Of a stretch of 64,000 nt of DNA, positions 1-64,000 are shown piece by piece; positions within the stretch are counted from its first letter, which is position 1, and each line of letters opens with the position of its first letter. The position numbers were made by a program, and so were the translations under genes. The stretch is from Dyadobacter arcticus (GTDB taxonomy: Bacteria > Bacteroidota > Bacteroidia > Cytophagales > Spirosomataceae), in assembly GCF_011762185.1 (NCBI RefSeq), contig NZ_JAASQJ010000003.1, forward strand, positions 248,001 through 312,000. The letters are read 5' to 3'. Below the pieces are notes generated by a model. That model was not told the origin of the DNA, did no database searches, and was given only the letters and a program-made list of their open reading frames with translations.

Positions 1-3000
1 TGTACCAGGCTTTACGACGACGACATTATGCGGCATAACATCCGGATTACTAAAAATTAGAGAGATTTTCCTGCCAGGCGGAACCTGCAATTCTTTTTTA
101 TCAAAAACCATTTTTGCCTCAATTGTAGTCAACGAAATTTCAATGGTACCCATGCTTTCAAGCAGGGAAAGGACTTCTCCTCTGTCTCTTTCAGGAAGCA
201 GACTAACCCGTTTCTTCATTTCCACAATAGCATTACCAAACGCCGGCGAATCCTGAACCTCACCAGGAAGGGTTTTTAGAGAAGCCAGAAACTCCCTGGT
301 TGGCTGCATCTTACCTGGATTATTGATCGTCATATCCATTAAAATGGGATAAGCGATTTCTGGCATTCGAGATAGTAAGTTTGCCTTGTCCGAGCCCAAT
401 AGGTTCTGACGGGACTGAACAGATTCATCGGCTGCGATCATCGCGGCATGAGCCACGACCTTCATTAGTTTACTCGTATCGCTTTTAATCATCTCTTCGA
501 ATTCGGCCTGATTTCCCCGTAATACCTTTGGATCTGAACTGAGTAGCAGATTGATTAATGCGATTTGTGAGTTGGAATTGGATTTCTCTTTCCTCATTGC
601 ATTCAAAAGCACTTGCACTTTGCTGATTTTCAACACTTCAGAAAGTTTGCCGGCAGCCTCCTGTTTCTGTTTTGGATCAATGCCAGGGCGTGAAAGTATT
701 GCAAACAAAGTTTCCTGGGTTTCAGGCAAACTGACAATTTCCTGATCAGACACTAGTGTCAACAGACTTTGCTCTGCTTTTTTGTTCAGTTTATTTTTTC
801 CAATTGAAGTAATCCAGAGCGGTTTTAATTGACGGAATGTTTCATGAATGGCGTAATCCAGGTAATAGTCCGTCGGATATTTAAAGATGTCCATTGCAGC
901 GTTGACGCCTGGCTCGGATTCGAAAAAGCTCATGGCGACAATGGCTTCCAGCCTCACCCTCGGCGAATCGTCGTTGACCTTTGCCTTCATTAATTCCAAT
1001 GCATTGGGTAATCGTTCGCTCCAAAAACGCAGGACTTTGGTGGCAGCGGCGCGCGCCTGTGGCTCCTTGGCTTTTAAAAGTGTTTTTAACAGATTTTCTT
1101 CAACCATATCGAAATCCTGGTAAAGCCATAATCCTTCCAACAAATGATGCTCGTATTCGGCATTTGATTTATCAAGGTTTGCTACCCACTTTTTTAATGC
1201 AGGAATGACCTCGTCCACACTTTTTGCCCTCAACTCTGATCGTGTTCTATATCTGAAACGGTCTTCATGGGCTTTCAGATTATCGAGTAGCTGCGGTATA
1301 CTTTGCCCCGAAATATCAGTGACTTTTAATAATGGTTGGTCCTTGTAAGTAATGCGCCAGATGCGGCCGTGTGATTTGTCCCTGGCCGGGTCGCGGGGTG
1401 GATTTTCGCCATGGGAAATCAGCGGATTGTACCAATCGGCAATGTAAACGCCTCCATCCGGGCCGAATTCAATGTCGATAGGCCGGAAATTCGGATCGGA
1501 GGATTGCAATAGTGCTTCCATTTCTTTGCCACGAATGACCCGTAGCGGCGACCCTGAATTGTCATGAAGAATACGGTGCTGCTTGGTACCTTGAAATCCA
1601 ATGTTATTGTTGACCAAAAAATCGCCCTGTACTTCGTCAGGAAATTGTCGGCTGGAAATAATTTCGATACCGGCAGTGGGCCTGACACGGGTTTCCGTAA
1701 ACATGTCGATCCTGGGATGTTTGTCGGGATATGTTACTTTGCCAGTCATGGGAGGCGCAAAATAATTGGAGCCGTCGGAAGCGTCGCCGATGAAATGGGT
1801 ACCCCATTTGTCAAAAATGCTGCCCCAGGGATTATAATAAGGATAGGAAATGTAGTGAAAAAGCTTGCCCGTGCGCGGTTCGAAGCGGTAGGTGGCACCT
1901 GCATAGGAGCGAACCGGACCATAAGGTGTCTCAACCTGGGTATTCAGAAATGTCCCCTCATTGAAATACAATGCACCGTCCTGTCCATATGTAAATGCAT
2001 GGGTTGCATGGTGGCTGTCTTCCGAGCCGAACCCGCTTAATATCACCTCCCGGAAATCGGCCTTATCATCGCCGTTGGTATCCTTTAAAAACAAAATGTC
2101 GGGTTCCTGGGAAACAAATATTCCCCCATTCCCAAACTCAAAACCCAGTGGAAGATAAAGGTCATCTGCAAAAACGGTATGTTTATCCGCCTTGCCGTCT
2201 CTATTGGTATCTTCCAGGATCACGATTTTGTCATGGACCGGAATGCCCGGAAAATATTGCGGGTAAGTCGGCATGGTTGCTACCCATAGCCTTCCTTTTG
2301 CATCAAAATTCATTGCAACCGGTTTTTCGATCGGGAAATCCTTTTCCGAAGCGAACAAACTGATCTCGTATCCTTTGGGAAGCTTGAATTTCTCAGTGGT
2401 AGCAGGCCAAGTTTGCTCGTGATGCTCGTGCGCAGCGGCCTTTGCAGCTTCTCCCTGCCGGCCAGTCATGGGTATGTCCGTAACCAGCATTGGATCAACC
2501 GGCTTGCCTCTGCGGTCTGTGATATCCAATGCTTTTTGATAAGCCGCGACGCGTTTACTTTTGCCCATTTCCCATATGACGGAGTCCAAAGCAGACGTCA
2601 TTTGATTTAATTTTCGGAGTTCAGGAGGAAATGCGATGACGCCAAAAGGTTCTCTGCGGCGTCCGTAAATGTATTCGCCGTTGACAGCACGCCAGCGATA
2701 AAAGAAATGGTCGTCTTTCATTTTGATGACGGCCCGGAGCTTTTTGTCGTAGTCTGAGTCGAAACTGGCTTTTCCCGAAAAACCCAGCGATTGTCCCATC
2801 CATTCTGCCGCCAGCCTGTAACCCGCGTCATTTAAATGAATGCCGTTGATGGTAAGCGGTTTCTTGCTTTTTGCTCCCATTCCCGCCAGCGATGGTTTGA
2901 ACAAATCAATGAAATAAAGGTTTTGGGACGCAGCGGTTTTTTGCATTACCTGGGTATACAATTCCAGGTTTTTGTTGTGTTCACCCACACTAGGAAAAGG

Positions 3001-3597
3001 TACGCCCAGATTTTCATGTGCGATGGGCGAAACGAGTACCAGGGTCGGGGAGGAGCGCCCGTTGTATTGATGGTCGAGCAGGTTTTGGATAAATTTTTGC
3101 AGGTCTTTTTCAAATTGCGGGACACCTGCCGGGCCCTTGAACGCCTCATTCATTCCAAAACAGAGGAAGATTATGTCTGCTTTCTGATCCGTCAAATCCT
3201 GGTTTAACCCATTGAAATTGAGGGCTACCGGCATGACAATTTTTTCTTGCTCGTGCGTAAAGCTTTTGAATTTAATCTCTTGCTGACCCTCGGTAAGACG
3301 GGAGGTTTTCTCACCAAACCCCGGAAAATTAAGTGGCCGAGGCTGTAACCCGACTTCATCGGCACTCCATCCCATGTTTCTCAAGGTGAGCTGCTTATCT
3401 GGAAAGCTCTTTTGAAGTAAAGTTTCGAAATAACCATAGTGCCGCATCCGGTCTGCGAATGTGTTGCCCAAAAGGATAATGTGGTCGCCTTTTTTGGGAG
3501 CAAAACCCGGATTCGGGGCTTGTGCGACGAGTGTTGGGCCGGATAGCAACATCACGCAAAGCAGCGTGAGGACATTACGGCAAAAAGAAATCATCAT
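1..3597 (-). CDS. SGNH-hydrolase / sorbosone-dehydrogenase-like / HEAT / cupredoxin fusion, 3' end outside the window
   Basis: The frame is open from the ATG at 3597 to the window edge (1199 codons, no stop), so the protein is incomplete. In order: a signal peptide (residues 1-26); an SGNH/GDSL-like domain starting at GDHIILLGNTFADRM (37-51), with NGIHLND holding the expected catalytic His (about 254); a glucose/sorbosone-dehydrogenase-type propeller from KFKLPKGYEISLFASE (about 404) to IWRITYKDQ (about 755); HEAT-like helices; and at the edge a cupredoxin-like start (PPGRKISLIF, then NPDVMPHNVV with a probable copper-ligand His near 1190). The usual nucleophile Ser of GDS is Thr (GNT). This architecture is known from PVC-type heme/copper sugar dehydrogenases, thought to be periplasmic; the substrate is not known. 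Genes at 21158 and 22411 carry the same parts as two proteins. Only the terminal domain is unseen. Confidence 0.85.
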   Translation of the reverse strand, partial: MMISFCRNVLTLLCVMLLSGPTLVAQAPNPGFAPKKGDHIILLGNTFADRMRHYGYFETLLQKSFPDKQLTLRNMGWSADEVGLQPRPLNFPGFGEKTSRLTEGQQEIKFKSFTHEQEKIVMPVALNFNGLNQDLTDQKADIIFLCFGMNEAFKGPAGVPQFEKDLQKFIQNLLDHQYNGRSSPTLVLVSPIAHENLGVPFPSVGEHNKNLELYTQVMQKTAASQNLYFIDLFKPSLAGMGAKSKKPLTINGIHLNDAGYRLAAEWMGQSLGFSGKASFDSDYDKKLRAVIKMKDDHFFYRWRAVNGEYIYGRRREPFGVIAFPPELRKLNQMTSALDSVIWEMGKSKRVAAYQKALDITDRRGKPVDPMLVTDIPMTGRQGEAAKAAAHEHHEQTWPATTEKFKLPKGYEISLFASEKDFPIEKPVAMNFDAKGRLWVATMPTYPQYFPGIPVHDKIVILEDTNRDGKADKHTVFADDLYLPLGFEFGNGGIFVSQEPDILFLKDTNGDDKADFREVILSGFGSEDSHHATHAFTYGQDGALYFNEGTFLNTQVETPYGPVRSYAGATYRFEPRTGKLFHYISYPYYNPWGSIFDKWGTHFIGDASDGSNYFAPPMTGKVTYPDKHPRIDMFTETRVRPTAGIEIISSRQFPDEVQGDFLVNNNIGFQGTKQHRILHDNSGSPLRVIRGKEMEALLQSSDPNFRPIDIEFGPDGGVYIADWYNPLISHGENPPRDPARDKSHGRIWRITYKDQPLLKVTDISGQSIPQLLDNLKAHEDRFRYRTRSELRAKSVDEVIPALKKWVANLDKSNAEYEHHLLEGLWLYQDFDMVEENLLKTLLKAKEPQARAAATKVLRFWSERLPNALELMKAKVNDDSPRVRLEAIVAMSFFESEPGVNAAMDIFKYPTDYYLDYAIHETFRQLKPLWITSIGKNKLNKKAEQSLLTLVSDQEIVSLPETQETLFAILSRPGIDPKQKQEAAGKLSEVLKISKVQVLLNAMRKEKSNSNSQIALINLLLSSDPKVLRGNQAEFEEMIKSDTSKLMKVVAHAAMIAADESVQSRQNLLGSDKANLLSRMPEIAYPILMDMTINNPGKMQPTREFLASLKTLPGEVQDSPAFGNAIVEMKKRVSLLPERDRGEVLSLLESMGTIEISLTTIEAKMVFDKKELQVPPGRKISLIFSNPDVMPHNVVVVKPGT

Positions 3598-3843
3598 GAT
3601 CAGAATTTAGGAAGTATTCAATTTATTAATAAATCAATAAATAGTGTTGTTCATCCTTCAATTTTAGATTTTTGGCGATTACAACATAGCCTTTTTGCTA
3701 ATCAGAGACATGATGATAAATGAAAGCAAACCGAAGTAATACGACAATTATGCAAGAATGTAAGTAGCTGAAAATCAATTAAACGGCATTGTATCCATAT
3801 TTCAGTTTGTTGATCTTTGTTTTAAACAAATCCCCGAAAGACG

Positions 3844-4584
3844 ATGAAACACATCTGCTACTCAACATTTCTATTACTCATTTTCGCTGTAAAACTAGTG
3901 CAAGCCCAAAGTGAAGAAGAAAAGCTTAAAAGTATTGTGCGGCTCGAATCAGAGTCGTATATGAAAAAGGACTCTGTTACCTGGAAATCGCTGTATAAGC
4001 AGGATGCGAATACGGTCCGTTTTTACGGAGGCAACGGTTTCTATAACCACAATGTTGGCTGGAACAATTTTGGGCCGACGCTCCTAGGCTGGATGAAAGA
4101 AAATCCCAAACCATCCAGCTACACGGCTATCGATATGAAAAACTACAATATCCAGGTGTCCGGTAACCTTGCAACTGTATCTTACACCCAGCGATTTTCT
4201 GCACCTGGTATTGATTCGCTCCGGCCGAGCGGTACATTGGAATACCGAACGCTCGTTAAGGAAGGTCAGAAATGGAAAATTGTTGCAGTAATGTCTTTTG
4301 ATACCTTATCATTTTCCAGCACCCGGCAATCGCTGGTGGAAAGCCAGTTTAATACAACAGGCTATAATTTTCTCAATGAAAAGAAAGTGAAAGAAGCAAT
4401 TGAGATTTTCAAACTGAACGTGACGCTCTACCCTGATTCATGGAACGCTTACGACAGCCTGGGAGAAGGTTACGCCGCTGCGGGTGAAAAAACACTGGCC
4501 ATCCAGAATTACGAAAAATCGATCCAGCTTAATCCGGATAATAGTGCCGGGAAAGAAATTTTGCAGAAGCTGAAAGCAAATTAG
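3844..4584 (+). CDS. Secreted NTF2-like (DUF4440/SnoaL type) protein with C-terminal TPR
   Basis: The 246-residue product starts with a signal peptide (cleavage near VQAQS). Residues about 25-150 read as an NTF2-like alpha+beta fold of the DUF4440/SnoaL kind, ending in the typical GQKWKIVAVMSF strand. Residues about 165-246 form one to two TPR units (YPDSWNAYDSLGEGYAAAG and QNYEKSIQLNPDNSAG). No enzymatic motif is visible. The TPR tail is like the C-terminus of the esterase at 42018. It is divergent from the large fusion gene at 1-3597, and the 246-bp gap is AT-rich and must hold both promoters. Function unknown. Confidence 0.8.
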   Translation: MKHICYSTFLLLIFAVKLVQAQSEEEKLKSIVRLESESYMKKDSVTWKSLYKQDANTVRFYGGNGFYNHNVGWNNFGPTLLGWMKENPKPSSYTAIDMKNYNIQVSGNLATVSYTQRFSAPGIDSLRPSGTLEYRTLVKEGQKWKIVAVMSFDTLSFSSTRQSLVESQFNTTGYNFLNEKKVKEAIEIFKLNVTLYPDSWNAYDSLGEGYAAAGEKTLAIQNYEKSIQLNPDNSAGKEILQKLKAN

Positions 4585-4656
4585 CTTCCAAACAAACGCA
4601 TCTCCGAAAACGTATACTTATATGCGTTCGTGCTTGAATCGAAAACTCTTACGTCC

Positions 4657-4832
4657 AGAGCCAGAGGCTCGTCAGATATCTCAACCCCGGGTTTCAACTT
4701 GGGGCATAGCAGATCAATGTTTGCGACGAGACCGACGGAGCGTACCAGCAGATCAATGTTTGCCAAACTCGGCTTGTTAAGGGTCAACGGATTGAAATCC
4801 GTTGTTAGGAGATCGGTCGAGCCTCTGGCTCT
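4657..4832. repeat. Palindrome-ended intergenic element, copy 1 (MITE/REP-like)
   Basis: A perfect 15-nt inverted repeat bounds the element: AGAGCCAGAGGCTCG at 4657-4671 and its exact reverse complement at 4818-4832. Inside are a degenerate hairpin near 4685-4704, a 17-nt direct repeat (4708-4724 and 4747-4763) and the small stem ACGGAT-TGAA-ATCCGT near 4788-4803. The same ends and core recur at 46261-46430, so this is a dispersed family. No transposase is present. The rest of the 4585-4975 gap shows no gene; short frames in it are accidental. Confidence 0.75.
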
Positions 4833-4975
4833 TTTTGGCAAATCTGAAACGCCTCTGTCGATACTCATCTTTAATATACCGTGATCTTGGTATTGCTTAA
4901 TGAGCACTTCCAAGTGAATTTTGTAGTAACAAACCTTTACAACACATTCAAAATAAACTCATTAAAGCTAAGAAT

Positions 4976-6937
4976 ATGAAAAGAACTTTATTTCTCATTG
5001 CAATTTCTTTTGCGCTGTCATGCCAGTTAACTTACAGTCAGACCTGCCCCGGGTCACTTTCCAGCACGACTGTAACGCCCTGCCTGGGCCAGCCTTTTAC
5101 GATTTCAACACCCTCCTCTGCCGCATTTGGGGGTTCGATCACCTGGGAGGTCGGTACAACCGATTCAGGACCCTGGACATCCGTTGGTACCAGCAATTTC
5201 AGCGGAAATACCGGCGCGGCGAGTTTTACAATCACCCCTGTTGAGGCGGGTGTGCGTTATTATCGTGGCGTCCGTACCTCGTGTACATATGCTGCGATTA
5301 TGGTCACAGTAGGAGCTAGTACCGCGCCATCTCCGCCAACAATTGCTGCGAGTACTTATTGCAACGGGTTGGCCACGCTTACTGCATCCGGGGCCGGCGT
5401 CGGAACGTACACATGGTACCGATTAAATTCGGTTTCACAATTATCACAGGTGCAAAGCGGACCTAGCAACGAATATGCCATTCCAGCGTTGCCAAACGGC
5501 AGTTTTTCTGAATCCTCCTTTCGTTATTACGTCACCTTTTCAAATGGTACCTGCACAAGCAGCGCCAGCAATATTTTGCTGGTGCTGCCCTCAGGAGTCC
5601 TACCGCCCGCTCCCACGATCACAGCGGAATCCGCGTCGGTATGTGTAAACAAATCGACAACCCTTACGGCGACCGGCTCAGGAACAATTAAATGGTATAG
5701 TACAAGCCCAAACACCCCGTTAGGGGAAGGTTCCAGCATCACAATCAGCCCAACCTCGACTAAAAATTATTTCGCAACAAGCACCATTGACGCCTCCTGC
5801 ACTTCAACCGGCAGCAATCAGGTAAATGTAGCACTAGCGTTGCCAACAGCAGTAACCACGGTTCCAAGCAGCCAGGATTTCCCCCCTGGTGGTTCCAGTG
5901 CCAGAGTTCTGACAGACGACAATTGCCAAATTTTCGCCACTTTTGGTGCTTCCGAACCTTTGGGAAGCGAGCTGTATTCCAACACCATCAACGCAAAAGT
6001 CTCCTTCGATAACTCCGTGCAAACTTATAATAAAATGCCCTATGTGCAGAGGCACTTCGATTTTCATCCCACAGAGGAGCTCACACCCGGTTATGCCCCT
6101 TTTTATAGCATTACAATGTATTTCACACAGGCGGAGTTCGATGCATTTAATGTTATCAGCACTGTAAAATTGCCCATGAACCAATCGGATGCGGAGGGTT
6201 ATGCTGCGAACATTCGTATCCTTCATGCCTATGGTACACCCAATTCCCAACCCGCCCGGCCCGGTGATTATTCAGCCAATAACGTGATTGAGGATTGCTT
6301 TGTCTGTACGACGGTCGGCTGGAGTACGGAGTACAATGCGTGGGCGGTGTCCATTAATACACGCGGTTTCTCGGGCTTCTTTATTACCGCAGTAGGATCG
6401 ACTTCCTTGCCCGTAACGCTCACCGCTTTCCAGGGAGCCAGACAGGAAAATAATGTTGCTCTCAATTGGCAGACAACCGATGAAACCAATAGCGACCGTT
6501 TCGAAATCCAGCACAGTACCGATGGTAAACAGTGGATTCAGATCGGACAGGTGAATGCGGCAGGCGAGAGCAAAACTTTACAGCGCTATACATACACCCA
6601 TTCCAATCCCACCGCAGGAGAGAACCTATATAAAATGAAAATGGTGGATGCTGACGGCACTTTTGCTTTTTCGAAGATTGTTTCGGTCCGGATGAATGGG
6701 GTGGATGCATTGAATGTTTTTCCAAATCCCGCGATGGATGTGGTCTCCGTTACCAGCAACGTACCCATTGTTTCTTACCAGTTGTTAGCAACGAATGGTG
6801 AGGTTATCAGGGAAAAAACTCAGGTTAAAACCATTCGGCTGGAACTGGGAAATCTGGCAGCCCCGGCTGGGATCTATGTTTTGAAAATGACTTTGGAAAA
6901 TGGTCAGGTAGAACATCGTAAATTGGTGATCAGGTAA
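4976..6937 (+). CDS. T9SS-secreted Ig-like surface protein
   Basis: 653 residues. A signal peptide (cleavage near TYSQT) is followed by Thr/Ser/Gly-rich beta repeats resembling bacterial Ig-like or PKD-type modules (about 22-300; paired Cys in each), then a middle domain (about 311-485) and the segment LPVTLTAFQG to the end. The last about 80 residues are a type A T9SS C-terminal sorting domain (NVFPNPAMDVVSV ... GIYVLKM ... HRKLVIR). About 340 C-terminal residues are homologous to the protein at 7073, while the N-terminal parts differ. Likely exported through the outer membrane and anchored or released; ligand unknown. Its stop codon overlaps the next start (TAATG). Confidence 0.88.
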   Translation: MKRTLFLIAISFALSCQLTYSQTCPGSLSSTTVTPCLGQPFTISTPSSAAFGGSITWEVGTTDSGPWTSVGTSNFSGNTGAASFTITPVEAGVRYYRGVRTSCTYAAIMVTVGASTAPSPPTIAASTYCNGLATLTASGAGVGTYTWYRLNSVSQLSQVQSGPSNEYAIPALPNGSFSESSFRYYVTFSNGTCTSSASNILLVLPSGVLPPAPTITAESASVCVNKSTTLTATGSGTIKWYSTSPNTPLGEGSSITISPTSTKNYFATSTIDASCTSTGSNQVNVALALPTAVTTVPSSQDFPPGGSSARVLTDDNCQIFATFGASEPLGSELYSNTINAKVSFDNSVQTYNKMPYVQRHFDFHPTEELTPGYAPFYSITMYFTQAEFDAFNVISTVKLPMNQSDAEGYAANIRILHAYGTPNSQPARPGDYSANNVIEDCFVCTTVGWSTEYNAWAVSINTRGFSGFFITAVGSTSLPVTLTAFQGARQENNVALNWQTTDETNSDRFEIQHSTDGKQWIQIGQVNAAGESKTLQRYTYTHSNPTAGENLYKMKMVDADGTFAFSKIVSVRMNGVDALNVFPNPAMDVVSVTSNVPIVSYQLLATNGEVIREKTQVKTIRLELGNLAAPAGIYVLKMTLENGQVEHRKLVIR

Positions 6938-7029
6938 TGTGGTATAAAAACCAAAAAATGGAATGGGTATGGCTGGTCATTTCGGTGCTGGCCATACTCG
7001 TTGCCATTGTTGGGATTTTGATGATGTGA
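6937..7029 (+). CDS. 30-residue single-span membrane microprotein, copy 1
   Basis: The ATG at 6937 shares its A with the TAA stop of the preceding T9SS gene (TAATG), suggesting translational coupling. The peptide starts MWYKNQKMEWVW and continues as a hydrophobic Leu/Val/Ile stretch to two terminal Met: one predicted membrane span with a short charged N-terminus. A second copy lies at 9451-9543 in the same position behind the paralogous gene. The two differ at six of 90 coding bases and only one change alters a residue (Val25 to Ile). That pattern supports a real protein, although recent duplication lowers its weight. I know no family; a role in inserting or exporting the T9SS partner is speculation. 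Confidence 0.6.
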   Translation: MWYKNQKMEWVWLVISVLAILVAIVGILMM

Positions 7030-7072
7030 CTTAGTTAAAGACATTACTTAATTACTACTTGTAAAAACAATC

Positions 7073-9451
7073 ATGAAAAGACAATTGCTTACTATCATTT
7101 TTACGTGGATTGTTCTGTTGTTAAGCGCAACAAATAGCAATGCCCAAAGTTTTGACCAAGAATTGAAATTAGTAGCAGGAGAGCGAAAGCAGAATGCTGT
7201 TTTTGGCAGTTCGGTAGCTATTAGCAGTAGTGGTGATTATGCTGTGGTTGGGGCTCCCGGAGATGTTGGGGCTCCTGGGGAATTCATAAATGGAGGTGCT
7301 TATATCTTTAAGAAAGCTTGTGACGGTAATTGGATCCTGGTCCAAAAGGTAAATGCGCCCCGCGACGTAAGAAGATTCGGAACATCGGTGGCAATTGACG
7401 GCGATGTGGTCGTAGTAAGCGATGATAATAGTGTGTACGTTGTGAAACGCCAGCCAAGTGAAGTATGGGGAATTACCCAGAAATTTACTGGCACCAGTGG
7501 GTTCGGCAATTCGGTAGCTATAAGCGGAGATAACTTTGTTGTCGGGCATTTTTTCGATGATTTTGATCAAAATGGAGCCAATAACCTAACAGATGCTGGT
7601 TCAGCTACTATTTTTAGCAAAGCAACGGGCGGAAGCTGGGTACAGGCGCAAAGGCTGGTGGCTGACGACAGGTTCCCGCAAGAATATTTTGGCAGGTCAG
7701 TATCTATAGGTGGCGATAGGGTGCTGATTGGTGCAATCCGAGATAGATATACTGCCCCTGATGAGTCAAGCAATGCAGCAGGTTCCGCTTATTTCTTTAA
7801 AAAGAATTCCGAAAATCAATGGGTTCAGGAGCAAAAAATCAGGCGGTCAAACCCAGAACTCGGTACAAGTTTTGGAGGCTCTGTCAGCCTACACAATAAT
7901 TACGCAATTGTGGGCGCAGAATTAGGCTACTATTATGACGGGCCTGTTGTAATTCCCACAGGTTCAGCGCATATTTTTGAACTGCAAAATAATGGAGATT
8001 GGGTAGAGGTGCGAAAATTGCTCACCCCTGGTGCGGCAAGTATCAAGGAGCAATACGGACATAATCATGAGCTGTTTGGTCGTAGCGTATCTATCAGCGG
8101 CGGTTATGCGGTTGTTTCGAAGGTTAGCAATCTTACTGGGTCTGGCGGCACGAGGGTCGTAGGAACGGGATTGGCATATATTTACAAACGGGAGAATAAT
8201 GGAGATTGGACCCTGTTGAAAGAAATAGCTCCTGATGACGGTGAAAATGGCGACGTATTCGGACAATCAGTGTTCATTCGTGATGAGGATATTATCGTAG
8301 GAGCGCCTAGTGAGAGAGATCCCGATCCCAACTACCTTTTAGGGGCAGCCTATATTTTTCAGACCCCAGTTCAACCGGAAATAGCTTCTAGCGGAGAAAC
8401 TGAGGACATTATCATAGAAAATAATACTGAAAACCGATTGGTAACCAGCGACTGCGGGTTGATAGGTACGATAACAGGACCGAACATCAGCAACGGTTCC
8501 GATGCTTTCACTGCCAGGGTAACCATTGACGAAGAAGTTCAAACGTATAGTAAACAGCCCTACCTGCAACGCCATTTTGATCTGGAGCCTGGTGTGGCAA
8601 ATCCTTCACTCGCAACCGCAACAGTCACGCTCTATGTCAGCCAGGAAGAATTCACAAACTTCAATGCAGCCAGCACGGTAAAACTTCCGGGCAATGAAGC
8701 AGATCTTGAAAACTACAAGGAAAACCTTCGTATCTGGCAGTGGCACGGAACGCCTACCACGACCCCCAGTGCTCCTGGAAGTTATACCGGCTCAATGGCC
8801 GTGCCAATCGATCCGGCCGATACGGACATCAAATGGATTGAATCGCTGTCCGCATGGGAAATCACGTTTAACGTGGTTGGCTTTTCCGGTTTTTTCATCA
8901 CCGCCGAAAATGCCGAAGCGTTGCCGGTAACATTGGTAAATTTTTCAGGCAAAAAACAGGAGCAGGCGGTACAGCTGGACTGGCAAACGACGGACGAAAC
9001 CAATAGCGACCGTTTCGAAATCCAGCACAGTACCGATGGCAAACAATGGATCCAGATCGGGCAGGTGAATGCGGCTGGCGAAAGTAAAACCTTACAGCGC
9101 TATACATACACTCATGCCAATCCGGCTGCGGTAGAGAATCTTTATAAAATGAAAATGGTCGACCTGGACGGCGCTTTCGCCTTTTCGAAGATTGTTTCGG
9201 TCCGTATGAATGGCACGGATGCATTAAATGTATTCCCAAATCCTGCAACAGATGAAGTCTCAATTACCAGCAAAATACCCATTGTTTCTTATCAGTTGTT
9301 AGCTGCAAATGGTGAGATCATCAGGAAAAAAACCAAGATTAAAACCGTTCAGTTGGAACTGAGAAATCTGGCAATTCCCGCAGGCCTTTACATTTTAAAA
9401 ATGACATTGGAAAATGGTGAGGTTGAACATCGTAAACTGGTGATACGATAA
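7073..9451 (+). CDS. T9SS-secreted FG-GAP beta-propeller protein
   Basis: 792 residues. A signal peptide (cleavage near SNAQS) is followed by about seven FG-GAP/integrin-like blades of the form FG.SVAISG.. VVVGA..... G.AYIF (about 45-430), as in surface adhesins. From about residue 458 it matches the C-terminal half of the protein at 4976: a shared beta domain (QTYSKQPYLQRHFDLEPG), the LPVTL..F module and a type A T9SS sorting domain (NVFPNPATDEVSI ... HRKLVIR). The two genes are tandem paralogues with different N-terminal ligand or adhesion modules. The final A of the stop is also the first base of a microprotein gene. Confidence 0.88.
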   Translation: MKRQLLTIIFTWIVLLLSATNSNAQSFDQELKLVAGERKQNAVFGSSVAISSSGDYAVVGAPGDVGAPGEFINGGAYIFKKACDGNWILVQKVNAPRDVRRFGTSVAIDGDVVVVSDDNSVYVVKRQPSEVWGITQKFTGTSGFGNSVAISGDNFVVGHFFDDFDQNGANNLTDAGSATIFSKATGGSWVQAQRLVADDRFPQEYFGRSVSIGGDRVLIGAIRDRYTAPDESSNAAGSAYFFKKNSENQWVQEQKIRRSNPELGTSFGGSVSLHNNYAIVGAELGYYYDGPVVIPTGSAHIFELQNNGDWVEVRKLLTPGAASIKEQYGHNHELFGRSVSISGGYAVVSKVSNLTGSGGTRVVGTGLAYIYKRENNGDWTLLKEIAPDDGENGDVFGQSVFIRDEDIIVGAPSERDPDPNYLLGAAYIFQTPVQPEIASSGETEDIIIENNTENRLVTSDCGLIGTITGPNISNGSDAFTARVTIDEEVQTYSKQPYLQRHFDLEPGVANPSLATATVTLYVSQEEFTNFNAASTVKLPGNEADLENYKENLRIWQWHGTPTTTPSAPGSYTGSMAVPIDPADTDIKWIESLSAWEITFNVVGFSGFFITAENAEALPVTLVNFSGKKQEQAVQLDWQTTDETNSDRFEIQHSTDGKQWIQIGQVNAAGESKTLQRYTYTHANPAAVENLYKMKMVDLDGAFAFSKIVSVRMNGTDALNVFPNPATDEVSITSKIPIVSYQLLAANGEIIRKKTKIKTVQLELRNLAIPAGLYILKMTLENGEVEHRKLVIR

Positions 9452-9543
9452 TGTGGTATAAAAACCAAAAAATGGAATGGGTATGGCTGGTCATTTCAGT
9501 ACTGGCCATACTGGTTGCCATCATCGGGATTTTGATGATGTAA
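9451..9543 (+). CDS. 30-residue single-span membrane microprotein, copy 2
   Basis: As at 6937, the ATG at 9451 overlaps the stop of the T9SS gene (TAATG). The first 17 codons encode the same residues as copy 1. Silent differences are seen at Ser16, Val17, Leu21 and Ile24; Val25 is Ile. The frame ends at TAA (TGA in copy 1). A single hydrophobic span with a Met-Met end is predicted. Function unknown; position and conservation are the only clues. Confidence 0.6.
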   Translation: MWYKNQKMEWVWLVISVLAILVAIIGILMM

Positions 9544-9557
9544 CTTATTAAAAGGCA

Positions 9558-9587
9558 TTGTCGATCGGCTAATATGCCCTATTTTTA
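9558..9587 (+). promoter_or_regulatory. Probable promoter of the response-regulator gene
   Basis: TTG at 9558-9560, a 19-bp spacer, then TATTTTTA at 9580-9587, a 7/8 match to the Bacteroidota TAnnTTTG box, 17 bp before the start codon. Sequence match only. Confidence 0.4.
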
Positions 9588-9604
9588 GAGAACGACACTC
9601 CTTT

Positions 9605-10219
9605 ATGAATAAATTGCTTATCGTTGACGATCACCGGATTTTTACCGACGGCATCCGCTTTTTAATCGAACATACTACCGACCTGAAGGTAGCAGGTGTA
9701 CTGCATTCCGGAAAGGAAGTTCTCCCATTTTTAGGAGACAACCCTGTTGATATCATTCTTCTGGACATCGATCTCCCCGATATACCTGGCTTTGAAGTAG
9801 CCAAACTGGTGAAGAAATCCCATTCAGAAATCCGGATAGTTGCCCTTTCCATGCTGGACGACATTGGCTCGATGGAACGCATGTTTCAGGTTGGCGCCAA
9901 AGGTTATTGCATTAAAAGCGACGGGCGCGAAGAAGTTTTCAGGGCGATCCGGCAAATCAGGGAAGGGGGGACTTACTGGCCAAAGTCGTATCTGAAATTT
10001 CTGGAAGGCCAGACTGATAAAATCTCCGAAATCCGCCTCACAGATCGCGAGCGCGAAATCATTGCATTGATCTGCCGGGGAAGCACCAGCAGTGCAATCG
10101 CCGAAAAACTATTCATCAGCTCCCGTACTGTGGAAACGCATCGAAAAAATATCTACCGGAAACTGAATGTGCATACGAATGTGGAGTTGGCGCAGTATGC
10201 GAGGAAGCATTTGATTTAG
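9605..10219 (+). CDS. NarL/FixJ-family response regulator
   Basis: 204 residues. An N-terminal receiver domain (1-120) has the acidic pair D8-D9, the phospho-acceptor D54 in LLDIDLPD, and the conserved Lys in YCIKSD. A LuxR-type helix-turn-helix occupies about 140-204 (LTDREREIIALICRG and SSRTVETHRKNIYRKLNV). It is a transcription regulator phosphorylated by a DesK-like kinase, very likely the one encoded 41 bp downstream. Target genes are not evident; the adjacent T9SS genes are candidates by position only. Confidence 0.92.
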   Translation: MNKLLIVDDHRIFTDGIRFLIEHTTDLKVAGVLHSGKEVLPFLGDNPVDIILLDIDLPDIPGFEVAKLVKKSHSEIRIVALSMLDDIGSMERMFQVGAKGYCIKSDGREEVFRAIRQIREGGTYWPKSYLKFLEGQTDKISEIRLTDREREIIALICRGSTSSAIAEKLFISSRTVETHRKNIYRKLNVHTNVELAQYARKHLI

Positions 10220-10260
10220 CAAACGTTATATCCAACGCTATCAATCGATTGACAGTTACG

Positions 10261-13200
10261 ATGAAAATTTACTTATGCCAGATTCTTCTATTCTTATCTC
10301 AAATCAGCGCATTAGCGCAGCCAAGAGAGAAAGCGGGGCTGTACAATCCAGGATCGAAGCAGGACTTAATCCGGTTTGAGCATTTTAATGATGAGAAAGG
10401 ACTAAAATCATCTTTATTCAAAGGCCCCATAAAGTACGATGGTTTTTTATGGATATCTGACATCAATAAGGGTTTGGTCCGCTTTGATGGCCAGGAATTC
10501 AGATACTTTGATATTGCTTTCAGGGACAAGACGGTCAATGCAAATATCTTCTCCATGTTCGTGGATTCGCGGGGCTGGTTATGGTTGGGGGCAACGCAAG
10601 ATTTATATGTATGTCAAGGAGAGCAGGTGCGCCAGCTTGCGAAAGACGGATTCGTGACACAAAAATTGATCGTCGAAAAAATTAAGATACCAGATTCAAA
10701 CCAGACAATTGTCAGCATCAAACAAGATCAATCGGGAGCCATATGGGCAGTTGGAAGCCAGGGGAAGATCTATCGATATGAGGTGAATACAAAGCGGTCA
10801 AGTACTTTTTTGCTTCCTGGATCAGATCAACTTTCTGATATGCAAGTCGACAAACACGGATTGATCTGGATTCTTGGCCAGAAAGAAATTTTTGTTTTTG
10901 ACCCAAAGACTAACAAAGTTTCAGGGTTAGGATTTTCAAAAAAAATGCAGTTCAAAGATCCGGGAAAGTTTTTGACAATAGTGCCAGAGAACGATGGAAG
11001 TTTCTGGATAGCGACGAGAGATGATGGGGTATTTCTGATAAAGCCCAGGAAAATTCCCGGTCAAATGAAATTCACATTTGACTTGCTCAAACAATTTTCA
11101 TGTCCGCATGTCCAGCATATCGCCCGGGACCGAGCTGGCAGGATATGGGCAGGCACGCTCGACGAAGGAATTTTTATATTTGATCCGTCCGCGGAAACGC
11201 TTCAACAGCTCAAAAGAAACAATAAGGATCCCGATGGTTTGGCAGAAAACCAGGTTAATAAAATCTACATAGATGACCAGGATATTGTGTGGGTAGTGCC
11301 TCAATCAGCGGGGTTGGAAAAGTATGATCCGTTGCGGTACCAATTCAGTGCACTAAATTACAACCCGAGCAATCCTGAAAAATCGCTTCCAAACAACATC
11401 ATTAACACACTTTTTGGGACAAAAGGACAACTGTTTATCGCTACACCGGACGGGGTGGTGTGTTTTTCTGCAAAAGATAAAAAGCTGGATCGGGCTGTAA
11501 CCAAGATTTTAGAGCCTTTGGGAAACGAAATTACTGCGATCAAAATCGATAGGAATGGCAACATCTGGTTTGGAGATCAACGAGGTGTGGCACAATACGA
11601 TCAACAGACGCAAAAATTGACATTTTACCCTTTTCTAAAAAAAAGGTTCCGGACTGAAGCCATGTTCGATCTTCTTCTTGTAACAACTGCTGAGAATGAA
11701 ACAGGGCCAGCTCTGCATGAGCTCTGGTCAGTGGATTGGGACGGCCTTTCAAGGTTTGATATTAACACTAAAAAATGGAAGACAGACACGCTGCCAGCGC
11801 TCAGGGATATCAGTCAGAAACCAATAACCTCTGGAATGCAGGACATTAGCGGCGATATATGGCTTGGTACTGGCACAGATGGGATTTACAAGTATGATCC
11901 GGTTCGCAAAAATGTCAGGATATGGAACCAGACATCAAGGCACTTTACTTACTTTCCCGAATTTTTGGAAATTAGGAATAGTATGTGGGTTAGCATTGCC
12001 GGTACTGGTGTTTATGAAATATCCAAAGATGATTTAAAGACTATAAGCCGCTATTCATCGGAGAAAAGAGATCTGCCGGATAAAACGATATCCAACATAT
12101 TAAAGGACAGTCAGGGATTTTTATGGCTTTCAAGTGGAGATGGACAACTTATAAAGTTTCTTCCTGGAAAGGGGATTATAAAGTCGTATAATTCCAGAGA
12201 GGCTTTTTCCAGTCAATATTACTTTAATGATGGTTTCAGCCACCCGGATGGGACCTTGTATTTTGGGGGAAACAGGGGCGTGACGTATTTCAATCCGAAG
12301 GATTTAAAGACTAATAATTTCGTTCCGCCAGTAAAAATTACAGATGTTACGGTCACGGATAGCGCCTATTCACCCCGGAACGGTGAACTTGAACTGCTGC
12401 ATAATCAGAATTTTATCACTTTTCAATTCACTGCCCTGAATTTTTCTTACAGCGATAAAAACCAATATCAATATAAGATGGATGGCATAGATGAGAGATG
12501 GATCCACGCAGGCTCCAAACGCGAAGCCAACTACACCAACCTCCCGCCGGGCGAATACACATTCAGGGTGATCGGCAGTAATAATGATGGCATCTGGAAC
12601 AAAAAAGGCGCTTCCATAAAAATCACGATCCTGCCACCCTGGTGGGGAACATGGTGGTTCAGGACATTATTGATCCTGCTTTTCGCAGGCGGAATTTTCG
12701 GCTTGTTCAGATATCGTTTATCACAACAGCTAAGCAGGCGCGAGGCGGAGATCAGGGCATCATTAATGGCGCAGGAAGCGGAGCGTCAGCGATTTTCGCG
12801 TGAGTTGCATGATGGGATCGGGGCTAATCTTTCTCTCCTTAAAATGTATTTATCATCATTCGGGGAAGCAGACATTCCGATGGCAGAACTCAAAGAACGC
12901 GCTGAAAAACTTCTGGCAGGTTCTGTCGATGAAATAAGAAGATTGATTCACGACATGCACCCGCGGAACCTGAAAGAAATGGGTTTAGTGAATGCGGTCG
13001 AGGATATGGTCGGCCTGGTCAATATGGGTGATGGAGTGAAAGTGATTTTTAATTCCATGAATGTCCCCGAACATTTACCTGAGCAGGTAGAGATCAATCT
13101 TTTCCGTATCGTGCAGGAGCTTTTGCAGAATGCAATGAAACATTCGCGGGCAGAGAATGCGTGGCTATATCTGGATGATTATGAGGAAGTTAGACTGATA

Positions 13201-13365
13201 TTGCGTTACCGGGATAACGGAGCTGGTTTTGAACCATCTGCAAAAGTTTCCGGAAATGGATTGCTCAACATTCAAAACCGGGTCACACTGCTGAAAGGGG
13301 AGATCCGTATCGATTCGGAGAAGGGGAAGGGTACTGGAATTGAGATAAGTGTTCCAGTACTTTAA
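10261..13365 (+). CDS. Sensor histidine kinase with two-component-propeller periplasmic sensor
   Basis: I chose the ATG at 10261 because it starts directly with a signal peptide (MKIYLCQILLFLSQISALAQ); a TTG 12 bp upstream is in frame. The 1034-residue protein has a large periplasmic region of repeated reg_prop blades (patterns such as GWLWLGA, GNIWFGDQ, GDIWLGTGTDGI), a Y_Y_Y domain (YQYKMDGIDERWIHAG ... PPGEYTFRVIGSN), one membrane span (about 795-820), a HisKA_3 dimerisation box with the phospho-His in RELHDGIGANLS (about 850), and an HATPase_c domain (LLQNAMKHS; DNGAGFEP; GNGLLNIQNR). This is the sensor layout of hybrid two-component systems but without the fused receiver and AraC domain; the partner regulator is encoded just upstream. 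Confidence 0.92.
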   Translation: MKIYLCQILLFLSQISALAQPREKAGLYNPGSKQDLIRFEHFNDEKGLKSSLFKGPIKYDGFLWISDINKGLVRFDGQEFRYFDIAFRDKTVNANIFSMFVDSRGWLWLGATQDLYVCQGEQVRQLAKDGFVTQKLIVEKIKIPDSNQTIVSIKQDQSGAIWAVGSQGKIYRYEVNTKRSSTFLLPGSDQLSDMQVDKHGLIWILGQKEIFVFDPKTNKVSGLGFSKKMQFKDPGKFLTIVPENDGSFWIATRDDGVFLIKPRKIPGQMKFTFDLLKQFSCPHVQHIARDRAGRIWAGTLDEGIFIFDPSAETLQQLKRNNKDPDGLAENQVNKIYIDDQDIVWVVPQSAGLEKYDPLRYQFSALNYNPSNPEKSLPNNIINTLFGTKGQLFIATPDGVVCFSAKDKKLDRAVTKILEPLGNEITAIKIDRNGNIWFGDQRGVAQYDQQTQKLTFYPFLKKRFRTEAMFDLLLVTTAENETGPALHELWSVDWDGLSRFDINTKKWKTDTLPALRDISQKPITSGMQDISGDIWLGTGTDGIYKYDPVRKNVRIWNQTSRHFTYFPEFLEIRNSMWVSIAGTGVYEISKDDLKTISRYSSEKRDLPDKTISNILKDSQGFLWLSSGDGQLIKFLPGKGIIKSYNSREAFSSQYYFNDGFSHPDGTLYFGGNRGVTYFNPKDLKTNNFVPPVKITDVTVTDSAYSPRNGELELLHNQNFITFQFTALNFSYSDKNQYQYKMDGIDERWIHAGSKREANYTNLPPGEYTFRVIGSNNDGIWNKKGASIKITILPPWWGTWWFRTLLILLFAGGIFGLFRYRLSQQLSRREAEIRASLMAQEAERQRFSRELHDGIGANLSLLKMYLSSFGEADIPMAELKERAEKLLAGSVDEIRRLIHDMHPRNLKEMGLVNAVEDMVGLVNMGDGVKVIFNSMNVPEHLPEQVEINLFRIVQELLQNAMKHSRAENAWLYLDDYEEVRLILRYRDNGAGFEPSAKVSGNGLLNIQNRVTLLKGEIRIDSEKGKGTGIEISVPVL

Positions 13366-13407
13366 TCGGATCTTCAGCTGCATTTGTTTGTATTTAATAC
13401 CTATCAA

Positions 13408-13476
13408 TCAATCCCGTCTTTCAATCCAGCAGCCGTTGAACAGGAATGCAATAGCAATTAAGAGTAGTTTTTTCAT
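13408..13476 (-). CDS. Possible 22-residue lipoprotein-like peptide
   Basis: The minus frame from ATG 13476 reads MKKLLLIAIAFLFNGCW then ERRD-type residues and a stop: a textbook lipoprotein signal with lipobox FNGC and only a few residues after the Cys. It may be a tiny lipoprotein or a decayed gene. Nothing else gene-like is seen in the 13366-13619 gap. Low confidence because of length. Confidence 0.25.
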   Translation of the reverse strand: MKKLLLIAIAFLFNGCWIERRD

Positions 13477-13619
13477 GGCTGGTTACTTAAGTAAATCTCA
13501 GTAAACTTCAATAAAAATCCCTGGCGGGTGACATCTACTATGCGCGAAAAAATGATGTTTCCTGCAACGGGGCGGAGTAAAAGTGAGTAAGGACTTTTGA
13601 AAAACACAATGAAGCGGTT

Positions 13620-15980
13620 ATGCTGAAAAACTATCTGAAAATTGGCTGGCGGAATATCAGGGCTGGCGGTTTTTATTCAATCCTGAACATTGGCGGCCTG
13701 TCGATTGTGCTGGCTGTGACCGTGCTGCTTTTGTGGTGGGTGAAAGACGAGCTTACTTTTGACAATTTTCACACAGACGCGGACAGGATTTATCGGATCA
13801 ATTCTCATTTCGGTGCGGGTGCAGATGAAAATACATTTGAGTACGCGCCGTCCCCGCTTGCCATTGCAGCCGTCAAGTCGGTTCCGGGCGTGGAAAGTGC
13901 GGTACGTGTTGAAAATTATCCGTTTCGCACCTTTCGTGTTAATGGAAAAATATTTACAGAAAAAGCAAACCTGGGACAAATTGATGAGCATTTTCTAAAT
14001 CTTTTCAATGGATTCAAAATCCTATACGGAAATCCTGCAAAACCATTTCCATCCCCCAATTCAGTGATCTTGACGGCTGATCTGGCCATGAAATATTTTG
14101 GCGCCACCAATGCCATTGGTAAGACATTCACTACGATAGAAAATAACAGGACATTCACTGTCGCCGCAGTAATGGCCAACATTCCAGACAATTCGTCGAT
14201 CAATCATCAAATGCTGTTTCCTATGAGCGTCAGGAAAGAGGCGTATATAGCAGACGGTTCATGGAGGACGATGGATGAAAACTGGGATGATTATGGTTTT
14301 GAGATCTTTGTTAAACTGAGTCCGGGGGTGAATGTTAAAACCGTAAATGCACAGTTTACAGCAATCAAAAATGCAGTCCGGAAAAAGAGCGAGGATAGTG
14401 GGGATTACCGCCTGCAATCACTCACTGAGATACATTTGTACGCGCCGGACGGGAAAAATTCGGGTGCAGTCCAGGTCAGAATGTTGGGTGTGATCGGGTT
14501 GCTGCTGCTGAGCATTGGATGCATTAATTACGTCAACCTCACCACTGCCCGAGCGACCAGGCGGGCGCGGGAGGTGGGTGTGCGAAAGGTCGTAGGTGCG
14601 GGGTCGATGCAGCTGGCAGGCCAGTTGCTGACCGAATCATTGATGACATTGAGCATTTCGTTGGTTCTGGCGATTCTATTGATCAAAGGAATGTCGCCAC
14701 TTTACGGCAGCATTACCGGAAAGGCCGGGCAGTTTACATTGCTGGGAATTCAGGGATGGCAGTTTTTGACCGGCACGCTGCTGTTCACTTTTGTCATGGC
14801 AGGGATTTATCCTGCAATGCTCGTCGCGCGGTTTCGCCCGATCCAGGCATTGCAGGGACGTTCTTCAGGTGTGGGCGACGCAGGTTTGCGGAAAGGATTG
14901 GTTGTTTTACAATTTGCGCTGGCTACCATTCTGATCAGTGGCACATTCGTGATTAACAGGCAGCTTCGCTACATCCGGGAACGCGATTCGGGGTTAAGCC
15001 GCGAACATGTATTCATATTTAATGGGAAAGATTTTTCACAACAATTTAAAAGGGAGTTGGCGGGCGAATCCGATGTGATCAGCGTGAGTACTTCCAGCGA
15101 TTCTCCGGTTAATGTCTTCAATGCAACGGGCGGTGTTGATTGGGATGGTAAGGAAGCCAATCGAATGCTGATCATGGCCCAAATCAGTGTCGATCCTTCA
15201 TTTATCCCCAATTTTGATATCAAACTGGCAGCAGGCAGAAACTTTGATGGAAATGCTGCCGACTCGACACACTTTATCTTGAATGAAACTGCTGTTAAGC
15301 AGGCCGGTATCCGAAATCCGATTGGTAAGCGGTTCAAAAGACATGGAACGGAAGGCACCATTATTGGAGTAGTAAAAGATTTTAACATTACCAGCATTCA
15401 TGAGCCCATTCGTCCGCTGGTGGTATTCAATTCACCGGAAAGCAATAAGCTGGTGAGCGTTCGCACGACCGGAAAATCAGCTAAAAATGCTTTGTTGGCG
15501 GCAGAAAAATTATGGAAAAAGTATTCGCCTGAATACCCGTTTGAATTCAGTTTTCTGGAAGAAGATTACGATCGGTTTTATAAAAGCGAGCAGAAAACGG
15601 CCCAATTGCTCAATTTCTTCGCAGGGATTGCCATTGTCATTTCCTGTCTGGGATTACTGGGGCTTGTATCGTTTACGGCCGAGCAGCGAACGAAGGAAAT
15701 TGGCATCAGAAAAGTGCTTGGCGCAACGGTACTCAGCATTACCTCATTGCTATCGCGCGATTTTATGAAATTGGTCGTCATTTCCATATTAATCGCGTCG
15801 CCTATCGCCTGGTTTGCACTGAATAAATGGCTGGAAAATTTTGCTTATAAAATTGAAATCAAATGGTGGATGTTTGCCGGCGCTGGTTTGCTAGCGGTCA
15901 TAACGGCATTGTTGACGATCAGTTTTCAGAGTTTAAAAGCAGCATCGGCCAATCCTGTCAAAAGTTTGCGGAGCCAATAA
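13620..15980 (+). CDS. ABC transporter permease, MacB/FtsX type
   Basis: 786 residues with two FtsX permease halves. It begins MLKNYLKIGWRNIRAGG followed by a membrane span (ILNIGGLSIVLAVTVLLLW), then a periplasmic MacB-like core, three spans with the conserved LTTARATRRAREVGVRKVVG segment (about 305-325), a second periplasmic core, and the closing spans with QRTKEIGIRKVLGA. Such permeases normally pair with an ATPase of the LolD/MacB type, and none is adjacent. In Cytophagales solo permeases of this kind are numerous. Likely exports or extracts a lipid, peptide or lipoprotein; substrate unknown. Confidence 0.88.
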   Translation: MLKNYLKIGWRNIRAGGFYSILNIGGLSIVLAVTVLLLWWVKDELTFDNFHTDADRIYRINSHFGAGADENTFEYAPSPLAIAAVKSVPGVESAVRVENYPFRTFRVNGKIFTEKANLGQIDEHFLNLFNGFKILYGNPAKPFPSPNSVILTADLAMKYFGATNAIGKTFTTIENNRTFTVAAVMANIPDNSSINHQMLFPMSVRKEAYIADGSWRTMDENWDDYGFEIFVKLSPGVNVKTVNAQFTAIKNAVRKKSEDSGDYRLQSLTEIHLYAPDGKNSGAVQVRMLGVIGLLLLSIGCINYVNLTTARATRRAREVGVRKVVGAGSMQLAGQLLTESLMTLSISLVLAILLIKGMSPLYGSITGKAGQFTLLGIQGWQFLTGTLLFTFVMAGIYPAMLVARFRPIQALQGRSSGVGDAGLRKGLVVLQFALATILISGTFVINRQLRYIRERDSGLSREHVFIFNGKDFSQQFKRELAGESDVISVSTSSDSPVNVFNATGGVDWDGKEANRMLIMAQISVDPSFIPNFDIKLAAGRNFDGNAADSTHFILNETAVKQAGIRNPIGKRFKRHGTEGTIIGVVKDFNITSIHEPIRPLVVFNSPESNKLVSVRTTGKSAKNALLAAEKLWKKYSPEYPFEFSFLEEDYDRFYKSEQKTAQLLNFFAGIAIVISCLGLLGLVSFTAEQRTKEIGIRKVLGATVLSITSLLSRDFMKLVVISILIASPIAWFALNKWLENFAYKIEIKWWMFAGAGLLAVITALLTISFQSLKAASANPVKSLRSQ

Positions 15981-16215
15981 ATGGCAATTTCATTCAACGT
16001 GTCGCCGCCAGGTCCCCAGGTCATTCCTTTCAGGGTATCAATTTTGAGGTCTTGAATGGAACCTTTTAGAATAACTTTCGCGTCATGTTCCTTTTAGGGA
16101 TCTCACCAAAATCTGGATTTGTAGCGATCTGAAATGGTTTGGAACGGTTTTAGAATGTCCAAATCAGCTGTAATCAAAAAAAGGACTATACCGGTCATTA
16201 TGAAATTTAATATTA

Positions 16216-16692
16216 ATGGAAAACTATAATCATGTACTGATACACGCCGCGCGCGTGGGCAATACGGAGGTCATTCAGGAATTACTAATTCAGGGAACAG
16301 ATGTGAATGCGCAGGACGAAAAGGGTTACACGCCACTGATCATTGCCTGTTACAATAATAAGATTGAAGCTGCAAAGCTACTTTTAGAAAACGGGGCCGA
16401 CGTAAATGCTTTCGATTTTGGTGGCAATACCGCGTTAATGGGCGCCAGCTTCAAAGGCTATCCCGAAATCGCTGAATTACTGATTGGCAATGGAGCAGAC
16501 CTCGATATGCAGCACGGAAACGGAGGCACGGCGTTGATGTTTGCCGCTATGTTTGGACGAAATGAAATGGTTAAACTTTTGCTAAGTCACGGCGCATCGC
16601 CTGACCTGCTGGATGCAAGAGGTTTATCGGTATTGGATCTGGCCAGGCAGCAGGGAAATGAAGAAGCAGTAGAATTGCTGGTGAGTCCCTAA
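16216..16692 (+). CDS. Ankyrin-repeat protein
   Basis: 158 residues, no signal peptide, made almost wholly of four to five ankyrin repeats (for example GYTPLIIACYNNKIEAAKLL, NTALMGASFKGYPEIAELL, GTALMFAAMFGRNEMVKLLL). It is a protein-interaction module acting in the cytoplasm. It lies 17 bp ahead of an AraC-type regulator and is probably cotranscribed with it and possibly the reductase beyond, which suggests it partners one of them. The gap before it (15981-16215) holds no clear gene. Confidence 0.85.
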   Translation: MENYNHVLIHAARVGNTEVIQELLIQGTDVNAQDEKGYTPLIIACYNNKIEAAKLLLENGADVNAFDFGGNTALMGASFKGYPEIAELLIGNGADLDMQHGNGGTALMFAAMFGRNEMVKLLLSHGASPDLLDARGLSVLDLARQQGNEEAVELLVSP

Positions 16693-16709
16693 ATCGCAAG
16701 TTTATCATC

Positions 16710-17693
16710 ATGACATTTGAATTTACAACAAAACCGGGTTTCAATTTTCTGACCAGCTTTTCAGAGCAATTCGGCGTGCCGGTAACAGGCGATAGGCTGG
16801 ACATTCCAGAGGAAATGGGCTCCGGAAGCATCAGGAAAGTAGATATCAATGAGCATTTCAAGCTGCTGATCCATCATTATACCTTCAAAGAGGAATTTGT
16901 ACTGCGAAGAAAAGCCCCGGAAGAAATTACCGACCTCATCACAATCATTTTTTACAGCTCGACACTCCCCAACAATCAATTATCCAATCGCGAGAAGAGT
17001 TTTACCTGTACAAAAATCAATAGCTCTTCGATCGAAGTTTCATCCAACGACCTGAATTCAGAGATCAGATTTCCGGCTGACCGGGAAATACATTTTACGG
17101 TTGTGGGCATCAAAGCTGCATTGCTGGCCGAATTGCTCAGTCTCGACGAACCGAGCCAACTAATCCGGACCGTTACGAATGGCAGCAGCACCTTTCTGTA
17201 CCATGTCGCGATGTCGCAGGATTTTGAGAAAACGCTCCGGGTCATTGCAGATAACGACAAAATGAGCGCGCTTAAAAAAATGTTTTATAAAGTCAAGGTG
17301 CAGGAGTTGTTCTATATGTTATTCGATAAATTGCTGAAACGCGACTACAAAACAGAATGCAGTCTTAATAACCTGGATGTTAGCAGATTAATGGTTGTCC
17401 GCGATTTTTTACTGGCAAATTTGAGCGAGCCGCCGCATCTGAGGGATATGGCAAAACTTGCACACATGAGTGAAACTAAGTTAAAAATGCTTTTCCGCCA
17501 GGTATTTGGAGACAGCATTTACAATTATTATCAAACTGCCCGCATGAACGAAGCCGCAACCATGCTCAAACACTCAAGGGTGCCTGTCTCTGAGGTTGGG
17601 TATCAGCTTGGCTTCTCAAATCTCAGTCATTTCAGCAGGTTGTTTGCTAAGCATCACGGACAAACGCCCAAGAAGTTTCAATCTGTCGGATAA
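16710..17693 (+). CDS. AraC-family transcription regulator
   Basis: 327 residues. The C-terminal about 100 residues contain the two helix-turn-helix motifs of the AraC family (LRDMAKLAHMSETKLKMLFR and VSEVGYQLGFSNLSHFSRLF, ending HHGQTPKKFQ). The N-terminal about 220 residues are a family-typical but unassigned sensor region. It sits between the ankyrin gene (17 bp) and the old-yellow-enzyme gene (81 bp), so it probably controls the latter, possibly in answer to an electrophile; that is inference from position. Confidence 0.88.
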   Translation: MTFEFTTKPGFNFLTSFSEQFGVPVTGDRLDIPEEMGSGSIRKVDINEHFKLLIHHYTFKEEFVLRRKAPEEITDLITIIFYSSTLPNNQLSNREKSFTCTKINSSSIEVSSNDLNSEIRFPADREIHFTVVGIKAALLAELLSLDEPSQLIRTVTNGSSTFLYHVAMSQDFEKTLRVIADNDKMSALKKMFYKVKVQELFYMLFDKLLKRDYKTECSLNNLDVSRLMVVRDFLLANLSEPPHLRDMAKLAHMSETKLKMLFRQVFGDSIYNYYQTARMNEAATMLKHSRVPVSEVGYQLGFSNLSHFSRLFAKHHGQTPKKFQSVG

Positions 17694-17720
17694 GACTATT
17701 TTTGCGCCATTTAAGGTTAT

Positions 17721-17748
17721 TTTGTTCAAATAGTGATCTCTAATTTTG
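17721..17748 (+). promoter_or_regulatory. Probable promoter of the alkene reductase gene
   Basis: TTTG at 17721-17724 and a perfect TAnnTTTG box, TAATTTTG, at 17741-17748, 26 bp before the start at 17775. The 16-bp spacer is a little shorter than usual. Confidence 0.5.
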
Positions 17749-17774
17749 CTATATCATTTAAATAGCAAGGTGAG

Positions 17775-18851
17775 ATGAGCAAGATATTGAGCGAATACAA
17801 ACAGGATAATTTCCAATTAAAAAACCACATTGTCATGGCACCGATGACCCGATCGAGGGCAATCGGCAATGTTCCTAATGATCTGATGGCCAAGTATTAT
17901 GGGCAACGAACAGGAGCTGGTTTGATCATCACTGAGGGTACTTCTCCGGCACCGGACGGTTTAGGATACTCACGCATTCCAGGCATTTTCAATGCTGAGC
18001 AAACCGAAGGATGGAAGAAGGTAACTTCGGCAGTGCATGCGGGTGACAGCAAGATTTTCATCCAGCTTATGCATACAGGCCGGATCGCACATACCGACAA
18101 CCTGCCGGAAGGGGCAAGGGTCGTGGGCGTTTCGGATGTGCGTGCAGCAGGTAAAATGTGGACTGATCAGGAGGGTATGGTTGATAATTCCCAACCTGAG
18201 GCGTTGACAGAATCAGGGGTTCAGGAGGTAATTGCAGGTTTTGTGAAAGCCGCGCAAAATGCAGTTGAAGCTGGCTTTGATGGCATTGAGTTGCATAACG
18301 CCAATGGGTATCTCTTGGAGCAATTCCTGAATCCGCATATCAATAACCGTACAGACCAATATGGTGGCTCGATTGAAAACCGATCGAAAGCTACATTAGA
18401 GATTGCTGAAAAAATAGCCGCGGCGATAGGTAAGGACAAAGTTGGTATCCGCTTTTCTCCGTATTCAACTGTCAGCGATCAGACTGCCTACGACGTAAAC
18501 GAGGTACACGAAACTTACAGCTATCTCGCCAAGAAGTTGAATGAGATCGGCATTGCCTACATTCATATCAGCCTGAATGCAGAAACAAAGCGGGAAACGC
18601 TTGAAGCCATACGTCAAAATTTTACAGGAACCATCATCCTGTGTAATGACCTGACTCCCGAATCGGCGGAAACATTATTGGGCGAAGGTGTTGCGGACCT
18701 GGTGGCCTTTGGAAGACCCTTTCTGGCAAATCCAGATTTTGTAAAAAGAATCGAACTGGGCGCAGAACTGAATGAAATGGACCCAAATACGTTTTTCTCG
18801 GCTGGTGAAGAAGGTTATATCGATTACCCAACTTTGGAGGTACTTGCTTAA
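17775..18851 (+). CDS. Old yellow enzyme family alkene reductase (NemA-like)
   Basis: 358 residues, an FMN-dependent TIM barrel that reduces activated C=C bonds (enones, maleimides) or nitro compounds with NAD(P)H. Signatures: MAPMTRSRA near the N-terminus; ELHNANGYLLEQFLNPHINN with the substrate-binding pair H174/N177; RTDQYGGSIENR; and the phosphate-binding end DLVAFGRPFLANPDFV. The H/N pair matches yeast OYE1 rather than the H/H pair of PETN reductase. Follows an AraC regulator; ends at a strong bidirectional terminator. Confidence 0.92.
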   Translation: MSKILSEYKQDNFQLKNHIVMAPMTRSRAIGNVPNDLMAKYYGQRTGAGLIITEGTSPAPDGLGYSRIPGIFNAEQTEGWKKVTSAVHAGDSKIFIQLMHTGRIAHTDNLPEGARVVGVSDVRAAGKMWTDQEGMVDNSQPEALTESGVQEVIAGFVKAAQNAVEAGFDGIELHNANGYLLEQFLNPHINNRTDQYGGSIENRSKATLEIAEKIAAAIGKDKVGIRFSPYSTVSDQTAYDVNEVHETYSYLAKKLNEIGIAYIHISLNAETKRETLEAIRQNFTGTIILCNDLTPESAETLLGEGVADLVAFGRPFLANPDFVKRIELGAELNEMDPNTFFSAGEEGYIDYPTLEVLA

Positions 18852-18853
18852 AC

Positions 18854-18890
18854 TCAAATGCCGTCCGCCAGTAAATGGGACGGCATTTGA
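18854..18890. terminator. Bidirectional intrinsic terminator
   Basis: A perfect 13-bp stem (TCAAATGCCGTCC at 18854-18866; complement at 18878-18890) with an 11-nt loop, followed by ATTTTCC on the plus strand. It sits between convergent genes ending at 18851 and 18897, so it can serve both. Confidence 0.8.
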
Positions 18891-18896
18891 ATTTTC

Positions 18897-19628
18897 CTAG
18901 TCTAATTCTTTGATCCGGATATTTTTAAACCACACTTTCTCCTTCACATTGTGGCTTTGCAATGCAATCTTGCCTTTGTGGTGAGGTGTGGCGTAAGGCC
19001 AATCCTTGTATTTGCTCTCCGCAACTTTTGCTTTCCAGGTTTCGTCGCCATACTGATAATCAGCCACTTGCCTTCCATTGAGGTAATGCATTACCCGATT
19101 ATTTTTTACTAAGATCCTGCCCGTATTCCAGTTTCCGGCCGCTTTGAACGCAGTAGGGTCGGATGGAGGGTTGATGTCGTAGTTTGCACCCGTTAATTGA
19201 ACCGGCTTTAAGGCGATCTGTTCGCCTTTTTCATTTTTGACAACATAATTCTGGTCATCGATAATCTGATATTCAGGACCAGAAAATACGGTGCGTTTGA
19301 TGTCAGGCTGTTCCAAAACCTTATATAATATGCCTCCATTGCTTCCTTTCGGGATTTTGAATTCAAATTCCAGGTCAAAGTCGCCATATTCTTTATCTGT
19401 AACCAGGTCGCCACCGGAACCGTCTGACGTAAGCGCGCCATCCTCGATCATCCATCCAACAGCAGCAGTCTGGTTATAGCTATGCCAGCCTTTCACGGTT
19501 TTCCCATCGAAAAGCGTTGTCCATTCGTCGGGCAAACAGGTCACATCTTTTTTCAAAAAAGAAAAAGCTGTTGTAGAAGCGATAAGCAGGCAAATGACTA
19601 TCCAATGTATCTTCTGCGGGTATTTCAT
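18897..19628 (-). CDS. Secreted DUF1080 (3-keto-disaccharide hydrolase-like) protein
   Basis: 243 residues with an N-terminal signal segment (about 1-23). The rest is one DUF1080 beta-sandwich: DEWTTLFDGKTVKGWHSY, then WMIEDGALTSDGSGGDLVT, GSNGGILYKV, GPEYQIIDD, NTGRILVKNNRVMHYLNG and KGKIALQSHNVKEKVWFKNI. Members act on keto-glucosides or other sugars in the periplasm. It is divergent from an MFS carrier and near an SGNH/dehydrogenase pair, so a role in oxidative carbohydrate use is likely, with the exact substrate unknown. Confidence 0.88.
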   Translation of the reverse strand: MKYPQKIHWIVICLLIASTTAFSFLKKDVTCLPDEWTTLFDGKTVKGWHSYNQTAAVGWMIEDGALTSDGSGGDLVTDKEYGDFDLEFEFKIPKGSNGGILYKVLEQPDIKRTVFSGPEYQIIDDQNYVVKNEKGEQIALKPVQLTGANYDINPPSDPTAFKAAGNWNTGRILVKNNRVMHYLNGRQVADYQYGDETWKAKVAESKYKDWPYATPHHKGKIALQSHNVKEKVWFKNIRIKELD

Positions 19629-19788
19629 GATGGTAGTGATTGGTTTTAAAATAAAGAAAGTTGGTGGGGAAATTTACCTTTTTTAGTTCTTCTCGTTTTT
19701 CCGTTGGTGATTTGTGTTACGGTAGAAATGCCCTGTCCAGGGTTTTTATGGATAGTTATCGCGTTCCTTAATACCCAAATTCCAACCC

Positions 19789-21072
19789 ATGAAGCCACTG
19801 GCCCAGAAGAGATGGTTCCGCATTATTCCCGTTGTTTTTGTTACATATAGCCTTGCGTACCTCGACAGGGCCAATTTCGGATTCGCAGTGGCGGGAGGAA
19901 TGGCCAAAGATCTCAACATTACACCCAATACTTCCACTTTACTAAGTTCATTATTCTTTCTGGGCTACTTCTTTTTCCAGATCCCAGGAGCGCATTATGC
20001 CGCAACACGCACAGCTAAGAAGCTGATTTTCATTTCGTTGATCCTTTGGGGAGCGCTGGCCGCTGCCACAGGTATGGTTAATGATACCACCACATTGATT
20101 GTCATTCGGTTTATGCTGGGCGTGGTGGAAAGCGCGGTAATGCCTGCGATGCTGATCCTTCTGAGTCAATGGTTTACCAAAGAAGAACGCTCACGCGCCA
20201 ATACTTTTCTGATCCTGGGAAACCCTGTTACGGTGCTCTGGATGTCTGTTCTTTCGGGTTATTTGATCGAATCGATGGGGTGGCGGTGGATGTTTATTTT
20301 ACAGGGTGCGCCGGGGATCATCTGGGCATTTATCTGGTGGCGATTGATCGACGAGCGGCCAAGGAATGCGAACTGGCTGACTGATGAGGAAAAAGCGGCT
20401 GTTGAAAATAAGTTGCTCGAAGAACAGGCAGGCATCAAACCTGTCAAAAACTATGCGGAGGCATTCAAATCTACCAAAGTCATTTTGCTTTGTCTTCAAT
20501 ATTTGCTTTGGAGCGTCGGCGTTTATGGATTTGTGATGTGGTTGCCCTCTATTATCAAGGCCGCGCCGAATATGAGTATGGTTAATACCGGCTGGTTATC
20601 GTCCGTTCCTTATCTCTTTGCAGTTATAGGCATGCTTTCCGCCTCTTATTTCTCGGACAAAACCGGAAACCGGAAAATTTTCATCTGGCCTTTTCTTCTG
20701 ATCGCCGCTATTTGTCTTTATGGTACCGTGTGGCTGGGGCCGGATAAATTCTGGCTTTCTTACGCATTGCTGGTAGTAGCCGGAGGCGCACTTTATACTC
20801 CATACGGTCCGTTTTTTGCAGCTATAGCGGAACTATTACCAAAGAATGTTGCGGGCGGGGCGATTGGGTTGATCAATAGTCTCGGCGCATTAGGTTCATT
20901 TGCAGGCTCTTACCTGGTTGGGTATCTCAATACAAAAACCGGAAATTTCAACGCATCTTATACCCTTATGTCAGTTGCGCTGGTGCTTGCGACCGTCATC
21001 ACAATCATTGTAATTCCAGTCACCTTCCGGGCCACCTCCAAGCCGGCGGAGATCAAAAGCTTCGACCATTGA
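19789..21072 (+). CDS. MFS transporter, anion:cation symporter (ACS) type
   Basis: 427 residues with about 12 hydrophobic spans. SLAYLDRANFGFAVAGGMAK and the first-half motif (FLGYFFFQIPGAHYAATRTA) fit the ACS family, which carries sugar acids such as hexuronates or galactonate and tartrate with protons. The central cytoplasmic loop lies near residues 185-225. It is probably the uptake gene of the following SGNH/dehydrogenase cluster (85 bp gap). Confidence 0.88.
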   Translation: MKPLAQKRWFRIIPVVFVTYSLAYLDRANFGFAVAGGMAKDLNITPNTSTLLSSLFFLGYFFFQIPGAHYAATRTAKKLIFISLILWGALAAATGMVNDTTTLIVIRFMLGVVESAVMPAMLILLSQWFTKEERSRANTFLILGNPVTVLWMSVLSGYLIESMGWRWMFILQGAPGIIWAFIWWRLIDERPRNANWLTDEEKAAVENKLLEEQAGIKPVKNYAEAFKSTKVILLCLQYLLWSVGVYGFVMWLPSIIKAAPNMSMVNTGWLSSVPYLFAVIGMLSASYFSDKTGNRKIFIWPFLLIAAICLYGTVWLGPDKFWLSYALLVVAGGALYTPYGPFFAAIAELLPKNVAGGAIGLINSLGALGSFAGSYLVGYLNTKTGNFNASYTLMSVALVLATVITIIVIPVTFRATSKPAEIKSFDH

Positions 21073-21157
21073 TTTCAAATCCGGTGACGTTTTGCCGACA
21101 AATGGTTAATTTCCGCTATCAAGGTTCTTTATATTTCAATACCTAAACCCAAAGTGC

Positions 21158-22399
21158 ATGACAAGTTTGAAAGTGCCGGTTTCCACCGGTTACATTTTTT
21201 TATTATTCTTTTGCCTGGCCGGGGGATCTGCATGGGGCCAGGCTGCTGCCAAGCCTGCCGATCCATCCAAATTTGAACTCAAAGATGGCGACCGCGTCGT
21301 TTTTCTGGGTAGCTCCATTTTCGAAAATGACTTCCAATACGGTTATCTCGAAACAATGCTCACCACCCGATTTTCGGAAAAAGGCATCACATTCCGAAAC
21401 CTGGGTTGGACGGGCGATAATGTGTGGGGCGAGGCAAGAAGCACTTATACCAACCCGCCGACGCCATACGAACATCTAATGGAAGATATCACCAAGACAC
21501 AGCCGACAGTTGTTTTTCTGGGTTACGGAGGTGTAGAAGCGCAGGATGGACAAGCGGGCGTTGCTCATTTTAAAGAAGGATTAAATAAACTGATTGATAA
21601 AATTGACCAGTTAGGCGCCAAAACCGTCTTACTTTCTACCATTCCGGTTGTGTCCAGTGATACTTCGCAACATGTCGACTACCGCAATGCAGATCTTGAA
21701 CTTTACTCCAAAGTCATTTCAGAAGTAGCTCGCGAGCGGAACAAGCAGTTTGTGGATATCTACAATCCAATCCTCAATACCAGTAAAAAAGAGGCGATCA
21801 TCGAAAATACAGTGCATTTGAATGAGCTGGGCTATTACTATTTAGCTACCACTTTGGAAAAGGCATTGGGCCTGGACGCGGCAAAGGCTACCACGGCAGT
21901 TACTGTTTCAAAAAGCAAGCCGGAAGCCTCCAATGCACGCATTGTAGCTTCGGATAATGATTTGATGATCGCCAAATTCATTGTCGACAATAAATATCTG
22001 CCGCTTCCTTCACCAAAATCTGCCAGCTGGATTGTGGATAACGCCAGGATTATGCGGATTACTGGACTGAAAAAAGGTTACTACACGTTAACATCAGAAA
22101 ATAATGATGTAACCTCCGCTTCTGCGAACGAATGGGAAAGTGGTGTCGAGATCAAACAAGGGCCTCAATTTACCCAATCAGAAGAAATCCGGAACATGAT
22201 CCTCAAAAAGAACGAGCTGCACTTTTTCCAATATCGCCCTTTAAATCAGACCTATATCGTCGGTTTTCGCAGATATGAGCAAGGTCGCCATGTGAAAGGA
22301 CTGGAAGATCAGAACTTGCTGATTAAATGGTTGGAAGGGCAGATTATACTGAACAGCGAAGCGAAGGAAGTGGTGTATGAGTTAAAAAAACTCGATTAA
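21158..22399 (+). CDS. Secreted SGNH/GDSL-family hydrolase-like protein
   Basis: 413 residues with a signal peptide (cleavage near AWGQA). The SGNH block I is DGDRVVFLGSSIFEND (S53 at the nucleophile position), NLGWTGDNVWGEARS matches block II, FLGYGGVEAQDG block III, and the catalytic His is in NTVHLNELGYY (H220). C-terminal residues about 260-413 continue the pattern seen between the SGNH and dehydrogenase parts of the fusion gene at 1-3597 (IVDNARIMRITGL). The next gene starts 11 bp on and carries the dehydrogenase half, so the two products probably act together in the periplasm. Confidence 0.85.
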   Translation: MTSLKVPVSTGYIFLLFFCLAGGSAWGQAAAKPADPSKFELKDGDRVVFLGSSIFENDFQYGYLETMLTTRFSEKGITFRNLGWTGDNVWGEARSTYTNPPTPYEHLMEDITKTQPTVVFLGYGGVEAQDGQAGVAHFKEGLNKLIDKIDQLGAKTVLLSTIPVVSSDTSQHVDYRNADLELYSKVISEVARERNKQFVDIYNPILNTSKKEAIIENTVHLNELGYYYLATTLEKALGLDAAKATTAVTVSKSKPEASNARIVASDNDLMIAKFIVDNKYLPLPSPKSASWIVDNARIMRITGLKKGYYTLTSENNDVTSASANEWESGVEIKQGPQFTQSEEIRNMILKKNELHFFQYRPLNQTYIVGFRRYEQGRHVKGLEDQNLLIKWLEGQIILNSEAKEVVYELKKLD

Positions 22400-22410
22400 G
22401 CGATTAAAAT

Positions 22411-25400
22411 ATGAAACCATACAAATTGTTATTTGGGGCGCTCATGCTGCCTTTTGTTCTCCTTACTACTTCTTCCAACAATGTTCAAAACAGGAAGGAA
22501 GACCCTGACCCGAGCGTTGAGAAGGAACTTGCCTCATTCAAAGTCGCGGAGGGCTTCGAAGTTACCCTTTTTGCCTCTGATCCAATGGTTGCCAAACCGA
22601 TCCAGATGAATTGGGATGCCGAAGGGCGGTTATGGGTGGTCAGCAGTACCGTTTACCCCCATTTGAAAACAGGTGAATTGGCCAACGATAAAATCTTTGT
22701 GCTGGAAGATACTGACGGTGATGGTAAGGCTGATAAGTCCGTCGTTTTCGCGGAGGGGTTGATTCAGCCAACTGGTATCTTACCAGGAGACGGTGGTGTT
22801 TACGTTGCCAATTCAACTGAAATCCTGCATTTTTCGGATACGGACGGTGATGGAAAAGCCGATAAGAAACGCCGTGTGCTCAATGGTTTCGGCACCGGGG
22901 ATACCCACCATTTGATCCATACTTTTCGCTGGGGACCGGAGGGAAGAATGTATTTCAACCAGTCTATTTACATTTATAGCCACGTCGAAACGCCATTTGG
23001 AATCAAACGGCTGGAAGGCGGCGGAACCTGGGCGCTCAATACCCGCAACCTGGATATGGAGGTTTATGCGCGCGGTCTTGTGAATCCATGGGGTCTGCAG
23101 TTCGATCGATGGGGCCAGTCATTCCTGACCGATGGGGCAGGAGGGGAAGGGATTAATTACGGTTTTCCGGGAGCAACATTTGTAACCGCGCCTGGTGCTG
23201 CACGCATTATGCGCGGGCTGAATCCAGGTCAGCCAAAACACAGCGGATTGGATGTGGTTTCGGGCAAACATTTACCGGAAGCATGGCAGGGAAGGATGAT
23301 TACCAATGATTTTCGCGCCAACCGGATCAATAGTTTCAAGCTGGAAGAACAAGGCGCTGGATATGCTTCAAAGCAAGCCGATGACCTGATGTGGACAGAT
23401 AATGTTGCATTTCGGCCGGTAGATATCAATGTTGGCCCGGATGGCGCTATTTACGTCGCCGACTGGTATAACCCTATCATTCAACACGGTGAAGTGGATT
23501 TTTACGATCCCCGGCGCGATCAGCAGCATGGGCGTATCTGGCGGATTGTAGCTAAAAACCGTCCGCTTGTTAAAAAACCACAATTGGCAAAAGCCAGCAC
23601 AGCCGAGTTACTGGAATCTTTGAAACTACCCGAGGAGTGGACACGCCTGCAGGCAAAGCAGGTTTTGAAATCGAAAGGGGCCAAAGAAGTGATTCCTGCA
23701 TTGCAGAAATGGGTGGCAGCATTGGATAAAGGTGATGCCAATTACGAACACAATTTGCTGGAAGCATTGTGGGTTTACCAGACCATGGAAACCTTCAATG
23801 AATCGGTTCTTTTAAATCTTTTGGGCGCAAAAAGCCATAATGCCCGTGCAGCAGCATTGCGTGCGTTGGAACTATGGTATCCAAAACTCAAAAATGTACC
23901 TGAGCTTTTGGCAAAAGCAGTGAAAGACGAACATCCGCAAGTTCGCCTGGAAGCGGTCGTCGCATTGAGAAAAACCAAAACTGCGGAAGCAGCGAAAATG
24001 GCATTGGGTGCCCTGGATGCCCAAATGGATGAATTTCTGGATTTTGCATTGTGGCAGACGGTCCGCGAACTGGAACCAATCTGGCTGGTCAAACTGAAAT
24101 CGGAACCTGGATTTTTGGGAGATGCCAAGAAAACGGCTTATGCATTGAAATCGGCCACCAGTGCAGATGCTGCGAGCTTATTGGTTCAGTTATATCAAAA
24201 AGGCGAGGTTCCTGAAGATTACCAGAAAGACGTAATGACTTCCGTTGCGGCCACAGGCAAGCCTGCTGATCTCAGCATGTTGCTGGATTTGACATTACAA
24301 AACAAAGACAAAAACATAGCTGCCCAGCTGTCTGCACTGGAAGACGCTGCAAGGCAAAGAAACGTTAGGCCGGACAAAAACCCGGAACGCATTGCCACTT
24401 TTATAGACAGCAATGATGAGGCAGTAAGCCTCGCCGCGATCCGTCTTACGGGTTTGTGGAAATTGGATCAGCTTAACGGACGACTCACCGAACTGATTCA
24501 AACAGGAACTCCCGAAACCAAAAAAGCTGCATTGGGTGCATTGGCGGCGGTTGACAAAGCCAAAGCGCAAAAACTGATGACGGATTTGACCGGTCTTAAA
24601 AACACGCCGGAAGTACGGGTGATCGCAGCTGCACAGCTTGCGGCTGTGGATCCAAAGGCCGCAGCCAGCATTGCATCTGAACTCATTCGTACGCTACCCG
24701 CGGGAACTGATCTGACTGAGCTTTTTGTCGCATTCATTTCTACGAACCCAGGCGCAGCAGCATTGGGCGAAGCTATTGCCGCCAAAAAAGTACCAGAAGC
24801 TGCTGCAAAAACTGGCAGGCAGCTTGTTCGTTCCCGCGGCGGCTGGACCAGACAAAACATTGACGAAATGAAGATCCTCGTTAGCGCCCTGGAAGCATCC
24901 GGTGGAACGTTACCAACCCAGAAGATGCCTCAGGACTTAAATGACCAGCAGATTGAAGGCCTGGCGAAATTGGTGAGTGAAAAAGGCGACCCCGCAAAAG
25001 GTGAGCTGATATTCCGCAAAGCCGAATCGAGCTGCACAAACTGCCATGCATTAGGTGGGGCAGGAGGCTTGATCGGTCCCGATCTAAGTAGTCTTGGGAC
25101 AAGCTCTCCTGCCAGTACCATTATAAAATCCCTTCTGTATCCGAGCGAATCGATCAAAGAAGGTTATGACTTAAAACGTGTTGTGAAAAAGGATGGCTCC
25201 GAAATGTTGGGATATCTGGCTTCTGACGGAGCGTCTGAAGTTGTGATCCGGGATGTGACCGGTAAGGAGGTTTCTATTGCGAAAAGCCAAGTTCAGGTTA
25301 TGGAAAAGGTGCCTGGCTCGCTGATGCCTCCTGGACTTACGGCTAGTCTTGATCAAACTGAATTTATTAATTTGGTGGGATTCCTGACCAAACTTGGAGA

Positions 25401-25872
25401 ATCAGGGGATTTCAGGGTGCCGAATACGAGATATGTGCGTCGTTGGGAATCTATTACTGCTGATAAACAAACTGCGGCAAAGATGCTTGGCGAAGGGGTA
25501 ATCAACATTAGTAAAGGAGCTAAAATTTCGGCTCAGCCTATTTACAGTAAAGTGTCTGGCGAATTACCTATCGGTGAGCTTCCAGAAATGGAATCTTCTG
25601 CAAATAAGCCGTTTAGTATTGTACGCTTTGAGATTGAAGTCCTGACTAAAGGAAATGTTACGTTCGCATTGAATACGCCAACCGGGGTGACTGTATTTGC
25701 AGGAAATAAGTCGCTTACCGCAACAGATGGAAATTTTAATACAGCATTACCGCAAGGAATTCAGCCCATTACGCTTAAAATTGATAGAGGAATTGTAAAG
25801 GATGGCAGTTTGAAAGTAGAGTTGAAGGATGTGGCCGGTGGGGCGCAGACCAGGTTGAGAATGGGGAGATAG
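22411..25872 (+). CDS. PVC-type dehydrogenase with HEAT repeats and cytochrome c domain
   Basis: 1153 residues. After a signal region it has a sorbosone/glucose-dehydrogenase-type propeller (about 40-385; FKVAEGFEVTLFASDP ... GPDGAIYVADWYNPIIQHG ... GRIWRIVAKN) including two EF-hand-like DTDGDGKADK motifs, HEAT repeats (about 400-830), a c-type cytochrome domain with CTNCH (C875, C878, H879) and GLIGPDLSSLG, and a C-terminal beta domain (about 1040-1153). It likely oxidises a sugar or its derivative in the periplasm and passes electrons to the respiratory chain. The upstream SGNH gene and the MFS carrier appear to be in the same operon. The homologous fusion at 1-3597 has a cupredoxin where its sequence leaves the window. 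Confidence 0.9.
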   Translation: MKPYKLLFGALMLPFVLLTTSSNNVQNRKEDPDPSVEKELASFKVAEGFEVTLFASDPMVAKPIQMNWDAEGRLWVVSSTVYPHLKTGELANDKIFVLEDTDGDGKADKSVVFAEGLIQPTGILPGDGGVYVANSTEILHFSDTDGDGKADKKRRVLNGFGTGDTHHLIHTFRWGPEGRMYFNQSIYIYSHVETPFGIKRLEGGGTWALNTRNLDMEVYARGLVNPWGLQFDRWGQSFLTDGAGGEGINYGFPGATFVTAPGAARIMRGLNPGQPKHSGLDVVSGKHLPEAWQGRMITNDFRANRINSFKLEEQGAGYASKQADDLMWTDNVAFRPVDINVGPDGAIYVADWYNPIIQHGEVDFYDPRRDQQHGRIWRIVAKNRPLVKKPQLAKASTAELLESLKLPEEWTRLQAKQVLKSKGAKEVIPALQKWVAALDKGDANYEHNLLEALWVYQTMETFNESVLLNLLGAKSHNARAAALRALELWYPKLKNVPELLAKAVKDEHPQVRLEAVVALRKTKTAEAAKMALGALDAQMDEFLDFALWQTVRELEPIWLVKLKSEPGFLGDAKKTAYALKSATSADAASLLVQLYQKGEVPEDYQKDVMTSVAATGKPADLSMLLDLTLQNKDKNIAAQLSALEDAARQRNVRPDKNPERIATFIDSNDEAVSLAAIRLTGLWKLDQLNGRLTELIQTGTPETKKAALGALAAVDKAKAQKLMTDLTGLKNTPEVRVIAAAQLAAVDPKAAASIASELIRTLPAGTDLTELFVAFISTNPGAAALGEAIAAKKVPEAAAKTGRQLVRSRGGWTRQNIDEMKILVSALEASGGTLPTQKMPQDLNDQQIEGLAKLVSEKGDPAKGELIFRKAESSCTNCHALGGAGGLIGPDLSSLGTSSPASTIIKSLLYPSESIKEGYDLKRVVKKDGSEMLGYLASDGASEVVIRDVTGKEVSIAKSQVQVMEKVPGSLMPPGLTASLDQTEFINLVGFLTKLGESGDFRVPNTRYVRRWESITADKQTAAKMLGEGVINISKGAKISAQPIYSKVSGELPIGELPEMESSANKPFSIVRFEIEVLTKGNVTFALNTPTGVTVFAGNKSLTATDGNFNTALPQGIQPITLKIDRGIVKDGSLKVELKDVAGGAQTRLRMGR

Positions 25873-25896
25873 GAACTCCAACAAAGCTCAAAAAAA

Positions 25897-25942
25897 ATTT
25901 GGTTGACAAGCATATAAATTAATTGAAGATTGTCAACCAAAT
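25897..25942. terminator. Bidirectional intrinsic terminator
   Basis: Perfect 13-bp stem (ATTTGGTTGACAA at 25897-25909, complement at 25930-25942), 20-nt loop, preceded by a run of A and followed by CTGTTTTTT. Lies between genes that converge at 25872 and 25960. Confidence 0.8.
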
Positions 25943-25959
25943 CTGTTTTTTCACCTAAA

Positions 25960-26853
25960 TCATGCCTCAGCAAATGCCTCGGCAAATTCTTTTACAAAAT
26001 CCTCAAACTTGTATTTCCCTAATTTCTCAGGCCGATTTTTCCAGTAATCTTCCAGCAACGTGCCGTTTTTCATAACTTGGCCCATCTGAATATAGAGCTC
26101 TGCAAAACCCGCAGGTAGCCCTGCTCCCAGCATTCCTTCCCGTGCCTGTTCGTCCGTGAATGTGATCCAGGGTGTGTTTTCTTTTCCAAGCGCCTTTCCC
26201 AGCGCAGTTGCGATCTCTTGCGGATACTTCTCATCGCTCGAAATGTAACTTACCGTTTTGCCAGTGAAAGTTGGATTCAGCAAATGTTCGGTGGCTACAA
26301 TGGCAATGTCCGAGGTATGCACCAGCACCAGCTTTTGATCGGTGTCCCCATAGTTATTTCCTGCGATTCCGGCGTTTTGGATCATTCCGGCCAGACTGTA
26401 TAGATTTGAGTAAAAGAGTGAAGGACGCAAAAATTTGGCATGTACATTTGGCATGGTAAGAATCTGATCTTCCAGGTAACCCAGTCCGTCAATCGGCCCG
26501 GCACCTTTGCGCAAATGTGCGCCGATGCTGCTTAGCAAAACAATGTGGGTAATGCTGCTTTCTTTAATCGCTTCAATGTAATTATCGGCAACTTGACGTT
26601 GAAACGCAGGATAGTCGGTTACAGTAAAATCATTTGGCATCATTAAATAAGCGATCTCAGCTTCTTTAAATGCATTTTTTAGGAAAGCCAGATCCGATAA
26701 GCTGCCGATGGCTGCCTTGGCACCGAGTGATTCAATTTCTTCCTTTTTGTTAGCATTACTACTAATTACAGTTACGTCTTGTCCAGCATGTACCAGATTT
26801 TCCGTTACCGGTCTGCTAATGTTTCCTAATGATCCTGTGATGATATATTTCAT
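25960..26853 (-). CDS. NAD(P)-binding NmrA-like oxidoreductase/sensor
   Basis: I start at the ATG at 26853 (297 residues) because the fold begins right there (MKYIITGSLGNISRPVTENL); 18 more in-frame codons upstream would run into the promoter of the divergent regulator. It is a Rossmann-fold atypical short-chain dehydrogenase of the NmrA/QOR2 type, with a modified dinucleotide loop (GxLGxI) and HIVLLSSIGAH. Members bind NAD(P) and either reduce quinones or act as redox sensors. The pairing with an HxlR regulator is common and suggests induction by electrophiles or quinones. Confidence 0.85.
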   Translation of the reverse strand: MKYIITGSLGNISRPVTENLVHAGQDVTVISSNANKKEEIESLGAKAAIGSLSDLAFLKNAFKEAEIAYLMMPNDFTVTDYPAFQRQVADNYIEAIKESSITHIVLLSSIGAHLRKGAGPIDGLGYLEDQILTMPNVHAKFLRPSLFYSNLYSLAGMIQNAGIAGNNYGDTDQKLVLVHTSDIAIVATEHLLNPTFTGKTVSYISSDEKYPQEIATALGKALGKENTPWITFTDEQAREGMLGAGLPAGFAELYIQMGQVMKNGTLLEDYWKNRPEKLGKYKFEDFVKEFAEAFAEA

Positions 26854-26859
26854 GATATT

Positions 26860-26928
26860 TTTGTTAAATGATGATGCAAAGCTATATTTGTACTTACTTT
26901 TAGACAAGTACTTACCCGAAAGTATGTA
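26860..26928 (+). promoter_or_regulatory. Promoter and probable HxlR operator
   Basis: TTTG at 26860-26863, exactly 19 bp, then TATATTTG at 26883-26890: a full match to the Bacteroidota promoter consensus, reading towards the HxlR gene. Overlapping and following it are direct repeats GTACTTAC at 26890-26897 and 26908-26915 (18 bp apart) and a diverged inverted half near 26920-26928. This layout fits autorepression and joint control of the divergent NmrA gene. Confidence 0.65.
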
Positions 26929-26930
26929 TC

Positions 26931-27293
26931 ATGACGAAGATCAAAGAAAGCTCGACTTACAATGCAAATCGTGAGATTGTGATGCAGGAATGTCCGGTTA
27001 CCTATGTGATGAGTAAAATAGGCGGACATTGGAAACCAATCATTTTGTACCACTTACTCTCTGGCAGCAAACGCTACTCCGAAATAAAAAAGGCAATGCC
27101 GCATATCACGGAGAAAATGCTGATTCAGCATTTGAAGCAATTGGAAAACGATAGTTTGCTGACCCGCGAAGCCAGACCTATTGTGCCCCCTTATGTCACT
27201 TATTCATTGACAGAATCGGGCAGGGAATTGGAACTGGTTATTAATGCAATGGCATCCTGGGCTTTCAAGGATATGAAGAGGAATGCTGCTTGA
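26931..27293 (+). CDS. HxlR-family winged-helix regulator
   Basis: 120 residues. The HxlR core is clear: CPVTYVMSKIGGHWKPIILY, SGSKRYSEIKKAMPHITEKM, LIQHLKQLENDSLLTREA and VTYSLTESGREL. The Cys in QECPV is at the position that senses thiol-reactive compounds in YodB/HypR relatives. It is divergent from the NmrA-like gene with 77 bp between starts, and likely represses both genes until oxidised or alkylated (family knowledge plus inference). Confidence 0.9.
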   Translation: MTKIKESSTYNANREIVMQECPVTYVMSKIGGHWKPIILYHLLSGSKRYSEIKKAMPHITEKMLIQHLKQLENDSLLTREARPIVPPYVTYSLTESGRELELVINAMASWAFKDMKRNAA

Positions 27294-27302
27294 TAGAGCC
27301 CA

Positions 27303-28424
27303 TTATTCTGCCAGGATCCTGTATAATTCCAGATTTAGATAATAGTGGTTACCCTGCATACTGCGCCGTTCCAGTATGCCCATTTCTACCAGCCTGTTCA
27401 GGTATTTTTTGACAGTATTTTCAGCATACATGCGCTGATCAGTGAAGTATTTGACCCTGGTAAAAGGCTGTGTAAAAATCACATTGACTATCGAGTCGGG
27501 TCGCACAATGTCCGTGTCGGAGACAATAGCATGTAGTATAGCTTCTTTCGCGCTCAGGATATCGTTAATTTTATTGTAGGTCAGATCTGCAGTAACTTCC
27601 ACTGCTTTTAGCATAAACAATAGCCAGGTTTTCCAGTCACCGCGTTGACTAACACCCATTAAGCCGCTGTAATAATCTTCCTTATTGTCCATAATAAAGC
27701 GGCTCAAAAAAAGGATCGGGTAGTCGAGTAAACCTTTGTGGGTGAGATAATGAATATTCATGATCCTACCGGTTCGTCCATTCCCATCCCGGAAGGGGTG
27801 TATTGCTTCAAATTGAAAATGCGCAATAGCCATTTTAATGACCGGATCTACGTTAAAGGTTTGATCATCATTTAAGTAATTAGCAAGATTTTCGAGCTTA
27901 GCTTCCAAAATGCCTGTGCCCCGAGGAGGCGTGTATATAGCCTTACCTGAATTTGGCCCTGTACCGCCCTGACGAATATAGGTCTGAATAAATGGCGGTC
28001 GGATACTGTCGTTGGTCTGGTTAACCTGCTGATAAATGCGGTTAAAATAATGGTGGTCAAAGTGTTTTCTCTTTTTTAGATATTCATAGCCAAACCAGAG
28101 TGCTTCCCGATACATGAGGATTTCTTTCGGAGGCCCCACCGATCGATCTGCCTGATATTCGCTGAATGCTTTATAAAGCTCATCGTCCGTTGTAAAAATG
28201 TTCTCGATTGCGCTGGATGCTTTCGCCTCTTGCAGGCTGATCGTATTGATAAGCATTCCCTGATTAGGAATTGCGATACTTCTTCCCTGTAATCGTCCTA
28301 AGGAAGCTTTTGCGTTGGCGAGTTGTTCAAAAACATCCACCGTCCTGAACAAATCTTCTGAGATTGGAAGGTCAGGCAAGTTATTCCAGGGAACATTGCG
28401 GTCAGGGTTGAAGGCGTAAGGCAT
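27303..28424 (-). CDS. Fic-family AMPylase-like protein
   Basis: 373 residues. The Fic signature HPFRDGNGRTGRI starts at the catalytic H209. An N-terminal inhibitory helix motif is present, SSAIEN (S70...E74-N75), placing it in class II, in which the Glu blocks productive ATP binding. The flap region and a C-terminal winged helix (about 300-373, FTRVKYFTDQRMYAENTVKKY) follow, as in the common Fic/HTH family. It would transfer AMP to a protein Tyr/Ser/Thr; target unknown. It faces the HxlR gene tail to tail (9 bp) with no shared function evident. Confidence 0.92.
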   Translation of the reverse strand: MPYAFNPDRNVPWNNLPDLPISEDLFRTVDVFEQLANAKASLGRLQGRSIAIPNQGMLINTISLQEAKASSAIENIFTTDDELYKAFSEYQADRSVGPPKEILMYREALWFGYEYLKKRKHFDHHYFNRIYQQVNQTNDSIRPPFIQTYIRQGGTGPNSGKAIYTPPRGTGILEAKLENLANYLNDDQTFNVDPVIKMAIAHFQFEAIHPFRDGNGRTGRIMNIHYLTHKGLLDYPILFLSRFIMDNKEDYYSGLMGVSQRGDWKTWLLFMLKAVEVTADLTYNKINDILSAKEAILHAIVSDTDIVRPDSIVNVIFTQPFTRVKYFTDQRMYAENTVKKYLNRLVEMGILERRSMQGNHYYLNLELYRILAE

Positions 28425-28643
28425 TTGATGTCATATTTTTAGCTAACATTAAAATGTGTTTAATTGTAATGTTAGCTAGTGTTTTGGCATCAAAGGTATC
28501 GGATTTAGAGAAACTAACCTTAAAACTTATAGATATTTAATGTTTATAAAGTCATCAATTCGTGTAGTTAAGGAAAGCAAAGCAGTATAATTTCACTATA
28601 TCTGTATTTCTAATCAAAGTGTCAAGATTAACCCAATCAAAAT

Positions 28644-29393
28644 ATGGTGCGTAAAAACTTACTTTCTCTTTTTATCATTCTTGGATGCGCAGCCATTTCC
28701 AATGCGCAACAATTCAAAGCCTTACTTTTCACCAAAACCGCCGGATTTCACCACGTTTCCATTCACGAAGGGGTAACGGGCATCAGGAATCTCGCTTCAA
28801 GGCATAATTTCTCCGTCGACTGGCAGGAAAATGCAGATGTTTTTAGCGAAAAAGGCCTGGCAAATTATCAGGTCGTTATTTTCCTTAATACGACGGGCGA
28901 TATCCTCAATGCGGAGCAGCAGGCGGCTTTTGAGAAATACATTAAAAGTGGAAAAGGCTGGGTTGGTATTCACTCGGCAGCCGACACGGAATATGACTGG
29001 GCCTGGTATGGTAAATTGGCCGGAATGTATTTCAAGACGCACCCAGCGCAGCAAACTGCCTTTCTGGATGTAAAGGACAGCAACTTTCCAGGTATGGAAC
29101 GTTTCCCAAAACGTCTGCTTTGGACCGACGAATGGTATGAGTACAAAAAACCTTACAATGCCGACGACCTCAAAATCCTGATCACGTTGGACGAGAAAAC
29201 CTACGACCCCAAAACCAACCAGGGAACGGGCATGGGAGCTGAACATCCCATCGCCTGGTATCATACCTACGATGGCGGCCGGGCATTTTACACTGGCCTG
29301 GGACACATTGGGTTGGTTTATTCGGATCAATCCTATCTGGATCATTTGTATGGCGGGATTTATTGGGCAGCAACTGGGAAGGGGTTGAAGTAG
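28644..29393 (+). CDS. Secreted ThuA-like protein
   Basis: 249 residues with a signal peptide (cleavage near SNAQQ). ThuA/GATase-like fold: KALLFTKTAGFHHVSIHEGV, WVGIHSAADTEYDWAWYGKL, GMGAEHPIAWYHTYDGGRAF and a C-terminal HLYGGIYWAA. Members are linked to disaccharide (trehalose-type) keto-derivative metabolism in the periplasm. A fragment of a second ThuA gene lies at 30140-30217, so a paralogue once existed here. Confidence 0.88.
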   Translation: MVRKNLLSLFIILGCAAISNAQQFKALLFTKTAGFHHVSIHEGVTGIRNLASRHNFSVDWQENADVFSEKGLANYQVVIFLNTTGDILNAEQQAAFEKYIKSGKGWVGIHSAADTEYDWAWYGKLAGMYFKTHPAQQTAFLDVKDSNFPGMERFPKRLLWTDEWYEYKKPYNADDLKILITLDEKTYDPKTNQGTGMGAEHPIAWYHTYDGGRAFYTGLGHIGLVYSDQSYLDHLYGGIYWAATGKGLK

Positions 29394-29482
29394 CTTAGTA
29401 TTGTTCGGCGTGGTTATTAACTTTTGATACTGTTGCAAGACGCCATTTCAAATAATTTTCAACATATACAAAATACATCCTT

Positions 29483-29941
29483 ATGAAAAGAACACTCCTG
29501 ATCTTCGTATACCTTTTTTTAGTATTTACAGCTACGGTTGTCTGTGCCCAGTCAGTTTCCAATCCTTCTAATACTCCCAAAATGAAATTTTTGATCCACG
29601 TTACACAGTCCACGGAAAATCCCACCGTGGCTGCGCTGGCATTTCTGGTAGCCAAAACCGCCCTTGAAGAAGGGCATTCCGTATCCATCTTTCTCGCCGG
29701 CGACGCGGTGAAACTTTTGCAGGAATCCACGCTTAACACGCTTACTGGATTGGGTACCGGGAAACTCCGTGAGCATTATGACGCCATAGTCAAACAGAAC
29801 GGACGGTTTTATCTGTCTGGCAACTCCTCTAAGGCAAGAGGTGTGACGGAAGAAGACCTGAAAGGCAAGCCTGCCGAATTTGCATTACCGACGGTGCTGG
29901 TGAAGCTTGCAACCGAGAGCGACCGCGTATTTACCTATTGA
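29483..29941 (+). CDS. Secreted DsrE-family protein lacking cysteines
   Basis: 152 residues with a signal peptide (cleavage near VCAQS). The mature part is a DsrE-like alpha/beta fold (MKFLIHVTQSTENPTVAALA, AKTALEEGHSVSIFLAGDAV). Where sulfur-carrier relatives have reactive Cys before an ARG motif, this has YLSGNSSKARG, and the mature chain has no Cys at all, so sulfur transfer through Cys is unlikely. It is followed 20 bp later by DUF1059, so the two may be one operon. Confidence 0.82.
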   Translation: MKRTLLIFVYLFLVFTATVVCAQSVSNPSNTPKMKFLIHVTQSTENPTVAALAFLVAKTALEEGHSVSIFLAGDAVKLLQESTLNTLTGLGTGKLREHYDAIVKQNGRFYLSGNSSKARGVTEEDLKGKPAEFALPTVLVKLATESDRVFTY

Positions 29942-29961
29942 TCATATAAAACTTAAAAATT

Positions 29962-30135
29962 ATGAAAACGCTACATTGCCGCGATGCGGGATTTGATTGT
30001 GAAGGGGTTATCAAAGCCGCCACAGACGAAGAAGTACTGAACCTAGCCGCGGCGCATGCGCAGGAAGTTCACGGCGTGCAGGTCACGCCTGAACTGGCGG
30101 GTCAATTGCAGACCCTGATTAAAGATGAAAACTGA
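29962..30135 (+). CDS. DUF1059 small protein
   Basis: 57 residues. It matches the DUF1059 pattern closely: MKTLHCRDAGFDCEGVIKA, a TDEEVL helix and AAAHAQEVHGV, with the two Cys (6 and 13) and two His that could bind metal. Cytoplasmic. Follows the DsrE gene by 20 bp. Function of the family is not known. Confidence 0.85.
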   Translation: MKTLHCRDAGFDCEGVIKAATDEEVLNLAAAHAQEVHGVQVTPELAGQLQTLIKDEN

Positions 30136-30139
30136 TTAG

Positions 30140-30217
30140 GGAACTGGCATAGGAGCTGAACACCCAATAGCTTGGTATCATAGCTTCGACGGAGGACGTG
30201 CATACCAAGCGCTGTAA
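30140..30217 (+). pseudogene. Relic of a ThuA-like gene
   Basis: Twenty-odd codons read GTGIGAEHPIAWYHSFDGGR then AYQAL and a stop, matching GTGMGAEHPIAWYHTYDGGR in the ThuA gene at 28644. The codon before the match is TAG where the intact gene has CAG (Gln). Differences from the intact copy are mostly in third positions, so the fragment comes from a paralogue that had diverged under selection, not from a fresh local copy. No start or flanking ThuA sequence remains. Confidence 0.65.
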
Positions 30218-30276
30218 AACGCCGAAGTCATTGTTCCTAAAATTTTTTCTTATCAACGAACGGCAACCAACTCGTG

Positions 30277-30825
30277 ATGAAAACATCTCTTCTATTTCTC
30301 TTCGCATCGACATTGCTTTTCTCCTGCCAACCCAAAGAGCAGAAATCCGACAAGCAGACGCAGCAATCATCTTTCGATGAAAAGGCCGAAACTGCCGCCA
30401 TCATGAAAGTGATCGACAACGAAACCAAATGCTTTTTCGACGGCAATTATGAGTGCTGGGCCAGCAACTGGGTTCACGAAAAGTATGCGATGCAGGAGTG
30501 GAATAATGATGCAGGCTCATACGATGCTGCGATTGGTTGGGATAAGATTAATCAGCAAGGCAAATCATATATCGAAAAGTACTATAAGAATGGGAAGAAC
30601 GTCGTCCATCCCCAGTTCAAAAGAGAAACTCCGCAAGTCAAATTTTTCGGAGAAAATGCCGCTTATTTGATCTGGAAGCAGTATAATACGGATCAGGAAA
30701 ACAAGTTTTTCTTAATCAGCCAGGATACGCGGATCATGGAAAAGCAGGCCGACGGATGGAAAATCGTAAATGTCACAAGCCTTTGGGACTCCAAAACAAG
30801 GATACCCATTGATAGCATTAAATAA
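30277..30825 (+). CDS. DUF4440/NTF2-like lipoprotein
   Basis: I prefer the ATG at 30277 over the GTG one codon earlier. 182 residues: a lipoprotein signal with lipobox LLFSC, a short charged linker (KSDKQTQQSS), then an NTF2-like domain (about 38-175; AAIMKVIDNETKCFFDGNYE, and at the end IMEKQADGWKIVNVTSLWD). Such proteins bind small ligands or act as accessory folds; no catalytic residue can be named. 15 bp separate it from the DUF1304 gene. Confidence 0.82.
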   Translation: MKTSLLFLFASTLLFSCQPKEQKSDKQTQQSSFDEKAETAAIMKVIDNETKCFFDGNYECWASNWVHEKYAMQEWNNDAGSYDAAIGWDKINQQGKSYIEKYYKNGKNVVHPQFKRETPQVKFFGENAAYLIWKQYNTDQENKFFLISQDTRIMEKQADGWKIVNVTSLWDSKTRIPIDSIK

Positions 30826-30840
30826 CCTAACCTAGCAAAT

Positions 30841-31206
30841 ATGGAACTCCTCGGCAAAATCCTCGTCGGCCTTGTGGCTGTCGAACACCTTTACATCATG
30901 TATCTCGAAATGTTCGCCTGGGAGACGAAGGGCAAAGAAGTATTCAAAGGTTCGCTCGCGCCGGAATTATTCAAGCCGACTAAGGTACTGGCCGCCAATC
31001 AGGGACTTTACAACGGATTTCTTGCTGCCGGTCTGATCTGGACGTTTTTCATAGAGGAGCATCATTGGAGATTTCACGTAGCAATTTTCTTTCTGACCTG
31101 CATTATCGTGGCCGGGATTTACGGAGCTGCGACGGCTAGCAGGAAGATATTTTACGTGCAGGCGCTGCCGGCGATTGTGGCGCTGGTGTTATTGCATTTC
31201 AGGTGA
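30841..31206 (+). CDS. DUF1304 membrane protein
   Basis: 121 residues with about four spans; it starts MELLGKILVGLVAVEHLYIM with the family's H-x-Y-I-M-x-LEMF pattern and contains FKPTKVLAANQGLYNGFLAA. A small inner-membrane protein of unknown function, probably cotranscribed with the preceding lipoprotein. Confidence 0.88.
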   Translation: MELLGKILVGLVAVEHLYIMYLEMFAWETKGKEVFKGSLAPELFKPTKVLAANQGLYNGFLAAGLIWTFFIEEHHWRFHVAIFFLTCIIVAGIYGAATASRKIFYVQALPAIVALVLLHFR

Positions 31207-31255
31207 GGTTTACAACTTTGTTGTATTTTCGTTTACTTTGGAAAAAGCAAACACT

Positions 31256-31678
31256 ATGAAGATTGATACCACATACTATGAAAGGTGCGTTCACACGCTC
31301 GCAAAAGCGTATGGTTTGTTACTAAAATCGGATCCGGAAAATATCGATTACGATATGTACAGATCGGCCAGTATTAAGGAATTTGAGATCATTCTGGAAC
31401 AAAGCGGAAAATTGCTTCGAAAAGCATTGAAACCGTACTTCCATTCCCCGCAAGCTGTTGATCAACTATATTTCAAAGACATATTCCGGCACGCTGTTTT
31501 GCGAAGCCTTATTACCGACGAAAGTTGTGAGCGATGGCTTCGTTACCGCGATAACAGAAATAATACAGCGCACGACTACGGCGTGAATTTTGCTGAGGAA
31601 ACTTTAAGATTGCTGCCGCAGTTTATGGAGGATGCTACTGCACTTGCCGAAGTTATCCGTCAACAAAACGTTCAATAA
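31256..31678 (+). CDS. hepT: HEPN toxin of a HEPN/MNT pair (HepT-like)
   Basis: I start at ATG 31256 (140 residues); open codons upstream overlap the DUF1304 gene and are not coding. It is a nucleotidyltransferase-substrate-binding (HI0074-type) helical protein. The HEPN RNase motif R-x4-H-x-Y is exact: R101-NNTA-H106-D-Y108. In characterised type VII systems the Tyr of this motif is AMPylated by the MNT partner to silence the RNase. The partner gene starts 2 bp downstream. Symbol is by family, not by proven orthology. Confidence 0.85.
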   Translation: MKIDTTYYERCVHTLAKAYGLLLKSDPENIDYDMYRSASIKEFEIILEQSGKLLRKALKPYFHSPQAVDQLYFKDIFRHAVLRSLITDESCERWLRYRDNRNNTAHDYGVNFAEETLRLLPQFMEDATALAEVIRQQNVQ

Positions 31679-31680
31679 CC

Positions 31681-32007
31681 ATGCTTCTCAGAACCAAAGA
31701 CAAACAAACACTTTCAGAAATCTTCTCTTCTGCGAATGCTCCTATTGAAGTCTGGGCTTATGGCAGCCGGGTGAATGGTACGGCGCACGATGGCAGCGAT
31801 CTGGATCTTGTTGTCCGCACAACGTATTTAATGCCGCTGTCGCTGGATATTTTGACTGACCTAACTGACAAGATCCGGCAAAGCAATATTCCAATTCTTG
31901 TCGAACTGCGTGATTGGACGCGGCTTCCCTTGGGCTTTCACCAAAATATCGAGCGGCAGTACGAAGTGCTGTATACAAATGCTTCGGTATTGGTCGGTGA
32001 AGTGTGA
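31681..32007 (+). CDS. mntA: MNT antitoxin nucleotidyltransferase (MntA-like)
   Basis: 108 residues, a minimal nucleotidyltransferase. The motif GS-x10-DxD is exact: G28-S29 ... D40-L-D42 (AYGSRVNGTAHDGSDLDLVV). ILVELRDW supplies a later acidic strand. It would AMPylate the HEPN toxin encoded 2 bp upstream, forming a toxin-antitoxin or abortive-infection module. The 32008-32142 gap after it has a CCCTTCAGGGATTTAGGGC segment, of a type often seen between genes in this group. Confidence 0.87.
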   Translation: MLLRTKDKQTLSEIFSSANAPIEVWAYGSRVNGTAHDGSDLDLVVRTTYLMPLSLDILTDLTDKIRQSNIPILVELRDWTRLPLGFHQNIERQYEVLYTNASVLVGEV

Positions 32008-32142
32008 GTCTGTAAAATAGTTGATACATTTTCGCCTTCGTGGCATTTGCCTTCTTTTGCCCCAAACCCCAAAAGAGCCTAACTTTTCCCAGAAGTAATA
32101 CGAAAAGTCCCTTCAGGGATTTAGGGCAGGTTCACGATGCTA

Positions 32143-32514
32143 TCAAGCAAAAAAACTAGCTCTTCCCAGTACTTCGGGATGCCAGCTGCCATCTCTTCTT
32201 CTTAATACCCGTGAAACCGTCAGGATTTCGTGCAGGCGTTCCTGCTGGGCGGTGACGGGGTCTTGGGCGTGGAAGTATTGGCCGATGAGTTCGAATTCGA
32301 AGGTGTCGGTTTTGGAGTCGTAGATGCCGATGGGGATGCGGTTGCCGTCGGTCATGAGGGTGCCCAGCACGTATTGCGCCTCTTCCTGGGAGGAACATCC
32401 CACGTGTTGGTACTGGCCTTTAAGCGTATATAGTACTGAGTAACGGTTCTCTGTAAACTCCTGAGACTGGCTTTTCGACTTATCCTGTTTTGTGTGTTTT
32501 TGTATTTGTATCAT
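32143..32514 (-). CDS. Hypothetical protein, 123 residues
   Basis: No family recognised. The N-terminus is Gln/Lys/Ser-rich, followed by a compact alpha/beta region (NRYSVLYTLKGQYQHVG, SQEEAQYVLGTLM, RIPIGIYDSKTDTFEFE) and a charged C-terminus. No signal peptide or membrane span. Codon use (many GGC/CGC) is more GC-rich than the methyltransferase cassette that follows. The 32515-32789 gap has a small GCCCC/GGGGC hairpin near 32533-32554 in this gene's leader and nothing else obvious. Confidence 0.55.
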   Translation of the reverse strand: MIQIQKHTKQDKSKSQSQEFTENRYSVLYTLKGQYQHVGCSSQEEAQYVLGTLMTDGNRIPIGIYDSKTDTFEFELIGQYFHAQDPVTAQQERLHEILTVSRVLRRRDGSWHPEVLGRASFFA

Positions 32515-32789
32515 GGTAATTTCTGTTTTCGATGCCCCGTGTTTCTGTGAGGGGCTTTTCGGTGGTATTAAAATAGTTATGAAATGAGGGAAATATTTAC
32601 AGTTTTTTAAATGTGTTTAATTGCCTTCAATTTACTTAACGTATCTTGGTTGTCAATAGTTTACTGAAAATGGGGGGATGGGGGAGAATCTTCTGATAGG
32701 GAAGGCGTTTCATGGGATAGTACAATTTACTTGTATGGATTAATATATCTTCAGACCCCTATTAAATCGGGTTCATCACTTAACTCTCA

Positions 32790-33365
32790 CTATTTCGGTT
32801 GTAGATCTTTAATTGGAATAAGTATTTGCCAATATATCATATCAACTGCTTGCTTTATAGCCTGGTGAAGTGAAGCGAGAGAGCTTAAAATTTGATTAAG
32901 ATTGCCATTATTTAAGGCAATGTGTGAATGCGGTAGCGGTTGCTCTGCGGTTGAGAAATGGAGATGAGGGCTCTGCTTGAAGCGAGCATGCTGTGCATCG
33001 TCGGGTTCATTCGCATCACAATGCAAGCAAACGTATTCAATAGCCCTCGTTTCGCTTACATCGGTTTTGTAAATATGAAAATACATACGATCCAGATAAT
33101 AAATGTCAGCCTCGTATGGAATCCAGCGTTCGTAATAAAGTGCTGAATAATTTTCAGTCTTAGTTTTAAATCTCCAATTCAAAAAATCAGACCCATTTTC
33201 GCTATTATCTGAAACTCCAAAGATTAGTGTATTGTTCGAAGAAGTTAAGTTCACAACAATTTTACCTTGACGTTTTGCCAAGGTTTTAAATAAAGCATTT
33301 ATGTTGCGAACTCTATCCTTTTTGAGTTCGTCTAATGAAACCTGTATTCGAGGCTGACCATTCAT
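32790..33365 (-). CDS. Unknown Cys/His-rich protein of the methyltransferase cassette
   Basis: 191 residues, no family recognised. It begins 6 bp after the stop of the methyltransferase gene, so they are almost surely cotranscribed. The N-terminal 30 residues are a basic helix (LDELKKDRVRNINALFKTLA). Residues 110-150 hold YVCLHCDANEPDDAQHARF and SPHLHFSTAEQPLPHSHIA: C113, H115, C116, H126, H134, H136, H146 and H148, which could bind a metal. It shares the low GC of its partner. Possible roles are a nuclease, a specificity helper or a regulator of the methylase; none is proven. Confidence 0.65.
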   Translation of the reverse strand: MNGQPRIQVSLDELKKDRVRNINALFKTLAKRQGKIVVNLTSSNNTLIFGVSDNSENGSDFLNWRFKTKTENYSALYYERWIPYEADIYYLDRMYFHIYKTDVSETRAIEYVCLHCDANEPDDAQHARFKQSPHLHFSTAEQPLPHSHIALNNGNLNQILSSLASLHQAIKQAVDMIYWQILIPIKDLQPK

Positions 33366-33371
33366 TTACCT

Positions 33372-36017
33372 TTATTGAATGCCTAAGACAGATTGATCTT
33401 CTTGATTAAGTCCATATAATTCGGCAACTATTGAATTGATTTTTCTTTCCAATTCTCTACCTTGAAATGTTGAAGTTTGAGAACGCTCTTTAACTAGGTT
33501 GAGCAACTTATTCATTAATGATGAAGGCACTAGGGACGGATCTGGTATTGGCGTACTTTTTAGTGTGCTTACCTCTAGTCGATTATAACCATGATTGTAT
33601 TTATGAGAATGGTTTGAAATGTACCAATAGCACGGAGCGGAGTTTAGAATGCCAACTAAGTAAAGTAGCAAATCTTCTCCCGAAACATTTTTAGATTTCG
33701 GAATCAAAAAAGGTGAATGGGAAACTGCAAATTTTCCTTCTAAATCAATCGCAAATTTTGGCGTTATTGTTAAATGTGGCGTGACAATTTTGCTCCTCAT
33801 CATTTTTTCAGGTGATCGAGGCCAAAGAGGTTTCCACCAAGTACCCCCTCTTAGAGATTTGTTAGAAGATAATTTCTCTTTGTGTTTGTTCAAATAACCC
33901 CACGTCTGCGGAAACAATTCTGACATCTCAGATTCTTCAATTTTTTTATTTCCCAAAAAAGGATAAAATAAATATATGCTAGTCTCCTTATCAAAATTGA
34001 AGGAGCTGATTTCTTTATCTCGTAAATATGGAACAAATATCGCTTCCTCTCCTGATGGTATTTCTGCCTTCGCAAATAAAAATACTTCATCATTACCTGT
34101 AACAAATCCCTGGGTAATCTCCACGAACTCCTTTAGTTCAGGGAATTTTTTTAGCTTCTGCTGGATCTTTATCTCACTTGAAGGTAATATGAACCATTGC
34201 TTTGAATGGAAATGTTCTCTATCAACGTTGTATACACTGTAAAAATCGGTTTCCTCTTCCCTTTCATTTATAGCTGACACTAGCGCTTTTCCGACGAAAT
34301 CTCTACATTTAACCACTGTGGTGTATTGAGATAGAAAATGCTGTTTCGAGTCTTTTTGAATTATCAACAGTATTACGTAAATCCCAGTGTTTTCAAATAC
34401 TTCAATAGCAGAAAGGTCAACTAAGCATTTAATTGAACAGGTCTCGCTTATAAATTGCCTTAGTTTAACGCCACTTGATGACGCTAGGAAGCTATGAGGT
34501 AAGACGAACAATCCATACCCACCTGGTTTTAAAAGGTCAATACTAATCTTTAAAAAGGCAATATAGGTGTCGGTTCTACCGACTCCAAGGTCATCCATTA
34601 ATTTACTTATCCTTTCTTTCATCGCATCGCTTTGCGAGGATATGGGGATAAAGGGCGGATTGGATAAAACCACATCGAACGTGCCATTTAGTTCCGGATT
34701 TTCACTAAAATATTCTATACTTTCTCTTGTCTGAATATTCAAAGTCATCGGAAATGTATTGACCAAAACGAGTTGCAATAACGCAAGGGATAGTTCTGTC
34801 GCTTTGGTAGCATTCGGATCAACGTCAACACCTAATAGGTCTCCGAAAGCGTTTACAATTTCTTCATCTGTTATACCTTCCTGTCGTGGATCGCACTTAA
34901 TTTCTAGAAGTGATCGAAGGAAAATTCCAGATCCAACCGCGGGCTCGGCAATTTTTATACGCTTAAATTCGGTTGGAGTAAGATGTTGTTTTAGATATTG
35001 AGCAAAAAATCTCGCTATGTATTGAGGGGTATATATCGATCCAAATGCTTTGTTTATTTCCTCTTTTGCTAAGTTTTTAAATGAAGGAAATAAGAATAGT
35101 TGATAATCGGCTTCAACTTTCAAAAGTGAAACATATCTTTCATAAATCCTGCTCAAAGCGTGCATTGAGATGATGGAAAAATCGTAATGATACAGACTTG
35201 CGTGCTTATTCTCATAAAAATCTCCAATAAGATATGAAATTGATTGCTTGCTTAACGATTTGAGTTTACGCAATTGATCAAAGTCCACTAGGTAGTCAGG
35301 GAAGTCATAAGATCCTAGTGTGTTTAAAGCTAGCTCAATGATTTCAGATATTCCGACATCTGTATTCGTTTTCAATTCGTTCCAGGCCCAGGACAGAATC
35401 CGGCTAACCGAATCCTCTTTATTATACCTTCGTAAATTATCCTCTACGGCTCGAACAAACATTATCGAATTGAACAAGCTTGACAATGGTTCATTTATAT
35501 CTTCCTTTTCTAGCTCAGAAGAAATGGAGCGTTTCCAGTATGAAACTGTATTAATTAGCGCATCGTCAAGAGCGGGTATATTAGGGTTCGGTTTTCTACC
35601 AATTATTTTGTCGAATGCTTCACTTCTAAGTTGATCATAGTCATCTCGTTTGAAATAAAATTCGTCGATAACGTTTTTAGATGAGTTTAAGCGATTGTAA
35701 ACATAAGTGATCTTGTCCTTTTCAACATGAATATGCCAGTCAACTAGGTTATTATATGAGATATTTAAGAGGAAATTTCTATTCTCATTTGTTAGTAGCG
35801 AATATGGAGTTTTTAGAAATGTAAGAATTGCGGTATTTTCTAATCCGTGCTCCACTACCAAATGTATATTAGCAAAATCTACCTCTTTGCCGGGAAACAG
35901 ATGATAACTGGGCGTCCAACCTAATAAGTTGGCAAATCGACTCAATAAAGTCGGTTTATCTACCATCGTTGGAGAATCAGTTGTTAGTCCATTTATAATG
36001 TCATAAAGGCTATACAT
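33372..36017 (-). CDS. N6-adenine DNA methyltransferase, Eco57I/TaqI-like
   Basis: 881 residues. N-terminal about 300 residues are helical with no clear nuclease motif. SAM-binding motif I is IAEPAVGSGIFL (around 358), preceded by FGSIYTPQYIARFFAQYL; catalytic motif IV is NPPF (N453-F456). After the methylase core (to about 590) comes a target-recognition region resembling the TaqI C-terminal domain (ELKEFVEITQGFVTGNDEVF; WYISNHSHKYNHGYNRLEV; IPDPS). It methylates adenine in DNA and may be the modification or sensing part of a restriction or phage-defence system. The region is clearly richer in A+T than its surroundings, a sign of transfer. The partner at 32790 is unknown. Confidence 0.85.
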   Translation of the reverse strand: MYSLYDIINGLTTDSPTMVDKPTLLSRFANLLGWTPSYHLFPGKEVDFANIHLVVEHGLENTAILTFLKTPYSLLTNENRNFLLNISYNNLVDWHIHVEKDKITYVYNRLNSSKNVIDEFYFKRDDYDQLRSEAFDKIIGRKPNPNIPALDDALINTVSYWKRSISSELEKEDINEPLSSLFNSIMFVRAVEDNLRRYNKEDSVSRILSWAWNELKTNTDVGISEIIELALNTLGSYDFPDYLVDFDQLRKLKSLSKQSISYLIGDFYENKHASLYHYDFSIISMHALSRIYERYVSLLKVEADYQLFLFPSFKNLAKEEINKAFGSIYTPQYIARFFAQYLKQHLTPTEFKRIKIAEPAVGSGIFLRSLLEIKCDPRQEGITDEEIVNAFGDLLGVDVDPNATKATELSLALLQLVLVNTFPMTLNIQTRESIEYFSENPELNGTFDVVLSNPPFIPISSQSDAMKERISKLMDDLGVGRTDTYIAFLKISIDLLKPGGYGLFVLPHSFLASSSGVKLRQFISETCSIKCLVDLSAIEVFENTGIYVILLIIQKDSKQHFLSQYTTVVKCRDFVGKALVSAINEREEETDFYSVYNVDREHFHSKQWFILPSSEIKIQQKLKKFPELKEFVEITQGFVTGNDEVFLFAKAEIPSGEEAIFVPYLRDKEISSFNFDKETSIYLFYPFLGNKKIEESEMSELFPQTWGYLNKHKEKLSSNKSLRGGTWWKPLWPRSPEKMMRSKIVTPHLTITPKFAIDLEGKFAVSHSPFLIPKSKNVSGEDLLLYLVGILNSAPCYWYISNHSHKYNHGYNRLEVSTLKSTPIPDPSLVPSSLMNKLLNLVKERSQTSTFQGRELERKINSIVAELYGLNQEDQSVLGIQ

Positions 36018-36163
36018 TGGTCACTTGCGGGTTTTCAGATGTCATTTAAGAATAGCAAGATAGTTTATAATCCGCTATGATCAATTGGAAATCTGAGCCA
36101 TTCCGATCATGTTTTTTGCAACTGATTGACGATGAGTTGTTGTCAAAGGTTACTTTTTCAGAA

Positions 36164-36655
36164 CTACACGAGTGAGTAATATTTAAGATTTTCAGCCCCA
36201 CTCAACTCCTCACATTTAATCTTCACCGAAGAAATCTTCGCATCATACTGCCCGCAATAAAATTCCAGAACAGTATTCAAATGCCGAAGTGCGCGGGCTT
36301 GGTGTTTGCAATAGGTGAGTTCAGTTTTGCCAGTGTCGACCACGCGGTTATTGGTTACCATCACCAGATAGCGCGACCGTCGGGAGAGGTTGTAAAGCAT
36401 TTTGTATGCCTTATAGGTGTCTTCGCTGATTTTGCAGGGCGAAAGGCGATGTTCCGGATTGATGGCGTCATCGACGTCGTGGTGGGTTTTGTATTGCATC
36501 CCAAAATTGGCCAAATGCGCATTGATGAGATGGAGGGCAGTGTAAAAACACGTGGTAACCTGCCAGTCCAGTGAATCTGTGACGAGCTGATTAATGTTTT
36601 CGAGAAATTTTAGATTTCTGGTTGCCTGACGGAGGTGGTCTTCAATATGTGCCAA
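36164..36655 (-). CDS. HEPN-like helical protein
   Basis: 163 residues starting at a TTG codon, 11 bp after the stop of the upstream gene; no ATG is near. All-helical pattern: DWQVTTCFYTALHLINAHL, then H-x-R in INPEHRLSP, and YNLSRRSRYLVM. This is the look of HEPN-superfamily helper proteins, but the RNase motif R-x4-6-H is absent, so activity is doubtful. Third gene of an operon led by the XRE regulator at 37410. Function unknown; a toxin, antitoxin or defence role is inferred from company. Confidence 0.6.
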   Translation of the reverse strand: MAHIEDHLRQATRNLKFLENINQLVTDSLDWQVTTCFYTALHLINAHLANFGMQYKTHHDVDDAINPEHRLSPCKISEDTYKAYKMLYNLSRRSRYLVMVTNNRVVDTGKTELTYCKHQARALRHLNTVLEFYCGQYDAKISSVKIKCEELSGAENLKYYSLV

Positions 36656-36666
36656 TAGTGTGTTTA

Positions 36667-37134
36667 TTATTTGCCGAACAAAAAGTTATAATGGCTTGGT
36701 ACCGGAAGCATATCGCATTTCTCAACAATGGTCGTCGTCATATCGAAACCATGTCTGTGATACTTTGCATTGATCTTTGCTTCTGCCATAATTAACTCTC
36801 CTTCAACGTCTTCGGCGTCATCTTCGATTTCGGCCCAGACCAATAACTCTGAATTGTGAAAGCTTACTGCAAGTTTTAAAAATGGAGCTTCTTCAAATTT
36901 CTTCAACAAGTGAATGTAGTCCACGAGCATGTTTTGAATATAGTATTGCTGCGCGGTTTTCATGCCGGTGTCCATCATATCCTGAATGTTGCCGTTGATG
37001 AGGGTTTCGTAAAGATGCTTTTGTTCTTCACTGGCAACGCCGGTTTCCAATGCAAGTTGGTCGACGCGAATGGAGGAAACAAAATCGTCGAACCAAAGAT
37101 CGGTTTTGTTCTTTTCTTCTGTGAGGTTTTGCAT
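36667..37134 (-). CDS. Hypothetical protein between XRE regulator and HEPN-like protein
   Basis: 155 residues; no family recognised. The first half is helical (IRVDQLALETGVASEEQKHL), the middle YYIQNMLVDYIHLLKK, and a beta-rich acidic part follows (LLVWAEIEDDAEDVEGELIM). It is cytoplasmic by sequence. 72 bp follow the XRE gene and 11 bp precede the HEPN-like gene, suggesting one transcript and a joint role. Confidence 0.6.
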   Translation of the reverse strand: MQNLTEEKNKTDLWFDDFVSSIRVDQLALETGVASEEQKHLYETLINGNIQDMMDTGMKTAQQYYIQNMLVDYIHLLKKFEEAPFLKLAVSFHNSELLVWAEIEDDAEDVEGELIMAEAKINAKYHRHGFDMTTTIVEKCDMLPVPSHYNFLFGK

Positions 37135-37206
37135 GTGTAGTTGTGTTTTAGTTTGGTCTTGCGATTGGAAGGGTTTGCGAATATAACAAGATTACTCAGC
37201 AGATTT

Positions 37207-37410
37207 TCATTGCCCCGCCGTACTAACCAACAACTCCCGAATATCAACCTTCAAAAAAACAGAAATCTTATAAAGCATCTGCAAAGTGGGCTGGATTTCG
37301 TTGCGGCTCCAACGCGAGACGGTGGTTTCGGTCTTGCCCAAATGTTTGGCTAAATCTTTGCCAGATTTCTCCTTTTCTACGAGAACAAGTTTTATCCTAT
37401 TAAGGCGCAT
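37207..37410 (-). CDS. Small XRE-family DNA-binding regulator
   Basis: 67 residues from ATG 37410 (a GTG nine bases upstream is in frame). A single helix-turn-helix: KSGKDLAKHLGKTETTVSRW followed by SRNEIQPTLQMLYKISVFLK. It leads the minus-strand operon and is divergent from the SymE-like gene; a 14-bp-armed palindrome lies between them. It is likely the repressor (perhaps antitoxin) for one or both directions. Confidence 0.82.
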   Translation of the reverse strand: MRLNRIKLVLVEKEKSGKDLAKHLGKTETTVSRWSRNEIQPTLQMLYKISVFLKVDIRELLVSTAGQ

Positions 37411-37495
37411 TTTTGCCACGATATGCTCATTTATAGCTGTTTCGTGTAAATAAAATATAAAAAATTCACAACTTTAAAAGAACTTTTAGTGTATG

Positions 37496-37541
37496 TAAAT
37501 AGTAATATTGTGTATATTTAATTTGTAAATATTACTATTTA
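37496..37541. promoter_or_regulatory. Perfect inverted repeat, probable operator
   Basis: TAAATAGTAATATT at 37496-37509 and its exact reverse complement at 37528-37541, separated by 18 nt, in the AT-rich 160-bp space between the XRE gene and the SymE-like gene. The right arm ends 29 bp before the SymE start. It could be an XRE operator or an RNA hairpin at the 5' end of the SymE message. Confidence 0.65.
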
Positions 37542-37570
37542 TGGTACTATTGTATTCTAAATTGTAAACT

Positions 37571-37855
37571 ATGACACACAAAGAAAATTTACCAATCTCC
37601 GGCGAAAAGCAGCTAAAAATTTGCGAAAAGTATTACTCGCGGGAAAATTTCAGGGCCGTGTTTTTCCCGGAGATCAGGCTTGCCGGGAAGTGGCTGCAAG
37701 ATTTGGGTTTTGAATGTGGGGAGGAGGTAACGGTAAAGTATTCTCCACATAAATTGGAGATTACGTTGGTACCGCCGGTTGTACCCGAACCAGCGCCGGT
37801 TCGGAAGAAGCGTTCTTCTGGGAAGGTTGTTTTTGTTGGGGTTGATGAAAGGTAG
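37571..37855 (+). CDS. SymE-like toxin-family protein
   Basis: 94 residues. The SymE-type core is clear: FFPEIRLAGKWLQDLGFECG, then EEVTVKYSPHKLEITLVPP, an AbrB/MazE-like swapped beta fold. The Pro-rich link and basic tail (PAPVRKKRSSGKVVF) follow. E. coli SymE is an SOS-induced type I toxin that condenses nucleic acids and is held by an antisense RNA; no antisense RNA can be confirmed here. Location next to an XRE regulator and a methyltransferase cassette fits a defence or stress island. Confidence 0.82.
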   Translation: MTHKENLPISGEKQLKICEKYYSRENFRAVFFPEIRLAGKWLQDLGFECGEEVTVKYSPHKLEITLVPPVVPEPAPVRKKRSSGKVVFVGVDER

Positions 37856-37926
37856 CGCTTGCCTGTTTTTTCTAATAACTGTTTTTTGGCCTGTTACTGG
37901 CTTTGGTGGATAATGGAGGCACCTGC

Positions 37927-38287
37927 CTCCGGCGGTTGTTCTTTTGTCTTGATACAAAAGAACCGCGCGGCGGCCGCCAAAAAATCAAGGCAAAAAAATG
38001 CTTCCGCGCTCAGGGCCAACGCACACCCCGCTTTTTTGCCAGCCCTACGCACACATTTTCTTGGCACAATTCATTAATGCAGTTGTATTCCAAATGAAGA
38101 GTTACTTGATCGGCTTTTAATGAAAACTGACGCGTGCAAAGGCCTGCGTTTATAAAGTGCGTTGGGCTGGCGAAAAAGCGGGGTGTGCGTAGGGCATGTG
38201 CGGATGAAGCTTTTTTTCGCCTTGATTTTTTTGCGGACGCCGCGCGGTTACTTTTTTGTACCAAGACAAAAAGTAAGAGAGCCGGAG
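37927..38287. repeat. Long imperfect inverted repeat (about 125-bp arms)
   Basis: The left arm (about 37927-38051) and right arm (about 38160-38287) are reverse complements with mismatches. Exact blocks include a 17-bp segment, CGCACACCCCGCTTTTT at 38020-38036 with its complement at 38173-38189, and AAAAATCAAGGC with its complement. The outer part resembles the TTTTGTCTTGATACAAAAG type of repeat common between genes of Cytophagales. The stretch 37856-38349 has no gene; open frames across it follow the repeat. The RNA would form a very long hairpin. Confidence 0.7.
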
Positions 38288-38349
38288 GACGCGATGCAAA
38301 GTGCTAATCATTTAGATGGGCCAAATAGTTAAAACAAAAAAATAAATCC

Positions 38350-38880
38350 TCATTTTTCAGGCTCAAAGCGATATTCGTTGTACGCATATTTGTAAGGATA
38401 ACTTTCGTACGCTTTTGTAGTGAGGTAGAGAAAAGTTACACCGTCTTCTGTGACGGTTTTGAGGTGATATGCAATGGAACCGTCGGGCTCTATGAATTCG
38501 GAACCCGGATTGGCGCGGGTGAATGGTGTATAGATTTTAAAAAAGCCGAGTGCGATATCCTTGCCATCCATATTCTTGATTTCCAGGGTCCAATTGCCTG
38601 CTTCAACCTCGGGATTAGCGGTGTTCGTGTAAGATAGCATGCGTCCATCTGCAAGAAACTCCCAGGAGACCGAGCCTCTTTTCATTTGGAAAACCTGTTT
38701 CCAGGGTTCGTCCAGGCTCTTCTTCCCGAAGCTAAAACCCACGAATAATTTCCACTTGCCGATCAGAGAGGGGTATTCGAGCTTCGGCTCTGGTGTTTTT
38801 TCGGATTCTTTGGCGCAGCCTGCACCCATGTTCAGTAACCCGCAAGTAAGGATAAATGCGTAAAAAGCGATTTTTTTCAT
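38350..38880 (-). CDS. Lipocalin-like lipoprotein
   Basis: 176 residues from ATG 38880; upstream codons are not used because the lipoprotein signal begins here (MKKIAFYAFILTCGLLNM, lipobox GAGC). The mature part is beta-rich, with SLIGKWKLFVGFSF like the lipocalin GxW strand and WEFLADGRMLSYTNT, EAGNWTLEIKNMDG. Outer-membrane or periplasmic lipid-anchored protein of unknown ligand. Confidence 0.75.
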   Translation of the reverse strand: MKKIAFYAFILTCGLLNMGAGCAKESEKTPEPKLEYPSLIGKWKLFVGFSFGKKSLDEPWKQVFQMKRGSVSWEFLADGRMLSYTNTANPEVEAGNWTLEIKNMDGKDIALGFFKIYTPFTRANPGSEFIEPDGSIAYHLKTVTEDGVTFLYLTTKAYESYPYKYAYNEYRFEPEK

Positions 38881-39016
38881 GGTAAAAGTGAATTTAGAGT
38901 TTGAAAATTTTGGTCCTGGCCGGTTGTGGCTGGTTTTGATTTTCAAAGCTAAATGCAAGTGAGGGCGGCGGCAAGGGGGAATCGACGAGGGGCGTTTTAA
39001 ATAGATGAATGTTGTT

Positions 39017-39152
39017 TGTCATGCTGAGCGCAGTCGAAGCAAGCTACGGGCCAGGCAGCATTCTTTTTTCTGCATTGTGCGGACAAGTGGCGTGCTTCGA
39101 CTCCGTTCAGCATGACAACGTCTGTGTCTGTCATGCTAAGCGCAGTCGAAGC
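39017..39152. repeat. Cluster of three REP-like palindromic units
   Basis: A 24-nt unit starting TGTCATGCTGAGCGCAGTCG occurs at 39017-39040, inverted at 39094-39117 (22 of 24 bases match), and again direct at 39129-39152. This unit is typical of intergenic repeats in Bacteroidota. The 38881-39263 gap holds these and no gene. The first pair could form a cruciform or transcript hairpin. Confidence 0.75.
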
Positions 39153-39263
39153 GAGACCGGGCGACCGAAGCGTGAAAAACCAATAACTAAGAAGAAATAC
39201 GAAATCAGTTGAAATACATTAATTTAGGAAACTGACTAAACGTACCTCAACTAATTTTTAAAA

Positions 39264-40967
39264 ATGAAGAACATCTCCTTTTTATTTTGCTTTCTAATCG
39301 TTTCAACGAAGCTTTTTTCGCAGCACGACCATCATGTCGACGACGACAATGCCGGTCATAGTCATTTGGCCCATATGCAGGCTTCGCGGGCGAAAACTGT
39401 TTATATTCATAATTTGCCCCCACCAAAATTAATGCCGGGCGTTGGGAAGTCGGCGATGAAAATTGAGACGACTTCGGAGAAAACACAGGCTTACTTCAAC
39501 CAGGGCCTGAACTTGCTCCATGATTTCTGGGACCTGGAAGCATACCGGGCATTCAAAGAAGCAATACGAAATGATTCTAACGCGGTGATGCCTTACTTCG
39601 GGCTGCTGCAAGTGCCTGGTTCAAAAGAAGATAGCGTACTCATCGAGCAACGGAAATTGGCGGTGAAGCAAATCAAAAAGCTGATTAAAAAAGCGAACGA
39701 TCATGAAAAACTTTATGCCGAAATGGCGCTTCTCGGCGATTCGCTGAAAGACAAGGGCTATCCCGAATTGCTGAAAAAGTACGAGGTGATCGTACACAAA
39801 TTTCCGGACGATATCGACGCCAAGTTAATGCTTGCCTTGGGCAAAATGAGTGGTTACGATAACGATCTCAATCCACGCGACGGCACAATTTATAGCGAGT
39901 TTTTGCTAAAAGACGTCCAGCGCCTCGACCCTCAAAACCATGCGTTTCATCATTATTGGATACACCAAATGGAAAATTGCTGTCCGGAGCAGGCAGTCGC
40001 GAGTGCTGATGTGCTTGCATCGCTGGCACCCGCATCCGGCCACATTGTACATATGCCGGGACACATTTACAACCGGGTAGGGCAGTACAAAAAAGCGCAC
40101 GATGCATTTGTGGCGGCAGTGAAAACGGATTCGGCTTACATGAAAAATGAGGGTATCCTGGAAGTGGATAATTGGAATTACATTCACAATATCAACTACT
40201 TAATAGCAAATTGCGCACACGACGGACGATATAAAGAAGGCCTCTTTTATGCTGAAAAGTTGAAGAAAATGCCCATCATGAAAGAGCGGAAGAAAATTTA
40301 CGATGGTACTTTTTTCGGTCAGGGTATCATGGCACCGGCGCGCATGGAAATGGCTTTTGGACATTGGGACAAAGCCGCCGCCCAACTGGAACTGATCGTG
40401 GACAAAGACACGGTTTTCAATGCTTCCAATATGAATTTTCGCGATGGGGTGCTGCATTTTGTAAAAGGCATGGACGCGATCGCGAACGGAAAAACGGATG
40501 AGGCAATCAAGCATTCCAATAGTTTGGATGCGTTTTTGTGGCGCAATGCGTGGCAGGCGGGCAAGGATAGTACCATGCAGGAGTGGTATCAGGAGTGGCT
40601 TAATATTGCATCTCTGGAACTCCAGGGCTGCGTGAAAAGCGCCCAGGGAAAATACGATGAAGCAATCAGGCTCCTCGAAAAATCTCAAAAAGGAGAGATC
40701 TCATTGGGTTACAGAGAACCGCCTGCCTATCCCCGCCCTGTTGCGATCAGTTTGGCTAGTGCCTATGAGAAAGCGGGTAAATTGGATAAGTCGGTAGCGG
40801 TTTACGAAAATGTTCTGAAACGGTTTCCGGGCAGCGGGATTGGGTTGGCAGGGCTGGCGAAGGTTTATGCCAAGAAGGGTGAGGCAACCAAAGCGAAGGA
40901 ATGCGAGGCAAAATTGAAGGAAGTTGGAAAGTTTGGGGATAAGGGGGTTTTTGTGGTGGCGAAATAG
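39264..40967 (+). CDS. Secreted TPR-repeat protein
   Basis: 567 residues with a signal peptide (cleavage near LFSQH) and a His/Asp-rich mature N-terminus (QHDHHVDDDNAGHSHLAHMQ) that could bind metal. The rest is about ten TPR-like helices: TQAYFNQGLNLLHDFWDLEA, FHHYWIHQMENCCPEQAVAS, SGHIVHMPGHIYNRVGQYKK, and a canonical end SLASAYEKAGKLDKSVAVYE. Conserved His and Cys in the middle are typical of this large TPR family; function unknown. A GT-rich tandem repeat follows directly. Confidence 0.85.
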   Translation: MKNISFLFCFLIVSTKLFSQHDHHVDDDNAGHSHLAHMQASRAKTVYIHNLPPPKLMPGVGKSAMKIETTSEKTQAYFNQGLNLLHDFWDLEAYRAFKEAIRNDSNAVMPYFGLLQVPGSKEDSVLIEQRKLAVKQIKKLIKKANDHEKLYAEMALLGDSLKDKGYPELLKKYEVIVHKFPDDIDAKLMLALGKMSGYDNDLNPRDGTIYSEFLLKDVQRLDPQNHAFHHYWIHQMENCCPEQAVASADVLASLAPASGHIVHMPGHIYNRVGQYKKAHDAFVAAVKTDSAYMKNEGILEVDNWNYIHNINYLIANCAHDGRYKEGLFYAEKLKKMPIMKERKKIYDGTFFGQGIMAPARMEMAFGHWDKAAAQLELIVDKDTVFNASNMNFRDGVLHFVKGMDAIANGKTDEAIKHSNSLDAFLWRNAWQAGKDSTMQEWYQEWLNIASLELQGCVKSAQGKYDEAIRLLEKSQKGEISLGYREPPAYPRPVAISLASAYEKAGKLDKSVAVYENVLKRFPGSGIGLAGLAKVYAKKGEATKAKECEAKLKEVGKFGDKGVFVVAK

Positions 40968-40978
40968 TGGCAGGGGTT

Positions 40979-41076
40979 GGTCATTTGTGGTCATTAATGG
41001 TCATTTGTTGTTTTTTGGTTCGGGGTGGTTTGGAATGGTTCGGGGTGGTTTGGGATGGTTCGCTATTGTTTGGGGT
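40979..41076. repeat. Tandem repeats: 10 bp x3 and 20 bp x3
   Basis: GGTCATTTGT-type decamers at 40979-41008 (three, second diverged) and GGTTCGGGGTGGTTTGGAAT-type 20-mers at 41017-41036, 41037-41056 and a decayed one at 41057-41076. They start 12 bp after a stop codon. Strongly G+T-biased on the plus strand. Confidence 0.75.
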
Positions 41077-41181
41077 GCGGACAGCTATTTGGCGCAATTG
41101 GCCCTTGGGAATGTCGTTTTCTCCTCCCTTCGGTTTCTTTGAGGGTGCTTAGATTTGTAATGTCAAATAATAAATCTCAAA

Positions 41182-41203
41182 CCTTTAACCTTTAACCTTT
41201 TAA
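41182..41203 (+). repeat. Heptanucleotide repeat before the dihydrofolate-reductase-like gene
   Basis: Three CCTTTAA units (the third with an extra T) end 5 bp before the ATG at 41208. Repeat number changes here would alter promoter or leader spacing. No direct evidence of variation. Confidence 0.55.
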
Positions 41204-41207
41204 CATT

Positions 41208-41816
41208 ATGAGACGGATTATCATCAATGAACATTTGAGTTTGGATGGTGTGATACAGGGACCAGGCGGGCCAGACGAGGATACAACCGGTGGCTTTGAG
41301 CTCGGCGGATGGAGCGCGAAATATGGGGACGATATATCAGGAAAGACGATCATAGACGCCATTCAGGAGGATTATGATCTGTTGCTGGGTCGCGTCACTT
41401 TTGACATTTGGGAGCCATACTGGCCGTTTCAAGCCGGCCCGATCGCAGACAAATTCAACGCGATCAAAAAATATGTTGCCACGAAGACGCGGACTGAGTC
41501 CAGTTGGGAAGGCACTGTTCTGTTGAACGGCGATACCATCGAACAGGTAAAAGCCCTGAAAGCCGGCGACGGGAACGACTTGCATATGTGGGGCAGCGCC
41601 GATTTTATCCAATCCCTTTTCGAGCATGGTCTTGTCGATCAGATGAATCTTTGGATCTATCCGGTGGTGTTGGGTAAAGGAAAAAAGCTATTTGCTGGCG
41701 GGACGATGCCGGGCGGCTTTAAATTGATTAAACATGCGGTAGCGTCTACCGGGCTGATTTGTGCAAGCTATGAGGCGAATGGGGAGGTGCTGATTGGGCG
41801 AGCTGGGGAGGAGTAG
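41208..41816 (+). CDS. Dihydrofolate reductase-family (RibD C-terminal-like) protein
   Basis: 202 residues, one RibD/DHFR-like domain: RRIIINEHLSLDGVIQGPGG, DYDLLLGRVTFDIWEPYWPF, KYVATKTRTESSWEGTVLL, MWGSADFIQSLFEHGLVDQM and NLWIYPVVLGKGKKLF. NADPH-dependent reductase by family; these stand-alone members have unknown substrates and are not the main folate enzyme. Isolated gene between repeats. Confidence 0.88.
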   Translation: MRRIIINEHLSLDGVIQGPGGPDEDTTGGFELGGWSAKYGDDISGKTIIDAIQEDYDLLLGRVTFDIWEPYWPFQAGPIADKFNAIKKYVATKTRTESSWEGTVLLNGDTIEQVKALKAGDGNDLHMWGSADFIQSLFEHGLVDQMNLWIYPVVLGKGKKLFAGGTMPGGFKLIKHAVASTGLICASYEANGEVLIGRAGEE

Positions 41817-41889
41817 CGCGCTTCGATTGCAACGTGCTTCGAGCACGTTACTGGCTAGGAACGATGCCTTTTTGCATAGTGCTTCCAGC

Positions 41890-41927
41890 ACTTCGACCGC
41901 CGGGCGGCCCCGTCCGCTCAGTGTGAC
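41890..41927. repeat. Degenerate REP-like unit
   Basis: CACTTCGACCGCC at the start and CCGCTCAGTGTGAC at the end resemble the inverted 39017-39152 unit with about 14 extra bases between. Another partial half (GTGCTTCGAGCAC) lies just before, at about 41835. No gene in 41817-42017. Confidence 0.4.
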
Positions 41928-42017
41928 AAAGTGGAATGGCGTCGTGCGACGATTTCATAAGTAGCTTTTCGAAGTATTTTCTTATATAAAAATCTGATAT
42001 ATACCTAACCGTTTCAA

Positions 42018-43259
42018 ATGAAAAACCTCTTCCTCTTCCTTCTATTAACAACCTCCTACTGGGCAATTGCCCAGGACAAAAGCACCATTTCAATTGGTAA
42101 AATCGACAGCGTTTATTCCAAAATATTAGGTGAGAATCGGAAGGTGATGGTTCATGTGCCTACTGGCGGGGATGGGTTGTATGCGAAGACGCGATATCCG
42201 GTGGTGTATTTGCTGGATGGGGATGCGCATTTTAGTTCGGTGGTGGGAATGATCGAGCAACTTAGTGCAGTGAATGGTAATTCGCTGGTTCCAGAAATGA
42301 TCGTGGTGGCGATCCCCAATACGGACCGGACGCGCGACCTAACGCCGACGCATGTGACTGTTGACCTGCCTTTTATGGATAGCACTTTTTCAAAAAACAC
42401 GGGCGGAGGAAACAATTTTCTTTCATTTATCGAAAAAGAACTGATCCCGCATATCGACTCTCTTTACCCGACAGAGCCATATAAAATGCTAATCGGTCAT
42501 TCGTTCGGCGGGTTGGCGGTGATGAATGCGCTGATTAACCGGCCGAAGCTTTTTAATAGCTATGTCTGCATTGACCCTAGTATGTGGTATGACCATATGA
42601 ACTTCTTGAAAGTGAATAAGAAAGCATTAAGCGGGCAGAAATTTGTAGGGACTTCCATGTACCTGGGAATCGCCAATACGATGAGTGAGGGAATGACACT
42701 GGCCAAATTGCCAAAGGATACTATATCGAATAACAGCCATATCCGCTCGATTTTAGAGCTGGACAAATATGCGAAAACCAATCCGCAAAATGGTTTGCGA
42801 TACAAAAGCAAGTACTATCCCGACGATTCCCACAGCTCTGTCCCGCTGATTACAGAATACGACGGGCTCCGTTTCATTTTTGATTTCTACGATTTTAAGC
42901 TAACGGATAAGGATTTCCAGGACAGCACGACTGTTTTGGGAAACAGATTTGTACAGCATTATGCCAATGTGTCCAAACAATTGGGTTACAAGGTGATACC
43001 TCCGGAAGCCGTGATCAATTCAATGGGTTACGGCGCAATGCAAAGCAAGCACCTGACGAAAGCGGAAAGTTTTTTCAAAATGAACATCGCCAATTATCCA
43101 GGGAGTTGGAATGTGTATGATTCTTTTGGGGATTATTTTATTGCAAAGAAGGACAAGACCAATGCAATCGCACAGTTTGAAAAGGCGCTTTCGATTCATG
43201 ATAATCCGGAAACTAAGAAGAAGTTGGAAGACTTGAAGAAGGAGGGTATCACTGAATAA
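42018..43259 (+). CDS. Secreted esterase (alpha/beta hydrolase, Fes/IroE type) with TPR tail
   Basis: 413 residues with a signal peptide (cleavage near AIAQD). Esterase domain about 25-290: RYPVVYLLDGDAHFSSVVGM, nucleophile in MLIGHSFGG (S162) and catalytic His in YYPDDSHSSVP (about 275). A TPR-like tail (about 335-413, YPGSWNVYDSFGDYFIAKKD) follows. Family members cleave ester-linked siderophores or acyl groups; substrate unknown. It overlaps the convergent gene at 43249 by 11 bp. Confidence 0.87.
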   Translation: MKNLFLFLLLTTSYWAIAQDKSTISIGKIDSVYSKILGENRKVMVHVPTGGDGLYAKTRYPVVYLLDGDAHFSSVVGMIEQLSAVNGNSLVPEMIVVAIPNTDRTRDLTPTHVTVDLPFMDSTFSKNTGGGNNFLSFIEKELIPHIDSLYPTEPYKMLIGHSFGGLAVMNALINRPKLFNSYVCIDPSMWYDHMNFLKVNKKALSGQKFVGTSMYLGIANTMSEGMTLAKLPKDTISNNSHIRSILELDKYAKTNPQNGLRYKSKYYPDDSHSSVPLITEYDGLRFIFDFYDFKLTDKDFQDSTTVLGNRFVQHYANVSKQLGYKVIPPEAVINSMGYGAMQSKHLTKAESFFKMNIANYPGSWNVYDSFGDYFIAKKDKTNAIAQFEKALSIHDNPETKKKLEDLKKEGITE

Positions 43260-43839
43260 TCTTCAAACTGGTTGAATAAACATCCTCTTCGCCACGAATT
43301 ATTTTTCTATTTGTGTTAATGATGAAAATGGTGTTGGCAAAATAAAGCAGCAACATGACCGGCAGCATTGTTAGAGGGTTAACCCAGAAGCTTTGCGTGA
43401 ATCCGGCAAATATGATGAAACTGGCCGCTCCATAAGTAACAATCGACCAGGTGATTTGAAAATTTAAAATACGTTTCCCTAATTCCCTGACGCCTTTTAA
43501 TGTGTTCTTTCTATAAATCCAGAACCCAAGCGGAATCAGAATGTTTCCGAAAGGAATGAACCAGAAGGATAATGCTGAAAGGTTCATTAGTTTCAAAAAT
43601 CCTAAATCCTCTTCCTCTGAAATCTGCGGTTCCTCGATCAGTTCCGATAGTGATTCAATAGGAACGTCGAGGGCACGAGCCAGAAGCCGCAATGTTTCCC
43701 CGCGCGGTTCGGCATTCCCTGCTTCAATTCTTTGCAATGTTCGCAGATTAATACCCGCGTTTTCGGCTAAATTTTCCTGCGAAAGGCCTTTGCTTTTACG
43801 TAATGTACGGATTTGGTCAGAAATGGTTAGTTTGTTCAT
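43249..43839 (-). CDS. XRE-family membrane-linked regulator
   Basis: 196 residues from ATG 43839; this start puts the helix-turn-helix at the N-terminus (TISDQIRTLRKSKGLSQENL and INLRTLQRIEAGNAEPRGET) and follows a clean promoter box. Residues about 85-185 form three to four membrane spans (FWFIPFGNILIPLGFWIY, ITWSIVTYGAASFIIFAGF, LPVMLLLYFANTIFII). Probably senses a membrane state and binds DNA from the membrane; targets unknown. Confidence 0.85.
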   Translation of the reverse strand: MNKLTISDQIRTLRKSKGLSQENLAENAGINLRTLQRIEAGNAEPRGETLRLLARALDVPIESLSELIEEPQISEEEDLGFLKLMNLSALSFWFIPFGNILIPLGFWIYRKNTLKGVRELGKRILNFQITWSIVTYGAASFIIFAGFTQSFWVNPLTMLPVMLLLYFANTIFIINTNRKIIRGEEDVYSTSLKIIQ

Positions 43840-43857
43840 TGCGAAGTAGTTTTTATA

Positions 43858-43865
43858 CAAATTTA
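43858..43865 (-). promoter_or_regulatory. -7 box of the XRE-membrane regulator gene
   Basis: The minus strand reads TAAATTTG, a perfect TAnnTTTG, 18 bp before the start at 43839. A matching -33 element is weak. Confidence 0.45.
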
Positions 43866-43987
43866 GTATGAAAAGTGAGCATTGATAGCGGCGTTTTTGC
43901 GACTTTACTGCGGATTTGGGCGTCTGATTTGGATAAATGGTTATATTGGATAAATCCTTTCTACCACAAATCATTCACTCCACTACG

Positions 43988-46231
43988 ATGCGACACATTT
44001 TCCGCAAAACGACTTCTTACATTTTCTTTTTTTCCCTTGCGCTAGCTTCTCCAGGCCAGGCCCAGCAACTCATGGGTTTCAGTGCCGAATCAGCCAAAAA
44101 AGAAATGGACCTCGAAGCTGCATTCGACAAGCAATTGCAATCCAAAAATTTGCAGGAATGGATGAAGCTGATGACAGCCTACCCGCATCAGTTGGGTTCC
44201 GCATATGGTTTGAAAAATGCACTTTTCATCAAAGATAAGCTCACTTCCTGGGGATTTGAGACGATAATCGACACCGTTCATGTCTTGTTCCCTACTCCGA
44301 AAGTGAGAATTGTCGAATTAACGGAACCAACAAAATTCAAAGCGTCGCTGATGGAAAAGCCATTCAAGGAAGATGCTACTTCGGCGCAAACGAAAGATGT
44401 GTTGCCGCCTTATCATGCCTATTCTGCAAATGGGGACGTAACTGCTGAGCTGGTGTTTGTGAATTATGGCATACCCGATGATTATGAGGAGCTTGCGAAG
44501 ATGGGTATTGATGTAAAAGGTAAAATTGTGATTGCCAAATATGGTAACTCGTGGCGGGGTATCAAGCCGAAAGTCGCTTACGAGCATGGGGCAATCGGCT
44601 GTATCATTTACTCAGATCCAAAAGAAGACGGTTACTTCCAGGGAGATGTTTATCCCAAAGGTCCTTACAAAAATGAAACGGGTGCACAGCGTGGCTCGGT
44701 AGTGGATCTTCCGCAAGCCCCGGGCGATCCGTTGACCAATGGTTTCTACGCCAGCGGTGATAAAAAACGCCTGACCGTTGCGGAAGCACCTTCCATGATG
44801 AAAATCCCGGTTCTGCCCATTTCTTACTCTGATGCATTGCCGCTATTGAAAGCATTGGGCGGACAAGTTGCGCCTGCTGCCTGGCGTGGCGCATTGCCGA
44901 TTACCTACCACATTGGCCCCGGTCCTGCGAAAGTGCATTTGAAACTCGAATTCAACTTCGACATTGTGCCTTGCTACAATGTGATCGCAACATTGAAGGG
45001 CAGCGAATTTCCCGATCAATGGGTTCTGCGCGGTAACCACCACGATGCCTGGGTTTTTGGCGCCGCGGATCCTGTTAGCGGTGCAGTGTCAGAGTTGGAA
45101 GAGGCGAGGGCATTGGGTGAATTGGTAAAAACAGGCTGGAAACTGAAAAGAACCATTGTTTATTGCTGGTGGGACGGCGAAGAACCAGGGTTATTGGGAT
45201 CGACCGAATGGGTGGAAAAGTATCAGGATATTTTGAAAGAAAAGGCAGTAGTGTACGTAAATACGGACGGAAACGGTCGCGGCTACTTTGGCGCGGGTGG
45301 TTCGCACACGCTCGAAAAATTTATTAACCAGGTTGGCCGCGATGTAATTGACCCTGAAAAAGGGACGAGTGTGATTGATAGGCTGCGTTCTGAAATGATC
45401 GTCTATGGTAATCCGACAGCGAAACAAGAAGCGCGCAGCCGCTCCGATCTCCGAATTGTCGCATTGGGTTCCGGTTCGGATTATACGCCGTTTATTCAGC
45501 ATTTGGGGATTGCGTCACTTAATCTGGGCTTTGGCGGTGAAGACGGCGGTGGGGATTACCATTCGATTTTTGATTCTTACGATGATTATATCCGTTTCAA
45601 AGACGGCGATTTTGCTTATGGGGTAGCGCTGGCAAAAACCTGCGGTCGCTCGATACTGCGGTTTGCAAATGCGGAAATTCTGCCTTTTGAATTTGGCAAC
45701 TTCTCAAATACCGTTCAGATGTATGCGACGGATGTAAAAAAGCAACTGGAAACGGCACGCACCACGGCCGAAGATCACAACAAGCTGCTTTCAGAAGGCC
45801 GGTTTGAAGCAGTTGCTGATCCGAAAGAACCAAAACAAACGATCAAGGCAATGGTCGTCGCCCCATATCTCAATTTCGCGCCGCTGGAAAACGCATTGTC
45901 AAAGTTGGAGGAAAGTGCAAATACATTCACCGCCTTATTGGACAAAGCAGGAAGTCTTCCCGCCGATAAACTAACCCAACTGAACCAAATTCTTTACAAA
46001 ACAGAACGTTACCTGATCAATCAGGAGGGTTTACCCAAACGGCCTTGGTACAAGCACCAGATATATGCCCCGGGTTTTTATACAGGTTATGGTGTGAAAA
46101 CCTTGCCGATGATCCGCGAATCGATCGAGCAGAAGAATTGGCCTGATGCGGAGATCGGGATTACTAGGGTGACGGAGGCTTTGAAGAATTTCACAGGAGA
46201 GATTGACAAGGCAGTTGGGCTGGTTAAGTAA
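43988..46231 (+). CDS. M28-family metallopeptidase (PSMA/TfR-like)
   Basis: 747 residues from ATG 43988, where a signal peptide begins (MRHIFRKTTSYIFFFSLALA, then SPGQAQ). Order: PA-type insert (about 120-260, with KGKIVIAKYGNSWRGIKPKV), M28 zinc domain with NHHDAWVFGAADP (H352 and D361 as first zinc ligands), WWDGEEPGLLGS (catalytic Glu pair), later Asp in VYVNTDGNGRG and His in GGDYHSIFDSYDD, then a helical dimerisation domain. Similar to glutamate carboxypeptidase II; trims peptides outside the inner membrane. Confidence 0.93.
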   Translation: MRHIFRKTTSYIFFFSLALASPGQAQQLMGFSAESAKKEMDLEAAFDKQLQSKNLQEWMKLMTAYPHQLGSAYGLKNALFIKDKLTSWGFETIIDTVHVLFPTPKVRIVELTEPTKFKASLMEKPFKEDATSAQTKDVLPPYHAYSANGDVTAELVFVNYGIPDDYEELAKMGIDVKGKIVIAKYGNSWRGIKPKVAYEHGAIGCIIYSDPKEDGYFQGDVYPKGPYKNETGAQRGSVVDLPQAPGDPLTNGFYASGDKKRLTVAEAPSMMKIPVLPISYSDALPLLKALGGQVAPAAWRGALPITYHIGPGPAKVHLKLEFNFDIVPCYNVIATLKGSEFPDQWVLRGNHHDAWVFGAADPVSGAVSELEEARALGELVKTGWKLKRTIVYCWWDGEEPGLLGSTEWVEKYQDILKEKAVVYVNTDGNGRGYFGAGGSHTLEKFINQVGRDVIDPEKGTSVIDRLRSEMIVYGNPTAKQEARSRSDLRIVALGSGSDYTPFIQHLGIASLNLGFGGEDGGGDYHSIFDSYDDYIRFKDGDFAYGVALAKTCGRSILRFANAEILPFEFGNFSNTVQMYATDVKKQLETARTTAEDHNKLLSEGRFEAVADPKEPKQTIKAMVVAPYLNFAPLENALSKLEESANTFTALLDKAGSLPADKLTQLNQILYKTERYLINQEGLPKRPWYKHQIYAPGFYTGYGVKTLPMIRESIEQKNWPDAEIGITRVTEALKNFTGEIDKAVGLVK

Positions 46232-46260
46232 CGGCATCGGATTTTCAGGCAACCTCAAAC

Positions 46261-46430
46261 AGAGCCAGAGGCTCGACCAATTTCCTGACTCCGGATTTCA
46301 ATCCGGAGAGTCCAGCAAAAGCAGGTTAGTAGATAGTTGCAGGCCCAATCGTTATGGCGGTCCGCCTGCGATTTTTTTGGCTGCACGGATTGAAATCCGT
46401 GGTTATAGGATCGGTCGAGCCTCTGGCTCT
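46261..46430. repeat. Palindrome-ended intergenic element, copy 2 (MITE/REP-like)
   Basis: A perfect 18-nt inverted repeat: AGAGCCAGAGGCTCGACC at 46261-46278 and its complement at 46413-46430. Inside lie two perfect hairpins, CTCCGGAT-TTCA-ATCCGGAG (46289-46308) and CACGGAT-TGAA-ATCCGTG (46384-46401), which are themselves near reverse complements of each other, so the element is a nested palindrome. It shares ends and core with 4657-4832. No transposase or obvious target duplication. Confidence 0.78.
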
Positions 46431-46476
46431 TTTGTGCATCAAAAGATCGGATTTGCCCCAGACCCGAGATGCCACA

Positions 46477-46579
46477 ACTTTCCTGACCGTAATCGAGGCG
46501 AACAAAGGCATTATCTACAAGGTCGCTAATGCGTATTGAAGGGTATAAGTAGGAAATCATCCAAGATGATTGGGCGTTC
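46477..46579 (+). pseudogene. Possible relic of an ECF sigma-factor N-terminus
   Basis: From 46477 the frame reads TFLTVIEANKGIIYKVANAY then TGA. After a frame shift, 46553 onwards reads EIIQDDWAF, preceded by TAG. Bacteroidota ECF sigma factors have region 2 as FL..I..N.GIIYKV...YC followed by DL.QEI..QLW..F, so this looks like a broken copy with two stops and a shift. It abuts the palindromic element. The rest of 46580-46758 shows nothing convincing. Confidence 0.45.
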
Positions 46580-46758
46580 GGCAGGTTAACAAACCCCACA
46601 CTTTAATCTAAACAAAATACACTCCAATCCAGCCCCCATAGCCCCTGAATTTTTCATAATTGTAGGCATTGTGCTGTTGCTTTTGGTCTTCAATTGATGC
46701 TACATTTGGTGACACCCGGACACAAGGCCATCGTATTACCTTATTTGCAGAAACCAAC

Positions 46759-47826
46759 ATGTGGAATCAAACAAAAGCAACCGAACTTTTAAAGATCAGA
46801 TATCCGATCGTGCAAGGCCCTTTCGGAGGCGGGATGTCGTCTGTCGCATTGGCTAGTACTGTTTCCAATGTGGGCGGGTTGGGGTCATTTGGCTGTCAGC
46901 CGCTTTCAGCGGAAGACATTGTCAAAACATGCTCGGAACTTAGGAAAGCCACGGATAAGCCTTTCAATATTAATCTTTGGGTTTATGATCGCGACAAGCG
47001 ATTGGCAGAATTTGAGGATGACGAGTATTCCAAACTTACGACACTTTTTAAACCGTACTTTGATGAGTTAGGATTGCCGATCCCTCCCATGCCAACCAAT
47101 CTCGGGCCAAGGTTTGAGGATCAGATCGACGCAATTTTTGAAGCAAAACCTCCGGTTTTTAGTTTTGTATACGGGATACCGTCCGAAGATATCCTTGGAA
47201 AATGCAGGCAATTAGGCATTAAAACAGTAGGAGCAGCGACAACCGTGGATGAAGCCATTGCATTGGAAAATGCTGGTGTCGATGCGGTGGTAGCCACTGG
47301 GTTTGAAGCGGGTGGGCATCGGGTGTCGTTCCTTAGATCTTCCGAGGATTCGCTCACAGGCACTTTTTCGTTGATTCCCCAGGTTGCAGATCATGTTAAC
47401 ATTCCGGTGATTGCGGCTGGCGGTATCTCAGATGTGAGGGGAATGAAAGCTGCGTTCGCATTGGGCGCCGACGCGGTTCAGATCGGAACTGCGTTCCTGG
47501 CCACCAGCCAATCCAATGCGAGTGAGGATCACCGCGAAACATTGTTTTCGCCGGAAGCCAGGTACACCACGCTGACCAAAGTTTTCACAGGCCGACTAGC
47601 CAGAGGCATTCGCAACAGGCTGACTGAAGAATTAAAAGATCACTTCGATGCAATGGCGCCCTATCCTTTGCAAAGCAAATTCATGGGATCTTTGAAGGCT
47701 TATCCCGCCGCCGCCGATAGAAATACAGCATTTAAAGCCTATTGGGCAGGGCAGTCAGCTTCACTCATAAAATACAGAGATGCCCTCGAATTGATGACAT
47801 TTTTGGTAGCTGAGATGGATAAATAA
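46759..47826 (+). CDS. Nitronate monooxygenase-like FMN enzyme
   Basis: 355 residues from ATG 46759; upstream codons (Cys-rich) are not coding-like. 2-nitropropane dioxygenase/NMO barrel: RYPIVQGPFGGGMSS, SNVGGLGSFGCQPLS, GVDAVVATGFEAGGHRVSFL with the catalytic-type His of the GGHR segment, IPVIAAGGISDVRGMKAAFA and GADAVQIGTAFLA for FMN phosphate. Oxidises alkyl nitronates or related compounds. Confidence 0.88.
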   Translation: MWNQTKATELLKIRYPIVQGPFGGGMSSVALASTVSNVGGLGSFGCQPLSAEDIVKTCSELRKATDKPFNINLWVYDRDKRLAEFEDDEYSKLTTLFKPYFDELGLPIPPMPTNLGPRFEDQIDAIFEAKPPVFSFVYGIPSEDILGKCRQLGIKTVGAATTVDEAIALENAGVDAVVATGFEAGGHRVSFLRSSEDSLTGTFSLIPQVADHVNIPVIAAGGISDVRGMKAAFALGADAVQIGTAFLATSQSNASEDHRETLFSPEARYTTLTKVFTGRLARGIRNRLTEELKDHFDAMAPYPLQSKFMGSLKAYPAAADRNTAFKAYWAGQSASLIKYRDALELMTFLVAEMDK

Positions 47827-47878
47827 GACATTAGTGGCATGGTTTTGGAATAATTTCCCGCATAACCATCCATCTAAA

Positions 47879-48316
47879 ATGATGAAATTATTAGTTTCAA
47901 CCTGCTTAATAGCTGCAATATTAAGTGGCTGTAATAGCAACCAAAAGACACAGGAAACCGCTTTCAAAGCGCAACAGAAAACAATAGATTCGATGAAAGT
48001 GGTCATTGAAAAGCAAGCAATTGTCGATTCGATGAATGCTGTAATGGCCGAGCGTGAAAAAGAAGAAATTAGGGAAGAAAAACAGCAAATTGCGGAAGCT
48101 GGCAACAATGCAACCGTAACCACTGCCAAGAAGAAAAAATGGAACCATACCGCGAAAGGCGCAGTAGTGGGAGCAGGTACCGGCGCAATTACTGGTGCAA
48201 TTGTAAACAAAAAACGTGGAGAAGGCGCGTTGATTGGAAGTCTGATCGGAGCCGGAGTGGGCGCGGGAACGGGTGCGATTGTTGACAATTCTAAAAAGAA
48301 AAAGGAAAAACAATAG
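47879..48316 (+). CDS. Glycine-zipper (YMGG-like) lipoprotein
   Basis: 145 residues starting MMKLLVSTCLIAAILSGC, a lipoprotein signal with lipobox LSGC. A charged coiled-coil-like stretch follows (KTIDSMKVVIEKQAIVDSMN, EREKEEIREEKQQI), then two Gly-rich hydrophobic segments (GAVVGAGTGAITGAIV and GALIGSLIGAGVGAGTGAIV) flanked by Lys. Glycine zippers insert in or associate with the outer membrane. Role unknown. Confidence 0.82.
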   Translation: MMKLLVSTCLIAAILSGCNSNQKTQETAFKAQQKTIDSMKVVIEKQAIVDSMNAVMAEREKEEIREEKQQIAEAGNNATVTTAKKKKWNHTAKGAVVGAGTGAITGAIVNKKRGEGALIGSLIGAGVGAGTGAIVDNSKKKKEKQ

Positions 48317-48327
48317 ACCGTCATTGA

Positions 48328-49092
48328 ATGGCCTGGAATCCGGAAACCTACAATCAATTTAAATCAGAGCGTTTTACACCGTTTTATGATCTGCTAACAT
48401 TGGTTAAGGTAAAGTCAGGAATGAATGTGATCGACCTTGGCTGCGGTACTGGTGAACTAACCAGAAAACTGGCGGAGGCATTGCCTGATTCAGTGGTTTT
48501 AGGCATAGATTCCTCAGAGGAAATGCTGAATGATTCGAAAGCGTTTGTGAATCATCATCTCAGATTTGAGCGCCGATCTATTGAAGAGCAAATTCAGCTT
48601 GATGAAAAATACGATCTGGTTTTTTCAAATGCGGCAGTTCAATGGGTTGAAAACCATGAATTGGTGTTTCCAAAAATTATTTCAATGCTCAAACCGGGCG
48701 GGCAGTTGGTAATCCAAATGCCCGCCCAAAATCATAATATCTCTAATCGGATGTTGAATGAATTGGCCGCAAAAGAGCCATTCAAGTCCGCTCTGCAAAA
48801 TTGGACACGAACTTCCCCCGTTCTGGACATTGACCATTATGCAAAAATTCTTTACGAAAATGGAAGCCGTGAGATGACGGTTTTTGAAAAGATATATCCC
48901 CTCATTTTAAAAGATTCCAGCGCATTGTTTGATTGGGTTTCGGGTACTGCTTTGATTCCGTTCACGGAAAGGCTTGAAGGTGAGATGCAAGAGGCTTTTA
49001 TCGAAGCCTATAAGAAAATACTAAACGGCCAATTTGAGAAGTCGCCCGTTTTTTATCCATTCAAACGGATTGTTCTGGAAGCTACATTTTGA
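48328..49092 (+). CDS. Class I SAM-dependent methyltransferase (Tam-like)
   Basis: 254 residues. Motif I VIDLGCGTGELTRKLAEALP, acidic motif II VLGIDSSEEML, and YDLVFSNAAVQWVENHE; LVIQMPAQNHNISN as in trans-aconitate 2-methyltransferases. Starts 11 bp after the glycine-zipper gene. Substrate not certain. Confidence 0.85.
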   Translation: MAWNPETYNQFKSERFTPFYDLLTLVKVKSGMNVIDLGCGTGELTRKLAEALPDSVVLGIDSSEEMLNDSKAFVNHHLRFERRSIEEQIQLDEKYDLVFSNAAVQWVENHELVFPKIISMLKPGGQLVIQMPAQNHNISNRMLNELAAKEPFKSALQNWTRTSPVLDIDHYAKILYENGSREMTVFEKIYPLILKDSSALFDWVSGTALIPFTERLEGEMQEAFIEAYKKILNGQFEKSPVFYPFKRIVLEATF

Positions 49093-49154
49093 TAGCATTT
49101 TCGGCGCAGAAAATATGTGCGATTGTTTTTGGAAAAAATCAACATTGAAAGAGA

Positions 49155-49721
49155 ATGCAAACAAACATCCTGTGGACCGGCCGTGAATACTATTCTCTGG
49201 AAAATTGCTCTGTAAAAACGACGGAGACGGGTTCCGAAATAAGCGCTGCAATTGTTGGGAAATATAGCGAGGAACTTTATCGTGTGCAGTATCAGATTAT
49301 AACTAACTCAAATTGGGAAACCATTTATCTTGAAATAAAATACTGGATTAATGGCCAGGAACGGGACATCAAATTTGAAAGCAATGGGAATGGCCGCTGG
49401 ACTTGGAATGGAAAAGAGCAAGTCCAATTCCAGGATTGCATTGATATCGACATTCCATTGACGCCATTTACCAATACACTTCCTATCAAAAGGCTTGATC
49501 TAAAAATCGGCGAGCAACATCAGATCAAAGTCCTCTATCTCGATTTGCTCGAAGGGAAATTTACTGCTGTCTATCAAAAATACTCCCGACTTTCGGATAC
49601 GCAGTACCATTATGAAAATGTCCCCAATGATTTTGAGGCCGATATTACTATTGATTCCCAGGGATTTGTTGTCGATTACCCATCTTTATTTGTGCGAACG
49701 GCCGCGATCGTGACGGAGTAA
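49155..49721 (+). CDS. Putative glycolipid-binding (PF06475-like) protein
   Basis: 188 residues without a signal peptide. Reads as the putative glycolipid-binding family: ILWTGREYYSLENCSVKTTE at the start, then YRVQYQIITNSNWETIYLEI, GNGRWTWNGKE, DCIDIDIPLTPFTNTLPIKR and a last strand VVDYPSLFVRTA. Beta-rich; function inferred from family only. Confidence 0.78.
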   Translation: MQTNILWTGREYYSLENCSVKTTETGSEISAAIVGKYSEELYRVQYQIITNSNWETIYLEIKYWINGQERDIKFESNGNGRWTWNGKEQVQFQDCIDIDIPLTPFTNTLPIKRLDLKIGEQHQIKVLYLDLLEGKFTAVYQKYSRLSDTQYHYENVPNDFEADITIDSQGFVVDYPSLFVRTAAIVTE

Positions 49722-49769
49722 TAATTCGAAAAAATTATCTTTATTGGAGACATATCAAACCAATTAACC

Positions 49770-49982
49770 ATGAGCCTTTTTTCAGAAGATGAGCCGCAAC
49801 CGGTTGAAATTAAAGGGAATTCGTTGACTTGCCCTGTTTGCACTAATAAGTTATTCTGGACACGCGATGCGCAATTGAATACGCCCGTCGCAACATTCTT
49901 CAATCTGGATTGGGCCAATCGGTCTGCAACCTGCTTTGTGTGCTCTGATTGTACACACATTCTCTGGTTTTTGGGGAAATGA
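49770..49982 (+). CDS. Small zinc-ribbon protein
   Basis: 70 residues with two CxxC pairs (LTCPVCTNK and FVCSDCTHI) spaced for a zinc ribbon. No other domain. Its stop overlaps the start of the acetyltransferase (ATGA), so they are cotranscribed and translationally coupled. Binding partner unknown. Confidence 0.78.
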   Translation: MSLFSEDEPQPVEIKGNSLTCPVCTNKLFWTRDAQLNTPVATFFNLDWANRSATCFVCSDCTHILWFLGK

Positions 49983-50473
49983 TCAAGGTAATCCGCAAGA
50001 GCGAGCCCCAGGATTTGAAAGACATTTATGAGATTATCAACGACGGAGCATCCGCATACCGTGGTATCATACCGGCCGACCGATGGCATGAACCTTATAT
50101 GGCTTTTCAAGAGTTGGAAGATCAAATTAAGGAAGGGGTTGACTTTTGGTGCTATGTCGAGGATGGTGAAATTCAGGGCGTTATGGGTATTCAGCTGAAA
50201 AGTGACGTTACACTGATCCGCCATGCTTACATAAGGACAGCGGTGCGTCAAAAAGGAATTGGTGGCAAATTACTCGCTCACCTGAACGACATTGCCACAA
50301 CCCCCGTACTGATAGGCACTTGGGCAAATGCACATTGGGCCATAAGATTTTATGTAAAACATGGGTTCCATTTAGTGTCTGAGGAAGAGAAAAATATGCT
50401 TCTGAGGAAATACTGGTCTATTCCCGAGCGTCAGGTTGAAACCTCCGTGGTTTTGGCGAGCAGAAGTAATTGA
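49979..50473 (+). CDS. GNAT-family N-acetyltransferase
   Basis: 164 residues from ATG 49979 (ATGA overlap with the previous gene). GNAT pattern: IRKSEPQDLKDIYEIINDGA, VEDGEIQGVMGIQLK, then motif A AYIRTAVRQKGIGGKLLAHL (acetyl-CoA pyrophosphate loop RQKGIGG) and motif B WAIRFYVKHGF. Acetylates a small molecule or protein N-terminus; substrate unknown. Confidence 0.9.
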   Translation: MIKVIRKSEPQDLKDIYEIINDGASAYRGIIPADRWHEPYMAFQELEDQIKEGVDFWCYVEDGEIQGVMGIQLKSDVTLIRHAYIRTAVRQKGIGGKLLAHLNDIATTPVLIGTWANAHWAIRFYVKHGFHLVSEEEKNMLLRKYWSIPERQVETSVVLASRSN

Positions 50474-50494
50474 TAACATTTTTGAAATAGGACC

Positions 50495-51313
50495 ATGCAA
50501 GTCGAAATAACCGATGCACATCGGGAGGAGTTGCGGGCGGCGATGATGTTGCTAGAATATCCGGGTATTGCTGCGAAAATCACGGATTTTATTGGGATGC
50601 CTATTCAAAAGGCGCTTGATTTGCTTCCTAAAAACTGGAATGAAAAAATTGGGGTCATTACCAGAACGGCTTTGCTCAAAGCTTCGGACGCGGCCATTTT
50701 TACAATGAAAAATAAGCAGGGAGGCAAAGCTTCCAATGCATGGCATAAGGTAGGCGTTGCGGTGACGGGTGGTGTGGGCGGCTTTTTTGGTTTTGCCGCG
50801 TTGGCGGTTGAGTTACCCGTTTCAACGACCATTATGCTGCGATCTATTGCGGATATTGCCAGGTCACAGGGCGAGTCCATTGCTGATTATGAGACGAAAT
50901 TGGCTTGTATGGAGGTATTTGCATTGGGTGGGACAAGCATTGCCGATGATAATTCTGAAAGTGGTTATTACGCTGTCAGGTTATCCCTGGTCACTTCGGT
51001 TTCCGAGGTGGTGGGTTATGTTACCAAAACGTTGTCGGATAAAAGTTCTCCGGCGCTTATCAAATTTATTTCCAGTATCGCGCAGAGATTTGGCATCCAG
51101 ATTTCAGAAAAGGTTGCTGCACAGGCAATTCCGGCCATTGGAGCGGCGGGAGGCGTTATCATTAATACCATTTTTATCAATCATTTCCAGGATATGGCGA
51201 GAGGGCATTTTACGGTCAGGAAACTGGAAAGGATTTATGGTAAGGATGCTGTGAAAGCTTGTTATGATGGTTTATTGCAATCCAGCATGAGCCGAAAAAA
51301 TCAAAAATTCTAA
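50495..51313 (+). CDS. EcsC-family protein
   Basis: 272 residues. EcsC-like: ALDLLPKNWNEKIGVITRTA, VAVTGGVGGFFGFAALAVEL, PVSTTIMLRSIADIARSQGE and AIPAIGAAGGVIINTIFINH, ending FTVRKLERIYGKDAV. Two Gly/Ala-rich hydrophobic segments suggest membrane association. The end overlaps an esterase relic by two bases in another frame. Confidence 0.87.
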   Translation: MQVEITDAHREELRAAMMLLEYPGIAAKITDFIGMPIQKALDLLPKNWNEKIGVITRTALLKASDAAIFTMKNKQGGKASNAWHKVGVAVTGGVGGFFGFAALAVELPVSTTIMLRSIADIARSQGESIADYETKLACMEVFALGGTSIADDNSESGYYAVRLSLVTSVSEVVGYVTKTLSDKSSPALIKFISSIAQRFGIQISEKVAAQAIPAIGAAGGVIINTIFINHFQDMARGHFTVRKLERIYGKDAVKACYDGLLQSSMSRKNQKF

Positions 51314-51428
51314 GAGCCTTACTATTACCGTTCATTTTGATTATCTTCCAAATGAAGACCATGCAACGGTCACCCACCTGGCGGTATTTAATGCATTCAC
51401 ACAATTATATCCTTCCAATCCTAAATAG
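51312..51428 (+). pseudogene. 3' relic of an esterase-like gene
   Basis: A 38-codon frame reads KSLTITVHFDYLPNEDHATV, then THLAVFNAFTQLYPSNPK and a stop. This is the terminal segment of Fes/IroE-type esterases, where a Y-P-(D/E)-(D/E)-x-H motif carries the catalytic His (compare YYPDDSHSSVP at 42018). No upstream esterase sequence or start is present; it adjoins the EcsC gene in another frame, so a deletion probably removed the rest. Confidence 0.55.
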
Positions 51429-51446
51429 CAAACCCAACTTTAGAAT

Positions 51447-53156
51447 ATGAAGAAACTTCTCCTTGTATTACTTTATGCCGCATGTATTGGATCCGCCCAC
51501 GGACAGGCATTTGCAGTTTTGCTTCCCGATTCTTTAAGCAAAAAACCATTGGACGGAAGATTGCTCCTGATGCTTTCCAACAATACCAAAGCCGAGCCGA
51601 GGTTTCAGATTAATGGCGGTCCATCTACCCAACTGATTTTTGGAGTGGATGTAGAGAATTGGAAACCGGGAACCACCCAAATGATCCAGGCCAATTCGGA
51701 GGGTTATCCTAAACAAACTTTGAATGAAATCCCTCCCGGAAATTACACGGTGCAGGTGGTTTTGCATATTTACGAGACATTTAAACGAAAAGACGGGCAC
51801 GTTTTGAAGTTGCCCATGGATAGAGGGGAAGGCCAGCATTGGAATACGGCGCCGGGTAACCTGCTGTCTACGCCCCAATTGATCAAGTACGATCCTTATT
51901 CGGACAAACCCTATTTTGTTTCCCTTAATAGGACCATGCCGCCCATTAAAGAGCCCCAAGACACTGATTATGTGAAACATATCAAGATCCAAAGCAAGCT
52001 GTTGACGGAGTTTTGGGGCAGGCCGATGTACCTGGGAGCACATATCCTCCTGCCTCAGGGCTGGGACAAACATCCGGATGTAAAATATCCGCTGGCAGTA
52101 TACCACGGCCATTTTCCTGCTGATTTCGGCGATTGGCGTACGATACCTGCCGACGAAAAATTGAAGCCGGATACCAGTGAAAGGTTTCACATTACTGGTT
52201 ACAACAAGATTACGCAGCAGGAAAATTATAACTTTTATAAACTGTGGACAGGCCCAAATTTCCCACGCGTAATCGCCATTGAAATCCAGCACGCCAACCA
52301 ATTTTATGATGATTCTTACGCTGTTAACTCTGCTAACATCGGCCCATATGGCGATGCGATCACGTATGAGCTGATTCCGGAAATCGAAAAGCGTTTCAGG
52401 GGAATCGGTAAAGGCTGGGCGAGGTTTATGTACGGCGGTTCAACGGGCGGCTGGGAAGCATTGGCCGCGCAGGTTTTTTATCCGGATGAATACAATGGCT
52501 GTTACGCCGCCTGCCCCGATCCGATCAGCTTTGATCATTATACCGTTGTGGATCTTTACAAAGACAAGAATGCCTATTATCTCGAAAGTGATTTCAAAGA
52601 AACGCCCAGGCCGGGCATGACCAATTACCTTGGCCACATCAGCAGTACATTGAAAGAACTTAACCAGCTCGAACTGGTACTGGGCGACAAAAGCCGCAGC
52701 GGCGAACAGTGGGATATCTGGGAAGCCGTGTTTTCACCTGTTGGCAAAGATGGTTACCCAGCCCGGATCTGGGACAAAAAAACGGGTGTAATTAACAAAG
52801 ACATTGCTGCTTACTGGAAAGAGCATTTTGACCTAACCCACATTATTCAAAGGGATTGGCCAAAAATTGGTGAAAAACTGAAAGGCAAGATCCATGTGTA
52901 CGTTGGTGATATGGATAATTACTATCTCAACAATGCAGTTTACAGCGCAGAGGATGTTTTGAAAAAACTGAAAAACCCGGCTTGCGGCTGCGAAGTGGAC
53001 TATGGCGACCGGGCGGAGCATTGCTGGAATGGCGACCACAGCCAGCCAAATTACATCAGCCGACTGCGCTACCATCAAATGTTTATTACCAAATGGGCCG
53101 AGGAAATGAAGTCCAGAGTTCCAAAAGGTGCCGATCTGACCAGCTGGAAGTATTGA
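51447..53156 (+). CDS. Large secreted alpha/beta-hydrolase esterase
   Basis: 569 residues with a signal peptide (cleavage near AHGQA). N-terminal Ig-like region (about 20-180, PGNYTVQVVLHIYETFKRKD), then an esterase D-like domain: PMYLGAHILLPQGWDKHPDV, YPLAVYHGHFPADFG, nucleophile in FMYGGSTGGWEALA (S332), and near the C-terminus GDRAEHCWNGDHS with the candidate His. Substrate unknown; the relic just upstream suggests esterase genes have been shuffled here. Confidence 0.83.
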   Translation: MKKLLLVLLYAACIGSAHGQAFAVLLPDSLSKKPLDGRLLLMLSNNTKAEPRFQINGGPSTQLIFGVDVENWKPGTTQMIQANSEGYPKQTLNEIPPGNYTVQVVLHIYETFKRKDGHVLKLPMDRGEGQHWNTAPGNLLSTPQLIKYDPYSDKPYFVSLNRTMPPIKEPQDTDYVKHIKIQSKLLTEFWGRPMYLGAHILLPQGWDKHPDVKYPLAVYHGHFPADFGDWRTIPADEKLKPDTSERFHITGYNKITQQENYNFYKLWTGPNFPRVIAIEIQHANQFYDDSYAVNSANIGPYGDAITYELIPEIEKRFRGIGKGWARFMYGGSTGGWEALAAQVFYPDEYNGCYAACPDPISFDHYTVVDLYKDKNAYYLESDFKETPRPGMTNYLGHISSTLKELNQLELVLGDKSRSGEQWDIWEAVFSPVGKDGYPARIWDKKTGVINKDIAAYWKEHFDLTHIIQRDWPKIGEKLKGKIHVYVGDMDNYYLNNAVYSAEDVLKKLKNPACGCEVDYGDRAEHCWNGDHSQPNYISRLRYHQMFITKWAEEMKSRVPKGADLTSWKY

Positions 53157-53229
53157 CGGTTACCTGTCCCTTTTTAATTATATGATAACATAGGCCATTT
53201 AATGCCTTATCAGATGAAAATGAATATAT

Positions 53230-53700
53230 ATGAAGCTCCCATTAACCGATATTGAAAAAACAAATCTCAAAAAAAGCAAAGTCAGAATTGCGGAAATCCT
53301 CGACTATGCGCCAGATGAACTGGAAGTGTTGCTTAACTCGACCGCTGAAAGAGCAAGCCAAATTTATGCGTTGGCAGAATTTCAGACTGTTCCATCGATT
53401 GGGATAAAATTCGCAGGCGATCTGGTATTCCTGGGTTACTATTCAATTGACGAACTAAAAAATAAAGATGGGGCAAAGCTGACTGACGAATATGAACAGA
53501 AAAAAGGTTACTGGATAGATCCCTGTGTTGAAGACCAATTCAGGCTGATCGTGAATTTTGCCAATACAAAAGACATGACTAAAACCTGGTGGGATTTTAC
53601 CGAAGAAAGGAAAAAATACCGTCTTGAAAACGGTTATCCGTTGGACAGGCCTATCAAAGCATGGCATGAAACATTGGAATACAAGTTTCAATCCTCATGA
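53230..53700 (+). CDS. Helix-hairpin-helix protein (Pathogenicity-locus/Cdd1-like)
   Basis: 156 residues. After a basic helix, FQTVPSIGIKFAGDLVFLGY reads as an HhH DNA-binding hairpin, then KGYWIDPCVEDQFRLIVNFA as in the Cdd1/Pathogenicity-locus family. Overlaps the next gene by 4 bp (ATGA), so they form a coupled pair of small DNA-binding-type proteins. Confidence 0.75.
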   Translation: MKLPLTDIEKTNLKKSKVRIAEILDYAPDELEVLLNSTAERASQIYALAEFQTVPSIGIKFAGDLVFLGYYSIDELKNKDGAKLTDEYEQKKGYWIDPCVEDQFRLIVNFANTKDMTKTWWDFTEERKKYRLENGYPLDRPIKAWHETLEYKFQSS

Positions 53701-54044
53701 TCGGCAATGAACAATTCCGGGAGATGGCTTTGTCTTTTGAGGAGGCGACGGAGTCGGCCCATTTTGAAAAGAATTCATTCCGGGTGGGGAAGAAGATATT
53801 TGCTACTTTGGATGAGAAAGTCGGGCGGGCATGTCTGAAATTGAATGAGACTGACCAGGATTTGTTTTGCCTGGCTGATAGTACCATCATTTATCCGGTC
53901 CCAAATAAGTGGGGCAAGCAAGGGTGGACATTAATCGAATTAAGTAAAATTGGAAATGAAGTATTAATGGATGCTTTGACCATCGCATTTTGCGAAGTGT
54001 CGTCAAAAAAATCGAAAAACAGCATAAAAAAGTCGTTGAAATAG
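53697..54044 (+). CDS. MmcQ/YjbR-family protein
   Basis: 115 residues: FREMALSFEEATESAHFEKN, SFRVGKKIFATLDEK, RACLKLNETDQDLFCLAD, and a C-terminal Lys/Ser-rich tail (SSKKSKNSIKKSLK). YjbR/CyaY-like fold; relatives bind DNA or give mitomycin resistance by unclear means. Ends 8 bp before the racemase start. Confidence 0.88.
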   Translation: MIGNEQFREMALSFEEATESAHFEKNSFRVGKKIFATLDEKVGRACLKLNETDQDLFCLADSTIIYPVPNKWGKQGWTLIELSKIGNEVLMDALTIAFCEVSSKKSKNSIKKSLK

Positions 54045-54052
54045 AAGAGTGT

Positions 54053-54733
54053 ATGAAGAAAGTTGGTTTGGTAGGCGGAATGAGCTGGGTCTCGACCATT
54101 GATTATTACAGATATATTAATGAAGGAATCAATGAAAAACTCGGCGGATTGAATTTTGCGGAGTGCGTAATCTACTCCCTGAATTTTGGCGATATACAGT
54201 CGGTTAGCTGGGATAAATCTTTTGATATTCTTTATGGGGCCTGCGAAAGTCTGAAAAAAAGTGGTGCTGAAGCGATTGTGCTGTGTGCGAATACAGCGCA
54301 TGGAATGGCTGAAATGTTGGAAGAAAAAACGGGATTGCCGATCATTCATGTTGTAACAGCTACGGCAAATGAGGTGAAAGAGCAGGGATTGAAAAGGGTG
54401 GGGTTGCTGGGCACCATTTACACCATGGAGATGGATTTTTATAAAAATGGGTTGAGAAATCAGGGTATAGAGCCTTTAATACCTGAAAACCAGGAGACTA
54501 GGATTTTTATTCAACAAACCTTGAAAGAGGAATTAGGAAGAGGGATTTTTACAGCAGAAACCAAGAAAGCATATTTAGAAATCATTGATGAACTAATCAA
54601 AAATGGTGCAGAGGGGATTATTCTGGGTTGTACAGAAATTCCAATGATCATTACCCAGAAGGATGTTTCCGTGCCGGTTTTCGATACCACAAAAATTCAT
54701 TCACAGGCAGTGGTAGCCTACGCATTAAGTTGA
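54053..54733 (+). CDS. Aspartate/glutamate racemase family protein
   Basis: 226 residues from ATG 54053, where MKKVGLVGGMSWVSTIDYY begins the fold. Catalytic cysteines: IVLCANTAHGMAE (about 79) and IILGCTEIPMII (about 189), so both acid/base thiols are present. PLP-independent; YgeA-like members have broad amino-acid racemase activity. Gap of 3 bp to the next gene. Confidence 0.9.
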   Translation: MKKVGLVGGMSWVSTIDYYRYINEGINEKLGGLNFAECVIYSLNFGDIQSVSWDKSFDILYGACESLKKSGAEAIVLCANTAHGMAEMLEEKTGLPIIHVVTATANEVKEQGLKRVGLLGTIYTMEMDFYKNGLRNQGIEPLIPENQETRIFIQQTLKEELGRGIFTAETKKAYLEIIDELIKNGAEGIILGCTEIPMIITQKDVSVPVFDTTKIHSQAVVAYALS

Positions 54734-54736
54734 GAT

Positions 54737-56395
54737 ATGAAGAAAATTTACGCTTTATTATGTTTAATGCTGATCGTGGAGGCCGGGTTTTTAATGGCGC
54801 AGCCGGTTCCTGTAATTGAGATGTTCGTTTCAGGGTTTACGCGGCCTGTGCGTGTGGTTCATGCTTACGACGCCAGGCTGTTTGTAGCGGAAATAGGTGG
54901 CAGGATTAAAGTTGTAAAGAATGGTGCGGTGCTCCCGCAACCCTTTCTGGATATTAGCAGCAAAATCAACGACCCCGTTTACGCAGGGATTTATAGCATT
55001 GCATTCGCGCCTGACTATCAGATATCCGGATATTTATATGTGTTATATGTCTTAAAAAGCAGTTCGGAAGTTCAATTGTCAAGATTTAGTCGCTCCGCTT
55101 CCAATCCCGACCTGGCGGATGCTGCCTCCGAGCTGAAAATCCTCACAATTCCATACGAGGATGTATTGGGCGGTCACCGTGGTGGTGACCTTGCTTTTGG
55201 CAAAGATGGTTTCTTGTATGTTTCAACGGGAGATAATGGACCAGGGAGTAGGGGAGACATTGGCGACCCCAAGAACAATTCCCAGAATATGACCAAGATC
55301 TTTGGTAAAATGCTCAAACTGAATGTAAATAGCCCGGCCCCCGCCGAAAATATTCTCACTAAAATCTTCGCCTTAGGCCTGAGAAACCCCTGGCGTTTCA
55401 GTTTCGACCGATCTACCGGCGATCTATGGATCGGCGATAACGGTCAGGATGCCTGGGAGGAAGTGAATTACTTGACGTATCCGTTCGCACCAACAATTTC
55501 GAATTTTGGCTGGAATTGCCTCGAAGCCAACCAAACTTATAACACTTCACATTGCGCGACAGGCACCACATATACAGCTCCAAAATACACTTATCCCGGA
55601 TTCAATAATAATGGCGGAAATAGTGCGTCGGTCATGGGAGGTTATGTTTATCGTGGAAGTAAATATCCGTCCATGAAAGGTTATTACTTCTTCGGCGATT
55701 ATCAGTCTGGCAAGATCGGGCTGCTTAGTCCGGCGGGTACAGCAAGCTTCCCAGCCAATCTCACCCAGCCGTCGCTGATTTCATTTGGCGAAGATCAGAG
55801 TGGCGAACTTTATGCACTTTCGCTGTCTAACGGCACATTGTCCAAAATCGTTTATCCGGATGATCCGCTGCCAGTTACGCTGGCTTATCTGACGCAAAAA
55901 CTCCATGGATGCAATATGCAATTGGAATGGAAAACCTCCTTTGAAAGTAATTTCAAGCAATTTGATTTACAACGCAGCAAGGACGGGAAGAAATTTGAAT
56001 CAATTACAACTATCCAGGCATCTGGCACGGAGAAAGTTTACTATTATGAAGACGTTCAGCCCTACTTCAATACCAATTATTATCGGCTTAAAATGATCGA
56101 TCAGGATGGAAGTTTCCAGTATAGCAAGCTGGTAAGGGGAACATTAAACTGTCCTGACAATAAGATTACCGTTTTCCCCAATCCTTCTTCCAAACTATTT
56201 ACGGTAAGTGGACTGAAAAGTGGATATCATATAGAAGTCTACAATTCGGCAGGACGGATACTACTTTCCCGAAAAGCGTTTTCAGAAGCGGCCATGCAGC
56301 TTGATCTCAAAAATTTTATGGATGGCATTTACATTCTCAAAGTTTCGGATGCTGGAACGGGTTATTACGAGAGCAAAAAAATGGTTAAGAAGTAA
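54737..56395 (+). CDS. T9SS-exported PQQ-type sugar (sorbosone/glucose) dehydrogenase
   Basis: 552 residues with a signal peptide (cleavage near LMAQP). Six-blade GDH-like propeller (about 25-375): LFVAEIGGRIKVVKNG, GGHRGGDLAFGKDGFLYVST, FALGLRNPWRFSFDRSTGDL, WIGDNGQDAWEEVNYLTYP. Then the LPVTLAYLTQK..L.W module and a type A sorting domain (ITVFPNPSSKLFTVSG ... DGIYILKVSDAG ... KMVKK). Likely works on the cell surface; cofactor PQQ or none. Confidence 0.9.
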   Translation: MKKIYALLCLMLIVEAGFLMAQPVPVIEMFVSGFTRPVRVVHAYDARLFVAEIGGRIKVVKNGAVLPQPFLDISSKINDPVYAGIYSIAFAPDYQISGYLYVLYVLKSSSEVQLSRFSRSASNPDLADAASELKILTIPYEDVLGGHRGGDLAFGKDGFLYVSTGDNGPGSRGDIGDPKNNSQNMTKIFGKMLKLNVNSPAPAENILTKIFALGLRNPWRFSFDRSTGDLWIGDNGQDAWEEVNYLTYPFAPTISNFGWNCLEANQTYNTSHCATGTTYTAPKYTYPGFNNNGGNSASVMGGYVYRGSKYPSMKGYYFFGDYQSGKIGLLSPAGTASFPANLTQPSLISFGEDQSGELYALSLSNGTLSKIVYPDDPLPVTLAYLTQKLHGCNMQLEWKTSFESNFKQFDLQRSKDGKKFESITTIQASGTEKVYYYEDVQPYFNTNYYRLKMIDQDGSFQYSKLVRGTLNCPDNKITVFPNPSSKLFTVSGLKSGYHIEVYNSAGRILLSRKAFSEAAMQLDLKNFMDGIYILKVSDAGTGYYESKKMVKK

Positions 56396-56399
56396 CGGG

Positions 56400-57959
56400 C
56401 TACATACTTTCCGACGACGGCACGATCTGGGCTTTCAGGTCCGGGTCTTTCATGTCTTTATCGAATGGAAACATCGGTCTCTTAATTCTCTTGTAATCAA
56501 GCCTTTCCAGGTTCTGATCTACCCCGCCGGGTGTGAGCGAAAGGATCCAATCTGCCCGCATATTATAAAGCTCAGGTTCGAGGTATCCTATTTTCACCAC
56601 CACAATGTCCGATTTGCGTGGATTAAGCCCTAATCTCGTGAAATCCGCCTCTTTATGATACGGTTTGCGTTTTTTAGTAACGATAACCTGAACGCTGCCC
56701 ACCTGCACCACCACTTCCGTTTCTGCGTTTCGGTCGCCGTGTTCGATGGATTTAACGATCCCGGTTAAACGAATAGGAGGGGCAAAGCGCGAATCAACTT
56801 TGGCACCTGCCAAGGCATCCACTTTTCCACCGACGCCAACTGCAATCGCCTTTTCTACCAACTCAGGGCCAGGGATTGATGCATAAATAAGCGAAGGTCC
56901 ACGCTCGGTTTTGAATTCTGGTCTGGCCAGGATTTCCGTCAATGTCCAGGTAACATCTCCCGCGCCTCCCGCAGTGGGGTTATCGCCAGAATCACTGATG
57001 AAGTAGGGGTGCTTGTCGCTCTTAACCGCTTTGTCCAGACTTTCTTTTAAGTTACCGGTGGGCGCAACAAATGCAAAGTCCTTTCTTACCTTCCAAAAAC
57101 TATTCGCCAGCTTTTCTGCTGTGCTGGTAACCACCGCTTTATCGTCGCCGGTCACCATCACAACCGCATGGTTGCGCGGCTCGTCGGCCCATGCATATCC
57201 CACCCACATGGCGGCATCGATCACTCCTTTTTGCAGCGAAGCAGGCGCGACGGCAGCATAAATGGTTTTTGCCGGTTCGATCCGTGTGCTCGTTTTTTCA
57301 CCGGGCAACAACACAGGTATTGGAATGTAAGCCTTGAACGCAGGTTTTCCTTTGCCACTTTCAATCCTGGAAAGCAAATTGGTTACTGCCCGTTTTTTTG
57401 TCTGCATGGCATCCTCGTGCGGCGCCATGCGGTAGCAGGTAATGAGGTCGGTATGCTGTGCAAGCCGCCAGGAAACATTGCCGTGGAGATCCATGGAAGT
57501 GGATACAAGCGTCTTTTTTCCAATAACCTCACGAATCCGCACAATGAAATCGCCCTCCGGATCTTCGAGTCCCACCACACTCATCGCACCATGAATGTCA
57601 AAAAACAATCCATCGTACTGACCATTCTTTTTGAGTAAGTCCAATGTTTGCTTCACCAGCGATTCGTAGGCCTCCCTGGTCACAGCGCCTCCCGGGAGCG
57701 ACTTGCCAACCAGTGCCGGAAGCCAGGTCGCTTTGGCCCTGATGCCCGAATCAGCAGCCATAAAAGGGTAGGAGGTATATACCTCATCGCCATACTTCGC
57801 ATGAAAGGCTTCTTCGGTAGTAAGTGCAGGTGAAAAAGTGCTGGATTCAATGCCCAGCCCAGCAATGGCGATCCTGGGGAGCGTCTTTTTATCTTGTGAA
57901 AGAGTTGGCCGAAAAGCCGCCAGACAAAAAGAAACGACCAGCAAAAGTGTAGTTTTCAT
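56400..57959 (-). CDS. M81-family (MlrC-like) metallopeptidase
   Basis: 519 residues from ATG 57959, at a signal peptide (MKTTLLLVVSFCLAA). MlrC domain: IAIAGLGIESSTFSP, DGLFFDIHGAMS, TSMDLHGNVSW and TDLITCYRMAPHEDAMQTK with His/Asp metal ligands; C-terminal part SDSGDNPTAGGAGDVTWTLT. Relatives open microcystin or cleave amide bonds. Faces the sugar dehydrogenase gene with only 4 bp between stops. Confidence 0.9.
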   Translation of the reverse strand: MKTTLLLVVSFCLAAFRPTLSQDKKTLPRIAIAGLGIESSTFSPALTTEEAFHAKYGDEVYTSYPFMAADSGIRAKATWLPALVGKSLPGGAVTREAYESLVKQTLDLLKKNGQYDGLFFDIHGAMSVVGLEDPEGDFIVRIREVIGKKTLVSTSMDLHGNVSWRLAQHTDLITCYRMAPHEDAMQTKKRAVTNLLSRIESGKGKPAFKAYIPIPVLLPGEKTSTRIEPAKTIYAAVAPASLQKGVIDAAMWVGYAWADEPRNHAVVMVTGDDKAVVTSTAEKLANSFWKVRKDFAFVAPTGNLKESLDKAVKSDKHPYFISDSGDNPTAGGAGDVTWTLTEILARPEFKTERGPSLIYASIPGPELVEKAIAVGVGGKVDALAGAKVDSRFAPPIRLTGIVKSIEHGDRNAETEVVVQVGSVQVIVTKKRKPYHKEADFTRLGLNPRKSDIVVVKIGYLEPELYNMRADWILSLTPGGVDQNLERLDYKRIKRPMFPFDKDMKDPDLKAQIVPSSESM

Positions 57960-58056
57960 ACCTAATATTTTAAGGAACCTCATTAGACCTCTATTTTAAT
58001 GAATATAGGTCGAGGTTTCTTAAAAGACAAGAATATACTGGGAAATTGCAGAGGAT

Positions 58057-59007
58057 CTATAAAGATGCGCCAAGGGAAAAAACCGCTGTCAGTATTCGTC
58101 TGACCTTATCTACAATGCGGGCTCCGAATGTCTTCTTTTTGTAAAAGACCCGTTGCGCATAATGAATTTCGTAAGCATTATCAATTGATAACGTTGCATC
58201 GGTATTCAAATTTTTCCAGGCTTTGGTTTCATTAAAATTGTAACTGTTTTGGAGTTGTTCGGATTCATTATCGTCAATTCCGATATTACTTACAAGATTT
58301 ACATTTGGAACTACCGCTAGTCCGTCATTTTGAAATAATGTGTATTGCCACTGATATTCCCAGGTATGTTTTTTCTTTTCTTCATATACGGTGTCAAAAC
58401 GATCGTGCCAATATTTAGCAACTTCTGCATCTCCAAATATCTTCTGTATTTTCTTCTCACTTTTCATTTCTGGAAGAAGCTCCATCCAGAAATCATATTT
58501 ATTCCAAGCCCTTTTCCAGGTTGCCCATCCACATAAATTTCCAACCCGGCTAAAAAAATGGTCGGCGTGATTAATCTTTGATTTTTCGTGCCGATGCGTT
58601 CCGGATATATGCATGACACGGTCATTGGATTCATATTTGTCCAGCATGAACTTGCAGAAGGCAAAGAAGGTCGGATGAGGCAGGCAATCGTCTTCGAGGA
58701 TAATTAATTTGTCGCAGGTTTCAAATGCCCAGGTGATGGCAGATGGAATCCCTATGGCGTTTCCAATTTTAGTTTCCGGAAACCAACGTTCCACTTTGCA
58801 AGGCCAGTTGATTTGCGAATCGTCAAGCAGGTACCGGCATGTCTCAACCAGTTCAGCCTCATGCGAATCTTCTGTTGCAGGTGCATCTGAAAAAAGGAAC
58901 AATTTTGACGGCTTTATCTTCCTGATCTGCTCAAATACATGACACGTAATCTCGGGCTTGTTGAAGGTGATCAGCAAGATAGGTATGTCAAAAAGCTTTT
59001 TATCCAT
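58057..59007 (-). CDS. Glycosyltransferase, GT-A fold
   Basis: 316 residues. FDIPILLITFNKPEITCHVF is a GT2-like start; LIILEDDCLPHPTFFAFCKF carries an EDD metal motif; NLCGWATWKRAWNKYDFWM and TWEYQWQYTLFQNDGLAVVPN match HlpA-type sugar transferases of cell-surface polysaccharide loci. No partner glycan genes in the window. Confidence 0.85.
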   Translation of the reverse strand: MDKKLFDIPILLITFNKPEITCHVFEQIRKIKPSKLFLFSDAPATEDSHEAELVETCRYLLDDSQINWPCKVERWFPETKIGNAIGIPSAITWAFETCDKLIILEDDCLPHPTFFAFCKFMLDKYESNDRVMHISGTHRHEKSKINHADHFFSRVGNLCGWATWKRAWNKYDFWMELLPEMKSEKKIQKIFGDAEVAKYWHDRFDTVYEEKKKHTWEYQWQYTLFQNDGLAVVPNVNLVSNIGIDDNESEQLQNSYNFNETKAWKNLNTDATLSIDNAYEIHYAQRVFYKKKTFGARIVDKVRRILTAVFSLGASL

Positions 59008-59201
59008 TCAGTTTGTTTAATATCCTATTTACTTGCCACGAGTATTCTTAACCAAACTTATAAGTGTGTGTCAGTGCAATTATTTTTAATGTATCGAAGG
59101 TATAAGACATTTATGAGAACAATGACTTTTTGGGGCCAATGTCGACTAACATGGGGTCATTGAGTTTCTGTAAGAAGAATAAGATTTGCTATTTCATCCA
59201 G

Positions 59202-60080
59202 CTACTTATTCACCGTCTGGTTGTAATATTCGCTGGGTGTACTTTGCATCAATTTTTTAAATTGCTTATTAAAATTGGAGAGATTATTAAAACCACTTTC
59301 ATACGCAACCTGCCCAATGTCGAAACGTCCCTCTGACAGCAGCCTGCATGCGTATCCGATACGAACTTCCGTCAAATACTGAAAGTAGCTTTTTCGGGTC
59401 CTGGTTTTGAAATACCTGCAAAAAGCTGAAACGGAGAGGCTTGTCAATGCTGCAATTTCAGCTAGCTCGATGGGTTTGCGGAAGTTTGTGATCGTGTATT
59501 CATAAACGCGGTTGATCTTTTGCGCATTTTTGAGATGCGCGTCACTTACATAGCCGGTTGCATTCAGAAATTCGTAGTTTTCAGCTTTTGCAAGCGTATC
59601 CAGCACCATTAGCAGACTGATAATTCGCTGTGTTTTATCCGCACGGATCATGAAAAATAGTTTTTCAATAATATTTTCTGCAACCGGCCCGGTAAACTTG
59701 ATGCCTCTTGCCGCCCTGCTTTTCAATTCCCGCACATGCTGAAATTCCATGGTATTGAAGAAGTCTTTTCCTAAAAAATCTTCATTGAACTGTACGATCA
59801 CCGACTCGGGTGTTTCTTCGGAATTTTGCTCATAAAATTTGCGATCTCGCTGACGGGTATGTGGTAAATTACTGCCCAGAAGGAGAATTTCGCCTTCCTC
59901 AATGCTCCGGATATCATTCCCCACGAAATTGGTGCCCTTTCCTTTGATGCAGCAAATCAGTTCAAGCTCGGGATGGTAATGCCACGGATTATTCCACGGA
60001 ATCGGGTCGCCTTTGAGGATAAAGGATGCGTCGACCGGAGGGATGATTTTCAGTAAATGTGGTTTCCGTGGATTAGCCAT
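59202..60080 (-). CDS. AraC-family regulator with cupin sensor
   Basis: 292 residues. N-terminal cupin (about 15-100, NNPWHYHPELELICCIKGKG and EEGEILLLGSNLPHT) and C-terminal AraC helix pairs (IELAEIAALTSLSVSAFCRY and FDIGQVAYESGFNNLSNFNK). Divergent from the GH140 gene with 138 bp between starts, so it probably senses apiose or a derivative and switches on the locus (inference). Confidence 0.9.
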   Translation of the reverse strand: MANPRKPHLLKIIPPVDASFILKGDPIPWNNPWHYHPELELICCIKGKGTNFVGNDIRSIEEGEILLLGSNLPHTRQRDRKFYEQNSEETPESVIVQFNEDFLGKDFFNTMEFQHVRELKSRAARGIKFTGPVAENIIEKLFFMIRADKTQRIISLLMVLDTLAKAENYEFLNATGYVSDAHLKNAQKINRVYEYTITNFRKPIELAEIAALTSLSVSAFCRYFKTRTRKSYFQYLTEVRIGYACRLLSEGRFDIGQVAYESGFNNLSNFNKQFKKLMQSTPSEYYNQTVNK

Positions 60081-60179
60081 GTGCTATCTTCCCTATAATT
60101 GTCAGATCAAAATCTATTTTTGCGAATATAGCATCAATATAGGGCAATGTAGATGAGACGATCCCATATTTCATTCGTT

Positions 60180-60187
60180 TACATTTG
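60180..60187 (+). promoter_or_regulatory. -7 box of the apiose-type locus
   Basis: TACATTTG, a perfect TAnnTTTG, 31 bp before the GH140 start at 60219. No good -33 element is seen, as is common for activator-dependent promoters. Confidence 0.45.
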
Positions 60188-60218
60188 TCATTATAAAAAT
60201 AAATAATTTAAAAAAACC

Positions 60219-61586
60219 ATGAGATTTCCCAGGATCTGTTTTGCTCTCATTGCGCTGCTCGCCGGTTTTGGTGCTGCGGCCCAGACATTTACGGTCAGCG
60301 CCAACAAAAGGTTTCTTATGAAAGAAGGCAAGCCTTTCTTCTGGCTTGGAGATACAGCCTGGGAATTGTTTCACCGCCTCGACCGTGAGGATGCAGATTA
60401 TTACCTCAAAAAGAGGGCAGCGCAGGGCTTTACGGTCATTCAGGCAGTGGCGCTGGCGGAATTTGATGGGCTTGAAGTTCCAAACACTTATGGAGACAGG
60501 CCCTTTACCGATAATGACCCTACCAAACCCAATGAAGCTTATTACAAGCATGTTGATTATATCATTGATAAGGCTGCCGAATATGGGCTGACCATCGCAT
60601 TTCTGCCTACCTGGGGTGACAAGGTTTTTAAATCGACCTGGGGAAAAGGGCCGGAGGTTTTTAATGAAGCTAATGCTGCTACTTATGGTAAATGGCTGGG
60701 AAACAGGTATAAGAGCAAGAAGAACATCATATGGGTACTGGGTGGCGACCGTAATCCGAGACCTGGTACGCGTGATGTGGAAGTGTGGCGGGCTATGGCG
60801 GGAGGGATTGAAGCAGGTGCTGGCGGAAACGATAAAGTGCTGATGACCTATCATCCGCAACCCAATAAGGAGGGATCTAGTGAATGGTTTCATGATGATG
60901 CATGGTTTGATTTCAATATGTTTCAGACCGGGCATTGTCGCGATTCACCGGTTTACGATAATATTAAAAGGTCTTACGATCGCCAGCTGATCAAGCCCGT
61001 GCTGGATGGAGAGCCTATTTATGAGGACCATCCGGTTTGTTTTAATGCAAAGGAAAATGGGACGTCGAGTGCGTATGATGTCAGGAAAGCGGCTTATCTG
61101 GATCTGTTTGCAGGTGCGTTCGGACATACTTATGGCTGTCACGATATCTGGCAAATGTATTCGCCAAACCGTGAAGCCGTGAACGGGCCGCATATTTTCT
61201 GGCAACAGGCGCTGGATTTGCCGGGGGCCAATGAAATGAAATATGTTCGCAGGCTGCTAGAATCGCGGCCGATCATCGACCGCGTTCCCGACCAGTCCAT
61301 TATTGTGGAGGCTGACCTCGCATCTCATGACCGGATCCAGGCTTCAAGGGGTAAGGATTATATTTTCATTTACACTGCGTCAGGAAAGCCATTTTCGGTT
61401 AACCCAGGTAAAGTTGCTGGTAATCAGATCAATGCATTCTGGTTTGATCCGCGTAATGGAAAAATCAAGGACGCCGGACCGTTTGATAATAAGGCTGTGG
61501 CCAAATTCACACCTCCTGAGGCTGGGTATGGCAAGGACTGGGTCCTGGTATTGGACGATGCATCTAAAAATTATCCAAAACCTTGA
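60219..61586 (+). CDS. GH140 apiosidase-like glycoside hydrolase
   Basis: 455 residues with a signal peptide (cleavage near GAAAQT). DUF4038-type TIM barrel: KPFFWLGDTAWELFHRL, AFLPTWGDKVF, acid/base Asp in IIWVLGGDRNPR (D177) and nucleophile Glu in LDGEPIYED (E265), then HTYGCHDIWQMY. A C-terminal beta domain (about 365-455) is of the putative collagen-binding type. Characterised GH140 enzymes cut the apiose linkage of rhamnogalacturonan II. It heads a cluster whose other members fit apiose catabolism; the next gene starts 1 bp after its stop. Confidence 0.9.
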   Translation: MRFPRICFALIALLAGFGAAAQTFTVSANKRFLMKEGKPFFWLGDTAWELFHRLDREDADYYLKKRAAQGFTVIQAVALAEFDGLEVPNTYGDRPFTDNDPTKPNEAYYKHVDYIIDKAAEYGLTIAFLPTWGDKVFKSTWGKGPEVFNEANAATYGKWLGNRYKSKKNIIWVLGGDRNPRPGTRDVEVWRAMAGGIEAGAGGNDKVLMTYHPQPNKEGSSEWFHDDAWFDFNMFQTGHCRDSPVYDNIKRSYDRQLIKPVLDGEPIYEDHPVCFNAKENGTSSAYDVRKAAYLDLFAGAFGHTYGCHDIWQMYSPNREAVNGPHIFWQQALDLPGANEMKYVRRLLESRPIIDRVPDQSIIVEADLASHDRIQASRGKDYIFIYTASGKPFSVNPGKVAGNQINAFWFDPRNGKIKDAGPFDNKAVAKFTPPEAGYGKDWVLVLDDASKNYPKP

Positions 61587-61587
61587 T

Positions 61588-63102
61588 ATGGAGGTTTTTA
61601 AGGCTGGTAATATCGAGGTCAGTTATGGAAATGGGTTTTTGAGGTATTTCAAAGTAGGGGATACCGAGGTGCTGCGCATGATCTATTTCGCGGTGCGCAA
61701 TGCCAATTGGGAAAACTGGGAGCCTGTGATTTCGGAGGAGGAGATCACTTCGGACGGGACATCTTTCAGGATCACTTACGTCGTTTCTTATATTGAAAAA
61801 GATGAAGTTTTTTTTCAATGGCATGTCAGGATCCAGGGTTTGGAGTATAATGAGATACGGTTTGAAATAGTAGGAAAGGCTTTGCAGGATTTCCATACAA
61901 ACCGCGCGGGCTTTTGCATTCTGCACCCTATTGAGAACGTCGCAGGCGAACCTGTGACCGTTCTGCACTCCGATAATGAGGAGAAGGTTTATACTTTTCC
62001 GAAATGGATCGCGCCGCATCAGCCTTTTATTGATATCAATTCAATGCAGTGGAAAGTGGGTGAAAATGAGTTCAGGCTGGAAATGCAGGGTGACACTTTC
62101 GAAACTGAAGACCAGCGGAATTGGGGCGACGCTTCTTATAAAACCTATTGTACACCCTTACACATTCCTTTTCCGAGAAAGATCAATGTCGGGGACACCA
62201 TTCTCCAGAAGGTGACCTTCAAAGCCAGCCTTTTTGAAATGCAATCGGAAAAAGTGCCGCAAAAGAATGTTATCCCTAACACTCAATTCAAAATTGGGAC
62301 CTCTGCACCAGCGGCTCAGGATATTTCAAAGGAGTGTTTTGAGAAGTTGAAGGCAATGCGTTTTGATCATTTTCATGTTGAAATTGATTTCTCCGAAAAC
62401 GGCTGGCGGGAAAAGTTTCTTGCACGGGCAAGCCAGGCAGCCATGTTAGGAATCAAAGTGGCGGCAGCGCTGGAATTAGGTAGTGATTTTCAAAATGATT
62501 TTGACGTTTTTGTCAGCTTCTTGAGTGGCAATTTTTTGCAGTTGAAATCGCTGACATTGTTTAGCAAAGATGAATTGGTAACAAGCCAGGAAGTGATTGA
62601 TCATATTCCCGAGATAAAAAGTCAGCTGGGAAACGCGAAGATTGGGATAGGGACCAAATATAATTTTACAGAATTGAACAGGTATAGGTTTGAGCCGGGA
62701 ATGGCCGATTTTATCACCTTATCCTTTGATCCACAGGAACATGCATCCGATGATCTCACCATTATCGAAAATGCGGCAACTGTGAAATATATGGTTGAAA
62801 GCTTGCATAATATGTACAAAAAGCCCGTCCACTTTTCGCCGGTAATGCTCAAACGCAGGTTTAATCCGTACGCAACAGACAAGCAACAAGTAAATCTGCC
62901 TCGTGATAAACAAACGGATCCAAGACAAAAAATAGCTTTTCTGGCTGATTGGACAGCATTGCTTTTAAAGAATCTGGAAGAAACCGATGTAGCTTCTGTT
63001 ACACTTTACAGGGCGTTTGGTGAACTGGGATTGATGGATGAGATGGGAAATGAGTATCCTGTGTACCAAGAGATCAGAAATTATGCTGACCGGAATAAGT
63101 AG
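61588..63102 (+). CDS. apnL: D-apionate lactonase-like protein (ApnL-type)
   Basis: 504 residues from ATG 61588 (1 bp after the GH140 stop). N-terminal beta-sandwich (about 1-240): MEVFKAGNIEVSYGNGFLRY, AVRNANWENWEPVI, FCILHPIENVAGEPVTVLHS, QRNWGDASYKTYCTPL. Then a TIM-barrel-like part (about 250-504). This two-domain plan and the place between GH140 and the TIM isomerase fit D-apionolactonase of known apiose pathways. No signal peptide, so cytoplasmic. Family assignment is from memory and context. Confidence 0.65.
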   Translation: MEVFKAGNIEVSYGNGFLRYFKVGDTEVLRMIYFAVRNANWENWEPVISEEEITSDGTSFRITYVVSYIEKDEVFFQWHVRIQGLEYNEIRFEIVGKALQDFHTNRAGFCILHPIENVAGEPVTVLHSDNEEKVYTFPKWIAPHQPFIDINSMQWKVGENEFRLEMQGDTFETEDQRNWGDASYKTYCTPLHIPFPRKINVGDTILQKVTFKASLFEMQSEKVPQKNVIPNTQFKIGTSAPAAQDISKECFEKLKAMRFDHFHVEIDFSENGWREKFLARASQAAMLGIKVAAALELGSDFQNDFDVFVSFLSGNFLQLKSLTLFSKDELVTSQEVIDHIPEIKSQLGNAKIGIGTKYNFTELNRYRFEPGMADFITLSFDPQEHASDDLTIIENAATVKYMVESLHNMYKKPVHFSPVMLKRRFNPYATDKQQVNLPRDKQTDPRQKIAFLADWTALLLKNLEETDVASVTLYRAFGELGLMDEMGNEYPVYQEIRNYADRNK

Positions 63103-63910
63103 CTACACATACGGCTGGAATATCGGAGTGGAAAAAGCGATTCCCGCAAATGCTATGAATGAATTGGATTTGGTCGACTACACCATTGACTTCGGGTTGC
63201 AGTGCCTGCAAATTGGAGATAACCTTCCTGTACACACATTTAATGAGTCGCGAAAAGCAGATTTAAAACAATTGCTGATTAAAAACCAGATCAGACTAGA
63301 ACTGGGCGCAAGAAGACTAACTGCGGCGCATTTGCAAACCTACATCGAGCTCTGCCGGTTTTTCAATGCGCCCTTATTGCGCTTTGTGATTGATGGAGAT
63401 GATTATAAGCCTGATCTGATTGAAGTTAGCGCAATTATAAAAGACTTTTTACCCGAATTAAAAAAGTATAACATTACCCTTGGCATTGAAAATCATGATC
63501 GGTTTAAGGCAAAGCAGCTGGCTGATATGATGGAGGCAATAGGGGATGATCAAGTCGGAATCTGCCTCGATTGTGTGAATTCCATCGGGGCAGGAGAAGG
63601 TCTTGGCCACGTAACCGGGATTCTGGCATCATACACAGTGAACCTGCATATTAAAGATTTCACAATCAGTCGGTTAGCTCATAAAATGGGTTTTTTTGTA
63701 ATGGGAGAAATTGCGGGAACAGGAATGACAGACCTGCCCTTGCTTTTGGAAAAATTAGAAAAATACGGCCGCTGCCAGAGCGCCATTCTTGAACAATGGG
63801 TACCTCCCGAAATGAACATTGAAGACACTTGCCGCAAGGAAAAACATTGGGCAGCATTAGGTGTTGCTTACGTGAAATCAGTATTACTCAAACAGAAACA
63901 ATCGTTATAA
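63083..63910 (+). CDS. TIM-barrel sugar isomerase/epimerase; candidate 3-oxo-isoapionate decarboxylase
   Basis: 275 residues from ATG 63083, overlapping the previous gene by 20 bp. Xylose-isomerase-like barrel: GISSYTYGWN, FGLQCLQIGDN, metal-site type residues in TLGIENHDRF, VGICLDCVNSIGAGEG and VNLHIKDFTI. OiaC decarboxylases of apiose pathways belong to this superfamily, and context supports that role, but epimerases or isomerases look the same. Confidence 0.7.
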   Translation: MLTGISSYTYGWNIGVEKAIPANAMNELDLVDYTIDFGLQCLQIGDNLPVHTFNESRKADLKQLLIKNQIRLELGARRLTAAHLQTYIELCRFFNAPLLRFVIDGDDYKPDLIEVSAIIKDFLPELKKYNITLGIENHDRFKAKQLADMMEAIGDDQVGICLDCVNSIGAGEGLGHVTGILASYTVNLHIKDFTISRLAHKMGFFVMGEIAGTGMTDLPLLLEKLEKYGRCQSAILEQWVPPEMNIEDTCRKEKHWAALGVAYVKSVLLKQKQSL

Positions 63911-63922
63911 AATCACATTCGA

Positions 63923-64000
63923 ATGGCAAAGATCGCATTAGTGGGTGCAGGGGGCAAAATGGGTTGCCGGTTGACTGATAATTTCCTGAAAATGCCTGAA
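63923..64000 (+). CDS. NAD(P)-dependent dehydrogenase, partial; candidate D-apionate oxidoisomerase
   Basis: Only 26 codons lie in the window: AKIALVGAGGKMGCRLTDNF, a Rossmann GxGGKMG nucleotide loop. Start 12 bp after the isomerase gene. The GAGGKMGCRLTDN pattern is like apionate oxidoisomerases (ApnO), which convert apionate to 3-oxo-isoapionate; the locus supports this. The rest is outside the window. Confidence 0.6.
   Translation, partial: MAKIALVGAGGKMGCRLTDNFLKMPE

Follow-up and report, generated by a model that had tools for sequence, protein, structure and literature searches.

Among the closest described counterparts of the genes reported here is MgrB, the 47-residue inhibitor of the sensor kinase PhoQ in enterobacteria. 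MgrB illustrates how a membrane peptide can govern a sensor kinase, aided by its membrane span (PMC8404706, PMC2789325), and in PMC8404706 the span is described as mediating the interaction with PhoQ, two N-terminal lysines and W20 as important, and the periplasmic region as needed. Two other small proteins bear on the arrangements described below: UgtS, which is reported to be encoded in a two-gene operon with a single transcript from which both genes can be translated (PMC8896665), and a 29-residue toxin of a type I toxin-antitoxin system (PMC6811638).

Genome annotation readily overlooks proteins as short as 30 residues. In the window, by which we mean the whole 64,000-nucleotide stretch of the Dyadobacter arcticus genome that was analysed, an initial annotation had pointed to two similar 30-codon frames, each overlapping the end of a T9SS gene, and had proposed that they encode a partner of this T9SS family. 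We find that the two frames are real, conserved microprotein genes under purifying selection, and that their recurrent neighbour across genera is a sensor kinase and response regulator locus instead.

Twin 30-codon genes and their homologues

The features of this part of the window are as follows.

4976..6937, + strand: gene for T9SS-exported protein a, with an Ig_7 domain and a type A sorting domain (Pfam, NCBIfam)
6466..7029 (start approximate), + strand: duplicated cassette copy 1, comprising linker, T9SS sorting domain and microprotein (repeat search, identity profile)
6937..7029, + strand: microprotein gene copy 1, 30 codons plus stop, predicted single-span membrane peptide (ORF, own-genome search, homologues, AlphaFold2 model)
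7073..9451, + strand: gene for T9SS-exported protein b, with FG-GAP_2 repeats and a type A sorting domain (Pfam, NCBIfam)
8980..9543, + strand: duplicated cassette copy 2 (repeat search, identity profile)
9451..9543, + strand: microprotein gene copy 2, 30 codons plus stop, one residue different from copy 1

Both T9SS genes, which carry type A sorting domains (PF18962 / TIGR04183), end in TAATG, with the last A of the TAA stop serving as the first base of the microprotein ATG. The two microprotein copies differ at six of 90 coding bases with one amino acid change: the differences in codons 16, 17, 21, and 24 are synonymous, codon 25 has two changes (V to I), and a TGA/TAA difference in the stop codons lies outside these six. 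All of this agrees with the initial annotation, and its remark that the changes are mainly silent holds up in numbers, as the 18 synonymous sites carry 5 changes and the 72 non-synonymous sites carry 1 (Fisher p = 0.001). Comparison of the two copies shows purifying selection on the T9SS tail as well (pS 0.50, pN 0.07). Identity between the cassette copies is 86% in the linker, 81% in the sorting domain, and 93% in the peptide, with 46% on either side, so the duplicated unit ends at the peptide stop. These two copies are the only matches to the microprotein in the D. arcticus genome.

Two small repeats were also observed in the window, at 4657-4832 and 46261-46430. These elements of 176 and 170 bp have perfect terminal inverted repeats, AGAGCCAGAGGCTC, with conserved ends and diverged middles. 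The terminal repeat has 4 matches in the window against 0.03 expected, the element at 4657-4832 folds strongly (z -4.3), and the exact pattern is absent among 139 other loci examined. The pair looks like a small repeat element.

Profile searches found the microprotein in 10 of 222 Spirosomataceae genomes, spanning six genera, with 11 copies in total, one per genome except for the two in the window genome. The carriers are:

Window genome: Dyadobacter arcticus
G014: Dyadobacter
G036: Dyadobacter sp. CY312
G037: Dyadobacter sp. CY261
G133: Fibrella aquatilis
G158: Larkinella punicea
G181: Rudanella MAG
G182: Runella aurantiaca
G208: Spirosoma endophyticum
G214: Spirosoma

The three Dyadobacter relatives were found in a search of 48 genomes of the genus. 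All 11 copies are exactly 30 codons long from ATG to stop, and the one in CY312 has an additional in-frame ATG three codons upstream. The family profiles imposed no length; for several copies the first matches were partial (residues 1-28, 4-28, 8-30, and 10-30), yet the ends are residues 1 and 30. A degenerate pattern that did impose 30 codons matched seven loci in a collection of 84,980 species, all of them in Spirosomataceae (CY261, CY312, F. aquatilis, L. punicea, the Rudanella MAG, R. aurantiaca, and S. endophyticum).

The initial annotation had suggested that frameshifts or stops in homologous loci be looked for and that dN/dS be computed. The 30-codon frame is open in all 10 carriers, although decayed copies below the search threshold could be missed, and dS is above dN in all 10 pairs formed by the two window copies and the three Dyadobacter relatives. 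A frame left open by chance after the duplicated end of a gene would be compatible with the short length alone, but it does not account for homologues of identical length in six genera with dS above dN, and we therefore rule it out as having practically no chance of being correct.

The searches had a substantial background. With the A1 profile, 32 of the 222 family genomes gave matches at E <= 0.01, and with the A2 profile 41 of 222 did so at E <= 0.05; these are mostly background, many of them in long frames, and some were read. With the A3 profile we excluded G169, whose match (E = 0.0027) lies inside a 584-residue frame. The A2 and A3 E-values are flattering for earlier hits because the profiles were built from those hits. 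In the genus search, matches from six of ten genomes (E 0.02-0.9) and a second match in G014 were dropped before counting, two of them having been read and found unlike the microprotein and the rest judged from frame length; none of these six genomes came back at E <= 0.003 with the A3 profile. No further member was found in a scan of the order (390 genomes), where three matches with E 1e-4 to 9e-4 sit in frames of 296-812 residues, or in a scan of the class (375 genomes), which gave nine matches outside the family at E 0.001 to 0.009. Four of these nine were examined and are pieces of 47-123-residue frames.

We could not assign the microprotein to a known family. The window copies have no Pfam match at E <= 0.001 and no NCBIfam match at E <= 0.1, and nine microprotein sequences searched against Pfam at E <= 1 matched only other families below the cut-off (best E 0.036). 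Of four sequences compared with PHROGs, three had E-values of 0.026-0.56 to stretches of profiles with 56-162 positions, below the cut-off, and the fourth had none. A mobile carrier was rejected as well, with no exact pattern match in viral contigs and no match in plasmids. Rfam gave no match in 4500-10500, a search that an undescribed antisense RNA could escape. No report of the microprotein was found in the open PMC papers searched; small-protein prediction catalogues, such as that of PMC11364881, could contain it unnamed. With homologues in 10 genomes and no match in the literature and family libraries searched, the proposal that this is a genuine, undescribed membrane microprotein is upheld.

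The sequences have a simple anatomy. The first ten residues have a net charge of +1 to +4, giving a basic N-terminus, and 10 of the 11 copies have no charged residue between positions 11 and 30. AlphaFold2, run on nine sequences, predicts a single helix over residues 2-29 (mean pLDDT 86), and the chain ends inside this predicted helix. Under the positive-inside rule, the basic end of a membrane protein is cytoplasmic, which would place the N-terminus of the microprotein in the cytoplasm, with residues about 11-30 as the membrane helix. Residues 16, 19, 23, and 26 are small in every carrier genome (S, A, A or G, and G, respectively). Their 3-4-3 spacing puts them on one helix face, and 2.6% of random four-position sets in 11-30 cluster equally. 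L13 is invariant, and W12 is present in 8 of the 10 genomes.

The T9SS genes upstream

A general partnership with T9SS proteins, as originally proposed, is rejected on counts. In D. arcticus we counted 89 matches to the T9SS tail (E <= 0.001) and two microprotein copies. We inspected 30 of the 89 gene ends and found no similar frame behind any of them; one other TAATG opens 22 unrelated codons. The microprotein itself contains no T9SS sorting domain and matches no known T9SS family in Pfam or NCBIfam. Homologues of the window T9SS genes are upstream of the peptide at the four Dyadobacter loci only, and none was found in the regions examined around the peptide in the six non-Dyadobacter carriers.

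Within Dyadobacter the placement varies. In CY312 the T9SS gene is complete, with its end 70 bp ahead of the microprotein, and CY261 has a complete T9SS gene whose end is 936 bp ahead of it. In G014 the T9SS gene stops 8 bp before the microprotein and lacks a sorting domain, and the microprotein is intact. The TAATG overlap is thus confined to the window copies, and the microprotein can outlive the sorting domain. In CY261 (L092:7754-8077, + strand) we also observed an incomplete sorting-domain match, below the cut-off (E = 1e-4), directly before the microprotein, and the two share one 108-residue open frame with no stop between them.

These arrangements bear on a narrower idea, in which the microprotein assists the adjacent exported product by tethering it to the membrane, helping its export, or acting as its chaperone, and the kinase described below owes its proximity only to its control over that product. 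It would fit the overlap in both window copies, the duplication of the microprotein along with the T9SS tail and the purifying selection on both copies, the T9SS homologues upstream at four of four Dyadobacter loci, the shared open frame in CY261, and a large protein (1553-1588 residues, 54% identical) adjacent to the microprotein in Fibrella and Runella. It fits less well with 89 tails for two microprotein copies, with an intact microprotein in G014 where the sorting domain is missing, with the six non-Dyadobacter genomes, where the regions examined have no such T9SS homologue, and with S. endophyticum, where the gene directly upstream is the kinase. On balance we consider this idea unlikely. 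The joint duplication and retention of microprotein and T9SS tail make a local T9SS-linked role in Dyadobacter possible.

The large protein is an observation in its own right. In Fibrella (L087:8000-12763, minus strand) and Runella (L085:8219-12877, minus strand), it is the about 1250 N-terminal residues that are 54% identical, and the C-terminal domains differ (Peptidase_M23 versus OmpA), a pattern that, judged from the sequences, is like that of exchangeable-tail proteins. By eye, the N-terminus has no obvious signal peptide.

The sensor kinase and response regulator locus

Downstream of microprotein copy 2, the window contains the following features.

9544..9604, + strand: spacer, with the element TATTTTTAG in three of four Dyadobacter genomes and TAATTTTAA in the fourth (alignment)
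9605..10219, + strand: response regulator gene, receiver and LuxR-type HTH domains (Pfam)
10249..13365, + strand: sensor histidine kinase gene, Reg_prop/Y_Y_Y/HisKA_3/HATPase_c (Pfam), with an ATG at 10261

Reg_prop sensors are common in Bacteroidota. For copy 2 in the window and in the three Dyadobacter relatives, the microprotein ends 61-66 bp upstream of the LuxR-type regulator. At E <= 1e-50 this regulator was found only in these 4 of 59 relatives, and at E <= 1e-48 it was found in 13 of 222 family genomes, including 7 of the 10 microprotein carriers (Fisher p = 4e-8, ignoring shared descent). The kinase orthologous group was defined in the 222 family genomes with the S. endophyticum kinase as query at E <= 1e-150. 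Fifteen genomes have an orthologue, comprising 8 of the 10 microprotein carriers versus 7 of the 212 others (Fisher p = 2e-9, ignoring shared descent). In six of those eight genomes the orthologous kinase is less than 5 kb from the microprotein, with gaps of 0.1, 0.7, 0.7, 0.9, 4.3, and 4.9 kb. Each of the carrier genomes has only 8-23 HisKA_3 matches of any group, which makes one within 8 kb of the microprotein a 2-5% event, and 7 of the 10 carriers have one at this distance. Outside Dyadobacter, this is the case in 4 of 6 carriers (p = 4e-5), where the Larkinella kinase belongs to another group.

The order of the genes differs among genomes. The window, G014, and CY261 have the order T9SS-peptide-regulator-kinase. 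In Fibrella the order is regulator, kinase, a gene for 1588 residues, and, after 1 bp, the peptide; in Spirosoma G214 it is regulator, kinase, four genes, and the peptide, with a last gap of 35 bp; and in S. endophyticum the kinase is itself the gene directly upstream, 123 bp before the peptide, and no regulator was found at E <= 1e-48. In these last three genomes a gene that we judged by eye to be AraC-type is upstream of the kinase, not always adjacent to it. In Rudanella, a fragment cut off by the contig end is 1.4 kb upstream of the microprotein, beyond an opposite-strand gene, and resembles the orthologous kinase (58% over 158 residues). In Larkinella, the orthologous kinase and regulator are 22 kb from the microprotein and the pair near it is a different one. 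Since the gene just upstream is on the other strand in both Rudanella and Larkinella, the microprotein there does not follow the kinase within a shared operon. In CY312 the orthologous kinase is on another contig than the microprotein, and in Runella, where the contig ends 182 bp upstream of the microprotein, no orthologous kinase was found at E <= 1e-150.

We noted three further details of these loci. The kinase of G014 (L084:8664-11720, + strand) is split by an in-frame TAG, while the microprotein is intact. Three of the genes between kinase and microprotein in Spirosoma G214 (L089:8394-12228, minus strand) encode 265, 408, and 591 residues and have no Pfam match at E <= 0.001. The propeller part of the window kinase (10249-13365) matches the T9SS PorZ model NF052228 with 75.8 of 260 bits, which is below the cut-off and probably reflects shared propeller repeats.

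A peptide of this size could also act by depolarising the membrane, for instance as the toxin of a type I toxin-antitoxin pair. It is small and hydrophobic as type I toxins are, and its length, single predicted span, patchy distribution, and tandem copies in the window would all suit a toxin, for which the 29-residue example mentioned above (PMC6811638) is a precedent; in Rudanella and Larkinella it is a solitary gene preceded by one on the opposite strand. Elsewhere it comes directly after another gene (with a 1-base overlap in the window and gaps of 1 bp in Fibrella and 35 bp in Spirosoma G214), which is not how a toxin transcribed with a leader of its own would be placed. The absence of Rfam matches in 4500-10500, of exact pattern matches in viral contigs, and of plasmid matches also speaks against a toxin, and the linkage to one kinase group would be left unexplained. 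We regard the toxin explanation as improbable.

The association between kinase and microprotein is not obligatory. Seven of the 15 kinase-bearing genomes and 6 of the 13 regulator-bearing genomes lack the microprotein, and no undetected peptide was found near the kinase in those seven. On a kinase tree, microprotein presence is scattered, with 5 changes against a mean of 5.3 for shuffled labels, and so no better clustered than these. The microprotein is therefore at most accessory to the kinase. By eye, the alignment of the kinase membrane helix has nothing unique to the genomes that carry the microprotein. A kinase so often without the microprotein would be expected if the peptide were a self-assembling or structural membrane peptide, or a small subunit of some other complex, and were linked to the kinase by co-regulation only; the S16/A19/A23/G26 face would serve self-association as well as docking. 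No third common partner was seen among the annotated neighbours, which are part of all neighbours, and we think this explanation, too, is rather unlikely.

A putative accessory modulator and its known counterparts

That the microprotein is found beside one kind of sensor kinase suggests that it may tune this kinase, and its fixed length, helix face, and linkage fit docking on a partner helix, for which the kinase is the best candidate. We tentatively favour, at somewhat short of an even chance, the reading that it is an accessory single-span inner-membrane part of the Reg_prop/Y_Y_Y/HisKA_3 kinase locus, docking on the kinase and modulating its output. The locus would consist of one kinase orthologous group, mostly with a LuxR-type regulator, and in many cases with a large product of varying identity encoded next to these two or between them, which in Dyadobacter is T9SS-exported. 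The basic N-terminus would stay in the cytoplasm while residues about 11-30 span the membrane, and the S16-A19-A23-G26 face would pack onto a partner helix in the membrane, with the kinase helix as the likeliest candidate; docked there, the microprotein would modulate the output of the kinase. Where the gene is behind one for an exported protein, translational coupling would tie the amount of microprotein to that product, providing feedback.

A kinase role alone does not explain why the window retains two copies, each with its T9SS gene. The spacer element at 9544..9604 (TATTTTTAG or TAATTTTAA) presumably fits the Bacteroidota promoter pattern, and on its sequence it is possibly the promoter of the regulator gene. 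If the regulator has its own promoter, the microprotein in Dyadobacter may be carried on the T9SS transcript, apart from the kinase, and for this reason we keep an export-tied role, or feedback from export to signalling, as a reading. In its fullest form, the microprotein would report export to signalling: its translation would be coupled to that of the exported protein, its small-faced helix would adjust the neighbouring propeller-type kinase, and the cell would thereby gauge how much exported product is made, with the kinase and regulator locus carrying the helix alongside interchangeable cargo genes in different genera. We give this version only a slim chance.

If the accessory modulator reading is true, the Reg_prop class of sensors would have a microprotein modulator that evolved independently of MgrB. 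It can be tested at once, given the fixed length, clear helix signature, defined family range, and candidate partner.

Several known systems are close to this locus without matching it. The window microproteins are directly behind genes for T9SS type A cargo (PF18962, TIGR04183), yet have no sorting domain themselves, and the 30 of 89 T9SS gene ends inspected have no microprotein-like frame behind them. Reg_prop/Y_Y_Y/HisKA_3 kinases with LuxR-type regulators are the recurrent neighbour, with one orthologous group linked, and a carrier genome has 8-23 HisKA_3 kinases versus one microprotein copy (two in the window genome). The 29-residue Lpt and other type I toxins have a similar length and a single hydrophobic helix, but the microprotein is linked to a two-component locus and at several loci is directly behind other genes. 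Like MgrB, the 47-residue PhoQ inhibitor of enterobacteria, it has a single span, a link to a sensor kinase, basic residues at the N-terminus, and a tryptophan within or at the span. MgrB has a periplasmic region, whereas the chain of the Spirosomataceae microprotein ends within the predicted helix, and the two are set apart by Pfam and NCBIfam searches without a match, not by direct sequence comparison. Unlike the mgrB case, the microprotein gene is inside the kinase locus or behind a gene for an exported protein, and its binding to the kinase is putative. In the reading favoured here, the microprotein would work as MgrB does on PhoQ, without being a relative of MgrB.
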